Below, one piece after another: positions 1-47,732 of a stretch of DNA of 47,732 nt. Where the stretch lies: contig JAHYIY010000020.1 of NCBI GenBank assembly GCA_019429255.1, positions 1-47,732 on the forward strand. The letters are read 5' to 3'. How positions within the stretch are numbered: position 1 is the first letter of the stretch; each line of letters starts with the position of its first letter. The notes under the pieces are model-generated. The model did not search any database. It had not been told where the DNA came from and saw only the letters and a program-made list of their open reading frames with translations. The stretch comes from Desulfuromonadales bacterium. GTDB taxonomy: Bacteria > Desulfobacterota > Desulfuromonadia > Desulfuromonadales > Geopsychrobacteraceae. The translations under genes and the position numbers were made by a program.

Positions 1-605
1 TGTTCCAGTTTCTCAATAAAGGCCGCGCCGCCAAGCGGACGGCCGGTTTTGGTCTTTTGGAATATCAAACGATCCTGCTGCTGATCCGTGGTCTGTAGAA
101 AGTTCGACCAGTTATCTACCAATTCCGGCAACAGCGGGGTTTTGATCAGTGGATCCTGAGCGTTGATGCCGCAATGGTAGCGTGCGCTTGACCAGGGATA
201 ATCAACGGGAGATGACGCGATACCGGCAGCAACCGGGTTGCGTTCCACATAGCGTGCTGCTGCTAAGAGGTGCCGTTGATCCAGCACGCAGGAACCAAAG
301 CGCCCCTGAAACAGATAGCCGCGCACCCCCTCGCGGAAATTCTTCATACGGGTATAGCGGCGATGGGTTTCACCGATGGCTCGTGCCAGGGAGATTTCAT
401 GTTCGGGGACGGCAATCAGGTGGACATGGTTGGCCATCAGGCACCAGGCCAGAAAGGTGACGCCGGCGGCGGCTGACTCCTCAGCCATGATCTGCAGATA
501 GGTGATTCGGTCGTGATGGTCAGCGAAAACATCCATGGAGCGGACGCCACGCTGGGTGATGTGATGTGGATATTCTGGTACAACCAGTCGGGCAAAGCGT
601 GCCAT
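1..605 (-). CDS. REP-associated tyrosine transposase (Y1_Tnp/RAYT), 3' end outside window
   Basis: Single-strand DNA transposase of the IS200/IS605-like Y1 family. Translation from the ATG at 605 is open to the window edge, giving about 201 residues, while the family is usually about 220-240. The HUH metal-binding motif appears as MANHVHLI and the catalytic-tyrosine region as HRRYTRMKNF followed by GYLFQGRFGS. RYVERNPVAAG and YPWSSAR are the usual C-terminal signatures. No internal stop or frameshift is seen. Proteins of this group are known to act on REP palindromes in the same genome, which is relevant to the inverted-repeat elements at 4453, 36854 and 46597. It is transcribed away from hypD. 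No terminal inverted repeats of a classical insertion sequence can be judged because the 3' end is missing. Confidence 0.9.
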   Translation of the reverse strand, partial: MARFARLVVPEYPHHITQRGVRSMDVFADHHDRITYLQIMAEESAAAGVTFLAWCLMANHVHLIAVPEHEISLARAIGETHRRYTRMKNFREGVRGYLFQGRFGSCVLDQRHLLAAARYVERNPVAAGIASSPVDYPWSSARYHCGINAQDPLIKTPLLPELVDNWSNFLQTTDQQQDRLIFQKTKTGRPLGGAAFIEKLE

Positions 606-855
606 TTCCCCCTCCGGATCGGCAACGTGAAGACCATTGATGTGGCGAAAAGAGTAACGAAAAAATTTTGCTACGGCAAGCTCTTTAAATCGGTATTGTG
701 TCCCCGGAAAAAACGAGCATCTTACCTGCGTCCGTTTTATTCATTTTTGCATTTTTTATTTGTTTATGCATATTGTTCACACTAAAACCTCTGACAAAAA
801 ACATCGATTAATCCCTAAATACTTGGTTTTACAGTAATTACACACTCAACTAGGT
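606..855. other. AT-rich intergenic region between the divergent transposase and hypD
   Basis: No convincing gene is present; the short open frames here have no ribosome binding site or recognisable product. The stretch from about 700 to 855 is clearly more AT-rich than the flanking genes, as expected for a region carrying promoters and activator sites. I could not identify a clear dyad that would serve as the upstream activator site for the sigma-54 promoter at 856-872. Confidence 0.5.
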
Positions 856-872
856 TTGGCACCTTCCTTGCT
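856..872 (+). promoter_or_regulatory. sigma-54 (RpoN) promoter of hypD
   Basis: The sequence TTGGCACCTTCCTTGCT matches the -24/-12 consensus YTGGCACG-N4-TTGCW at all but one constrained position. The GG (858-859) and GC (870-871) are spaced exactly as required. Transcription would start near 883, giving a leader of about 70 bases before the hypD ATG at 955. Promoters of this kind need an enhancer-binding ATPase, and no such gene is adjacent; the only one in the window is at 44723-46147. Confidence 0.85.
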
Positions 873-954
873 AATCCACTTTTGAGCATAAATTTGCTAT
901 ATTGAGGTGATCCTGAATTCGGCTCCGACCATTGATCAACCACGGGAGAAAATT

Positions 955-3351
955 ATGACTCTTACCAGTTCCCATGCCGCTCTGCCCGGCATGAACTCTC
1001 GCATTCAGCGCCTGCGGCAACTGAGCGTCGCTATCGAACCAAGCCTGTCGATTGAAAGAGCGCTACACGAAACCGCCTTCTACAAGGAAAACTACGGCAA
1101 ATTCTCGATTCCGGTGCTGCGGGCGCTCAATTTTTACGATCACTGCAACAAAAAGACCATCTACATTGGTGATGACGAATTGATTGTCGGTGAAAGGGGA
1201 CCAGGACCAAAGGCGGTGCCGACCTTTCCTGAGCTGACCTGTCACAGCGTCGAGGACTTTCACGTCCTCAACACCCGCGACCAGCAGCGCTATACCATCA
1301 GTCAGGAGGATATCGCAACCTACGCCCGCGAGGTGATCCCCTACTGGCAGGGCAAGACCATCCGTGAACGGATTTTCGGCCATGTACCAGGGCACTGGCG
1401 CGATATGTACGAAGCCGGGCTATTTACCGAATTCATGGAGCAGCGGGCACCGGGGCACACCGCTCTGGACGGACAGATTTATCGTAAAGGAATGCTGGAT
1501 TGCAAAAAGCAGATTAATTCAGAAATTGAACGTTTGGATTTTCTGAGCGACCCTGAAGCTACTGACAAACTTGAAGAACTCAAGGCCATGGAAATTTCCT
1601 GCGACGCAGTCATCCTGTTCGCCGAGCGTCACGCCGAGCTGGCCGAGCAGCTGGCCGCTACGGAAAAGAACCCCCAGCGCGTTGCCGAGCTGAAAACCAT
1701 CGCTTCTGTCTGCCGTCGGATCCCGGCCCATGCACCCCAAACCTTCCATGAAGCCATCCAGATGTACTGGTTCGTACATCTGGGCACCATCACCGAGCTA
1801 AACGGCTGGGACGCCATGAATCCGGGACATTTCGATCAGCACCTTGCACCATTTTACGCAGCCGGTCTCAAAGACGGCAGCCTGACCCGCGACCAGGCCA
1901 AGGAACTGTTGTGCTGCTTCTGGATCAAGGTCAATAATCAGCCGGCGCCGCCCAAGGTCGGTATCACCGCGCGTGAAAGTGGCACCTACAACGACTTCAC
2001 CAACATCAATATCGGCGGCATCACCAGCGACGGCCGTGACGGCGTGAGTGATGTCTCCTACATCATGCTCGAAGTCATTGAAGAGCTCCACATCCTCCAG
2101 CCGGGCAGCTCGGTCCATATCAGCGCCAAAACCCCCGACCGTTTTCTCGACGCTGCCTGCCGGGTCATCCGCCAGGGACACGGTTATCCGTCGATCTTTA
2201 ATCCGGATGTCTATGTCGTTGAACTGCTGCGTCAGGGAAAAACCCTGCGCGATGCCCGCGAAGGAGGCTGCAGCGGCTGCATCGAAGTCGGCGCCTTCGG
2301 CAAGGAAGCTTTTGTTCTGACCGGCTATCTGAACGTCCCGAAAATCCTGGAAATTACCCTGAACAATGGCATCGATCCCTTAACCGGCAAACAGGTTGGA
2401 CTGACCAGCGGTGACCCGCGCAAATTCACTGACTACAACGAGCTTTATGCGGCCTTTGTCAAACAGCTTGAGCATGTTGTCGATACCAAGATTCGCGTCA
2501 GTAACTACATCGACCGGATGTTCGCCAAATACGCCCCGGCGCCATTTTTGTCGGTGGTGATTGAAGACTGCATCAGCAAGGGGCGCGACTACTACGACAG
2601 TGGGCCGCGCTACAACACCAACTACATTCAATGTACCGGCCTGGGCACGGTCACCGACAGCCTTGCCGCGCTGAAAAAGCATGTCTTCGACGATGGTGCG
2701 TTCACCATGGAGCGGGTTCTTGGTGCCATGGCAAACAACTTTGAAGGGGAAGAATTTCTGCGTCAGACCATCATCAACCGCACCCCCTTCTTTGGCAACG
2801 ATGATGACTACGCTGATGATATCGCCGTCCGGATCTACCATGATTTACTAGCCGCCATCGACGGCAAACCAAACAGCAAGGGGGAGAGTTTTCATCTCAA
2901 CATGCTCTCAACCACCTGCCATATTTATTTCGGCAAGATGCTTGGCGCCACCCCCAACGGGCGCTTTGCCTTCAAATCCATCTCCGACGGTACCTCGCCG
3001 TCCCACGGCGCCGACACCCACGGCCCTTCGGCGGTAATCCGCTCCCTGACCAAATTCGACCATACCCTCTCCGGCGGCACCCTGCTCAACCAGCGCTTTC
3101 TGCCGAGCCTGCTCAAGCGCGACGAGGATATCAGAAAGCTCGGCCAACTGGTCCGCAGCTACTTCACCCTCGGTGGCCACCACATCCAGTTCAATATTGT
3201 CGACAGCGCCACATTAAAAGCCGCGCAGGAACACCCGGAAGAGTACAAGGATCTGCTGGTGCGCATGGCGGGCTACAGCGATTACTTCAACGATATGAAT
3301 GCCGACCTACAGCAGGAAGTGATTGAACGCACTGAGAATGATAGTTTTTAA
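955..3351 (+). CDS. hypD: trans-4-hydroxy-L-proline dehydratase, glycyl radical enzyme
   Basis: Radical dehydration of trans-4-hydroxy-L-proline to (S)-1-pyrroline-5-carboxylate in the cytoplasm of an anaerobe. The 798-residue protein follows the Clostridioides difficile HypD pattern from end to end. Active-site cysteine C442 and base E444 lie in CSGCIEVGAFGKEAF, and the radical glycine G773 lies in RMAGYSDYFN. H168, S342, D347, F348, Y458 and T653 sit at a constant +8 offset from the substrate-pocket residues I recall for the clostridial enzyme. I chose the ATG at 955 over the GTG at 907 because GGGAG (944-948) lies six bases upstream. It is followed by its activase at 3502. The window has no pyrroline-5-carboxylate reductase (proC), so the product's fate is not shown. 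Generic pyruvate formate-lyase or glycerol dehydratase assignments fit less well. Confidence 0.9.
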   Translation: MTLTSSHAALPGMNSRIQRLRQLSVAIEPSLSIERALHETAFYKENYGKFSIPVLRALNFYDHCNKKTIYIGDDELIVGERGPGPKAVPTFPELTCHSVEDFHVLNTRDQQRYTISQEDIATYAREVIPYWQGKTIRERIFGHVPGHWRDMYEAGLFTEFMEQRAPGHTALDGQIYRKGMLDCKKQINSEIERLDFLSDPEATDKLEELKAMEISCDAVILFAERHAELAEQLAATEKNPQRVAELKTIASVCRRIPAHAPQTFHEAIQMYWFVHLGTITELNGWDAMNPGHFDQHLAPFYAAGLKDGSLTRDQAKELLCCFWIKVNNQPAPPKVGITARESGTYNDFTNINIGGITSDGRDGVSDVSYIMLEVIEELHILQPGSSVHISAKTPDRFLDAACRVIRQGHGYPSIFNPDVYVVELLRQGKTLRDAREGGCSGCIEVGAFGKEAFVLTGYLNVPKILEITLNNGIDPLTGKQVGLTSGDPRKFTDYNELYAAFVKQLEHVVDTKIRVSNYIDRMFAKYAPAPFLSVVIEDCISKGRDYYDSGPRYNTNYIQCTGLGTVTDSLAALKKHVFDDGAFTMERVLGAMANNFEGEEFLRQTIINRTPFFGNDDDYADDIAVRIYHDLLAAIDGKPNSKGESFHLNMLSTTCHIYFGKMLGATPNGRFAFKSISDGTSPSHGADTHGPSAVIRSLTKFDHTLSGGTLLNQRFLPSLLKRDEDIRKLGQLVRSYFTLGGHHIQFNIVDSATLKAAQEHPEEYKDLLVRMAGYSDYFNDMNADLQQEVIERTENDSF

Positions 3352-3362
3352 CGACATTTTTG

Positions 3363-3490
3363 GCCACCAAGAGCACCAAGAGAGACAACACCATAAATAT
3401 CTGGTGGATTATCAGTTGACTGATCAGGGGTGGCTTTACCCCAAAAAAACCTGAACCCGACTTTCTTGGTGTCCTTGGTGCCTTGGTGGC
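3363..3490. repeat. inverted CACCAAG-type repeat element between hypD and hypE
   Basis: The left arm GCCACCAAGAGCACCAAGAG (3363-3382) is complementary to the right arm, whose last bases CCTTGGTGCCTTGGTGGC (3473-3490) differ by a one-base bulge. Each arm is built of tandem CACCAAG units. Inside are two smaller hairpins: ATCAGT-TG-ACTGAT (3410-3423) and GGGGT-ggcttt-ACCCC (3427-3442). CACCAAG arrays of this type are, from memory, common dispersed sequences in environmental deltaproteobacterial genomes. The right arm runs up to 11 bases before the hypE start and supplies its only GG-rich ribosome-binding candidate. Confidence 0.7.
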
Positions 3491-3501
3491 ATATTTCATT
3501 T

Positions 3502-4425
3502 ATGAATAAACACAACATGCATAGCCCCCTGATTTTCGATATTAAACGCTACGCCATTAACGATGGTCCAGGCATTCGTCTGGCCATTTATTTCAAGGGC
3601 TGTTCGTTGCGCTGCGCCTGGTGTCACAACCCGGAAAGTATTTCTCCGCAGGCGCAAAAACTCTACACCCTGGAACGCTGCATTGGCTGTGGAGAGTGCG
3701 TCAAGGCCTGTCCACAGAAGGCCCTGAAGATGACGGATGAGGGAATGCGCACCGACAGCAAACGCTGTACCCTCTGTGGCAACTGTGCGCGCATCTGTCC
3801 GACCAAAGCGATGGAGATATCGGGAGAAGAAAAATCAATCGATGAGCTGATGAGGATTATTGAACGGGAACAGCATCTTTTTGACCAGTCCGGTGGCGGG
3901 GTGACGGTGTCCGGCGGGGAACCCCTGCTCTATCCCGTTTATCTGTTTGAACTGTTTGATCGCTGCGGGCAGCGACAAATCCACCGCGCCCTCGATACCG
4001 CCGGTCATGTCCCTGAAAAAAACCTGCTCGCCGCGGTCCGGCGCACCGACCTGTTTTTGTTCGATCTCAAGCTGATCGATGGCAAACGCCACCAGCATCT
4101 CACCGGCGTCGACAACCGGCTGATCCTCTCCAACCTGCGGGCCCTTGCCGCCAGCGGGGCGCAGATTCAGATCCGCATTCCTCTGATCAAGGGGGTCAAT
4201 ACGGCTGACCAGGATCTTCGCGCTTTTGCCGAAGAGATTGCCGCTCTAGCGGGTGAAAAAAAAGCTGTCGCCCTGCTCCCCTACCATGCTATAGCCGTCC
4301 ACAAATACCACAAGCTGGGAGCTACCTATCCGCAAGAGGCCCTGCAGCCCCCTGAGCAAGAGGATCTGGAACGGGCAATTGACTCCTTCTCACGCCACGG
4401 ACTAAGTGCCGCAGTTGGGGGTTGA
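3502..4425 (+). CDS. hypE: glycyl radical enzyme activase for HypD (radical SAM)
   Basis: Uses S-adenosylmethionine and a [4Fe-4S] cluster to abstract hydrogen from the HypD glycine and install the radical. The 307-residue protein has DGPGIRLAIYFKGC leading into CSLRCAWC, the CxxxCxxC radical-SAM motif. Two ferredoxin-like clusters follow (CIGCGECVKACP and CTLCGNCARICP, about residues 55-100), then the SAM-binding GGG region VTVSGGEPLL. The extra ferredoxin insert is typical of activases for non-PFL glycyl radical enzymes. The start is uncertain: ATG 3502 and ATG 3517 are both possible, neither has a strong Shine-Dalgarno, and the CACCAAG element abuts the start. It is likely co-transcribed with hypD from the sigma-54 promoter at 856. 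Confidence 0.9.
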   Translation: MNKHNMHSPLIFDIKRYAINDGPGIRLAIYFKGCSLRCAWCHNPESISPQAQKLYTLERCIGCGECVKACPQKALKMTDEGMRTDSKRCTLCGNCARICPTKAMEISGEEKSIDELMRIIEREQHLFDQSGGGVTVSGGEPLLYPVYLFELFDRCGQRQIHRALDTAGHVPEKNLLAAVRRTDLFLFDLKLIDGKRHQHLTGVDNRLILSNLRALAASGAQIQIRIPLIKGVNTADQDLRAFAEEIAALAGEKKAVALLPYHAIAVHKYHKLGATYPQEALQPPEQEDLERAIDSFSRHGLSAAVGG

Positions 4426-4452
4426 TTTTTTAATTCTCAAGCTGATCCGATG

Positions 4453-4557
4453 TGGGACAGGGATTCCCATGACAAGGGTGTCTGTCGCCATGGAGGGCGA
4501 CAGTCAAGCGGCCATGGACGGCGAAAAGCGTCCCTTGACATGGGAATCCCTGTCCCA
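4453..4557. repeat. 105-bp REPIN/MITE-like inverted-repeat element, copy A
   Basis: Two 26-base arms, 4453-4478 and 4532-4557, are complementary at 25 of 26 positions. Between them is a second perfect hairpin, TGTCGCC-atggag-GGCGACA (4483-4502), and a small GCC-atggac-GGC motif. The arm core CAAGGG, the TGTCGCCATGGA hairpin, the CAAGCGG segment and CGTCCCTTGACAT recur in copy B at 36854. The element fills the hypE-MATE intergenic gap and carries no gene of its own. Confidence 0.85.
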
Positions 4558-4608
4558 TGCCTAAAACACCTAAAATTGAAGCTTTACTTGCTAAGAACAT
4601 ACCCGACA

Positions 4609-5931
4609 ATGACCCAAGCCCCACACCCCGCAACCTATCCCCAGATCTTCCGCTTCTGGCTGCCCCTGGCCGCGACCTGGCTGATGATGGCGGTCGAAGG
4701 CCCTTTTATTGCCGCCATCATCGCACGCATGGGCGCCGAAGCCGTCAATCTGGCTGCCTACGGGGTTGCTTTTGCCTTCGCCCTGGTCGCCGAAGCGCCG
4801 GTAATCATGCTCCTGAGCTCGGCCACGGCGCTGTGCCGGGATCGCATCAGCTATCGCCGCCTGCGCCATTTTTCCATTGGCTTAAGCCTGGCCGTGACCC
4901 TGGGCCTGGCCCTGTTTCTGCTGCCTCCGGTGTATGATCTGATCGTACGCTCCCTCATCGGTCTGCCTCCGGAGGTTGCCGATTTAACCCGCACTGCGTT
5001 GTTCTTTCTGCTCCCCTGGCCCGGGGCCATCGGCCTGCGGCGTTTCTACCAGGGGGTACTGATCGCCAGTCACAACACCCGCCTGGTCGCCCTGGCCACC
5101 ATCTTCCGCATCAGCTTTATGGGGGCAACGGCGGTATTCTGCTATCTGACCACTTCTGTAAGCGGCGCCATCATCGGCGCGCTAGCCCTAACGAGCGGCG
5201 TTGTCGCCGAGGCCTTGATGACCCGGATTCTGGCCCACAAAGCAGTTAAGGCACTGCTGGCAAAAGATCCCCCGGAGGGAACCTGCAGCCCCGGCTACCG
5301 GGACATCTGGGATCATTATCTGCCCCTGGCCCTGACCCCACTGATTGGTTTGTCCGTTCATCCCATGGTGACTTTTTTCTTAAGCCGGGCCGCCAATCCG
5401 GTAGAATCCCTGGCGGTGATGCCGGTCATCTACGGTCTGACCTTCGTCTTTCGCGCCGTCGGCCTCTCCTACCAGGAGATCGCCATCGCCCTGCTTAGTG
5501 AACAGTGCACCAACTACCCCAAGGTCCGTGGCTTTGCCGTGATTCTCGCTATTGCCACGGGAGGTTGCCTGACCCTGATTGCTTTTACCCCCTTAAATCG
5601 TTTCTGGTTTGAAACGGTTTCCGGGCTCACCCCGGCCCTGGCGACTTTTGCTGCCACGCCACTGCAGCTCATGGCCTTATTTCCGGCGCTGACGGTCCTC
5701 ATCTGTTTCCAGCGTTCGATCCTGATTGTTACCCGCGTCACCAGACCGGTATCCATCGCCACCGCTGCTGAAGCCACAGTGATCTTTTTACTGATGTTCA
5801 TCGCCCTGCTCTATTTACCCCTGGCAGGTGCCACAGCGGCTGCCGGCGCTTACGTTGGCGGACGCTTGGTGGCCGTTGTCCTGCTGCAACGCCCGGTAGG
5901 CCGCCAACTCACCAAGGAATATTATGGCTGA
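4609..5931 (+). CDS. MATE-like (MOP superfamily) integral membrane exporter
   Basis: A 440-residue polytopic protein with about 12 hydrophobic segments in two halves, beginning with FRFWLPLAATWLMMAVEGPF, which resembles MATE-type antiporters. The stretch AAYGVAFAFALVAEAPVIML also recalls the related ANKH (progressive ankylosis) branch of the superfamily, so the exact subfamily is open. Substrate is unknown. I chose the ATG at 4609 because any upstream start would lie inside the inverted-repeat element; its ribosome binding site is weak. It overlaps the following EamA gene by eight bases, so the three exporters are probably translated as one unit. Proximity to hypDE makes export of an amino acid or related metabolite conceivable, but that is inference. 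Confidence 0.75.
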   Translation: MTQAPHPATYPQIFRFWLPLAATWLMMAVEGPFIAAIIARMGAEAVNLAAYGVAFAFALVAEAPVIMLLSSATALCRDRISYRRLRHFSIGLSLAVTLGLALFLLPPVYDLIVRSLIGLPPEVADLTRTALFFLLPWPGAIGLRRFYQGVLIASHNTRLVALATIFRISFMGATAVFCYLTTSVSGAIIGALALTSGVVAEALMTRILAHKAVKALLAKDPPEGTCSPGYRDIWDHYLPLALTPLIGLSVHPMVTFFLSRAANPVESLAVMPVIYGLTFVFRAVGLSYQEIAIALLSEQCTNYPKVRGFAVILAIATGGCLTLIAFTPLNRFWFETVSGLTPALATFAATPLQLMALFPALTVLICFQRSILIVTRVTRPVSIATAAEATVIFLLMFIALLYLPLAGATAAAGAYVGGRLVAVVLLQRPVGRQLTKEYYG

Positions 5932-6838
5932 ACTGAGCCAACACTCATCCTCAAGCTACTCTCCCGCCGCCGGCCCCTGGCTGGTACTGGCTGCGGCGGT
6001 CTTGTGGGGCACCACCGGGACCGCCCAGGCCTTTGCCCCGGCCGGTTACGACAGTGCTGCCATCGGCGCTTTGCGCCTGCTGGTCGGTGGTATCGCCCTG
6101 CTGTTTCTTGCCTTGTACCGCAACGAACTTGGCAAGCTGCGCACCTGGCAACTGCGTCCCCTGTTTCTCGCTGCGGTCTTTACCGCCACCTATCAGCTAT
6201 GCTTTTTCAGCGCCGTCGCCAAAACCGGCGTCGCTGTCGGCACCGTGGTCGGCATCGGCAGCGCCCCCATCGCCGGAGGGTTATTGGGGTTGATCTTTCG
6301 GGGCGAAAAACCGGGGGGTCGTTGGTACACCGCAACCCTGCTGGCAATCTGCGGCTGCATGCTGTTGGGATTCAGTGGCGGCGAGGTGACCGTTGATCCC
6401 CTCGGGATCGCTCTGGCTATAGGGGCCGGCAGCGCCTATGCCGCCTACACCCTGATGATCAAGGGGCTCCTCGAACATCAGAGCCCCAACGCCGTCATGG
6501 CGATTGTCGTTTGTATCGGCGCCCTGCTGTTGTCACCGGCCCTCTTCCGGGTCGACAGCGCCTGGCTGCTGCAGCCCGGTTCCCTTATCGTGATTCTGCA
6601 TCTGGGTCTGGCGACCATGGCCCTGTCGTACTGGCTCTTCGCCCGCGGCCTGCAAACCGTCGGCGTCGGCAGCGCTGTCACCCTGTCCCTGGCCGAACCG
6701 ATGACTGCGGCGCTGTTGGGGATCTTCGTCCTCGGTGAAGTCCTCAATCTCCAGGCCGCCGGCGGCATCGTGCTGATTTTTTCAGGGCTAGCTGTTCTGG
6801 TAATCCGCCGGCGCTCCCAAACTGGGGAATGCCCATGA
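5924..6838 (+). CDS. EamA/DMT-family transporter
   Basis: A 304-residue drug/metabolite transporter with ten predicted membrane segments in two EamA repeats. LVLAAAVLWGTTGTAQAF opens the first and GIALAIGAGSAYAAYTLMIK the second. LSLAEPMTAALLGIFVLGE is the conserved end of the second repeat. Members export amino acids, nucleosides or other small metabolites; the substrate here cannot be read from sequence. The ATG at 5924 has AAGGAA (5914-5919) upstream and overlaps the end of the MATE-like gene by eight bases. The next gene starts in an ATGA overlap with its stop. Confidence 0.9.
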   Translation: MAELSQHSSSSYSPAAGPWLVLAAAVLWGTTGTAQAFAPAGYDSAAIGALRLLVGGIALLFLALYRNELGKLRTWQLRPLFLAAVFTATYQLCFFSAVAKTGVAVGTVVGIGSAPIAGGLLGLIFRGEKPGGRWYTATLLAICGCMLLGFSGGEVTVDPLGIALAIGAGSAYAAYTLMIKGLLEHQSPNAVMAIVVCIGALLLSPALFRVDSAWLLQPGSLIVILHLGLATMALSYWLFARGLQTVGVGSAVTLSLAEPMTAALLGIFVLGEVLNLQAAGGIVLIFSGLAVLVIRRRSQTGECP

Positions 6839-7707
6839 ACCAGCAGCGTAAGGCCCTGCTCTTCGGGCTGGCGGCGGTGTTTTTGTGGTCAACGGTGGCC
6901 ACCGCCTTCAAGCTCTCCCTGCGCCATTTCACCCCCATTGAGCTCCTGCTCTATGCCGGCTCCTTTTCAACCCTGCTGCTGGCTGCGATCCTGCTCTGGC
7001 AGGGCAAGTTTCGCCAGGTCTTTCAGTGCCGTCGCCAGGAATACCTGCTGTCCCTGTTCCTGGGATTTTTAAGCCCCTTCCTCTATTACCTGATCCTCTT
7101 CAAGGCCTACGATCTGCTCCCGGCCCAGCAGGCCCAGCCCCTCAACTACACCTGGGCGATTGTCCTGTCGCTCCTGGCGGTACCGCTGCTCAAACAGCAA
7201 ATCCGCTGGCAGCAATTGCTGGCCCTGGTTGTCAGTTACTGCGGGGTGGTGGTCATTGCCACCGAAGGAGACCTCCTCGGCCTGACCTTCACCAGCCCTC
7301 TGGGTGTTGCCCTGGCATTGCTCAGCACCATCGTCTGGGCCCTGTACTGGATCTACAACACCCGCGACGGACGCGATCCCGTGGTCGCCCTGTTTGTCAA
7401 CTTTGTCTTCAGCTTCCCCTTGGTCCTGGGCTACTATCTGCTCACCAGCGACATCCGCCGCCCACCCCTGGAAGGACTGCTCGGCGCTGCCTACATCGGC
7501 ACCTTTGAGATGGGCGCCTGCTTTGTCCTGTGGCTGCTGGCGATGAAACTCACCGACAACACCGCGCGCATCAGCAACCTGATTTTTCTGTCCCCCTTTC
7601 TCTCGCTGGTTTTTATTTATTTTCTTCTTGGCGAACAAATTCTCGCCGCCACCTTCATTGGCCTGATTCTGATTATCGCCGGACTGCTCTGCCAGCGCCT
7701 GCGCTGA
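6835..7707 (+). CDS. EamA/DMT-family transporter
   Basis: A second 290-residue DMT transporter, divergent from its neighbour and so not a recent tandem copy. It opens with ALLFGLAAVFLWSTVATAFK and has ten hydrophobic segments; FLSLVFIYFLLGEQILAATF marks the end of the second EamA repeat. I prefer the ATG at 6835 over 6829 because CTGGGGA (6822-6828) is then at normal spacing and the ATG overlaps the previous stop as ATGA, which implies translational coupling. Two paired DMT proteins could act separately or as a heterodimer. Substrate is unknown. Confidence 0.9.
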   Translation: MNQQRKALLFGLAAVFLWSTVATAFKLSLRHFTPIELLLYAGSFSTLLLAAILLWQGKFRQVFQCRRQEYLLSLFLGFLSPFLYYLILFKAYDLLPAQQAQPLNYTWAIVLSLLAVPLLKQQIRWQQLLALVVSYCGVVVIATEGDLLGLTFTSPLGVALALLSTIVWALYWIYNTRDGRDPVVALFVNFVFSFPLVLGYYLLTSDIRRPPLEGLLGAAYIGTFEMGACFVLWLLAMKLTDNTARISNLIFLSPFLSLVFIYFLLGEQILAATFIGLILIIAGLLCQRLR

Positions 7708-7834
7708 AGGATATTCAACGAGCAAAACTCAACCATTTCACCGTATTTGTCGCAGAGTAAAAATTGCTTTTTCGGGGAAATCATCCACATCCTGGTGCAT
7801 GAGAGATGACTAGTTGCCAGAAAGAAAAAACGAC

Positions 7835-7864
7835 TTGATCCGGTAATCTTGTCCGCAGTATAAT
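7835..7864 (+). promoter_or_regulatory. sigma-70 promoter for the riboswitch-GGDEF/EAL transcript
   Basis: TTGATC (7835-7840) and a perfect TATAAT (7859-7864) are separated by 18 bases. The predicted start near 7871 lies just ahead of the GEMM aptamer, which is where a riboswitch promoter should be. Confidence 0.65.
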
Positions 7865-7894
7865 GGTGAAAATAATTTAATTGCAAAAATCCTA

Positions 7895-7966
7895 TAAAAG
7901 CAAACCCGGAGCAATTCAGGGACGCAAAACCACGGGTCTCACGGGGACAGCCGGGCTGACGAAGAA
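7895..7966 (+). promoter_or_regulatory. GEMM-I (cyclic dinucleotide) riboswitch aptamer
   Basis: The conserved GEMM-I blocks appear in order: GCAAACC (7900-7906), a short hairpin capped by the GNRA tetraloop GCAA (7911-7914), GGGACGCAAAACC (7919-7931), ACGGGTCT, and AGCCGGGCTGACGAAG (7949-7964). The base before CAAACC is G, the position equivalent to G20 in the Vibrio Vc2 aptamer; this favours c-di-GMP over the 3',3'-cGAMP variants found in Geobacter, but I hold that choice loosely. An intrinsic terminator begins nine bases downstream. CGAAGA at 7960-7965 can pair with TCTTCG inside the terminator arm, suggesting a ligand-dependent switch between terminator and antiterminator. Confidence 0.9.
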
Positions 7967-7974
7967 GTTAAGAG

Positions 7975-8002
7975 CCCTCTTCGGCACGAAGGGGGTTTTT
8001 CT
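7975..8002 (+). terminator. intrinsic terminator of the GEMM-I riboswitch
   Basis: CCCTCTTCG-gca-CGAAGGGGG forms a nine-pair stem with one G-U pair, followed directly by TTTTTCT. It is the expression platform for the downstream GGDEF-EAL gene. Confidence 0.9.
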
Positions 8003-8083
8003 GTATGCTGCTGACCATCGTACTGATTGGTTACCATCTTCAGCTGCAAAAAAAATCTTGTGCTCAGAGAAAACGAAACCGCC

Positions 8084-8176
8084 ATGGCCGGCATCCTGGG
8101 ATCGGTAGAAGCAGACATCAAACGTGCCGGGCGTAATACCATCCGCCCCAACCCGTACAGAAGGGATGCAAGTTGA
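8084..8176 (+). CDS. possible 30-residue leader ORF overlapping the GGDEF-EAL start
   Basis: An ATG at 8084 opens a 30-codon frame whose TGA (8174-8176) overlaps the TTG start of the next gene at 8173. The product would begin MAGILGSVEAD and end YRRDAS. No Shine-Dalgarno is visible and no family is recognised. It may simply be untranslated leader RNA; the overlap is the only argument for translation. Confidence 0.2.
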   Translation: MAGILGSVEADIKRAGRNTIRPNPYRRDAS

Positions 8177-9915
8177 AGAATGAACACGCCTTTTACCTGG
8201 ACTCAACAGGCTCTTTCAGGATGCTCATTGTTGATGACCAGCAGGAACAGCTGAAGAGCGTCCAACTGATGCTGAAAATTAACGGCTATGAGGATGTCGA
8301 TCTGGCCTCTGGTGGGGAGGAAGCGATTAGAAAGCTGCAGTGCGGATGCTACCAGCTCCTGCTTCTCGACTTGCAAATGCCCGGGGCAACCGGCCTGAAC
8401 GTGCTTGATCACATCAGGCAGGCAGGCCATGCCACTGAAACCATCGTGCTTAGCGGCGAGTCATCTTTCGAGTGGGTCAAGGAAGCCATGCGCCTGGGAG
8501 CCCATGATTATATCCGCAAACCCTACAAACCGGCTGAACTTCTCAGCGCCATTTCCAAAGCTCGCGAACAGTATTACGAAAAACAGCTGCTGCAAAAAAA
8601 ACTGAAGAGCATCAACTATCTGGCCTATCACGATCTGCTGACAGGGCTGCCTAACCGTGCTCTTTTCTTGGACAGGGTTAACCAGACTATCGCCCGCGCC
8701 CAGCGCCATGAGCAACAGTTTGCCCTGATATTCATCGACATGGATCGCTTTAAATCCATCAACGACACCCTGGGACACCTTATCGGCGATCGCGTCCTGC
8801 AACTGGTTGCCAACAGAATCCTCGGCTGCCTGCGAGCGGAAGATACCCTGTGTCGTTTCGGCGGGGACGAATTTGCCCTGTTGCTGCCCGACATCTCCGA
8901 CCAGCAGGGCATTGCCACCGTCGCAAAGAAAATCCTCGATGAAATCCGCAAAACGTTTCTTATCGACCGGCATCAGCTGCATCTACGCGCCAGTCTTGGC
9001 GTAGCGGTTTATCCGACCACCGGCACGACCTCGGAAGCCCTGTTGCACAATGCCGATATCGCCATGTACCACATCAAGTCGAGCAGCAGGGACAGCTACT
9101 CTTTTTATACCGACGCCATGAAAGAAGAGACGGTCTCCAATGCGGCGGAACGGGATCTGCGACAGGCCCTTGAAGAAAATCAGTTCAGGGTGCATTTCCA
9201 GCCGCAATTCAATCCCCACACCAGGGCCGTCGTTGGCCTGGAAGCCCTGTTGCGCCGCCACCATCCGCACCGGGGCATCATCTATCCTGAGGAGTTTTTA
9301 CCTGTCGCTGAAGAGGCGAAACTTCTATTGACCATCGAGTCATTGGTTCTGCGTCAAGTGTGTAAAACCCTGGCGCAGTGGCATCATCAGGGATTTCGCA
9401 ACGTTCCGGTCTCTCTGAATATTTCACCGATTCAGCTGGAGCAGGAAGGTTTTGTCGAGAATTTTCTTGGGACACTGACAGAATTTGACCTTGGCCCTGA
9501 ACTTTTTAATCTGGAAATCACCGAAGAAAGCCTTTTAAAAGGGCAAAAGCTGATCGCACACAATATAAAAGCCCTGCGTGAGCGGGGCATAGCCATCACC
9601 GTCGATGACTTCGGTCGCGGCTTTTTACCTTTAAGCTACCTGCAATATGTGGCTGTGAGCGCCCTGAAAATCGATCGCGCATTTGTCCGCGAGCTCGGCA
9701 AAACACCTCAGAGTTCACGTCTGATTGACGGTATAGCGATGATGGCCAAAGGGATGAAACTCAATCTGGCCGCCGACGGAATCGAAGAACTGGAGCAACT
9801 CGATCACCTCAGCCAACTTGGCTGCGAAAAGGTGCAAGGATTCTTTTTCAGTGGGGCCCTGCCGCAGGAAAAGATCGCACCATTGCTGACCCGCAGGACG
9901 GCGGATGAAAATTGA
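8173..9915 (+). CDS. response regulator with GGDEF and EAL domains (c-di-GMP turnover)
   Basis: A 580-residue protein with a receiver domain (about 16-130; phospho-acceptor D66, K116), a GGDEF domain (about 150-315) and an EAL domain (about 325-572). The cyclase motif GGDEF is intact at 230-234 and the inhibitory I-site RAED (221-224) lies the usual five residues upstream. The EAL motif is intact at 357-359, with LEITEE, DDFGRG and KIDRAF following, so both synthesis and hydrolysis of c-di-GMP look possible. In the ADGIEE segment the usual first Glu of AEGVE is Asp, which may weaken hydrolysis. The start is TTG 8173, with AGGG (8161-8164) upstream; the ATG at 8221 would cut into the receiver. 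Expression is controlled by the GEMM-I riboswitch. Confidence 0.92.
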   Translation: MKNEHAFYLDSTGSFRMLIVDDQQEQLKSVQLMLKINGYEDVDLASGGEEAIRKLQCGCYQLLLLDLQMPGATGLNVLDHIRQAGHATETIVLSGESSFEWVKEAMRLGAHDYIRKPYKPAELLSAISKAREQYYEKQLLQKKLKSINYLAYHDLLTGLPNRALFLDRVNQTIARAQRHEQQFALIFIDMDRFKSINDTLGHLIGDRVLQLVANRILGCLRAEDTLCRFGGDEFALLLPDISDQQGIATVAKKILDEIRKTFLIDRHQLHLRASLGVAVYPTTGTTSEALLHNADIAMYHIKSSSRDSYSFYTDAMKEETVSNAAERDLRQALEENQFRVHFQPQFNPHTRAVVGLEALLRRHHPHRGIIYPEEFLPVAEEAKLLLTIESLVLRQVCKTLAQWHHQGFRNVPVSLNISPIQLEQEGFVENFLGTLTEFDLGPELFNLEITEESLLKGQKLIAHNIKALRERGIAITVDDFGRGFLPLSYLQYVAVSALKIDRAFVRELGKTPQSSRLIDGIAMMAKGMKLNLAADGIEELEQLDHLSQLGCEKVQGFFFSGALPQEKIAPLLTRRTADEN

Positions 9916-10119
9916 TTCTGTTTTTCGGGAATAGCCTGACAGTTCAGCTTACTGCTCTGGCCCTTGTGCAACAGCATCGTATGTTTTACGTCGAGGAGAT
10001 TTCAGGATACCCATAAAACTACTGAATTGAATTTCCTCCATGCCGTAGGGGCACCAATAGGGGGACTTTCAATTTTTGTTCTCCATCATTGTACAAACCT
10101 TAACTACAGGTGAAGAAGG

Positions 10120-11004
10120 TCATTCTTTAAGCAGATATTTTCCCACCCAGTTTTTGGCAAACTGAAAGGCGGTGCGGCCGCAGCGCTTGGTTTTGTCATG
10201 ACTCCATTTGATTGCGGCCTGCTCGGCATCGTCGCTCCAGGGGATCGGTTTGCCGAGTTTATCACTCCATTGTTGAAAACAGAGCTGTACCGCTTGAAGA
10301 TAGCGATCCTGGGTAAAAACATGGAACGCGACCCATAAGCCGAAACGGTCGGAAAGAGAGCTTTTTTCATCCTGGACTTCGCTCTGTTGCAGCTCTCCTT
10401 TAACATACTTGCCACCAATGTGGTCACTGCTGTACTCCGGCAGCAGATAACGGCGATTGGACGTGACGTAAATCAGCACATTTTCCGGCGCCGAATAAAC
10501 CGAACCATCAAGGGCACTTTTAAGCATTTTGTAAGAAAGTTCGCCAAATTCGAAGGTCAGATCGTCACAGAGCATGATAAAACGATAGGGCAGGTCCTCA
10601 ACAGCAGCAAAGATCTCGGCGATGTAGATCAGATCTTCCTTTTCCACTTGAATAACCCGCAACCCTTCTGCAGCAAATTCGTTGAGCAGGGCTTTGACCA
10701 TCGACGACTTGCCGGTTCCGCGCGACCCCCAGAGCAGAGCATTGTTGGCCGGATAGCCGTTAAGAAACTGGCGGGTATTGTTGACCATGATGGCTTTTTG
10801 TTCATCGACCCCCAACAGCTGCTCGAGGCGGATGGTGTCGGTCACCCTGACCGGCTCAAGATAGCCGGAAAAAGAGCGGCGACGCCAGTTGGCGGCATAA
10901 CAGGTTTTCCAGTCGACCGCTTGGGCTGCCCTGGGCAATAACATTTCAACAGAACTTAAGACACGCTCGAGTTGGGCAACAACTTCCGGCTTGAGATTCA
11001 TCAT
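10120..11004 (-). CDS. DUF815-family AAA ATPase
   Basis: A 294-residue cytoplasmic ATPase of the DUF815 group. The Walker A motif is GSRGTGKSSM in the middle of the protein, preceded by the family-typical LLGVDEQKAIMVNNTRQF and followed by Walker B FIMLCDDLTF. SDRFGLWVAF near the C-terminus is also characteristic. The biological role of this family is not established. Two adjacent ATG codons (11002-11004 and 10999-11001) could serve as start. It is a single gene with a 204-base gap to the GGDEF-EAL gene, in which I see no feature, and it is divergent from the efflux lipoprotein. Confidence 0.85.
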   Translation of the reverse strand: MMNLKPEVVAQLERVLSSVEMLLPRAAQAVDWKTCYAANWRRRSFSGYLEPVRVTDTIRLEQLLGVDEQKAIMVNNTRQFLNGYPANNALLWGSRGTGKSSMVKALLNEFAAEGLRVIQVEKEDLIYIAEIFAAVEDLPYRFIMLCDDLTFEFGELSYKMLKSALDGSVYSAPENVLIYVTSNRRYLLPEYSSDHIGGKYVKGELQQSEVQDEKSSLSDRFGLWVAFHVFTQDRYLQAVQLCFQQWSDKLGKPIPWSDDAEQAAIKWSHDKTKRCGRTAFQFAKNWVGKYLLKE

Positions 11005-11212
11005 CGGTCACACTCGCTGGATATGAGATAGCATTTTCGCAAAACAGGCAACGGCAAGCTGGGATCAACAGTCCAAGAGTCGCCTGTATACGGCAAATCA
11101 CTCATTTCTGTCAAACCCTAACCGCCCTGCTGACCATTCCGCCTGGGTGGTTTTTGTCGCGGACGTGAATTTTTCAGTTGTGCTATATTGTCCACTTTCA
11201 AGGAGTTGTTCG

Positions 11213-12601
11213 ATGAGACTGGTGATACTTACCATCGTCGCTTTGACCCTGATGGCCTGTCAACCACTAACGCCGCCACCACGGACAGAGCTGGCCGTGC
11301 CGGAAACCTTTTCCGGCACCCTTACAGCAGAAGGCGTGGTTGTAGCTGAGCGCTGGTGGCTCGACTTTGACGATCCGCAGTTGAACGATCTGCAAGCCCG
11401 TCTGTTTAGCGAGAACCTCAATCTGCGCCAGGCTTTTTTGCGCCTCGATCAGCTCGAAGCGCGGCAACGGACGGCGCAAGCGGGGCTCTTCCCGGCGCTG
11501 AACCTGACCGCAAGTGGCCGACGTGAACAAACGGTGACTCAGAGTGCTGAAAACCAGACGACTGCCGGGCGATTAACGGTAGCAGCGGCCTATGAAATCG
11601 ACCTGTGGCAACGTTTGCGCCACCGCACCGCAGCGGCTGAGCTGCGTTTGCTTGCCGGCGAAGATGAAGTTCGTACCCTGCTGCTGAGTTTGAGTGCGCG
11701 CCTGACAGAACTCTACTTCATCGCGGTTGAACAACGGGCCCAAACTGACCTGCTTGAGCAGCGACTGCACCATAACCGCGAACTGGTGAGGATTATCACC
11801 GAACGTTATCAGTCCGGGCTGGCGAACGCCAGCGAACTCTATCAGGCCCAGCAAAATCTGGCGCAGATGGAAGCGCAATTCCCGCTTTTTGAAACTACCC
11901 TGAACCAGACCAGCAACGCCATGGCCCTGCTCCTCGGCCAACCACCAGGCAGCGTTCAGATTGAGCGCCACCAGTTACCGACACTGACCAATGTCATCGC
12001 TGTCGGTTTGCCGGCCACCCTGCTCAGTCGCCGGCCCGATGTTTCCGCCGCCTTGCTGGAATTGGCAGCAGCTGATCATGATCTGGCCGCCGCCCTGGCC
12101 GATCGCTTGCCACGCCTCGACCTGACCGCCAACATCGGTCATTCCATCACCCGTCTGTCAGGCGGTGATGTCACCGGCACCTTCTGGAGCCTGGCTCTTG
12201 GGCTGACCCAACCCCTTTTCGACGCCGGACGCCTCAAAGCTGCCAGTGATCTACAGCAAGCCGTTCGCGATGAAAAACAGCTGGCCGGCCAGCTGAAGAT
12301 TCTTACCGCCATTGAAGAGGTTGAATCTGCATTGCATGCTGAACAGGGCAGTTTCAGACGCGATCACCTGCTTGCGAAACAACAGGAACTGAACAACCAT
12401 GTTCTGAACATAAGGACAGAAAACTATCTGCTCGGGCTAACAGACAGCCTGGAGCTGCTGCGCAGCGAAATGGCACACCTCGAAGTGCGCAGTCAGCAGT
12501 TGAGTAACCAGCGTCAATGGATCAGCCACCGCATCAGCCTGATCCGTGCCCTTGGTGGCCATTGGATGGATGAGGAAATCGAGCAACGCAAAACCATATA
12601 A
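11213..12601 (+). CDS. TolC/NodT-family outer-membrane efflux lipoprotein
   Basis: A 462-residue outer-membrane channel of the OprM/NodT type. The ATG at 11213 has AAGGAG (11200-11205) seven bases upstream and opens a lipoprotein signal ending in LTLMAC, with the lipidated Cys at 16. The body contains the two duplicated OEP repeats; RWWLDFDDPQLNDL and LLSRRPDVSAALLELAAAD are standard family signatures. Such channels pair with an inner-membrane RND or ABC pump and a periplasmic adaptor, but neither is present nearby, so this one is an orphan. The next gene starts 12 bases downstream and is probably co-transcribed. Confidence 0.92.
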   Translation: MRLVILTIVALTLMACQPLTPPPRTELAVPETFSGTLTAEGVVVAERWWLDFDDPQLNDLQARLFSENLNLRQAFLRLDQLEARQRTAQAGLFPALNLTASGRREQTVTQSAENQTTAGRLTVAAAYEIDLWQRLRHRTAAAELRLLAGEDEVRTLLLSLSARLTELYFIAVEQRAQTDLLEQRLHHNRELVRIITERYQSGLANASELYQAQQNLAQMEAQFPLFETTLNQTSNAMALLLGQPPGSVQIERHQLPTLTNVIAVGLPATLLSRRPDVSAALLELAAADHDLAAALADRLPRLDLTANIGHSITRLSGGDVTGTFWSLALGLTQPLFDAGRLKAASDLQQAVRDEKQLAGQLKILTAIEEVESALHAEQGSFRRDHLLAKQQELNNHVLNIRTENYLLGLTDSLELLRSEMAHLEVRSQQLSNQRQWISHRISLIRALGGHWMDEEIEQRKTI

Positions 12602-12613
12602 AAAGGGCAGACC

Positions 12614-13027
12614 ATGACCCAAAATGAAGCGATCATCATCTCACCGGAACACCCAACCTCGCCCGACAACGAATCACTGCGCCCGTTAAAAACCGTAACC
12701 ACGGTTATTTACGCCCTGCAGGCGGCATCTTTCTTTGTCGGAGTGACCTTGTTTGTGGCGATTGTTTTCAATTACATCAAGCGTGATGAGGCCAGGGGAA
12801 CCTGGCTGGAATCGCACTTTCGCTGGCAGATTCGCACCTTCTGGTATGGCATGCTGTGGACGGGGGTAGGAATTATCACCTACCTGCTGTTGATCGGCTA
12901 CGTGATTCTGTTTGCCAACTATATCTGGATGATCTACCGCGTTGCCAAAGGGTGGCTCAATCTGGCCGAGGGCAAACCGATGGATTTTCGCCCCTATCGC
13001 GAACGCGGCAGGTCACACAATGTTTGA
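12614..13027 (+). CDS. small membrane protein, DUF4870/COG3671-like
   Basis: A 137-residue protein with three hydrophobic segments (about 27-50, 75-100 and 95-112) and the pattern WLESHFRWQIRTFWYG, typical of the small membrane proteins grouped as DUF4870/COG3671. Function is unknown. AAGGGCAG lies just upstream of the ATG. It follows the efflux lipoprotein by 12 bases and its 3' end overlaps the convergent transglycosylase gene by 15 bases. Confidence 0.75.
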   Translation: MTQNEAIIISPEHPTSPDNESLRPLKTVTTVIYALQAASFFVGVTLFVAIVFNYIKRDEARGTWLESHFRWQIRTFWYGMLWTGVGIITYLLLIGYVILFANYIWMIYRVAKGWLNLAEGKPMDFRPYRERGRSHNV

Positions 13028-13762
13028 GTTTTGCAGCAACTGCTTGACCTTGGCCAGATAATTGCGGGTTTCCGTCGGCATCTTTTCCAAACCGTGACGA
13101 TCGACATTCCCTTGCCCCCAGTTATAGGCGGCCAGAGCGCGATCAAGATCGCCAGCGTATTTATCAAGCAAACGACTGAGATAGCGACTGCCCCCGCTGA
13201 TATTTTCGACCGGATCAAAACTGTCTTTGACCCCCAGATCAGCAGCGGTGGTCGGCATCAATTGCATCAGTCCCTGCGCTCCGGCGTGAGAGACCGCTGT
13301 CGGGTTATAGGAACTTTCGACGGCAACGACCGCACGGATCAGCTCCGGCGCCAATTTAACCTGCCTGGCAACACGGTCGATGATCCCTTCAATCTGCTCA
13401 CGTCCGACGGGTTCCGACTGCTGGTGCTGCAGGGTCACATTCTGGCGATATTTGTCAATAAATTGACCTTTGCGGCTATCGAGCAGGCTAAAAGGTGTAA
13501 TTGCAGCAAAATCGAACAGGGGCGATCTCTTTTCGTCTTCATCATCACTATCCGCAAACAACCCTTGCATCATCTGCACTTGGGTCAGCTTGAGCTGTAT
13601 CAGCGCCTGCTCAGCGGTCGCCGGCATAGCGGATTGCCCCTGAGCTGCCTGTTCAAGCAGCTCAGCAAATTCACCGCCGGCCCCATTGGTTGCCGCAGAT
13701 GCCGGAGCAGACAATGGCAGAGGAGGAAACAACGTCGGAAAACTCAGGGATTCAATACTCAT
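13013..13762 (-). CDS. lytic transglycosylase (SLT/GH23 domain)
   Basis: A 249-residue protein with a C-terminal SLT domain (about 125-240). The catalytic Glu lies in VVAVESSYNPTAVS, followed by GAQGLMQLMPTTA and AYNWGQGNVDRHG. It cleaves the glycan strands of peptidoglycan with 1,6-anhydro product formation. The N-terminal 115 residues are low-complexity and glutamine-rich, and no classical signal peptide is seen, which resembles flagellum- or secretion-associated transglycosylases exported by other routes; no such apparatus is encoded nearby. The ATG at 13762 has AGAGG at good spacing and is preferred over a start 11 codons upstream. Confidence 0.88.
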   Translation of the reverse strand: MSIESLSFPTLFPPLPLSAPASAATNGAGGEFAELLEQAAQGQSAMPATAEQALIQLKLTQVQMMQGLFADSDDEDEKRSPLFDFAAITPFSLLDSRKGQFIDKYRQNVTLQHQQSEPVGREQIEGIIDRVARQVKLAPELIRAVVAVESSYNPTAVSHAGAQGLMQLMPTTAADLGVKDSFDPVENISGGSRYLSRLLDKYAGDLDRALAAYNWGQGNVDRHGLEKMPTETRNYLAKVKQLLQNSNIV

Positions 13763-13888
13763 AGCAACCTCTTGATCGGTATAAACGGGGGTCAAGTATC
13801 TATCTTATCGACATGTTCACCCCTGTTCATAAGCAAATTCCGAACCAAATTTTTTCATGCACCTGCCAGAGACCAATGGATTTAAGCG

Positions 13889-14638
13889 ATGGACAAAATC
13901 AAAGAAAAGCTGCACCGCCGCATCAAGCGCAGTTGCGGTAAAGCGATTGGTGATTTTAACCTGATTGACGATGGCGACCGCATTGCCGTGGCCGTTTCCG
14001 GGGGCAAAGATTCATGGACCCTGCTGCATATCCTCAATGATCTGCGTCAGCGCGCGCCAGTCCGTTTTGAGTTGATCGCGGTGAATTTTGACCCCGGCTT
14101 TGCCGGTTACCGCAGCGATCTGCTGGCCGATTATCTGCAGCGCCACAACTTCACCTACCATATAGAAAAGACCGCAAGCTCAGCAGTGATCGCGGAGAAA
14201 CTGCGGCCCGGCTCATCCTACTGCGCCTTCTGCTCGCGCCTGCGGCGCGGCGTTCTCTATAGCGTTGCGCAGCGCCTTGACTGCAACAAGCTGGCCCTGG
14301 GACATCATCTGGACGACTTTATCGAAACCCTGCTGCTTAATCAGTTTTATGCGGGGAAGCTGGCGGCCATGAGTGCGAAGCTGCTGGCCGACAATGGCCT
14401 GCAGACGGTGATCCGCCCGCTGGTGTACGTGGAAGAGGAGTTGATCAGTAATTACAGTACCCGCTGTAATTTTCCGATTATCTCCTGTGCTTGCCCGCTG
14501 GCAGGGGAACAGGAGCACCTGCAGCAGCGCCAACGGATGAAACGCCTGATTCGTGAGTTAAGCAGCGAGATCCCGCAGATTCGCCACAGCCTGCTCAGCG
14601 CCATGGGGAACATCCACCACCGACATCTGCTCGGCTGA
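13889..14638 (+). CDS. TtcA-family tRNA 2-thiolation PP-loop ATPase
   Basis: A 249-residue ATP-pyrophosphatase of the TtcA/TtuA family, which adds sulfur to tRNA bases (2-thiocytidine-32 for TtcA). The PP-loop SGGKDS is near residue 39. The iron-sulfur cysteines appear in YCAFCSRLRRG, followed by LALGHHLDDFIETLLLNQFY and the third cysteine region CACPLAG. It is shorter than the E. coli enzyme (about 311 residues), as is usual in this lineage. It is convergent with the response regulator at 14640, with one base between stops and no terminator visible. Confidence 0.85.
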   Translation: MDKIKEKLHRRIKRSCGKAIGDFNLIDDGDRIAVAVSGGKDSWTLLHILNDLRQRAPVRFELIAVNFDPGFAGYRSDLLADYLQRHNFTYHIEKTASSAVIAEKLRPGSSYCAFCSRLRRGVLYSVAQRLDCNKLALGHHLDDFIETLLLNQFYAGKLAAMSAKLLADNGLQTVIRPLVYVEEELISNYSTRCNFPIISCACPLAGEQEHLQQRQRMKRLIRELSSEIPQIRHSLLSAMGNIHHRHLLG

Positions 14639-14639
14639 T

Positions 14640-16535
14640 TTACCTGTCCTTTTTGCCGAAACCCGAGAACAACCCCTTATGCTGAGCGCTTTGCTCACGG
14701 CGCAGGTTGATCAGACGCAACTCGCGCAGCGCTTCGGTGCAGTCTGGGTTGGCCTGAACCGCCATTTCAAAGGACTTTTCTGCCTGGCGCTCCTTGCCCC
14801 GAGCCTGGTAAACATACCCCAGGCACATATGGGTCTGATAGGAACCGGGACTGAGTTCACGCGATGCCAGCAGAATCTCCATCGCCTGATTACATATCTC
14901 GGCTTTTTCCGGAGCTGATTTGAACAGCGCCCAGGCGAAATTGGTCATGTATTCCGGCTCGGCAGGACTAAACTCGACGGCTTTTTTCAGCGCCTTGGCG
15001 GCGGCAGCGAAACGTCTGACTTTAAGCAGGGCCACCCCCTCCTGGTAGGCGGTCTCGGCCTCAATCACCTGATTGATGTCGATTTTCTTTTTGGGACCGT
15101 TGATCAGTTCATCCAGGTAGTCGTTGCGGGTTGTCGGGTCGCTGAGCACGGTATAGGCCTGGGAAATATACTGAAACATTTCGTTGATCTTGGTGCTCAT
15201 CTCGCGCGAGAGGTCACTGCCAAGAAAACGGTCGGGATGATACTCCTTGGCCAACTTATAGTAGGCGCGGCGAATCTCTCCCGAATCACTTTTGCGATCG
15301 ACAGCCAAAGCGTCAAAGTAGTTAGCATCCATGATGCGCTGGTAATCGTCAAGGATCTTGCGCCGCAGCTTCTCATCGACCATGGCCACTTCGGCATCGG
15401 CATGGTCATCGACCACCCCTTGCTGCGGCGTGGCGTGGTGTTCGAGCATCTCCGAAATCAACAGAGCAACAATGAGCTTTTGCACCTCACGACGAGCCAG
15501 GGGGTGCTGCTCCAGAATGTCCTGCAGACGTTTCTGGCCCTGGCAGCTTTTTAAGACCGCCAGACCGCGTTTTCCCAGGTCAATGTCCTGAAAACGATAC
15601 TTGGGATTGATGGCCTGACACAGATAGTCGTTCGTAAAGGGGGAAAGAAACTCGTCGACCTGCTTGAACGTCCAATAGCGGCTGACCCCCTGCAAAATCA
15701 GGGAAGCAGGTGACAGACGGATCTGGGTTACCCCTTTTTTGAAGTCTTTACCCGGCTCAAAGTACAGCTTTCCAATACGCCAGGCAAAGGTCGACAGCAG
15801 TTTTTCGGTAACCTGACGTTCCAGCACCGTTTTGAGCTCCTGCGGAGTCAACAACCCCATCTGAATCAGCACCGTCCCCTGCAGACGACCGGTCTTCTTA
15901 CTGACCTCCACCGACTGATCGCAGTCAACCTGGGTGATAACCCCCTCCCTCACCAGCATCCGCCCGAGACACTCGCCGAGCACATTAGAGCGGGCGAACA
16001 CCGGGTAACCATCTTTGATATAGATAACCTTTTTTGCTGCACCGTGATGTAAGTGCAACAGCCCCGTGGCTTTTTCGACATAGAGGCGATGCAGCTGGGT
16101 CGGAATGGTAAATTCCGCTATGGGCAGGACTTTTTTTTCGGCAGCACTGACAGTTTTTTGAGTCTGGCTGAAGACGCGCTCGAGCAGGTGCTGCAGGTCA
16201 ATACCAGTGAAGGGTTTGAAGAGAAAATCATCGACGCCGTATTCCTCTTTAGCGGCCCTGATCTGCTCCGGACTATGGAAGGTCGTGGTAATAATCACGA
16301 CCGGTAAGTTGCGGGTTTTGTCGTGTTTGCGCAGGGCCTGACAGATATTCGGGCCGGAAATCTCCGGCATGTTAATATCAATAAACGCCAGATCAAACTC
16401 ATCGCTGAGCAGTTTGCGCAGGCCCAGGGCACCGCGATCAGTAGCTTCGACGTCGAATCCGGCCGCTGCAAGCGCCTGCTGCAGAGAATCTCTTAAGTCG
16501 CGGTCATCGTCAATGATCAGAATGTTCTTACGCAT
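14640..16535 (-). CDS. REC-DUF4388-DnaJ-TPR response regulator
   Basis: A 631-residue protein of unusual layout. Residues 1-120 are a receiver (phospho-Asp D53 in AFIDINMPEISG, Lys107). Residues about 140-360 look like a DUF4388/PATAN-type segment. Residues 405-475 are a J-domain with an intact HPD (433-435) in AKEYHPDRFLG. Residues about 490-610 are TPR repeats. The J-domain should stimulate the ATPase of DnaK-type chaperones, so phosphorylation might direct a chaperone to a target; that link is inference. No DNA-binding domain or membrane segment is seen. It starts three bases after the glnE stop and closes the long minus-strand gene run. Confidence 0.85.
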   Translation of the reverse strand: MRKNILIIDDDRDLRDSLQQALAAAGFDVEATDRGALGLRKLLSDEFDLAFIDINMPEISGPNICQALRKHDKTRNLPVVIITTTFHSPEQIRAAKEEYGVDDFLFKPFTGIDLQHLLERVFSQTQKTVSAAEKKVLPIAEFTIPTQLHRLYVEKATGLLHLHHGAAKKVIYIKDGYPVFARSNVLGECLGRMLVREGVITQVDCDQSVEVSKKTGRLQGTVLIQMGLLTPQELKTVLERQVTEKLLSTFAWRIGKLYFEPGKDFKKGVTQIRLSPASLILQGVSRYWTFKQVDEFLSPFTNDYLCQAINPKYRFQDIDLGKRGLAVLKSCQGQKRLQDILEQHPLARREVQKLIVALLISEMLEHHATPQQGVVDDHADAEVAMVDEKLRRKILDDYQRIMDANYFDALAVDRKSDSGEIRRAYYKLAKEYHPDRFLGSDLSREMSTKINEMFQYISQAYTVLSDPTTRNDYLDELINGPKKKIDINQVIEAETAYQEGVALLKVRRFAAAAKALKKAVEFSPAEPEYMTNFAWALFKSAPEKAEICNQAMEILLASRELSPGSYQTHMCLGYVYQARGKERQAEKSFEMAVQANPDCTEALRELRLINLRREQSAQHKGLFSGFGKKDR

Positions 16536-16538
16536 AAA

Positions 16539-19500
16539 TCAGCTTCCTTGTTTTTTCAACGATGCCCCCAAGGGGTTGAGATAAAATTCCATCCGCTGCC
16601 TGATTTGTTCGGTGACGCGGCGATAATCATCAATAAATACCTGTTCCGGCTTTACTTCTGTCCCCCCATAGCCAAGGCTTTTGGCGACCTTGCTAAATTC
16701 TCCAGCACGCATGGAAAGTTCGTTAATCGACTGGTCGTACAGCAAGCGTAACTTGTTTTCCAGTTGCCGTAAAAATTTGTAGCCTGAAACCAGGCAGTCC
16801 GCATCATCCTGAGTTAACAGCTTTTCCCGACCAAGAATTTCCAGTAGCCGGATGGTGTTCTGAGTCTTTAACGCAGGAACTTCCCCAGCATGCCGCAACT
16901 GGAGAAATTGTGCAATAAATTCAACATCCACCATCCCTCCCCGACCGGTTTTGATGTTGCGCAGTTCGTCACTTTCGCGGGCAATTTCCTGTTCCATGCG
17001 CCGGCGCAATCGATAGATTTCTGCCTGCAGATTTTCCGGAACCGGCCGCGAAAAAGTCAATTCTTCAATAGTATCCTGCACCTGTCGGGCAAAATCAGCC
17101 GCTCCAGTCACGGCTCTGGCTTTGGTCATGGCCTGGCGCTCCCACGGTTGAGCGGATTCCCGGTGATAGCGTTTAAAGGCACTTAAACTGGTGACCAATG
17201 GCCCTTGATTGCCGGAGGGGCGCAGGCGCGTGTCAATCTTATAGACAAATCCCTCGCGCGTCACCAGGGTGAGAATGGTAATGATGCGCTGGGCCAGCTT
17301 GGCAAAATATTCGTGATTGCTGATCGGACGAAAACGCTGCAAATCTGTTTCTGTAACTTCACGCGTCTGTCCTTCCTCATGGTAGATAAAAATAATGTCG
17401 AGGTCGGAATGATAATTCAGCTCGAGTCCGCCGAGCTTGCCCATGCCAATCACCGAAAATTCTGTTTCGACGCCGGCACCAGCGCCTTTCTCACTAAAGG
17501 GGGCGCCAAAACGGAAGACCAGTTCCTGGCGTGCCAGACGGCCGGCATGCTCCAGACACACCTCGGCCAGCAGGGATAATTGCCGGGCGATATCCTCCTG
17601 GTCAATGCGCCCATGGAGGTCGTTCAGGGCAATCCGCAAAAATTCTTCGTTACGAAAACGTCGCAGGGTATCAAGACGCGATTCAAAGTCTTCTTCCTGC
17701 GCCAACTGTGCGCCCAGTTCTTCCAACATCTGTTCGCGGGTTTTACTCTGGGTGCCGTAGGATTCGAGTACCAGGGTATCAAGCAGTTCGGGACGCTGGA
17801 TAAAAATGCGCGACAACAGCTGACTCGAACCGAACAAGGCCACCAGCAACTTGGCGATTGACGGATTTTCCACCAGCAGCGAGAAGAAATAGCTGCGGGC
17901 GCGGATACTGTCGAGAAAAGCATCAAGATTATTCAGCGCCTGATCGGGGTTGGCGCAATCGAGAATTTCACCCAGCAGCAACGGGGCCAGTTTTTCCAGA
18001 CAACGGCGGGAACGACGGGTCATGCGCCGCGAGGAGCTATCTCCACGCAACAGATTCAATGTCTCAAAAGCGGCATCGGGATTGGTAAAGCCTTTTTCCT
18101 CGAGCAGGTCCTTGACCAGATCCGGGTCAGAATCGTTGCCGAGAAGAAATCCAACCTCAGGGCGCATCTCGACAATATCAGCATCGGCCGAATGAAACAG
18201 CTCGCGGAAAATTGCGTGTACCGCCAGGCGATGGCGATCAAGTTCGGCCCGAAAAGTGACGGCATCGGCACAACCACAGCGGCGCGCCAGTACCTCCAGG
18301 GAGTGAGCATCCTGGGGGAGGGAATGGGTCTGCTGTTCCTGCACCATTTGAATTCGGTGCTCAACAATACGTAAAAAGCGGTAGGCGGCAGAAAGAGCGC
18401 CGGCATCCGCGCCATTGATCAACCCATCTGCAGCGAGCTGCTTGATGGTTTTGAGGGAGTTGCGCTCCTGTAATTGCGGCCGCGAACCGGCATTGACCAG
18501 TTGCAGCGCCTGGACGAAAAACTCAATCTCGCGGATCCCCCCCTGCCCCAGCTTGAGATTAAGCTGCTCGTGCTGCTGGCGGTCGAGACTGGCGTTGATC
18601 TTCTGCTTCATTACCTTGATGTCCTCAATCATACCGAAATCGAGGTGGCGTCTGAAAACAAAGGGCTTCAAACGTTTGAGCAGTTCAGTACCCAAGGAAA
18701 TGGAACCGGCCACCGGTCGCGCCTTGAGCATCGCTGCGCGCTCCCAGCTCTGCCCCCAGGATTCATAATAGATCTCGGCGCCATCAAGGGAGACGGCGAG
18801 GTCACCGCTGTTCCCTTCCGGACGCAAACGGGTATCAACGCGGAAGACAAAGCCGTCTTCGGTTACCTGATGCAGAGCGCGGGTAATCATTTCCGCCAGC
18901 TTGACAAAGTAACGGTGCAGACTGATACGCTTTGCGCGCCGACCGCCGCCGGTTTCACCACGGGTCGATGAGTAGCAGTAGATCAGGTCGATATCGGAGG
19001 AAAAATTCAGTTCACGGCCACCGAATTTCCCCATCCCGAGAATCGTCATGACCGCTTCTGAATATTCACCCTTGTCATTCTGCTGCAGTGGTTGGCCGTA
19101 CTCGGCCTGTAGTTGCCGACCACAGATCTCATAAGCACGCTGCAAGGAAGCTGCCGCCAGGTCGGACAACTCTGCCATCACCTCTTCCAGGGTCGCCAGA
19201 CCACAGAGGTCACGGGCGGCAATACGCAATACCTGTTTGGCCTTGTAGTGCCGCAACCCTGCCTTAAGTTGAAAAAAATCGGCATCATCAGCAACCAGTT
19301 CCCGCAGATCAGCGAGCATATCGCCTTCGCCGCGACTGGTGTCGATGGCGCCGCCGGCAAAAAGGTCGGTGAAATACTGATGATGACGGCAGAGAATGCC
19401 GGTGAGAAAAGGGGAACCACCGAGCAGGATAAGCAACTGCAAGCGCCGCTGCGAATCAGCGACAACTTTATGCAGGGCCTGATGCTCAAGGAGATCGAAA

Positions 19501-19730
19501 AGCCGCTCGAGGTTATTCAGGGCAGCATCGGGATCGGCGACCCGTAGCGCGTCGCTGAGCAGTACCGCCAGCAGGTCGCGATCAGCCAGATGCCCATCGA
19601 GCAGGCGCAGGTTGGTGGCAACACGCTCCCCATCGCACAGGGGCAGGCGCGAACACCAGTCAATCAGCTCAGACGGAGTACGGTCCAGCCATTGCAGACC
19701 AGCGGCAATGCCGTGCTGATTGAGGTTCAT
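16539..19730 (-). CDS. glnE: bifunctional glutamine synthetase adenylyltransferase/deadenylylase
   Basis: Controls glutamine synthetase by adding and removing AMP in response to PII. The 1063-residue protein has two nucleotidyltransferase domains. The first motif, GMGKFGGRELNFSSDID, is at about 232-248 (deadenylylating half); the second, GMGKLGGLELNYHSDLD, is at about 762 (adenylylating half). Both aspartate pairs are intact. It is longer than the E. coli enzyme (946), mainly from linker length. It sits 28 bases after mtnA and three bases before the REC-DnaJ gene. Confidence 0.96.
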   Translation of the reverse strand: MNLNQHGIAAGLQWLDRTPSELIDWCSRLPLCDGERVATNLRLLDGHLADRDLLAVLLSDALRVADPDAALNNLERLFDLLEHQALHKVVADSQRRLQLLILLGGSPFLTGILCRHHQYFTDLFAGGAIDTSRGEGDMLADLRELVADDADFFQLKAGLRHYKAKQVLRIAARDLCGLATLEEVMAELSDLAAASLQRAYEICGRQLQAEYGQPLQQNDKGEYSEAVMTILGMGKFGGRELNFSSDIDLIYCYSSTRGETGGGRRAKRISLHRYFVKLAEMITRALHQVTEDGFVFRVDTRLRPEGNSGDLAVSLDGAEIYYESWGQSWERAAMLKARPVAGSISLGTELLKRLKPFVFRRHLDFGMIEDIKVMKQKINASLDRQQHEQLNLKLGQGGIREIEFFVQALQLVNAGSRPQLQERNSLKTIKQLAADGLINGADAGALSAAYRFLRIVEHRIQMVQEQQTHSLPQDAHSLEVLARRCGCADAVTFRAELDRHRLAVHAIFRELFHSADADIVEMRPEVGFLLGNDSDPDLVKDLLEEKGFTNPDAAFETLNLLRGDSSSRRMTRRSRRCLEKLAPLLLGEILDCANPDQALNNLDAFLDSIRARSYFFSLLVENPSIAKLLVALFGSSQLLSRIFIQRPELLDTLVLESYGTQSKTREQMLEELGAQLAQEEDFESRLDTLRRFRNEEFLRIALNDLHGRIDQEDIARQLSLLAEVCLEHAGRLARQELVFRFGAPFSEKGAGAGVETEFSVIGMGKLGGLELNYHSDLDIIFIYHEEGQTREVTETDLQRFRPISNHEYFAKLAQRIITILTLVTREGFVYKIDTRLRPSGNQGPLVTSLSAFKRYHRESAQPWERQAMTKARAVTGAADFARQVQDTIEELTFSRPVPENLQAEIYRLRRRMEQEIARESDELRNIKTGRGGMVDVEFIAQFLQLRHAGEVPALKTQNTIRLLEILGREKLLTQDDADCLVSGYKFLRQLENKLRLLYDQSINELSMRAGEFSKVAKSLGYGGTEVKPEQVFIDDYRRVTEQIRQRMEFYLNPLGASLKKQGS

Positions 19731-19758
19731 ACCCGCGTTGTTCCTTCAGTTGCCAACA

Positions 19759-20817
19759 TTAGAACAGGTGCCGCAGGCCGCTCGCGTAATCACCACTGAC
19801 AACGCCACCTTCGGTGATGATCGCCGTGACCAGTCGCGCCGGCGTTACATCAAACGCCGGATTGCGCACGGCAATCCCTTCCGGCGCCAGGGCTTTATCC
19901 CCGATGTGGGTCACTTCACGGGCATCGCGTTCTTCGATCGGAATCTGGCTGCCGTCTGTCAGGCGCAGATCAATGGTCGAGCGCGGCGCTGCCACGTAAA
20001 AGGGGATATTGTGTTCGCGCGCCAGCACCGCCACCGTGTAGGTGCCGATCTTGTTGGCGACATCGCCGTTGGCAGCAATCCGGTCGGCACCAACAATCAC
20101 GCAATCGATTTCCCCTTGCTGCATCAGATAGCCGGCCATATTGTCGCAGATCAGGGTCACCGGAATACCGTCACGCTGCAATTCCCAGGCAGTCAGGCGC
20201 GAGCCCTGGAGAAAGGGGCGGGTTTCGTCGGCAATCACCGAAAGTTTGTTTCCTGCCGCTACTGCCGCGCGGATCACTCCAAGGGCGGTACCGTAGCCGC
20301 CGGTGGCCAGGGCGCCGGCATTGCAGTGGGTCAGAACCCGGGCCTGATCAGGGATCAGTGGCGCACCGTGGCGGCCGATCTTGCGGTTGATCTGCTCGTC
20401 TTCCTGGGTAATAGCGAGGGCTTCATACTCAAGGCCGATTTTCAGCTCGAAGACGCTGCGATCAAGGTTAGCCTCGGCAAAGCGCTGCATCCGTTCCAGC
20501 GCCCAGGACAAGTTCACCGCAGTTGGCCGACTGGCGGCAAGATAAGTGCAACGCTGCTGGAATTCGACAAAAAACTCCCGGCTCGATTCGTTGTCGATAT
20601 CACGGGCGGCAAACCAGGCGCCGATGGCGGCGGCAATACCAATGGCCGGTGCACCGCGCACAACCATGCTGCGGATCGCCTCGGCGACGTCTTCATAGCT
20701 GTCGTAGTCAAGCCAGACTTCCTGCCCCGGCAACAGACGCTGATCAAGCATCTGGCACTTGCCGGCAACAAAGCGGATGGGACGGATGATACTGGTATCG
20801 ATGGGGCAACTGGCCAT
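19759..20817 (-). CDS. mtnA: S-methyl-5-thioribose-1-phosphate isomerase
   Basis: Converts 5-methylthioribose-1-phosphate to methylthioribulose-1-phosphate in methionine salvage. The 352-residue protein shows the eIF2B-like isomerase signatures [31 protein letters not shown] (catalytic Cys) and [19 protein letters not shown] (catalytic Asp). AAGGAAC lies upstream of the ATG. No other methionine-salvage gene is adjacent. It lies between the four-helix-bundle gene and glnE in the same direction. Confidence 0.95.
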
Positions 20818-20843
20818 GATGGTTCCTTTTGTCTTAATTCAAA

Positions 20844-21326
20844 CTACCGATTAAACGATTTTCCCGCTTTCGCACCCTTTCCATCGATCAGGGGTTGCTC
20901 TTTGTCCAAATCGAAATCGCTATCGGGATCGAAATCGTTCTTACCGGTGCCGTAGACCGCCTGATCCTCTCGAACCTGGTAGCCCCGACCACCCAGACGG
21001 CTGAGCATCGCCGCCACGCGATCAAGGTCAGCTTTACGGCTCTGACTCTCCGCCTCCCGCAAAGCTTTGCCAACAACCAGCACATCCTGAATGGCGGCGC
21101 ATTCCAGCGCTGAACCGCGCGCGATCTCAAAATAACGTCTGCGATCCGCTTCGGCTGTCTTGCCGTTGCCTTCGGCAATATTCAGCGGTATCGACTGGCT
21201 CGCACGCAACCACTGATCTCGGGCCGCCCGATGGACACCATTGAGTTTCCCGGCCTTCTCGTACACCCAGGCGACGTAGTCGATCGAAAGGCGGTAAACA
21301 TCAAGCTTCTCGTGGCCAAGTGTCAT
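20844..21326 (-). CDS. four-helix-bundle protein (S23/IVP family) with repeat-encoded tail
   Basis: A 160-residue protein; about residues 1-118 form the four-helix bundle first seen in proteins encoded in 23S rRNA intervening sequences. Markers are LDVYRLSIDYVAWVYE, SIPLNIAEGNGK and ARGSALECAAIQDVL. The function of these proteins is unknown; the fold is shared with Avd of diversity-generating retroelements, but no reverse transcriptase is present. Residues about 128-140 (NDFDPDSDFDLD) are encoded by a hexamer DNA repeat that recurs in inverted orientation just upstream of the gene. It sits between gatB and mtnA, where I would not expect it from related gene orders, and may be an insertion. 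The ribosome binding site is weak. Confidence 0.85.
   Translation of the reverse strand: MTLGHEKLDVYRLSIDYVAWVYEKAGKLNGVHRAARDQWLRASQSIPLNIAEGNGKTAEADRRRYFEIARGSALECAAIQDVLVVGKALREAESQSRKADLDRVAAMLSRLGGRGYQVREDQAVYGTGKNDFDPDSDFDLDKEQPLIDGKGAKAGKSFNR
20908..20938. repeat. hexamer repeat inside the four-helix-bundle gene
   Basis: About five units of the form NNATCG, coding the acidic tail of the four-helix-bundle protein. Bases 20916-20937 are the exact reverse complement of 21352-21373 upstream of the gene. Confidence 0.85.
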
Positions 21327-21332
21327 TTCTTT

Positions 21333-21398
21333 TCGATCCAGATAGCGATCCCGATTTCGATCCCGATAGCGATAGCGATCCCGATTTCGATTTCGATT
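21333..21398. repeat. hexamer tandem array upstream of the four-helix-bundle gene
   Basis: About 11 tandem units of the form (T/C/G)CGAT(T/C/A), ending seven bases before the ATG of the four-helix-bundle gene. Together with the inner array at 20908-20938 it forms a 22-base perfect inverted repeat about 415 bases apart, bracketing most of the gene. Period-6 units keep two codons per unit, so the array is readable as protein when it falls in a gene. Confidence 0.9.
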
Positions 21399-21451
21399 TT
21401 GGTTTTTACTGTCCCAACCCCTGATCGCACGACCATAGTTTTTGGTATGGG

Positions 21452-22894
21452 TCAGGTTTTTTGCTGCAAGTGCTCTTTCAACAATTGATTCACCAATCCC
21501 GGATTCGCCTTGCCCTTGCTTTCTTTCATCACCTGACCGACAAAAAAGCCCATCAGTTTTTCCTTGCCACCCCGGTATTCCGCCACTTCCGTTGGGTTAG
21601 CGGCAATCACCTCAGCAATAATGGCAGCAAGGGCAGCGCTATCACTGACCTGTTTGAGGCCCCTTTCAGCGATGACTTCGTCGGCGCTTTTGCCCGTCTG
21701 CCAGATGGCACTGAAGACGGTTTTGGCGATCTTGCCGGAGATGCTGTTATCCTCAATGCGTTTCAAGATTCCGGCGAGCAATTCGGGCGTCACGGGACAA
21801 TCATCAATAGCGACATTGTTCTCCCTGATGGCACCGAGCACCTCCCCCATCACCCAGTTGGAGCAGAGTTTCGGATTGTTATGCCGTACCACCAGCGCCT
21901 CGAAATATTCCGCCAATGGGCGCTCAGCCGACAGCACTGCGGCATCGTAAGCAGGCAATCCCAGCTGTTCTTCGTAACGCCGGCGTTTCTGATCCGGCAG
22001 CTCCGGCAAGGCGGCACGCACCTCGGCGATCCAGCCTTCCGAAACTTCCAGCGGCAGCAGATCGGGGTCAGGGAAATAGCGATAATCGTGGGCCTGTTCC
22101 TTACCGCGCATGGAACGGGTCACCCCGGCGTCAGGATCAAACAGGCGCGTTTCCTGCACCACCTTGCCCCCCTCTTCGATCAGCTCAATCTGCCGCTCGA
22201 CCTCATAATCGATAGCCTGCTTGATAAAACGGAAGGAATTGAGATTTTTCAGCTCAGCACGGGTGCCCAACTCAGCCTGGCCAACAGGGCGCACTGACAC
22301 GTTGGCATCACAGCGGAAAGAGCCTTCCTCCATGTTGCCGTCACACACCCCCAAGTAAACGACGATCTGATGGAGCTGTTTCAGATAGGCAATGGCCTCG
22401 GCAGCACTGCGCATGTCCGGCTCCGAAACCACTTCGAGCAGGGGCGTACAGGCGCGGTTGAGGTCAACCAGCGAACCGGCATTGGCAGCATGGAGCAGCT
22501 TGCCGGCGTCCTCTTCCATGTGGATGCGGGTAATGCCAATGCGCTTGGCGGCAAACTCCTCACTACTGATATCAAGCCAGCCCTGTTCGCAGATGGGCAG
22601 CTCAAACTGGGAAATCTGATAGCCCTTGGGCAAATCGGGATAGAAGTAGTTTTTTCGGGCAAAGATGGAATAAGGGGCAATCCGGCAGTTGGTGGCCAGA
22701 CCGGTTTTAATCGCGGCGTTGACCACCTCCCGGTTGAGCACCGGCAGCGCTCCCGGTAATCCCAGGCAGACCGGACAGGTCTGACTGTTGGGAGATTGGC
22801 CAAAGGCGGTGGAGCAGCCACAGAAAATCTTGGTGGCGGTGGTCAACTGGACGTGAACTTCCAGACCGATAACGGTTTCATAGCGAGTCTTCAT
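21452..22894 (-). CDS. gatB: Asp/Glu-tRNA amidotransferase subunit B
   Basis: The tRNA-binding and kinase subunit of GatCAB, which converts Glu-tRNA(Gln) and/or Asp-tRNA(Asn) to the amidated forms. The 480-residue protein has the family start [11 protein letters not shown], the zinc cysteine set around FCGCSTAFG and [26 protein letters not shown], and a C-terminal YqeY-like tail domain ending [11 protein letters not shown]. It lies 56 bases after gatA. The 125-base gap to the next gene is mostly the hexamer array. Confidence 0.97.
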
Positions 22895-22950
22895 CAGGTT
22901 CCCCTGTTGTGTTCAGCGGTTGATACTCAAAAGCAGTGAATCCCGGCGTC

Positions 22951-24408
22951 TTACAATGTCGGCCGGCACGTATGCCAGTCGGTGGCCTGCTCAAAGGCCC
23001 AGGCTGCCTGCAACATCTCTTCTTCCCCAAAAGGCTTGCCGATCAACTGCAGGCCGATGGGCAACCCGGCAGCGTCAAAGCCACAGGGAATACTCATGGC
23101 GCAGGTGCCGGCGAGATTGGCCGGAATGGTGAAAATATCTGACAGATACATCTGTAGCGGATCGTCCATTTTTTCGCCGATTTTAAAGGCGGCAGTAGGT
23201 GCTACCGGTGTCAGCAGCAGATCAACCTGTTCGAATGCCTTGAGAAAATCCTGACGGATCAGGGTGCGGACTTTCTGCGCCTTGAGATAGTAGGCATCAT
23301 AGTAACCGGAAGAGAGGGCGTAGGTACCAAGCATGATACGACGCTTGACCTCGGCACCGAAACCGGCGCTGCGGGTCTGCTGATACATATCGATCAGGCC
23401 GCCACCGGTGCAGTGGCGCACGCCGAAACGCACGCCATCGTAACGGGCAAGGTTGCTCGAGGCCTCAGCAGTGGCAATCAGATAGTAACAGGCCACCGAA
23501 TAATCGGTATGGGGCAGGCTGACCGGTACCAGTTCAGCGCCCAGGCCGCGGTAAACCTCAACCGCTGCGTCAACAGCCGCTTTTACCGCTGGATCCAGCC
23601 CGGCAATAAAATATTCCTGCGGCAGACCGATTTTTTTACCGGCGACACCGTCACGCAAACTGGCCTGATAGTCGGGCACCGGGCAATCCACCGAGGTTGA
23701 GTCGCAGGGGTCGTAGCCGGCAATAGCTTCCAGCAACAGGGCGCAATCTTCAACTGTGCGGGTAATGGGGCCGACCTGGTCGAGGGATGAGGCATAGGCA
23801 ATGACGCCGTAACGCGAGACGCGCCCGTAGGTCGGCTTGAGTCCGACGACGCCACAGTGGGCGGCCGGTTGACGGATCGAACCGCCGGTATCAGTGCCCA
23901 GAGCGGCCACCACCTGACCGGCAGCAACTGCGACGGCACTGCCGCCGGAAGAACCGCCAGGCACATGGTTGGTATCCCAGGGGTTGCGACACACCCCGGC
24001 GGCGCTGCTTTCGTTGGAGCTGCCCATGGCAAATTCATCCATGTTGAGCTTGCCGACAATCACTGCCCCCTGCTCACGCAGGCGTTCCACCACAGTGGCA
24101 TCGTAAACCGGCACATAGTTGGCAAGGATCTTCGAGCCACAGGTGGTGCGCAACCCTTTGGTGCTGAAGATATCCTTCAAGCCCAGGGGGATCCCGGTCA
24201 GGGTTGCGGCCTTACCCGCGCTTAGCCGGACATCCGCTGCCGTTGCATCCTGGAAGGCACTGTCGTCACAGCGGCTGACAAAGGTATTGAGCTGGTCATC
24301 AGTGTTGTCGATACGCTCAATACACCGGCGGGTCACGGCAACGGCGCTTGTGCGTTGCGCCTGCAACTCCTCACGCAAGCCGCTGATTGTTAACTGTAAT
24401 ACTGACAT
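22951..24408 (-). CDS. gatA: Asp/Glu-tRNA amidotransferase subunit A
   Basis: The glutaminase subunit of GatCAB. The 485-residue amidase-signature protein carries the Ser-cisSer-Lys centre: [15 protein letters not shown] and [14 protein letters not shown] for the serines, and [13 protein letters not shown] for the lysine. Ammonia released from glutamine is passed to GatB. It lies 30 bases after gatC. Confidence 0.97.
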
Positions 24409-24438
24409 AGATTTCTTTTCTCCCTGGACCCTGCCGAC

Positions 24439-24726
24439 TTATTCAATCACCTTTGGTACCTGGAAACACCCATCTGCCCCGTGCGGCGCATTAGCAAGAG
24501 CAGCCGCAGTACCAATGGAGGTTACCACCTGGTCGACCCGAAACGCATTGGCCATGGGTACGGCATGAGCAGTCGGGATAATACCGTCGGTATTCAGTTC
24601 GTTGAGTTTGTCAACATAACCCAATATCGCGTCCATCTGCCCGGTCATGGTTTTCAATTCCTCCGGAGTCAGGGACAGCCGTGCCAATCCGGCGACGTAG
24701 GCAACATTCTTTTCACTAATTTTCAT
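24439..24726 (-). CDS. gatC: Asp/Glu-tRNA amidotransferase subunit C
   Basis: The 95-residue structural subunit that stabilises GatA on GatB. The N-terminal VAYVAGLARLSLTPEELKTM and the C-terminal acidic-proline stretch are typical. AGAGGTG lies upstream of the ATG. It is first of the gatC-gatA-gatB set and lies about 94 bases after the mrp stop. Confidence 0.95.
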   Translation of the reverse strand: MKISEKNVAYVAGLARLSLTPEELKTMTGQMDAILGYVDKLNELNTDGIIPTAHAVPMANAFRVDQVVTSIGTAAALANAPHGADGCFQVPKVIE

Positions 24727-24820
24727 AACACCTCTCTAACTGGGTTGATCAGCTACATTGGCAACTTGGCAAATAACATCCTCGTAAACTTAGCAAGATA
24801 GCACTCCGGCAACGATGATA

Positions 24821-25693
24821 TCAAGCCGCAGCCGCCGTGAATCTGATCACCGCTGCGGCGACTGCGGTCAAGGCCTTGCTCCCCAGTGCATCCGGGTGGC
24901 TGATGATGTGCGGCTCCCCGGCATCACCGGCAACCACCACCTGGGGATCAAGGGGCACCTGGGCGAGCAGGGCAACGCCGGTTTTCTCAGCCAGTGCGGC
25001 GGCACCTCCCTGCTTGAAGATGGGGGATGACTCGCCACAATGAGGACAGATAAAGCCGCTCATATTCTCCACCAGGCCAACCACCGGCAGCTTCAGTTCA
25101 CGACAAAAGCTCAGGGACTTTTCCACATCGGTCAGAGCAACATCCTGGGGCGTGGTCACCACGACAGCAGCGGCTCTATTCCCGAGCAACTGCACCGCAC
25201 TCAACGGTTCATCGCCAGTTCCGGGCGGACAATCAAGGAGCAGAAAATCAAGATCACCCCAAACCACGTCTGCGAGTAACTGTAAAATGGCGCCGTGCTT
25301 CATCGGCCCACGCATGATGGTGGCGCTGCCGTCGCCGGGCAACAACAGCCCCAGGGACATCAGCTTGATCCCATACACGTTGAGGGGATGAATACCCTCT
25401 TCATCCATCACCGGACGATCTCCTCGGACCCCGAACATGGTTGGCAGACTTGGTCCATGCAGATCGATATCGAGTAGTCCGACCTTTTTGCCGGCGTTGG
25501 CAAGCGCCAGTGCCAGATTAACAGCGGTGGTACTTTTACCAACACCACCCTTGCCCGACATGACGACAATTTTCTGCTTTACCGTACACATGCGCAGCGC
25601 CAGCGCCTGCATCATGTGCTGTTGCTGATCCTGGGGGTTGCCCGGCTGCTTGACCGAACAACTGCTGTCCTGACAACTATCACAATGACCCAT
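24821..25693 (-). CDS. mrp: Mrp/NBP35-type iron-sulfur carrier ATPase
   Basis: A 290-residue P-loop ATPase that binds and delivers [4Fe-4S] clusters. The deviant Walker A is MSGKGGVGKSTTAVN, followed by LLDIDLHGPSLPTMFG. The C-terminal cluster cysteines are in FICPHCGES. The N-terminus is cysteine-rich (C4, C7, C12 in GHCDSCQDSSC), as in the Nbp35-like branch found in anaerobes. Its start overlaps the end of the REC-BTAD gene by 14 bases, and AAGGAG lies inside that gene, so translation is probably coupled. Confidence 0.92.
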   Translation of the reverse strand: MGHCDSCQDSSCSVKQPGNPQDQQQHMMQALALRMCTVKQKIVVMSGKGGVGKSTTAVNLALALANAGKKVGLLDIDLHGPSLPTMFGVRGDRPVMDEEGIHPLNVYGIKLMSLGLLLPGDGSATIMRGPMKHGAILQLLADVVWGDLDFLLLDCPPGTGDEPLSAVQLLGNRAAAVVVTTPQDVALTDVEKSLSFCRELKLPVVGLVENMSGFICPHCGESSPIFKQGGAAALAEKTGVALLAQVPLDPQVVVAGDAGEPHIISHPDALGSKALTAVAAAVIRFTAAAA

Positions 25694-28600
25694 GGTTTAT
25701 CTTCTCCTTAGGATGATTTATGCCGGTCCTGAGCCAATGAGCCCCAAAAGCTTCAATCAACTCGTCGATTTCCCCCGCATCGTACCCCTCACACTGCAGC
25801 TCGATACGGTAATCCTTGAGCAGTTGTGCTGCTGAGCGCGCATCGCCCTGCTGACGATAAATGCCGAGCAGTTGCTTGATCAATGCATCGGTGGTTGGAT
25901 CAAGAACCAGCCCGTTGCGCAAGAGAACAGCGGCCTGCTGATAAGCATGGCGGCGCGCCAACAAGCCGGCAAGGGCCTGCAGTTGCTCAAGACGCAACTG
26001 GTTGAACTGATCGCGATAGCGCGGCAGATCATCGCCGAGCTCGTAACCGTCCAAAAACTTACCCTGCCACAGCCGCTCCATCCGCCATAAACGCTGCTCG
26101 GCCTGCCAGTGTTGCTCGCGCTGCAAATGATAACGGGCACGTTCCATGTGCTGCACAAAGAGATGAACATCGACCCCGACATGATGTAGCGCCAGCATCC
26201 CCTTGCCCAGCACCAGATAATGGTAACGGACCCCTTTCCCAAATACTTCTTCCAGGGCTTTGCGCAACCGGCTATGGGCTGCATCAAAATTGTTACGGGC
26301 CTTGACCGGCGGACTGTCGGGCCATATCTGCCCCATCAGCACCTCGATGCTCAAGGTGCGTTGTGGCGCCATCAGTAACAGCGCCAGCATCAGCCGTGAT
26401 GACTGACCAACCTGGTTGAGATCGAAACACTCCAGACCCTTTTGCACGGTAAAACCACCCAGGGTACTGATCTCTATCCTTCCCACAGGCTGTTGCTGAT
26501 CATCAACATCGAGATGGAGATATTTTCCCAACAACGGCAGCAACAATTCCCGCTCCCTTGCGGCAGAAAGCAGCGGCAGCAACTGCCTCAGCAATTCGCC
26601 GGTTAATCCCCAGAAAAAGAGGGTTCGTTGGCGCCGCAACAGATCAAAAAAAGCATGCAGATGTTCATCCGCTGCCGGTCGCTGCCCCAGGCGCCGACAC
26701 ACCACCGCCAGCCAGGCATGAAGACCGGTTCGCAGACGCTCCTCACCCAACTGCTGTGATGCACTCAGAGCATCAGCAAAAAAACGATAGGCGCGGTCTG
26801 GTTGATCAAGAACAACGCAGGTAACACCCGCCAGCAGCAGATTTTCCAGCCGACACACCAGCCCACCCGCCTGGCGACGTAATTCCAACCCCTTTTCCAG
26901 ATCGGCGTTTGCCGCACCGCTGGTGCCACCCTGTGCTTTGATCAAACCCCGCAGTTGTATCAGCAGACTGCGCAGATGATCACTGCTGCCGCCGCGCAGG
27001 GAATTCAGTGCCGTTTCAATGAACTGTTCAGCGGGTTCCTGCTGATTGCGGGCAACCAGCAGGCTGGCAGCATAATACCCGTAGAGAGGATAAATCAGGG
27101 CACGTTGCTGCTGTTGCAATGGACAGTCACGGGTCAGAAATGCCTGTTGCTGATGCAATCCCGACAGGGTCCCATCGATCAGCAGCAGGTCGAAAGCGGC
27201 CTGGTGAATCATCAGCCATTCGAAATAACTGTAGTGATCTGCCGGAGCACTGTAAGCTTGCTCAAAAGCGGTACGGGCGACCAGGACGCGCCCCTGATGC
27301 AGAGCCAGCCGCACCCGCAACAATTGCAGGCGGGTAAGGGCTGAGCCGGGCCCGGCCTGCTGAGCCTGGGCAAGAGCATGATCGAGAATTTTTTGCGTAG
27401 CTACCAGCTCACCAACAAAACAGATCTGACCCAAACCAAGGGCAAAAGCAATAGTCAGCTGTTCGCCCACCGCCAGCGTCGGCATCACCTGGTCAGCCAG
27501 TTGCGCATAATCAGCAAAACGTGAATGCCAATCGTTCCAGTTGCCATCGACATAGATGGTCTGTAACAGCTGCCAGGACTGAGCGAGGACCATCCCGCGC
27601 GCGTCGTCTTTACTTGCGAACAGTTGATAAGCCAGTTCCAGCCAAAGAGCGGAATCTGCGGCCAGATTGTTCAGGCGCATCATGCCGCGCAACAGCGACT
27701 GCCAACCACAACCTGCCACCGTATCATCGCCAATCTGGTCGAGAATCTGTATTGAAATACAGGCGTCTTCCAGCTGCAACAGATCCGCGCCGCACAGGCT
27801 GAGCAATTGTGAAACCTCCGTGTATTGGCCTGCACCGATCAGACAGGCCAGTAATGGCAACATCTGCCCGCGCTCGCGATACCAGTCGCCGGCAATGCGA
27901 TAAACCTCCAGGCGTTCGGCATCACTCAGCAGCTGTTGCGCCTTATTGCGTAACAAGGTTTTGACCTGAGGATTAAACAGCAGGCAGTCTTCCTTGTCTC
28001 CGATCTGTACCAGAGACAACTGATGGCGCATAAGATAATCAAGACCGGCAGCAATGTCAGCTATTTCACTCAATGTCCCGGCCAGTACCAACGGAATACT
28101 TTCGAGCAGGGACAGTTTCAGCAGGGTGCGGCGCCAGGGGAGGGGAAAATCACTGATCAGCTTTTCATAAAAAAGACGATTATCCTGGCCAGCGGCCACA
28201 GGCAGGTCGACGGCCAACTGGCGCAGCCATTGTTCGTCGGCAGCGGCTAAAAAACCGTCACCGGAGACCAGCAGCCCGCTGAGCCAGCGCACCTGGGTCG
28301 AATGCCCTGCGAGTTGCTGCTGCAGCTGCGCTGTCCTGGTTGCCTGGGCGCGTTCGTTTTCGCACAAACGCAGCATGACCTTGATGCGTGCCAGCATTTC
28401 GACGTTGCTGATCGGCTTGCTAATGAAGTCGTGGGCGCCAACCTCAAGCCCTGCCGCACGCAGTTGCGGTGAAGCGATGTGAGCGGTCATCAGTACCACA
28501 GGAATGCGTGCTGTACGCGGGTGCAGGCGCAACTGGCGGCACATTTCCAGACCATCCATCCCCGGCATTTGCACGTCAATAAAGGCCCCGTCAATCTGCG

Positions 28601-28754
28601 CCGCTGTTACCAGGTTCAATCCTTCTCTGGCATTGGCGGCAGTCAACAGCTGCACGTCGGGCAGATCGAGGGCGATGATCTGGGTGATCAGCTGCAGATT
28701 GATCGGGTTGTCATCGACCAGCAGCAAGGTATAGGGGGAAGGAATTGCGAGCAT
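25680..28754 (-). CDS. REC - TPR-like - BTAD transcriptional regulator
   Basis: A 1024-residue protein. Residues 1-125 are a receiver with phospho-Asp D60 in FIDVQMPGMDG. A long helical middle (about 140-760) resembles the TPR-like part of MalT/LuxR-type regulators, with no P-loop visible. Residues about 775-1000 combine an OmpR-like winged helix (STLGGFTVQKG; LALLLMAPQRTLSIEVLMGQ) with a bacterial transcriptional activation domain (RDQFNQLRLEQLQALAGL), as in SARP regulators. So it likely binds DNA, with input by phosphorylation. Target genes and partner kinase are not indicated. The ATG at 28754 follows AGAGGG; a TTG one codon earlier is also possible. It lies 13 bases after the helicase gene. 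Confidence 0.8.
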   Translation of the reverse strand: MLAIPSPYTLLLVDDNPINLQLITQIIALDLPDVQLLTAANAREGLNLVTAAQIDGAFIDVQMPGMDGLEMCRQLRLHPRTARIPVVLMTAHIASPQLRAAGLEVGAHDFISKPISNVEMLARIKVMLRLCENERAQATRTAQLQQQLAGHSTQVRWLSGLLVSGDGFLAAADEQWLRQLAVDLPVAAGQDNRLFYEKLISDFPLPWRRTLLKLSLLESIPLVLAGTLSEIADIAAGLDYLMRHQLSLVQIGDKEDCLLFNPQVKTLLRNKAQQLLSDAERLEVYRIAGDWYRERGQMLPLLACLIGAGQYTEVSQLLSLCGADLLQLEDACISIQILDQIGDDTVAGCGWQSLLRGMMRLNNLAADSALWLELAYQLFASKDDARGMVLAQSWQLLQTIYVDGNWNDWHSRFADYAQLADQVMPTLAVGEQLTIAFALGLGQICFVGELVATQKILDHALAQAQQAGPGSALTRLQLLRVRLALHQGRVLVARTAFEQAYSAPADHYSYFEWLMIHQAAFDLLLIDGTLSGLHQQQAFLTRDCPLQQQQRALIYPLYGYYAASLLVARNQQEPAEQFIETALNSLRGGSSDHLRSLLIQLRGLIKAQGGTSGAANADLEKGLELRRQAGGLVCRLENLLLAGVTCVVLDQPDRAYRFFADALSASQQLGEERLRTGLHAWLAVVCRRLGQRPAADEHLHAFFDLLRRQRTLFFWGLTGELLRQLLPLLSAARERELLLPLLGKYLHLDVDDQQQPVGRIEISTLGGFTVQKGLECFDLNQVGQSSRLMLALLLMAPQRTLSIEVLMGQIWPDSPPVKARNNFDAAHSRLRKALEEVFGKGVRYHYLVLGKGMLALHHVGVDVHLFVQHMERARYHLQREQHWQAEQRLWRMERLWQGKFLDGYELGDDLPRYRDQFNQLRLEQLQALAGLLARRHAYQQAAVLLRNGLVLDPTTDALIKQLLGIYRQQGDARSAAQLLKDYRIELQCEGYDAGEIDELIEAFGAHWLRTGINHPKEKINHGSL

Positions 28755-28767
28755 CAACCCTCTTTTG

Positions 28768-31041
28768 TCAACCCGGCATCAGGCCGGCGAATTTGAGCAA
28801 TAATTTCTTGGTCCCGACGGAATTGAAATACACCGTCACTTTCTGTTGATCACCACTGCCTTCAAGCCGCCGGACAACACCGGGACCGAACTTGAGATGA
28901 CGTACCCGGGCCCCTAAACGCAAACCTCCTGTATCAGCGGGATGATCTGTCGGCGCGGGGGTCGGCCGAGCTGCCGGCTGCCGGGTGATCATTTCGGCTG
29001 ACTGATCCATTTCTTCTGCTGCGACCAGATCGGCCAGCCCGGCCAGATTGTGCGCCGCTGACCGTGGCGCTGGAGCAGCGTTGGCGGCTGTCGTAGGCGC
29101 TAGCGCGGCGCGGTACCCGGCAAGCAACGTCGCTGGAATATCGGCAAGAAAACGGCTGGGTGCATTGAATTGCCAGGTGCCGTAAACCCGGCGCCGCCGG
29201 GCATGGGACAGATAAAGTTTGCGCATCGCCCGGGTCATGCCGACATAGCAGAGCCGTCGCTCCTCATCGAGGTCAGCACTGCCGCTGCCGGAACGGGAGT
29301 GGGGAAACAGCCCCTCCTCCATGCCGGTGATAAAAACCAGGGGATATTCCAGCCCTTTGGCAGAGTGCAAGGTCATCAAGGTGACGCGCTCGATGGTTGG
29401 GTCGTGCTGATCGAGGTCGGTCATCAGGGCAACCTGCTCGAGATAATCCTGCAGGCTACCACCCTTGGAGCTGTGCTCTTCCATCCCCGCCAACAGCTGT
29501 TCAAGGTTATCCAGCCGCCCTTTGGCCTCCTGGCGACCGTCGGCATTCAGGGCCTGCTGTGCCTCTTCCTGCAGTGCGGGAGTGTAACCACAATCCTGCA
29601 GGATTTGCGCCATCAGCTGGGCCAATGGTAAGCGCCCCAGGCGCTGACGAAAATCTTCCAGCAATTCGACAAAACCCTCGACCCGCTGCGCCGCTGCACC
29701 ACTGAGACGGTTTCGCTCCAGTGCCAGGCGACAGGCCGCCATGAAACCACCGGCTTCCGTCTCAAGCTCAACAATCCGCTCGATGGTAACCGCGCCAATC
29801 CCGCGCGCCGGGGTGTTGATGATGCGCCGTGCGGCCATGCCATCAGCCGGATTGACCAACACCCGCAGGTAGCAGAGGGCATCCTTGACCTCTTGACGGG
29901 AATAAAATTTCACCCCGCCAAACATGGCATAGGGAATCCGTTGACCGCGCAGGGCTTCTTCAAGTACCCGCGACTGGGCGTTGGTGCGATAAAATACGGC
30001 GATGTCGCGTAAAGACTCCCCCTGGCGCTGCAACCGACTTACTTCGCTGGCGACAAAACGTGCTTCGTCCAGATCATCGGCGGATGTTTCCAGATGGATC
30101 GCTTCCCCGGCCGGGTTGTCGGTCCAGAGTTTTTTGGCGCGCCGGTCGCTGTTTTTCTCCACCACCGCCGTGGCGGCGTCAAGAATCGTCCGTGTCGAGC
30201 GATAGTTCTGTTCCAGACGGATAATCCGTGTGTCGGCGTAATCGCGGTCAAAACCGAGGATATTGGCGACTTCGGCGCCGCGCCAGCGGTAGATCGACTG
30301 ATCGTCATCACCCACCACACACAGATGGGTGTGCGGCCCGGTCAACAGCTGCATCAGCCGGTACTGGACCCGATTGGTATCCTGAAATTCATCAATCAGC
30401 AAATGGGCAAAGCGCTCCTGCCAGCGCGTGCGAACGGCGCCAACCTCCTCAAACAACTGGACGGTCAGCAGCAGCAAATCACCAAAATCAAGGGCGTTGC
30501 CCTGTTTCAAGCGCTGCTGATAGCGGCGGTAAAGTTCGATCAAGCCGGGATCTTCAATCTGCTGGTGGGCACAGGCCTGTGGGGTCAAGCCGCGATTCTT
30601 GGCATGATCGATAAAAGCTGCCAGGGCGCGGGGTTTGAGATCCTTTTCCGGAATCTTGTTCTCTTTGAGCAGCTCGCGCAGCAGGCGCAGTTGATCCTGA
30701 TCGTCATAGATAGTGAAATCACGGCTGTAACCCAGGTGCTCAATTTCCTGGCGCAGAATCCGTACACAGCTGGCATGAAAGGTTGCCACCCAGGGGAGCC
30801 TGTCCTGGCCGAGGAGCACTTCGAGGCGCGCGCGCATCTCCGCCGCAGCCTTGTTGGTGAAGGTCACCGCCATGATCCGCCACGGCGGCACATCGCGCAG
30901 ATGAATGAGATGGGCGACACGGTGGGTCAGGGCGCGGGTCTTGCCCGAACCGGCTCCGGCGAGGAGTAATAACGCCGCCCCCTCATGGAGTACCGCCTGC
31001 TGCTGCGGTTCGTTGAGGGTTGTCAGTAAATCGCTGGTCAT
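28768..31041 (-). CDS. UvrD/PcrA-type superfamily 1 DNA helicase
   Basis: A 757-residue ATP-dependent 3'-5' helicase for excision repair and removal of replication conflicts. Motif I is LAGAGSGKTRALTHRVA, motif Ia AVTFTNKAAAEMRARL, motif II LLIDEFQDTNRVQY, motif III VVGDDDQSIYRWRGAE, and motif V/VI LMTLHSAKGLEYP and RRLCYVGMTRA. The C-terminal 60 residues, beginning LRLGARVRHLKFGPG, resemble the PcrA tail that binds RNA polymerase. The ATG at 31041 overlaps the ClC gene stop as ATGA, implying coupled translation. Confidence 0.95.
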   Translation of the reverse strand: MTSDLLTTLNEPQQQAVLHEGAALLLLAGAGSGKTRALTHRVAHLIHLRDVPPWRIMAVTFTNKAAAEMRARLEVLLGQDRLPWVATFHASCVRILRQEIEHLGYSRDFTIYDDQDQLRLLRELLKENKIPEKDLKPRALAAFIDHAKNRGLTPQACAHQQIEDPGLIELYRRYQQRLKQGNALDFGDLLLLTVQLFEEVGAVRTRWQERFAHLLIDEFQDTNRVQYRLMQLLTGPHTHLCVVGDDDQSIYRWRGAEVANILGFDRDYADTRIIRLEQNYRSTRTILDAATAVVEKNSDRRAKKLWTDNPAGEAIHLETSADDLDEARFVASEVSRLQRQGESLRDIAVFYRTNAQSRVLEEALRGQRIPYAMFGGVKFYSRQEVKDALCYLRVLVNPADGMAARRIINTPARGIGAVTIERIVELETEAGGFMAACRLALERNRLSGAAAQRVEGFVELLEDFRQRLGRLPLAQLMAQILQDCGYTPALQEEAQQALNADGRQEAKGRLDNLEQLLAGMEEHSSKGGSLQDYLEQVALMTDLDQHDPTIERVTLMTLHSAKGLEYPLVFITGMEEGLFPHSRSGSGSADLDEERRLCYVGMTRAMRKLYLSHARRRRVYGTWQFNAPSRFLADIPATLLAGYRAALAPTTAANAAPAPRSAAHNLAGLADLVAAEEMDQSAEMITRQPAARPTPAPTDHPADTGGLRLGARVRHLKFGPGVVRRLEGSGDQQKVTVYFNSVGTKKLLLKFAGLMPG

Positions 31042-32825
31042 GCCTGTTCTTCCCCGAGGGTGCGATTCATCAACGCCCGGTTATAGGCAGAAATCATGTC
31101 ACGGCGCGAGACAATACCATAGATCTTGCGGTGGGTTTTACGATCAACCACCGGCAACTGTTCGATATTGCGGTAGCCGATCTTGCGCATGGCATCGTCG
31201 AGATTTTCATCGGCATGGACGGTAATCACGTCGGTGGTTGCCAACTCCTTGACCACGACCAGATCCATCAGCTCCTTTTCGAACACCACCCCCATAAAAT
31301 CCTGCACCGAGATGATGCCGGTCAATTCCCCCACCTCATTCACCAGGGGGAAGTTACTGTGGGAGGTCTGTTCGACAAAGCGGGCAAAATCCCCCAGGCT
31401 CATCCCTTCCGGAATGGTTTCGACCGGATAACGCATCACCTCGCTGACCTGGATCGCCTTCATGATGTTACGCTCTTTGCCCGCTTCGAGATCGATGCCG
31501 ACACGGGTAAGCTCAAAAGTTTCGAGGCTGTCTTTTTTGAAACGCCGGGCAATGGAGGTGCCAATGACGCAGGTCAGCATGATCGGTACGATGACCTCGT
31601 AGCTGTCGGTAATCTCAAACAGCATAAAGATCGCTGTCATCGGCGCATGGGTCGCCGCCGCCAGAAAGGCTCCCATCCCGACCAGGGCATATGCCCCGGG
31701 TGATAGGGCGCTACCGGGGAACAAGATCTCGAGCAGATGGCCGTAGGCTCCGCCAAACACCGCACCTAAAAACAGACAGGGGGCAAAGAGTCCGCCCGGC
31801 ATTCCTGAACCGAGGGTAATCGAGGTAGCAACCATCTTGGCAATCACCAGCAGTCCGAGCAGGTACCAGCTGTGCTGGCCGATCACCACTTCGCTGATAA
31901 ATTCATAGCCGTTGCCGAATACCTGGGGCAGTCCGATACCGATGACACCGACAGCGAGACCGCCAAGAAACGGTTTGATCAGGTGCGGCAGATTAATCGC
32001 CTCAATCCGATCCTTGATTTTATAATGCAGATCGATAAAGCCGGCCGCCAGGCCACCGATAAAAATACCGAGGAGCACATAGAATCCAAGCTCCCACAGG
32101 CTGCCCATGACATAGGGCGGGGCAACAATCTCTGAGATGTCGCCGAGCAGCGCCCGCGAAACAACCGTTGCCATGCCGCTGGCAATGACAATCGAGGTAA
32201 AGCTGGCGAGGCCGTAAGAGGACAACAAGACAATCTCGGTGGCAAAAAACACCCCGGCAATCGGCGCATTGAAGGTAGCCGCCACCCCGGCTGCCGCCCC
32301 ACAGGCCACCAGCACCTTGATCCGTTCAGTACTCATGCGGAAGGACCTACCGAACTGGCTACCAATGGTGCCACCGATCACCGCAATCGGCCCTTCCTGA
32401 CCAGCACTGCCACCGGTTCCCAGGGTGATCGCCGACGCCAGCCCCTTGGTAAACAGTGGCCTGAAAGGCAGCTTGGCGCCACGCAGGTTGACATTGACGA
32501 GGAAGGAGGAAAATCCCCCTCTAAGGTCCTTGGGAAAGAGAAGCCATAAAGGAATCAGCAACAAACCACCAATCGCCGGCATGAACATCACCAGCACCCG
32601 CTGCAGTGACCACTCGTCAGTGGAAATATTAAACAGATCAAAGGTCTGTTCCACCACCAGCCAGTGCACCAGTTCGATGGTCATGCGGAACACATAGTTG
32701 CCAAAGCCACCAAGCATGCCGATGATCACCGCAAGGATGATTAAAAAAGTATTGTCGCTGACCTTAAGGCGCTCGAGCAACATCTGAATGGCCGAGCGTA
32801 ACTTGCGCGCGAGGGGAAAAGACAA
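31038..32825 (-). CDS. ClC-type chloride channel/transporter with CBS pair
   Basis: A 595-residue inner-membrane protein of the ClC family: about 10-11 membrane segments, then a cytoplasmic pair of CBS domains (about 455-585) that often bind adenine nucleotides. The gating glutamate region reads GSAGQEGPIAVIGG (around residue 145), keeping the Glu but with Gln where many have Arg. The first filter stretch reads RGAKLPFRPL in place of the canonical GSGIP, so the ion preference is uncertain. The start appears to be TTG 32825, with AGAGGT just upstream. It lies 10 bases after glmS and overlaps the helicase start by four bases. Confidence 0.9.
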   Translation of the reverse strand: MSFPLARKLRSAIQMLLERLKVSDNTFLIILAVIIGMLGGFGNYVFRMTIELVHWLVVEQTFDLFNISTDEWSLQRVLVMFMPAIGGLLLIPLWLLFPKDLRGGFSSFLVNVNLRGAKLPFRPLFTKGLASAITLGTGGSAGQEGPIAVIGGTIGSQFGRSFRMSTERIKVLVACGAAAGVAATFNAPIAGVFFATEIVLLSSYGLASFTSIVIASGMATVVSRALLGDISEIVAPPYVMGSLWELGFYVLLGIFIGGLAAGFIDLHYKIKDRIEAINLPHLIKPFLGGLAVGVIGIGLPQVFGNGYEFISEVVIGQHSWYLLGLLVIAKMVATSITLGSGMPGGLFAPCLFLGAVFGGAYGHLLEILFPGSALSPGAYALVGMGAFLAAATHAPMTAIFMLFEITDSYEVIVPIMLTCVIGTSIARRFKKDSLETFELTRVGIDLEAGKERNIMKAIQVSEVMRYPVETIPEGMSLGDFARFVEQTSHSNFPLVNEVGELTGIISVQDFMGVVFEKELMDLVVVKELATTDVITVHADENLDDAMRKIGYRNIEQLPVVDRKTHRKIYGIVSRRDMISAYNRALMNRTLGEEQA

Positions 32826-32835
32826 AACGACCTCT

Positions 32836-34665
32836 TTATTCTACCGTGACAGACTTGGCCAGGTTTCTGGGCTGATCAACGTCGGTTCCTTTAAGCACAG
32901 CAATATAGTAAGCGAGCAACTGCATGGGGACCGAAGTAACAATGGGGAGCAGATCTTCATCGACCTCAGGTACGGAAATCAGCGCCGCAACCTTGTCGAG
33001 CAGCTCTTCGTCATCACCGCTAACCACAGCAATAACCTGACCGCCACGGGCGCAGACCTCCTCCATATTGGAGACAACCTTGTCGTAGGTGGAATTGCGC
33101 GGCACCAGCACGACCACCGGCAGCTCTTCATCAATCAGGGCAATGGGTCCGTGCTTCATCTCGCCGGCGGGGTAGCCTTCGGCGTGAATGTAGGAGATTT
33201 CCTTGAGTTTGAGGGCTCCTTCAAGGGCGATAGGATAGAGATTACCGCGCCCCAGATAGAGGAAATCACGGGCCCCGGCAAAATCGCGCGCCAGTTTTTC
33301 GATATAACCATCGAGTTCGAGGGTTTCCTCGATTTTACGCGGCAGTTCCAGCAGATCAGCCAGCCGCGCCTGACAGTCGGCGGCGCTTAAACTGCGGCGG
33401 ATCCGACCGAGCTTTAAGGCCAGCAGATACAGGGCTACCAGCTGGGTGGTAAAAGCCTTGGTCGAGGCGACTCCGATTTCCGGGCCGGCATGGGTATAGA
33501 TAATGCCGTCACTCTCACGGGCGATTGAGGAGTCAACAACGTTGCAGATACACAGGGTCTTTCCCCCCTTGCCGTGGGCTTCACGCAGGGCGGCCAGGGT
33601 ATCGGCGGTTTCACCACTCTGACTGATGAGAATGGTCAGGCTGTTCGCCGGGATGATCGGATCACGGTAGCGGAACTCGCTGGCGATATCGATTTCTACC
33701 GCTATCCGGGCAATCTTTTCGAAATAGAATTTCCCCACCAGTCCGGCATGCCAGGAGGTACCGCAGGCAATGATGAAGATTTTTTCCAGCCCCGCCAACT
33801 GAGTTTCATCGAGGCCGAGGTCCTCAAGGTAAACATCCCCCTCTTCAACCAGGGCGCGCCCGGCAATGGTGTCGGCGAGGGCGCGTGGCTGCTCGTAGAT
33901 TTCCTTGAGCATGAAATGGCGGTAGCCCCCTTTTTCCGCCATGGTCGGGCTCCAGGTGATGGTTTTGCTCTGCTTGTTCAGGGGATTTCCAGCCAGATCG
34001 GTAAAACGCATGGCCCAAGGAGTAAATACCACCATCTCCCCATCTTCGAGAAATATCATCTCACGGGTGTGAGAAAGCATGGCCGGAATATCGGAGGCAA
34101 CAAAATATTCTCCTTCCCCCTGGCCAACCACCAGGGGCGAGCCGAGCTTGGCGGCGATCAGCTTGTCCGGTTCGTCAATACAGAGTATCGCCACCGCATA
34201 GGCGCCCTTGACCTCGGTCAGGGCCTGACGCACTGCCTGCTCAAAATCACCACTGGCACGATAATGTTCCTCAACCAGATGGGCGATGATTTCCGTATCG
34301 GTTTCAGAGCTGAACTGATGTCCGAGCTCCTGCAGCTGGCCCTTGAGACTGATGTAATTCTCGATGATGCCGTTGTGCACCAGGACGATATTACCGGCGC
34401 GATGGGGATGAGCATTGATCTCCGAAGGGCGCCCGTGGGTGGCCCAGCGGGTATGGCCGATGCCGCGGGTGCCGCGGGCCGGATGATCGTGGAGAAGACT
34501 CTCCAGATTGAGAAGCTTGCCCTGGGCGCGGCGAATCTGGGCCAAACCATCCTCCAGGGTGCAGATGCCGGCCGAATCATAACCGCGATATTCGAGCCGC
34601 CGCAGTCCATCTAAAATAATCGGCGAAGCCTGTTGCGCACCGATGTATCCAACAATTCCACACAT
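32836..34665 (-). CDS. glmS: glutamine-fructose-6-phosphate aminotransferase (isomerizing)
   Basis: First step of UDP-GlcNAc synthesis: fructose-6-phosphate plus glutamine to glucosamine-6-phosphate. The 609-residue protein begins [10 protein letters not shown], so Cys2 becomes the N-terminal nucleophile of the glutaminase domain. Two SIS sugar-isomerase domains follow ([29 protein letters not shown]), and it ends with NLAKSVTVE. It lies 13 bases after glmU. No glmS ribozyme is present; that element belongs to Gram-positive leaders. Confidence 0.98.
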
Positions 34666-34678
34666 AGAGATCCCTTCG

Positions 34679-36058
34679 TCAGGATTTTTTCTGTTGACGC
34701 AAACGCCAGCCTTCGATCACCTTTTGTTCCACTCGGGAGAGGGCAAGGGCATCGGCAGGCACATCGTTAGTAATAGTCGAGCCGGCGGCAATCAGACTGT
34801 TGCGACCGATATGAACCGGGGCAATGAACTGGGTGTCGCTACCGATGAAGACATCGTCCTCGATAGTGGTCTTGTGCTTGTTAACGCCGTCGTAGTTGCA
34901 GGTGATGGTGCCACAGCCAAAATTGACATTGCGTCCGACCTCGGCATCACCGATGTAGGTGAGATGGCTGGCCTGGGAACCTTCTCCGAGGACCGCCTTT
35001 TTGGTTTCGACATAGTTGCCGATCTTGTTGCGGCCGGCCAGCTGTGTGCCGGGGCGCAGATGAGCCATGGGACCGATAATGCAGTCGGGGCCGATATCCG
35101 ATCCTTCAATCACCGAGCCGGTTTTGAGATGGCTGCCGGCAGCAATGCGTGAGTCGGTCACCACCACGCCGGTCTCGATAATACAGTGACTGCCGATGGT
35201 GGTTTTGCCGTGGAGATGAACGTTGGGGTGGATCAGGATGTCGCTGCCGAGCTCAACGCCGTCATCGATATAGACGGTAGTCGGATCGATCATGGTCACT
35301 CCGGCATAGAGCAGATCAGCATTGATCTTCCAGCGCATCAGCACCTCGGCCTCAGCCAACTGGCGGCGATCATTGATCCCCATCACCTCGGTCGCATCCT
35401 CAACACACAGGGCGCGGGTTGTTTTACCGGCGGCTGTCGCTGCCGCAACAACATCGGTCAGATAATATTCCCTCTGGGCATTGTTTTTAGTTAATCCCTC
35501 CAGGGCAGAAAGAACAAAAGCGGCATCAAACAGATAGGTGCCGGAATTGATCTCACTCACCAGACGTTGATCTTCGTCGGCATCCTTTTCCTCGACAATG
35601 CCGAGAATCTGTTCGCCGTCACGGATGATCCTGCCATAGCCATAGGGATCAGCCATGCGCGCACTGAGTACCGTCACCGCCGCTTCCTCGTGACGATGAT
35701 ATTCATAGAGCCGCTGCACCGTTTCGGGTTTCAGCAGGGGAACATCGCCACACAGCAGCAACAGCGGACCGGCATAGCCGCGTAACGAATCGGCAGCACA
35801 CATCAGCGCGTGGCCGGTGCCCAGTTGGCTGGTCTGCTCAACCCAGTCGATCTGTTGCTGAGAAAATGCTTCCCTGACCTGGTCAGCACCATGCCCAATA
35901 ACCACCTTAAGCTGACCAAAGCCCGCTTGTCGTGCCGACTCCAGCGGATAATAAAGCATCGGTCGCCCGCATAAAGGATGTAACACCTTAGGTGCCGCCG
36001 AACGCATCCGCGTGCCCTTGCCGGCGGCGAGAACAACAGCTGCCAATTGATGACTCAT
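34679..36058 (-). CDS. glmU: bifunctional UDP-N-acetylglucosamine pyrophosphorylase / GlcN-1-P acetyltransferase
   Basis: Makes UDP-GlcNAc for peptidoglycan and LPS. The 459-residue protein has the pyrophosphorylase signature [20 protein letters not shown] at the N-terminus and a left-handed beta-helix of hexapeptide repeats in the C-terminal half, including [13 protein letters not shown]. It heads the long minus-strand run behind a good sigma-70 promoter. Confidence 0.98.
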
Positions 36059-36136
36059 AGATACCCCCTTGGGTTCGCAGGAAGTTGAAAAAGTCTCTTT
36101 TCTTACCCCTGTCAGATATTTTTATATAAACGCATA

Positions 36137-36166
36137 ATTATCCCGAAAGGCTTTGTCCCAAGTCAA
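36137..36166 (-). promoter_or_regulatory. sigma-70 promoter upstream of glmU
   Basis: On the minus strand TTGACT and GATAAT are separated by 18 bases; transcription would start near 36130, about 70 bases ahead of the glmU ATG. Confidence 0.65.
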
Positions 36167-36205
36167 GCACCATCCCGGCTGTTGTGGCAGAAAGATGGCA
36201 CATTA

Positions 36206-36234
36206 TTTACAATTGTTCGATGCTGACGTATAGT
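36206..36234 (+). promoter_or_regulatory. sigma-70 promoter for the gene at 36260
   Basis: TTTACA and TATAGT are separated by 17 bases, with the start predicted just ahead of AAAGGGGG and the ATG at 36260. It is divergent from the glmU promoter. Confidence 0.55.
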
Positions 36235-36259
36235 TTGGCTCTGCAAAGGGGGAATGACC

Positions 36260-36811
36260 ATGGACGATCGCCGCACAATAGCTCATGAACTTGACGCGAT
36301 GCAGCAGCTGTTAAAAGAGCTGGAGATTCGCTACGAGCAGTATTTTGCCGGCATTGAGCGGCGGGAACCGACCGCCGACCGCAAAGCCCTGGCGCACAAG
36401 GTACGTCACTTTACCCATCGCCATATTGTCTGGACCGACTTGCAATTCCGTTACCAGGGCCTCGCCTCGCGTTTCATGTCGTACTGCCAGTACTGGGATC
36501 GTATTCTGCGCCTGATGGACGAAGGCAGGTACCATCGTCACACCAGCAAACTGCAACGCAAACCCGCAGCGCCGCAGAAATCTGACGGCACGCCGGCTCC
36601 ACCAAGTGAAGTCGACCAACTTTACGAGCAGATGCAGCAGGCGCGGAAAAACTGTGGCCTTGCCGGCGAGGGACCAGGCCCGGAGAAAATTGCTTCTTTT
36701 CTCGACAATCAACGCGAACAGATTCGCAACCGCTACGGAGATAAGCCGGTGGAGTTCAGTGTAGATATTCGTGAGGGAAAACCCCGGATCAAGGTACGAT
36801 TTAAAAATTAA
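36260..36811 (+). CDS. conserved hypothetical, MXAN_5187 C-terminal-like
   Basis: A 183-residue soluble protein, largely helical, resembling what databases name the MXAN_5187 C-terminal domain family of deltaproteobacteria; I recall this by pattern and am only moderately sure. Notable stretches are KVRHFTHRHIVWTDLQFRY and a C-terminal positively charged end, KPRIKVRFKN. No signal peptide or membrane segment. The ATG at 36260 is preferred over 36254 because AAAGGGGG (36245-36252) is then at normal spacing. Function unknown. Confidence 0.75.
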   Translation: MDDRRTIAHELDAMQQLLKELEIRYEQYFAGIERREPTADRKALAHKVRHFTHRHIVWTDLQFRYQGLASRFMSYCQYWDRILRLMDEGRYHRHTSKLQRKPAAPQKSDGTPAPPSEVDQLYEQMQQARKNCGLAGEGPGPEKIASFLDNQREQIRNRYGDKPVEFSVDIREGKPRIKVRFKN

Positions 36812-36853
36812 CCACCTAATCTTTGCGCGTAACTATTCAACTGCTGTCCTTCG

Positions 36854-36973
36854 CACCGGGTCGGGGATCCTGTGGCAAGGGTGTTTGTCGCCATGGACGG
36901 CGACAACAAGCGGTCACGGATGACCCAACGGGAAACAATCGCGTCCCTTGACATAGGATTCAAAGGCCCGGTG
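36854..36973. repeat. 120-bp REPIN/MITE-like inverted-repeat element, copy B
   Basis: Outer ends CACCGGG (36854-36860) and CCCGGTG (36967-36973) are exact complements, and the arms continue imperfectly through GGATCCTgTGgCAAGGG against the right arm. An inner perfect hairpin TTGTCGCC-atggac-GGCGACAA spans 36885-36906. The core matches copy A at 4453 in the same order. The right flank GAACAGATAC recurs in copy C at 46597. It lies between two plus-strand genes. Confidence 0.85.
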
Positions 36974-37019
36974 TTGAACAGATACCTTTGCGCTTTATCG
37001 GCGAGATTGTTCGAAGCTC

Positions 37020-38879
37020 ATGCGCACCCTCATTGTCACCCAACATGTCCGCGAGTCTGCTCAGGCCGTTCCCCTCGCCGCGGCCTGCATCAGAGCCGCC
37101 CTGCCTGGCGAATTGCAGCAGCAGACAGATATCATCAACCTTTACCCACCCCTTGACATCGATCTGGTCTGCCGGCAGCTGCTGGCCAAGCAACCCGATG
37201 TGATCGCTTTTTCCCTGTCGTTGTGGAATCGTTCAGCAATGCTGGAACTGGCGCGCCGATTGCGAAGCTCACAACCGCAACTTTTCCTGCTTGCCGGTGG
37301 CCCGGAAACCGCCGGCAATTGTGCTGAGCTGATCAGCGCGGGATGTCTTGACGGTGTTATTCGTGGCGAGGGCGAGCTGGCCTTTGCCACCCTGCTCGAC
37401 TCCTTGAATTGTGGCCGCCTGATTGCGGGCATTGACGGCTTTATCAGTGCCACCGCGCCCATGGCAAATCCGCCTGTGGCCACCTGTCCCGATCTGGCCG
37501 CCCTGCCATCACCCTGGCTGACCGGGGTTCTGCCGCTTGAGCCCGGCTGCGGTGTCCTGTGGGAGGTTGCCCGGGGCTGCCACTTCAACTGTTCCTTCTG
37601 TTACGATGCCAAGGGGCATCAGGGGGTGCGCCCTTTTCCTGCAGAACGATTGCGCCGGGAACTGGAATTGTTCGCTGAGTCCGGAGTAAGCCAGATCTGG
37701 ATTCTCGATTCAACCTTCAATGCCCCGACCCAACGCGGTCATGACCTCCTGCAATTACTCCTTGATGTCGCCCCACAGGTTCACTACCACATTGAAGCCA
37801 AGGCCGACCTGCTCGACCGCCGCACCATTGAACTGCTGGCACAGCTCTCCTGCTCCGTACAGATTGGCCTGCAATCGGTGCACGCAGAAATCCTCAAGCC
37901 CTTGCAGCGCCGCATCAATCGCCGGCAGATGCGCCAGGTGTTACACCAACTCAATCTGGCCGGCATCGTTTTTGGTCTCGATCTGATCTACGGGCTGCCC
38001 GGTGACAACCACCAGGGGTTCTGCCGCAGCCTCGACTTTGCTCTGGAACAACAGCCCAACCAGGTCGACATCTTCCCGCTCGCCGTGTTACCGGGTACCG
38101 ATCTGCACCGTCGCCATGGTGAATTTGGCCTCTGTGCCCTGGGCACTCCGCCTTATCTGGTTACAGCGACCACCAGCTATCCGGCCGAACAGATCGAACA
38201 GAGCCGTGTGCTTGCTGCTGCCACCGACATCTTCTACAACCGCGGGCGGGCGGTCGGCTTCTTCCCGCCACTGTGCGACCTGTTCAATACTTCCCCGGCC
38301 ACGTTGCTTCAGCAGTTTGGCGATTGGCTGATAGCAGAAAAAAAATGCACCCAAACGCAGCTTATTGACGTTGAAGCCTGGACGCCGGGCAGGATTCTCC
38401 CTTTGCAACGTGACTTCTGCCGCGAACAGTGCCGTCGCCAAAAGCACTACCAGTTGATTCCACTGATCGAAGATCTGCTGCACTTTCACTATCTTTGTGC
38501 AGAAATTCTTCTCGGCGACGACTGCCAGCCAGCCGTGACACATATCAGCCCGACGGCCTTCGCAAAAGCCTGCTGGCGACTTAATCCTGCTGTTTTCCTG
38601 CATTTTTTTCATTACGATCCGGCTGATCTGGAGACCCTGGGAGAAGAATCATTGGCTAAAACAGTCAAGCGGCTGCAACAGGAACCGGGACAACGCTTGC
38701 TCCTGCGGATGGCAGGTGAAATGATCGTCGAAACACTGGATGATTCTGTTGCGCGGATGCTGCAGCTGGCAACAACGGCACAAAGCGGCAACACCCTGCT
38801 GCGTCAGCTTGATCCTCAGGATGGCGAAGAGATGGCAATACGAGCGGTTGAACAGGGGATTCTGCTGCCGGTTACCTGA
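37020..38879 (+). CDS. B12-binding-type radical SAM protein, orphan
   Basis: A 619-residue enzyme. Residues about 1-130 resemble a B12-binding Rossmann domain (DVIAFSLSLWN, LLAGGPE, GVIRGEGELAF) but lack the DxHxxG cobalt-ligand motif, so cobalamin binding is doubtful. The radical-SAM cluster is C187, C191 and C194 in RGCHFNCSFCYDAKG; the SAM-binding region follows with QIWILDSTFNAP and FGLDLIYGLPGDN. The C-terminal 200 residues are unassigned and end in a helical part (DDSVARMLQLA). Substrate and product are unknown; no neighbour hints at a pathway. The ribosome binding site is weak. Confidence 0.8.
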   Translation: MRTLIVTQHVRESAQAVPLAAACIRAALPGELQQQTDIINLYPPLDIDLVCRQLLAKQPDVIAFSLSLWNRSAMLELARRLRSSQPQLFLLAGGPETAGNCAELISAGCLDGVIRGEGELAFATLLDSLNCGRLIAGIDGFISATAPMANPPVATCPDLAALPSPWLTGVLPLEPGCGVLWEVARGCHFNCSFCYDAKGHQGVRPFPAERLRRELELFAESGVSQIWILDSTFNAPTQRGHDLLQLLLDVAPQVHYHIEAKADLLDRRTIELLAQLSCSVQIGLQSVHAEILKPLQRRINRRQMRQVLHQLNLAGIVFGLDLIYGLPGDNHQGFCRSLDFALEQQPNQVDIFPLAVLPGTDLHRRHGEFGLCALGTPPYLVTATTSYPAEQIEQSRVLAAATDIFYNRGRAVGFFPPLCDLFNTSPATLLQQFGDWLIAEKKCTQTQLIDVEAWTPGRILPLQRDFCREQCRRQKHYQLIPLIEDLLHFHYLCAEILLGDDCQPAVTHISPTAFAKACWRLNPAVFLHFFHYDPADLETLGEESLAKTVKRLQQEPGQRLLLRMAGEMIVETLDDSVARMLQLATTAQSGNTLLRQLDPQDGEEMAIRAVEQGILLPVT

Positions 38880-38935
38880 ACCTAGTTTCATCCGGAGACG
38901 CCGATAAACAACTGGCAAGTTTCTGCTGCGTAACA

Positions 38936-40303
38936 TCATTTAGTGAGCAGATCAACAAACCCTTCATAGGTCTGGCGCTTGCGCTCTGATTTGGCATAGA
39001 GGGAAGAGGAAAACAAGGCCGTGGCGGCATGTTCACCAAGCATGGAGAAAAGCTGGTAATCGATGGACTCGAGCTGCTCCTTCTGAATAAATAGCCGGTA
39101 AACCGCCAGTACCCCGATCAGATGCTGCTGGGTTTTCAGCGGAATGGCAACAATCGGCGCCAGCAAATCATCGGAGCCATCCACAATGGAGCCACTGCTG
39201 AAATAGTTTTCGCCGTCATTGACAACCTCCCCCAAAACCCCATCTACGGCACTGATCACCGGAAAAGCTGCCGATTCTTCAAACCCCTCTCCCGTTTCGA
39301 AAAAGAGTTCGTTGCTTGCCCTGTTGTAGAGCAAGATCGCGAATTTCTCTGCACCAACAAAGTTAATGACAACCTCTTTGATAATATCGAGGGTCTCATC
39401 GCGATCAAGGGTAGAATGCAGGCGTGACGAGGCCAGATAGAGATTGGTCAGGTTATTGTTGACCTGCTCCACCTTCACCAGCTGGTTGGCAAAATCGAGA
39501 TTTTCCTCTTCCAGTTCTCCGATCCGCTGCATTGCTTCGTCTTGCTCACGCCGCAAGCGTGAGCATTCGTCCTCCAATGCGGCAAGGCGTTGACACAGAT
39601 TCGTATCGACCCCCTCCCGACGCAGCGCCTCGAGCTTTTTTAAACGCACCAGACGATCAAGGGCTTGCTTGCTGTGCTGATCGGGGTGGATAAAGTAGAC
39701 CCCCTTTTTATCGACGGTGCTGGCGGCCATGCGCTTGACGCGGCCATGGAGGGAGAGGATTTCTCCTTCCGGCAGCTGAACGGCAATCTTGATGGTAGAG
39801 TTTTCTTCCAGATCAACGGAGCAACAGATGCGCGCACCGGTCACTGACAGATCCTCGGCTCGTCCCTGGTGAGTTCCGGTCCCATCATCCAGCTTAATCG
39901 GCAGATCAACCTCCACCCGATCAGTGGTCCGGCGCTTGATCTCACCAAGCAAGCGGGCAACTTTTTCCCGCAATTCCAGCTTGTTGACCGGTTTGGTGAT
40001 ATAATCATCACAGCCGGCATCAAGACATTTCTGCACCTCTTCGGGTTTACCGGCGGCAGTGACCATCAGTATCGGCAACCTGTGCCAGCGGGAGTTACGA
40101 CGGATGGTACGACAAACATCGTCACCATTGATCCCCGGCATGTAGAAATCAAGCAGAAGAATATCGGGCGCCACCTTGTCGAGGCGGTTGAGGGCTTCTT
40201 CACCCGAGGAGGCGGTCAGCAGTTCGTAACCACAGCCTTCAAGGTATGAGCGCTCAAGCTCAAGAAACAGATCAACATCATCAACAAGCAGCACTTTTGG
40301 CAT
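38936..40303 (-). CDS. REC-PilZ-GAF response regulator
   Basis: A 455-residue regulator with a receiver (1-120; phospho-Asp D52 in LLLDFYMPGING), a PilZ domain (about 122-235) and a coiled coil (about 235-290) leading to a GAF domain (about 290-440). The PilZ arginine motif RRTTDR and the partner motif DLSVTG are both present, so c-di-GMP binding is likely. There is no output enzyme or DNA-binding domain, so it probably acts by protein contact. GGAGG precedes the ATG at good spacing. It is convergent with the radical SAM gene. Confidence 0.88.
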   Translation of the reverse strand: MPKVLLVDDVDLFLELERSYLEGCGYELLTASSGEEALNRLDKVAPDILLLDFYMPGINGDDVCRTIRRNSRWHRLPILMVTAAGKPEEVQKCLDAGCDDYITKPVNKLELREKVARLLGEIKRRTTDRVEVDLPIKLDDGTGTHQGRAEDLSVTGARICCSVDLEENSTIKIAVQLPEGEILSLHGRVKRMAASTVDKKGVYFIHPDQHSKQALDRLVRLKKLEALRREGVDTNLCQRLAALEDECSRLRREQDEAMQRIGELEEENLDFANQLVKVEQVNNNLTNLYLASSRLHSTLDRDETLDIIKEVVINFVGAEKFAILLYNRASNELFFETGEGFEESAAFPVISAVDGVLGEVVNDGENYFSSGSIVDGSDDLLAPIVAIPLKTQQHLIGVLAVYRLFIQKEQLESIDYQLFSMLGEHAATALFSSSLYAKSERKRQTYEGFVDLLTK

Positions 40304-40347
40304 TATTATTCCTCCATAATGAGGAGTTACGGTAGCGCGAACGCCTC

Positions 40348-40388
40348 AAAAAGTAAAGGCTCCTGAGGATGATCCACAGGAGCCTTTA
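40348..40388 (-). terminator. intrinsic terminator after the thioredoxin-like gene
   Basis: On the minus strand TAAAGGCTCCTG-tggatcatcct-CAGGAGCCTTTA is a perfect 12-pair stem followed by CTTTTT. Confidence 0.9.
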
Positions 40389-40415
40389 ATGATGTTTTTC
40401 GTGCCTGTCGGGAGA

Positions 40416-40691
40416 TTACGCAACCTCAGCGGTATCTCTCAGGTAGCGCGGTCGCTCAACAATAAAATTGATAATTTCCTCCACCTTCGGGACACGTCCG
40501 GCGATACGAACCTGATCATCAATCAACAATGCCGGCACCACATAAATCCGGTTGTCAATCATTTTACGCGAGTCACTGTACTGGTGAACCTCGGCCTTGA
40601 CGCCAAGCTGTTCAAGGGCTTGACGGACATTGTCCATGGTCCCCTGACAGCTTTCCGGTTTGTCCGGCCTACAGAGTATATCTATTCGCAT
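40416..40691 (-). CDS. thioredoxin-like (Thioredoxin_3 type) small protein with displaced cysteines
   Basis: A 91-residue thioredoxin-fold protein. The cis-proline region VVPALLIDDQVRIAGRVPKVEEI fits the Thioredoxin_3 family of small redox proteins in anaerobes. The usual CxxC is missing: the N-terminus reads ILCRPDKPESCQG, with Cys7 and Cys15 spaced C-x7-C. The second family cysteine aligns with Cys15. Disulfide chemistry is therefore uncertain. AGGAGGGC precedes the ATG. It has its own promoter (40740-40767) and terminator, so it is a single-gene transcript. Confidence 0.7.
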   Translation of the reverse strand: MRIDILCRPDKPESCQGTMDNVRQALEQLGVKAEVHQYSDSRKMIDNRIYVVPALLIDDQVRIAGRVPKVEEIINFIVERPRYLRDTAEVA

Positions 40692-40739
40692 ATTGCCCTC
40701 CTTAACGGTTAACGGGTCAATTATTACTGCTTTAGTCCC

Positions 40740-40767
40740 ATTATAGTTGCAGATCCACGTTTGGCAA
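40740..40767 (-). promoter_or_regulatory. sigma-70 promoter of the thioredoxin-like gene
   Basis: On the minus strand TTGCCA and a perfect TATAAT are separated by 16 bases. Confidence 0.6.
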
Positions 40768-40794
40768 GTTTTTTCGACCTGTTAGAGTCGATTT

Positions 40795-43410
40795 TCATGG
40801 TGCTGCCTGTAGCCTGACGTCGAGCACCCCGTTGCTAAAGTCAACAAGAACCCTACCACCCGCCGTCATGTCGCCGCGGATCAACGCGCGACCGATAAGG
40901 GTCTCAAGCTGGTGCTGAATATAGCGCTTAAGGGGGCGGGCGCCATAGACCGGATCATAGCCGCTGGTGGCGATGTGATCGACCGCAGCTTCTGTCAACT
41001 CCAACTCCAGACGCTGCTCTTGCAGGCGCTTACGCAAATCCTCCACCAGCAGGTAAACAATCTGCCTGATTTCATCAAGAGCCAGCGGTTTAAAAATGAT
41101 GATGTCATCAATGCGATTAAGAAATTCCGGTCGGAAGCTGCGCCGCAATTCCTGTTCAACCTGATCCTGAACCACCTGCGGTATTTCTCCGTCTTTAATA
41201 CCCTCAAGCAAGTAATGCGATGCAATATTCGAGGTCATAATAATCACGGTATTTTTAAAGCTCACCGTGCGTCCCTTGGCATCGGTAGCACGGCCATCAT
41301 CAAGAATCTGCAACAGCACATTAAAAACGTCCGGATGGGCCTTTTCAATTTCATCGAACAATACCACCGAGTAGGGTTTGCGCCTTACCGCTTCGGTCAG
41401 CTGGCCACCTTCCTCGTAGCCGATATAGCCGGGAGGGGCACCTAGCAGGCGACTGACCGCATGCTTCTCCATATACTCTGACATGTCGATGCGTATCATA
41501 TTATCTTCGCTGTCAAACAGGGCAGCGGCCAGGGTGCGAGCAAGCTCTGTTTTGCCAACCCCGGTCGGCCCCAGAAAGATAAAAGACCCGATGGGACGGC
41601 GCGGGTCTTTGACCCCGGCGCGAGCACGGATCACTGCATCAGCAACGCGCTCGACCGCTTCGTTCTGACCGATGACCCGCTCATGGAGGATCTCGTCTAG
41701 GCGCAACAACTTGTCACGTTCACTCTCGATCAGGCGCGTGACCGGAATGCCGGTCCAGCGCGCAACGATTTCGGCGATCTCGTCTTCGGTCACTTCTTCG
41801 CGCAGCATTTTTGCCTGTTGATCCCCCCCTGACTGCTTTTCTTCCTCTTGCTGCAGGCGTTTTTCCAGCTCCGGTAATGTGCCATGCTTGAGTTCAGCGG
41901 CACGATTGAGATCATAATTGCGCTCGGCGGCAGCAATATCCAGGCGCACCTGCTCAATCTCCTCACGCAGGGTCTGAATCCCCTTGATCCCCCCTTTTTC
42001 CAACTGCCACTGGGCAGAGAAAATTTTTTCCTGTTCTTTGAGTTCAGCCAATTCCTTCTGCAGAGCATCCAGACGCTCGCGGCTGGCGGCATCCTTTTCT
42101 TTTTTCAGGGCGGCCGCTTCAATCTCCAGCTGCATTAACCGGCGGGTAATGGCATCGAGTTCCGCCGGCATTGAATCAATTTCGGTGCGAATCGTGGCAC
42201 AGGCCTCATCCACCAGGTCAATGGCCTTGTCGGGCAAGAAGCGATCGGCAATATAGCGATGACTGAGCTCCGCCGCTGCTACCAGAGCATTATCCTGAAT
42301 GCGTACGCCATGATAGACCTCATAGCGCTCTTTGAGCCCGCGCAGGATACTGATGGTCGACTCGACATTGGGTTGATCGACCATCACTGGCTGAAAGCGG
42401 CGTTCCAGGGCCGGGTCTTTTTCCAGATGCTGGCGATATTCATCCAGGGTGGTAGCACCGATACAGTGGAGTTCACCGCGTGCCAGCAGCGGTTTGAGCA
42501 TATTGCCGGCGTCCATAGCGCCCTCGCTCTTGCCGGCACCAACGATGGTGTGCAATTCATCAATAAACAGCAGGATCCGCCCCTGGCTGTCCTGCACCTC
42601 CTTGAGTACCGCTTTAAGTCGTTCCTCAAACTCACCACGGTACTTGGCACCGGCCACCAGGGCGCCCATATCAAGGGAATAGACGGTTTTATCCTTAAGC
42701 CCCTCAGGCACATCACCACGGACAATGCGGTGGGCCAACCCTTCAACGATCGCGGTTTTACCAACCCCCGGTTCCCCAATCAACACCGGGTTGTTCTTGG
42801 TTTTGCGCGACAGCACACGGATCACCCGGCGGATCTCTTCATCGCGGCCGATGACCGGATCGAGCTTGCCCTTTTTGGCCTCTTCGACCAGATCGCGGCC
42901 AAACTTGGCCAGGGCCTCATAGGTATTTTCAGGATCCTGACTGGTGACCCGCTGATTACCGCGAATACCGGTCAGTGCCTGCAGCAGAGCATTGCGGTCG
43001 ACGTTAAGCTTTTTCAGCAGCCGGCCGGCGGCTGTCCGCTCCCCTTCACCAGTGGCGGCCAGGAGAATATGTTCAACGCTGATGTAGTCATCCTTGAGCT
43101 GCTTGGCCTCGGTTTCGGCCTGCAACAGCAGCTGGCTCAAGCGCCGGCTGGCGTACAACTTACCCGTATCCGCACCAGCACCACTGACCCGCGGACGCGA
43201 CTCAACATCCTGACGCAAACCACTTACAACAGCCGCTACGGCGATGTTCATTTTCTGCAACAGTCGTGGAGCCAATCCCTCCGGTTGCTCGCACAGGGCG
43301 AGGAGCAGATGTTCTCCGTCGATTTCCGCATGACCATAACGCAATGCCTGAGCCTGGGCATCCTGCAAGGCTTCCTGAACTTTCTGGGTTGCTTTATTCA
43401 GATCAATCAT
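40795..43410 (-). CDS. clpB: ATP-dependent disaggregase ClpB
   Basis: Hexameric AAA+ chaperone that extracts proteins from aggregates with DnaK. The 871-residue protein has the N-domain, Walker A1 [15 protein letters not shown], the coiled-coil middle domain (about 405-525) and Walker A2 [15 protein letters not shown]. The pore loop [10 protein letters not shown] is present. GGAGG lies upstream of the ATG. A terminator at 43491 separates it from the hsp20 pair, and a separate promoter lies at 43453. Confidence 0.97.
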
Positions 43411-43452
43411 CTCTTCCTCCAGACTGAAGGCATTTATTCATCTTTTTGCCAA

Positions 43453-43461
43453 ATTATATCA
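43453..43461 (-). promoter_or_regulatory. extended -10 promoter of clpB
   Basis: On the minus strand TGATATAAT is an extended -10 element (TGnTATAAT) about 40 bases ahead of the clpB ATG. No good -35 is seen, and no clear sigma-32 or CIRCE motif. Confidence 0.45.
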
Positions 43462-43490
43462 GCGAAATTACTAATGTGCCGGGCATTTAT

Positions 43491-43521
43491 AAAAAAAGCC
43501 GGGGCCACTTAGGACCCCGGC
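43491..43521 (-). terminator. intrinsic terminator after the hsp20 pair
   Basis: On the minus strand GCCGGGG-tcctaagtgg-CCCCGGC is followed by TTTTTTT; it separates the hsp20 transcript from clpB. Confidence 0.85.
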
Positions 43522-43548
43522 GGCAAGCATCTCTTCACAATGCTGCTG

Positions 43549-43923
43549 TTAGTGAAGAGTGTTGACGGCTATTTTCCTTGGCTTGGCCGTCTCTGTTTTC
43601 GGTAACCGCAGGGTGAGAACGCCATCTTTTAGTTGTGCCTGACCAGCATCCGCATCAATCCGTTCGGAGAGCTTAAATTGCCGGTAATAGCCGTGCTTGT
43701 TGCCGTTTTCGGTTCCTTGACGCTCGGCTTCGAGAGTTAACACCCCACGGGAAACTTCCAGCTGCAATCCCTGTTCACTCACCCCGGGCATATTCGCCAA
43801 CAGCAGCAATTCGTTGTCGGTCTCAAAAATATCAACAGCCGGGGCGCCCCAGATAACAGGTACAGCCTGCTCAACTGGATGAGCCTGTTCTACTTGTTGA
43901 GCTGTCATGTGTTTGTCGCTCAT
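43549..43923 (-). CDS. small heat-shock protein (Hsp20/alpha-crystallin)
   Basis: A 124-residue small heat-shock chaperone that holds unfolding proteins. The alpha-crystallin domain spans about 25-118: PAVDIFETDNELLLLANMPG at its start, GVLTLRLPKTE at its end. GAGG lies upstream of the ATG. It is second of two adjacent hsp20 genes, 67 bases after the first, and is followed by the terminator at 43491. Confidence 0.93.
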   Translation of the reverse strand: MSDKHMTAQQVEQAHPVEQAVPVIWGAPAVDIFETDNELLLLANMPGVSEQGLQLEVSRGVLTLEAERQGTENGNKHGYYRQFKLSERIDADAGQAQLKDGVLTLRLPKTETAKPRKIAVNTLH

Positions 43924-43990
43924 ATCAATACCTCATATTGTGTTGTTGAAATTACAGTCGTTGTCTTGCCAATCGGCCCTGACTATTCAA

Positions 43991-44419
43991 TCAACCGGCC
44001 TTGATCTCAATGCGCCGGGGCAGAGCCTCTTTTGCTTTAGGGATGCTGATGCTCAGGAGACCGTCCTGGTACTGCGCAGCGATATGATCGGTATCAAGTT
44101 TACTGGCCAGCATCAGGCTCTGCTCAAAGGATCCACTCCTGCGCTCCTGGCGATGAACACGAACATTCTCCGGCAAGTCAACCTGAGCGAATTCGCCTTT
44201 GATCACCAACTGGCGGTCAACAACATGGATGTCCAGCTTCTCGACATCGACGCCAGGCAACGCAGCTTCCACCAGATATTTTTGATCCTGTTCACGGATT
44301 ATGAAATCGAGCCGTCCCTGTTCACGGCGAACAACGGGATCAAGATCAAATCCTCGCAGCAATTGCTCTACTTCACGCTGCATACTGTCAAATGGGTTCA
44401 TCAGATGAAATCTCAACAT
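43991..44419 (-). CDS. small heat-shock protein (Hsp20/alpha-crystallin)
   Basis: A 142-residue alpha-crystallin domain protein, clearly different from its neighbour. LDFIIREQDQKYLVEAALPG opens the domain and GLLSISIPKAKEALPRRI closes it; the N-terminus MLRFHLMNPFDSMQREVEQ is the typical amphipathic arm. GGGAGGAAG lies upstream of the ATG. It is first gene of the hsp20 transcript, behind the candidate sigma-54 promoter at 44523 and the palindromes at 44606. Confidence 0.93.
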   Translation of the reverse strand: MLRFHLMNPFDSMQREVEQLLRGFDLDPVVRREQGRLDFIIREQDQKYLVEAALPGVDVEKLDIHVVDRQLVIKGEFAQVDLPENVRVHRQERRSGSFEQSLMLASKLDTDHIAAQYQDGLLSISIPKAKEALPRRIEIKAG

Positions 44420-44522
44420 GGCTTCCTCCCTTTTTAGTTTCTTTGTTGTTTTATTGATGTGGCGTAATGCCGCTGATTCTTTTATTTGCCAGCCGAAAAT
44501 CGACGTTTCGCAATATCTCTAT

Positions 44523-44539
44523 TACAAATCAGATGCCAA
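44523..44539 (-). promoter_or_regulatory. candidate sigma-54 promoter of the hsp20 pair
   Basis: On the minus strand TTGGCATCTGATTTGTA has the GG and the -12 dinucleotide exactly 12 bases apart. The -12 element is GT where GC is usual; the E. coli pspA promoter is a known active example with TTGT. Transcription would begin near 44512, leaving a leader of about 92 bases. Confidence 0.55.
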
Positions 44540-44605
44540 CTTTTAAAAAATAAAAATATGTTTATTTTCAGCATGTTAAAAGACTGGTGAACGGGGGAGG
44601 GAAAA

Positions 44606-44664
44606 GTGCGACGTCGCATTAACTGTCGCTGTGCGGTCTCCGTGCGACATATGCGACGTCGCAC
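44606..44664. promoter_or_regulatory. paired TGCGACGTCGCA palindromes, likely upstream activator sites
   Basis: The perfect 12-base palindrome TGCGACGTCGCA occurs at 44607-44618 and again at 44652-44663, centres 45 bases apart. Another half site TGCGACAT (44643-44650) abuts the second copy, and TGTCGC (44624-44629) lies between. They sit about 100 and 145 bases upstream of the predicted hsp20 start, the usual distance for sigma-54 enhancers, and immediately after the stop of the sigma-54 activator gene. Confidence 0.75.
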
Positions 44665-44722
44665 TATGGATAAGTGAACATTCTACCGACGGGATTTTTG
44701 AATCTAGCAGCTTTTTCTCGGT

Positions 44723-46147
44723 TCAATCCGGATTAAGCTGGTCGCGCTCGAGACCAAGACGCTGAAGATGGCGATAAAGGGTGGCCCGATGGATGCCCAG
44801 ATGACGGGCCGCCGCGGAAAGATTACCATCAGCGACAGCGTAAGCGCGGCGGATCTCTTCTGCACTTAAATCTTTTCTTGCTCCCTTACCTCCGGACACA
44901 GTAGCCGTTTGCGCTGTACTTTGTGTAGCACCGGACCAGGGGAGGGCCACCGCTAAAGAGGGGCTAAGGGGGAAGGAAGAAGAGACTGTGGGACGGGCGA
45001 CAGGCAGATCATCGGCAAACTGCCGGCGCTCGCGAATCCATTCAGCAAAAGCGCGGGCGCCAATGGCTTCGGTTTCAGATTCGACCACCATCCGCTCAAT
45101 CACATTGCGCAGCTCACGAACATTGCCCGGCCACAGATAGGATTGCAGCAGACGGACGGCTTCGGCGGTCAAACGCTTGACCGGTTTGCCGTAATGCTGA
45201 CCGAACTGTACCAGAAAACGCTCGGCCAACAACGGGACATCCTCAGAACGTTCACGCAAGGGGGGCAGGTGAATCCGCAACACCGCCAGGCGGTGATACA
45301 AATCGGCACGAAATGCTTTTTGAGCCACGGCCTGTTCCAACGGGACATTGGTAGCACCGATAACCCGGACATCCACCTTGCGCGGCACCTCGCTACCAAC
45401 CCGTACCACCTGGCCATCTTCCAGCACGCGCAAGAGTTTGCTCTGGGTCGTCAGAGGCATGTCACCGAGCTCATCAAGAAACAGGGTGCCGCCATCAGCG
45501 CGCTCAAAATAACCACGATGATCACGCACCGCGCCGGTAAAAGCGCCACGCTCGTGACCGAAGAGCTCCGATTCCAGCAACTGTTCACTGATAGCAGTAC
45601 AGTTCAGAGCAGCGAATGGCTTGTTGTGGCGCCGGCTTTCCAAATGCAGGGCATGAGCAACCAGTTCCTTACCTGCTCCCGTCTCACCAGTAATAATCAC
45701 GGTTGCATCCGACGCAGCATACAGGCGAATCTTGCGAAACACCTCACGCATGGCGGCACTGGCCCCAACCAGCCGGTGAAAATCTTCTATTTCTGCAACA
45801 CCACTCGCCGGACGCAAGACAATCTGCACCAACTGCCCCTGATAATCATCGGTCAAACCGGCAAACTGAATATCAGCCAGCACATCTGCCTGCGGTGGCA
45901 CCAATCGGATTCTGATGGCGGCAAGATCCTGCCCCTGCTCAAGGACTTCTGTCGCCAGATCCGATAGGGATGGTACAGCATCAGGAAAAGCGATGGCAGC
46001 CGGCCGCCCCTGCAGTTGGCCAACAGACTGACCAAGACTGGCGGACAGTCGCTCGGAAATCGCATGTATCCGCCAATCGCCGTGAGCAGGCAGGGCCAGA
46101 ATCAGGTCAGGAGTAATGACGGGAAGGTAGCCGCTCGAGTTAATCAT
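44723..46147 (-). CDS. sigma-54-dependent transcriptional activator with PAS-like sensor
   Basis: A 474-residue enhancer-binding protein. Residues about 18-118 form a PAS-like sensor; residues about 124-355 are the AAA+ domain with Walker A GETGAGKE (154-161), an intact sigma-54 contact loop GAFTGA (201-206) and Walker [12 protein letters not shown] proline/serine-rich linker leads to a C-terminal Fis-type helix-turn-helix ([20 protein letters not shown], about 442-462). There is no receiver domain, so it is not a standard response regulator. It lies 16 bases after the PilZ gene, and the hsp20 palindromes follow its stop, making hsp20 its most likely target (inference). Confidence 0.92.
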
Positions 46148-46163
46148 GGCAAAAGGCCGGTCA

Positions 46164-46505
46164 TCAGTAACGCAACGTCGCCAGATAGTCGGAAAAAATC
46201 AAAAGACCGGATTCAAACCGGGTAAAGCTGACTCCCATTCCGGCATTTTTACTCACCCGGATCAGGTTCGGTGGAACCTTATTGGCCCATCTTACCCGTC
46301 CTCGCGCCAGAACCTCATCACCATCAGGCAGATAAAAGCACGGGCGCAACAAGGTTCCGACTCGTTCCGGCTGACCGGTGATGATCCAGGCGTCCGCAAC
46401 TGATGCGTTGCCGAAAAAAGCTATTTCAGAGGTATCGTCGACCCCAAAACGAACGTTGAGACGCCGGCTTTTTCGTTCCTGACTGCGCACGACCCGGGTG
46501 TTCAT
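46164..46505 (-). CDS. PilZ-like domain protein with degenerate second motif
   Basis: A 113-residue protein that reads as a single PilZ-type beta barrel. RKSRR (near residue 12) fits the RxxxR motif for c-di-GMP. The second motif, normally (D/N)xSxxG, reads NASVAD, so the final Gly is replaced. GMGVSFTRF closes the barrel. c-di-GMP binding is thus possible but unproven. The ATG at 46505 has GGGAGAGGG directly upstream and is preferred over a start 25 codons earlier. It is probably in one transcript with the sigma-54 activator 16 bases downstream. Confidence 0.65.
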   Translation of the reverse strand: MNTRVVRSQERKSRRLNVRFGVDDTSEIAFFGNASVADAWIITGQPERVGTLLRPCFYLPDGDEVLARGRVRWANKVPPNLIRVSKNAGMGVSFTRFESGLLIFSDYLATLRY

Positions 46506-46596
46506 ACCCTCTCCCTTTACTAAAACAACATCGTGAAACAGGTTCGAGCAAAAACCACAACAAAAACAAAACGTAGCCATTCAGCTCCATCGTTGT

Positions 46597-46626
46597 CACA
46601 GGGTCGGGGATCCTGTGCTGAACAGA
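46597..46626. repeat. short remnant of the inverted-repeat element, copy C
   Basis: GGGTCGGGGATCCTGTG (46601-46617) is identical to the left arm of copy B (36858-36874), and it is joined to CTGAACAGATAC, matching the right flank of copy B. The roughly 90-base interior is missing. CACAGG and CCTGTG at 46597-46617 still form a small hairpin. It lies in the intergenic gap between the pirin and PilZ genes. Confidence 0.75.
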
Positions 46627-46699
46627 TACAACAAAGCAGGAATTAATCACTGAAGCCAATACTACAAGAACCCGGGCCCAACAACAACCTGAGGTTTTT

Positions 46700-47626
46700 T
46701 CATTCACCGTCAGGCACGGGGATTTTTTCGCTTTCGTCCGGAACTTGCGGGAAACGGCCACTGCGCCAAGCATGCTTGGCCTGTTCAATCAGCTCCTTGC
46801 GACTTGATACAAGATTCCACCAGACGGTGCGCTTACCCAGTGGCTTGCCGCCGACAACCACCAACCGACTGTCAGTCGTAGCCGTCAATTCAACCCCTGG
46901 AGTGGCGTTGAGTAAAGCCAGACGGTGCTGAGGAATGGTTGTTGTCCCCTGGACCTGAACCTCACCAGCCACGACATAGACAGCGCGCTCTGCAACATCG
47001 TCCGGCAACTTCAACATGGCACCTTTGCTGATCTGAACATCGGCATAGAGGGTTGGGGACGCCGCTTTGACCGGCGAGACACCGCCCCAGGCCTCACCGA
47101 CGATCAGTCGCAGTCGCACCCCTTCCGGCTGGATGAGGGGGATCTGCTCAGCAGTATAGTGGACAAAATCGGGTTCGCACTCCTCAACATCTTCCGGCAG
47201 GGCGACCCATAGCTGCAGCCCGTGCAACGAATGTCCGGATGCGCGCAATGCTGGTGGCGTGCGCTCCGAATGAGAAATGCCACGACCGGCGGTCATCCAG
47301 TTAATTTCGGCAGGACGAATCGGTTGAACATGGCTTAGACTGTCGCGATGAAGGATCTCGCCGGCAAACAGATAGGTAATGGTCGCCAGCCCGATATGCG
47401 GATGGGGGCGCACATCCATCCCCTGACCAGGAGGAAACTGCGCCGGGCCAAAGTGATCAAAGAAGATGACAGGCCCAACTGATTTAATGTCCTTTGCCGG
47501 CAACAGACGGCGGACGCTGAAACCGCCAAGGTCCTTGACCTCAGGTTGCACAATCATGCGAATGACCGCACGGGGAGAAGCTGAGTCGTCCCGACAGGAG
47601 TTTCCGGCAGCAAACAAATCACTCAT
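46700..47626 (-). CDS. pirin-family protein (bicupin)
   Basis: A 308-residue bicupin. The N-terminal cupin holds the metal ligands: RPHPHIGLATITYLF (two His), then GRGISHSERTP (His and Glu). Bacterial pirins bind iron or other metals, and some show quercetinase activity; the role here is unknown. GGAGGTGA precedes the ATG at 47626, which is preferred over the TTG one codon upstream. Confidence 0.92.
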   Translation of the reverse strand: MSDLFAAGNSCRDDSASPRAVIRMIVQPEVKDLGGFSVRRLLPAKDIKSVGPVIFFDHFGPAQFPPGQGMDVRPHPHIGLATITYLFAGEILHRDSLSHVQPIRPAEINWMTAGRGISHSERTPPALRASGHSLHGLQLWVALPEDVEECEPDFVHYTAEQIPLIQPEGVRLRLIVGEAWGGVSPVKAASPTLYADVQISKGAMLKLPDDVAERAVYVVAGEVQVQGTTTIPQHRLALLNATPGVELTATTDSRLVVVGGKPLGKRTVWWNLVSSRKELIEQAKHAWRSGRFPQVPDESEKIPVPDGE

Positions 47627-47687
47627 CAAGTCACCTCCAGAAAAGTGTATTGACCCTAAGATGACAAAAAATCGTCTGCCTTACGAC

Positions 47688-47728
47688 AAAAAAAACAGGG
47701 GCTCACAGCGTTATGCCGTAAGCCCCTG
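47688..47728 (-). terminator. intrinsic terminator for a minus-strand gene beyond the right edge
   Basis: On the minus strand CAGGGGCTTAC and GTGAGCCCCTG form a stem with one mismatch, followed by TTTTTTTT. It implies a minus-strand gene ending just outside the window. Confidence 0.8.
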
Positions 47729-47732
47729 GAAT

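Follow-up and report, generated by a model that had tools for sequence, protein, structure and literature searches.

A candidate small mobile element that joins an S23-type four-helix-bundle gene to inverted CGAT hexamer arrays

The window, a stretch of 47,732 nucleotides that constitutes contig C31 of the 2.74 Mb genome of a Desulfuromonadales bacterium (G000), carries between gatB and mtnA a gene for an S23/IVP-type four-helix-bundle protein enclosed by two inverted arrays of CGAT-block hexamers. Sequence comparison supports an architecture common to several phyla, horizontal spread and dispersal of the unit, its decay through internal deletions that leave the arms behind, and a double constraint on the translated array. 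We lean, though not far beyond even, towards a small mobile element composed of inverted CGAT arrays and an S23/Avd-like gene, the protein of which would bind the hairpin formed by the arrays. Of the other genomes labelled below, G001, G002 and G003 belong to the same genus as G000, G005 to another genus and G051 to another family.

The gene, its arms and its fold

The locus comprises the following features, numbered on the window.

20844..21326, − strand: S23/IVP-type four-helix-bundle gene, 160 aa, with an (Asp-X)n acidic tail; identified by PF05635 and TIGR02436, an AlphaFold2 model and a fold match
21334..21397, + strand: left (upstream) hexamer arm, (ATCGNN)n in gene sense, 7 nt before the start codon
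20910..20937, − strand: right (coding) hexamer arm, (CGATNN)n in gene sense, inside the 3′ end of the gene, spelling DFDPDSDFD
20905..20913, − strand: outer end of the right arm, TCCAAATCG on the + strand; in other copies identical letters begin the left arm
21411..21418, − strand: GTTGGGAC, candidate 5′ border of the element, suggested by GTTGGG enrichment, position checked; we take it to be an integron-cassette-like R′ core
20894..20903, − strand: AAAGAGCAAC, candidate 3′ border, without attC here; similar ends occur in other copies of the genus, by eye
20885..20897, no strand: 13-bp inverted repeat, downstream copy, a perfect pair with the upstream copy
21415..21427, no strand: 13-bp inverted repeat, upstream copy
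21452..22894, − strand: gatB, upstream neighbour, verified
19759..20817, − strand: mtnA, downstream neighbour, verified

The 22 bases at 20916-20937 are the exact reverse complement of 21352-21373, as the initial annotation had pointed out from the letters alone. The right array contains 5 units, and the left array 11; CGAT stands in 10 of the latter, and the other is broken by a change to AGAT. A scan for three CGATNN units with at most one mismatch gave 14 matches in the window, 12 of them within the two arrays, compared to a mean of 0.30 and a maximum of 2 in 100 dinucleotide shuffles. The arrays are thus far beyond chance. The period-6 arrays bracketing a four-helix-bundle gene, the acidic tail written by one of them, and the interruption of a gatB-mtnA-glnE run, all proposed in that annotation, proved sound. 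Beyond it, we found array matches on nine other contigs and the perfect 13-bp inverted repeat outside the arrays. The latter was rejected as the terminal repeat of the family, being only partly kept in the G003 orthologue (~9/12 positions, by eye), and as a dispersed motif, with 14 other near matches in the genome, most apparently coding as judged by eye; no target duplication is visible at the repeat in the window.

The protein belongs to PF05635 (E 1.1e-19, 71.1 bits against a cut-off of 33.8) and matches the TIGR02436 four helix bundle family (E 1.7e-17, 63.6 bits, cut-off 24). The AlphaFold2 model has four long helices, with pLDDT values of 85-98 in 10-residue blocks over residues 11-110 and below 50 for residues 126-157. 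Structural similarity search using Foldseek retrieved the S23 structures 2gsc and 2rld, with E down to 3.5e-05, and, with E no better than 0.06, Avd of diversity-generating retroelements, as part of the ribonucleoprotein (8ub7) and by itself (4dwl). The fold is similar to that of Avd, with a TM of 0.74-0.81 by target length and a sequence identity of ~9-13%; one report also notes that PF05635 resembles Avd (PMC10053308). A diversity-generating retroelement has a reverse transcriptase, whereas none lies beside the gene here, and the single match in the genome is on contig C14. This match (C14:69739-70407) lies ~1.6 kb from a decayed array copy (L012, C14:66000-70500). A link to reverse transcriptase was rejected, the enzyme being present in the genome and not tied to the arrays.

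Spread, decay and carriers of the gene-array unit

In the own genome, the four-unit pattern has 35 exact matches on ten contigs, nine besides that of the window, compared to 1 in the control. A "−" array followed by a "+" array occurs in eight places, the window included; one paired place has an extra arm beside it, and two further places hold one arm only. The C58 and C60 copies are alike, stand at contig ends and may be one place. The similarity extends at least 30 nt past the array into the 3′ end of the gene on C24, C52, C29, C60 and C58, five of the nine contigs besides that of the window. By eye, these copies keep the gene 3′ end, differ in their internal deletions and sometimes keep the start-codon region, and we read them as decayed copies of a gene-array unit. 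The NN order TT-CC-AG-TT of the right arm reappears in several gene-less remnants, again by eye. The genome has three S23-type genes in total, and the other two lack an array of their own (L009, and a gene on C29 ~1.4 kb from the nearest array). Among corresponding copies in related genomes, the left arms vary in unit number (by eye), and in Pelovirga-type genomes "+" then "−" arrays 80-110 nt apart do occur, between neighbouring elements.

When genomes were scanned with an alignment built from close relatives, 77 loci emerged. To count arms, 49 of these and the window were taken and the near copies L131-L134 were dropped, which left 46 subfamily loci; both arms have at least three units in 35 of them. 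More distant four-helix loci carry no arrays (0/21; 20 belong to relatives and one to the own genome), which makes the arrays a mark of a single subfamily: the expectation that other four-helix-bundle genes would be flanked by arrays held for close family members and failed for distant ones. By record title and taxonomy, the loci come from Thermodesulfobacteriota, Myxococcota, Verrucomicrobiota, Kiritimatiellota, Lentisphaerota, Hydrogenedentota, Pseudomonadota, Fibrobacterota, Riflebacteria, Planctomycetota, Acidobacteriota, Anaerolineae and others. Many are from metagenome bins, which can hold foreign contigs. Nevertheless, binning error does not explain the spread as a whole, because isolates carry the element, namely Pelovirga terrestris, Thiorhodococcus mannitoliphagus DSM 18266, Cerasicoccus maritimus NBRC 105382 and Kiritimatiellota B12222, the last with a complete chromosome.

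On a gene tree built from 35 proteins, the phyla group no better than they do after random relabelling: the labels need 17 changes, compared to 18.2 after shuffling, with values as low in 54/200 shuffles, in a tree where 14 of 32 inner branches are open and more than one label change is no proof of transfer. Altogether, the comparison supports horizontal spread of the element. Neither PADLOC nor PHROGs gave a matching family, and tblastn searches of 72,556 plasmid and 50,697 phage records found nothing similar; links to defence, phages and plasmids were rejected on these grounds.

Among the 60 genomes, 59 have a gatB match, and 30 loci were examined (the own genome and 29 relatives). In all 30, gatB and mtnA adjoin, but only G000 and G003 hold the gene between them (2/30), so the interval, which the initial annotation had suggested comparing, does not always contain it. 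Within one genus the site is thus intact in two genomes, decayed in one and empty in one: G001 has a gene-less pair of arms between gatB and mtnA, and in G002 the gap is ~24 bp. In G005, a member of another genus, a hexamer hairpin with other NN letters stands in the same interval (L118), by either shared ancestry or a hot spot. The gatB+mtnA tree has the topology (G001,(G000,(G003,G002))), with support of 1.0 for the outside position of G001 and 0.87 for G003+G002. This tree suggests that the insertion is likely older than the split of the genus, with decay in G001 and loss in G002. A never-occupied site in G002 was rejected as the less likely account, since the remnant-bearing G001 branches outside G000+G003+G002.

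The gene is less diverged than its neighbours between G000 and G003, with a synonymous difference of 0.20 (bootstrap 0.11-0.30), compared to 0.48 (0.43-0.53) for gatB and 0.40 for mtnA; even for G051, from another family, the value is only 0.33. Between phyla, synonymous sites of the gene are at or near saturation (0.63-0.86), so a constraint at the DNA level explains the low divergence poorly, and later transfer or gene conversion between copies seems likelier.

The unit also seems to ride in different carriers. GTTGGG stands within 25 nt 5′ of the left arm in 9/58 loci, compared to 1/442 control windows (61 of the 77 loci plus the window, with four dropped for a missing or too short left flank), and CCAAC[ACG]A stands within 45 nt 3′ of the right arm in 10/40 loci, compared to 5/312 in the control (40 of the 77 loci plus the window, with L156 dropped). 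These borders look integron-cassette-like. Whole attC-like folds appeared in a relaxed scan at 2/40 loci (L142 and L175) and 6/1200 control windows; a strict attC scan gave none that convinced, only a palindromic repeat in L145, and no attC was seen by eye in the 3′ flank of the window copy. Integron integrases above the family cut-off occur in 25/60 genomes, G051 included, and none was found in G000-G003 or G005. Four G051 copies (Desulfuromonadales MAG LH_M59; L082, L083, L084 and L086) have an apparent integron-integrase 3′ fragment closely downstream in the same direction, identified in two copies by tblastn and in the other two by eye. These four copies also have parts of a terminator-like 5′ flank in common, which would fit the copying of a composite unit. 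The idea of a small cassette, raised in the initial annotation, thus gains from the recurrence of gene and arrays as a unit across phyla, from the cassette-like borders of some copies, and from the intact, decayed and empty states of one site in a single genus.

In G075, the hairpins are the cores of 135-171 bp elements with ends GGCATCYTTCAT/ATGAARGATGCC and terminal inverted repeats, and 5/12 have exact 8-bp target duplications. This genome, a Desulfobacteraceae MAG, contains a miniature transposon family with GGCATCYTTCAT ends and a hexamer-hairpin core (within L218-L237), in addition to a second family with other ends (L228, L230 and L233), of which L228 holds a four-helix gene fragment by eye. 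Thiorhodococcus mannitoliphagus (G081) has a family of miniature elements of a few hundred bp around hexamer hairpins (L238-L252 and L257).

Constraints on the arms

Wherever the gene reads through the right arm, the frame is GAT-NNC (31/31), which yields the (Asp-X)n tail; an arbitrary reading frame is therefore wrong. Among 50 loci, 31 read through the right array, translation ends ahead of it in 14 (in some because of early breaks), and 5 lack a three-unit array. Three full G051 copies end before the array, which indicates that the tail is dispensable there. The dN/dS between G051 copies is 0.17-0.43, a far weaker selection than the 0.05 between G000 and G003. Codons were counted in 34 of the 77 loci plus the window, with a tail present in 33/35 (all but L152 and L156). 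The X codons end in C in 141/155 cases in the tail, compared to 510/1289 of the gene-body codons for F, P, S, T, A, N, C and G, and Asp is written GAT in 153/188 cases in the tail, compared to 120/210 in the body. This bias indicates that the protein retains Asp at alternate positions, and the nucleic acid the C that precedes each GAT; by this measure the coding arm is constrained at both levels.

Gene-less hairpins accompany the gene in some genomes. The five-unit pattern was counted in 26 gene-bearing genomes (27 of the 77 loci) and has matches in 25 of them, the exception being G077, where the gene is present and the five-unit array absent. Overlapping matches range from 1 to 1298 per genome, with more than 50 in 9/26, compared to 0 to 6 for the reversed-pattern control, and low counts may be the gene's own arms; G080 has 10 matches and 6 in the control. 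Among the relatives, the four-unit pattern has matches in 14/60 genomes, and more than five only in G000, G001, G003, G005, G038 and G051, all of which have the gene or remnants, the remnant matches being based partly on the array-coded tail.

We read compact hairpins with a loop of at most 60 nt: 17 in G075, 15 in G081 and 2 in G071. The ATCG arm comes first in 34/34, an order that is partly chosen, because the stretches were picked among the matches listed, many for having both arms visible. In G071, 2/4 stretches were used. The loop is 6 nt in 14/15 hairpins of G081, and 8, 13, 14 or 20 nt in G075. In G071 (Kiritimatiellota B12222, complete), 9/13 places hold single-arm arrays by exact pattern, among the matches listed (50 of 63), and the stretch C1:548510-626441 holds 8/13 of the array places listed, mostly single arms on one strand.

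The NN letters of the compact hairpins match in register in 15/56 and 14/56 cases, below the partner-swapped means of 20.5 and 23.0. When folded as RNA, CGAT has a paired fraction of 0.86 and 0.91, compared to 0.59 and 0.56 for NN. The conserved structure is thus a ladder of 4-bp blocks with a 6-nt period rather than a perfect duplex. The NN composition nevertheless matches within an element (69 matches, compared to 41.0 for swapped partners, 0/2000), and covariation of the arms position by position was not found, as order-shuffled arms gave 68.3 and 219/500 reached the observed 69. In Pelovirga-type genomes and G081, one arm tends to hold its NN order and the other varies in length and single-unit runs (by eye). 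The RNA of 20880-21430 in the window also folds with its arms paired (z -5.6).

These properties bear on the alternative that survives best, in which diverse small mobile elements end in palindromes prone to slippage, these being the arms, and the gene rides along without any interaction. The strong variation of left arms in length between corresponding copies, their runs of a single hexamer, the presence of arrays in miniature-element families with different ends (G075 and G081, by eye), the agreement of arms in NN composition and not in order, and the existence of single-arm arrays all favour it. However, mere passengers would hardly account for a layout kept with one protein subfamily across phyla and absent from other four-helix genes, for CGAT blocks that stay while NN drifts, or for the invariant Asp-X frame. 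We consider this alternative unlikely, though a serious one.

A proposed ribonucleoprotein element and its relatives

The element that we favour would consist of inverted CGAT-block arrays with a six-base period and a four-helix gene, the acidic tail of which is written by the downstream array. It would move between bacteria and from site to site, apparently carried by integron cassettes in some lineages and by miniature transposons in others, leaving gene-less hairpins behind. The likely ligand of the four-helix oligomer is the hairpin of CGAT blocks, most probably in RNA form, because full copies tend to lie sense to their neighbours. Protein and hairpin together would then make up a ribonucleoprotein that helps the element to persist or spread, with the array-written tail tuning the binding, possibly by competing with the hairpin for the basic surface of the protein. 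A putative role of the arrays as recognition sites, which the initial annotation had considered, is plausible. The failure of the NN letters to complement each other counts against the model to the extent that a full duplex is not what is kept. A bolder version, which we regard as tentative and rather doubtful, would make these elements a new class of ribonucleoprotein mobile elements, in which the oligomer binds CGAT hairpins, the array encodes a nucleic-acid-mimicking tail, hairpins are amplified in trans as non-autonomous copies, and integrons and miniature transposons carry the complete unit from one phylum to another.

The orientation was judged from the longest ORFs, rather than by a gene caller, at 44 loci, three of which lack a second neighbour. 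Relative to both neighbours, 21 full copies are sense-sense and 1 is antisense-antisense (n=41), which points to transcription, whereas the decayed copies show a weak bias, with 6 sense-sense and 3 antisense-antisense (n=21).

By protein and layout, the nearest known system is the 23S rRNA intervening sequence, the proteins of which share family and fold with the one here (PF05635, TIGR02436, 2gsc and 2rld). According to one report, complementary ends border these sequences, enclosing the gene as here, and are cut by RNase III, and the S23/IVP four-helix proteins have no known function (PMC4990558). Compared to them, the unit described here differs in location and arm structure: it lies outside rRNA, has hexamer-array arms, an arm-written (Asp-X)n tail and dispersed gene-less hairpins. 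In the window, the gene sits between gatB and mtnA, and the Rfam scan gave no rRNA match, its sole match being a c-di-GMP-I riboswitch aptamer at 7889-7963 (+) with 56.4 bits.

The kinship suggests a second alternative, an intervening-sequence-like RNA element in operons, whose arms would pair in the transcript so that RNase III cuts the stem and releases a gene-bearing RNA. The shared protein family, the RNase III-cut complementary ends of the rRNA counterparts, the paired fold of the window RNA and the excess of sense orientation are in line with this. Nevertheless, it appears quite improbable, given the position outside rRNA and a compact-hairpin stem broken by NN mismatches, as such a stem is expected to be a poor RNase III substrate.

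Other systems share single traits with the unit. REP elements with RAYT transposases consist of a gene flanked by inverted short hairpins, with the hairpin also dispersed without the gene. The arrangement here is alike in both respects, but the protein is a four-helix bundle (PF05635) instead of a Y1 transposase, and the hairpin is made of CGAT hexamers. Y1 transposases are present in all 7 genomes searched and not tied to the arrays, so a link to them was rejected. Integron gene cassettes resemble the copies of some relatives, which have a GTTGGG-type 5′ border and an attC-like 3′ half site, whereas the window copy has no attC; to our knowledge, inverted hexamer arms are not a cassette feature. 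The G075 hairpins are like MITEs in being element cores with terminal inverted repeats and 8-bp duplications, but elsewhere the unit lacks such ends and includes a conserved gene.

A third alternative is that the host has domesticated the gene, the protein serving the cell, for example as an RNA chaperone, and the array acting as an autoregulatory hairpin for its own mRNA. The strong purifying selection between G000 and G003 and the left arm just before the start codon would fit such a role; the patchy presence, the decayed copies in the same genus, the phylum-blind tree and the gene-less hairpins elsewhere make it very unlikely. Least probable of all is a recombination cassette, in which a dedicated recombinase would act on the arms to excise or invert the gene: inverted repeats do flank the gene and several relatives have integron-cassette-like borders, but no inverted orthologue turned up in the 30 loci read at the gatB-mtnA site, and the two arms of a compact hairpin differ in NN. 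On these two grounds the inversion cassette suggested in the initial annotation was rejected. In addition, no integron integrase above the cut-off was found in G000-G003, and according to the tree the insertion predates the split of the genus and was followed by decay in G001 and, probably, loss in G002.

In the open-access literature searched, we found no description of these arrays with an S23-type gene, and nothing that joins S23-type four-helix proteins and integrons. The protein would represent an S23-family member in a small mobile element of a build that we did not find described.

An S23 subfamily is here tied to a defined nucleic-acid structure, with the same layout in several phyla and arrays scattered in many of the carrier genomes. 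The hairpin offers a concrete candidate ligand for S23/IVP four-helix proteins and a link to the Avd fold, and its coding arm provides a case of one array that appears to be under both protein-level and nucleotide-level constraint.
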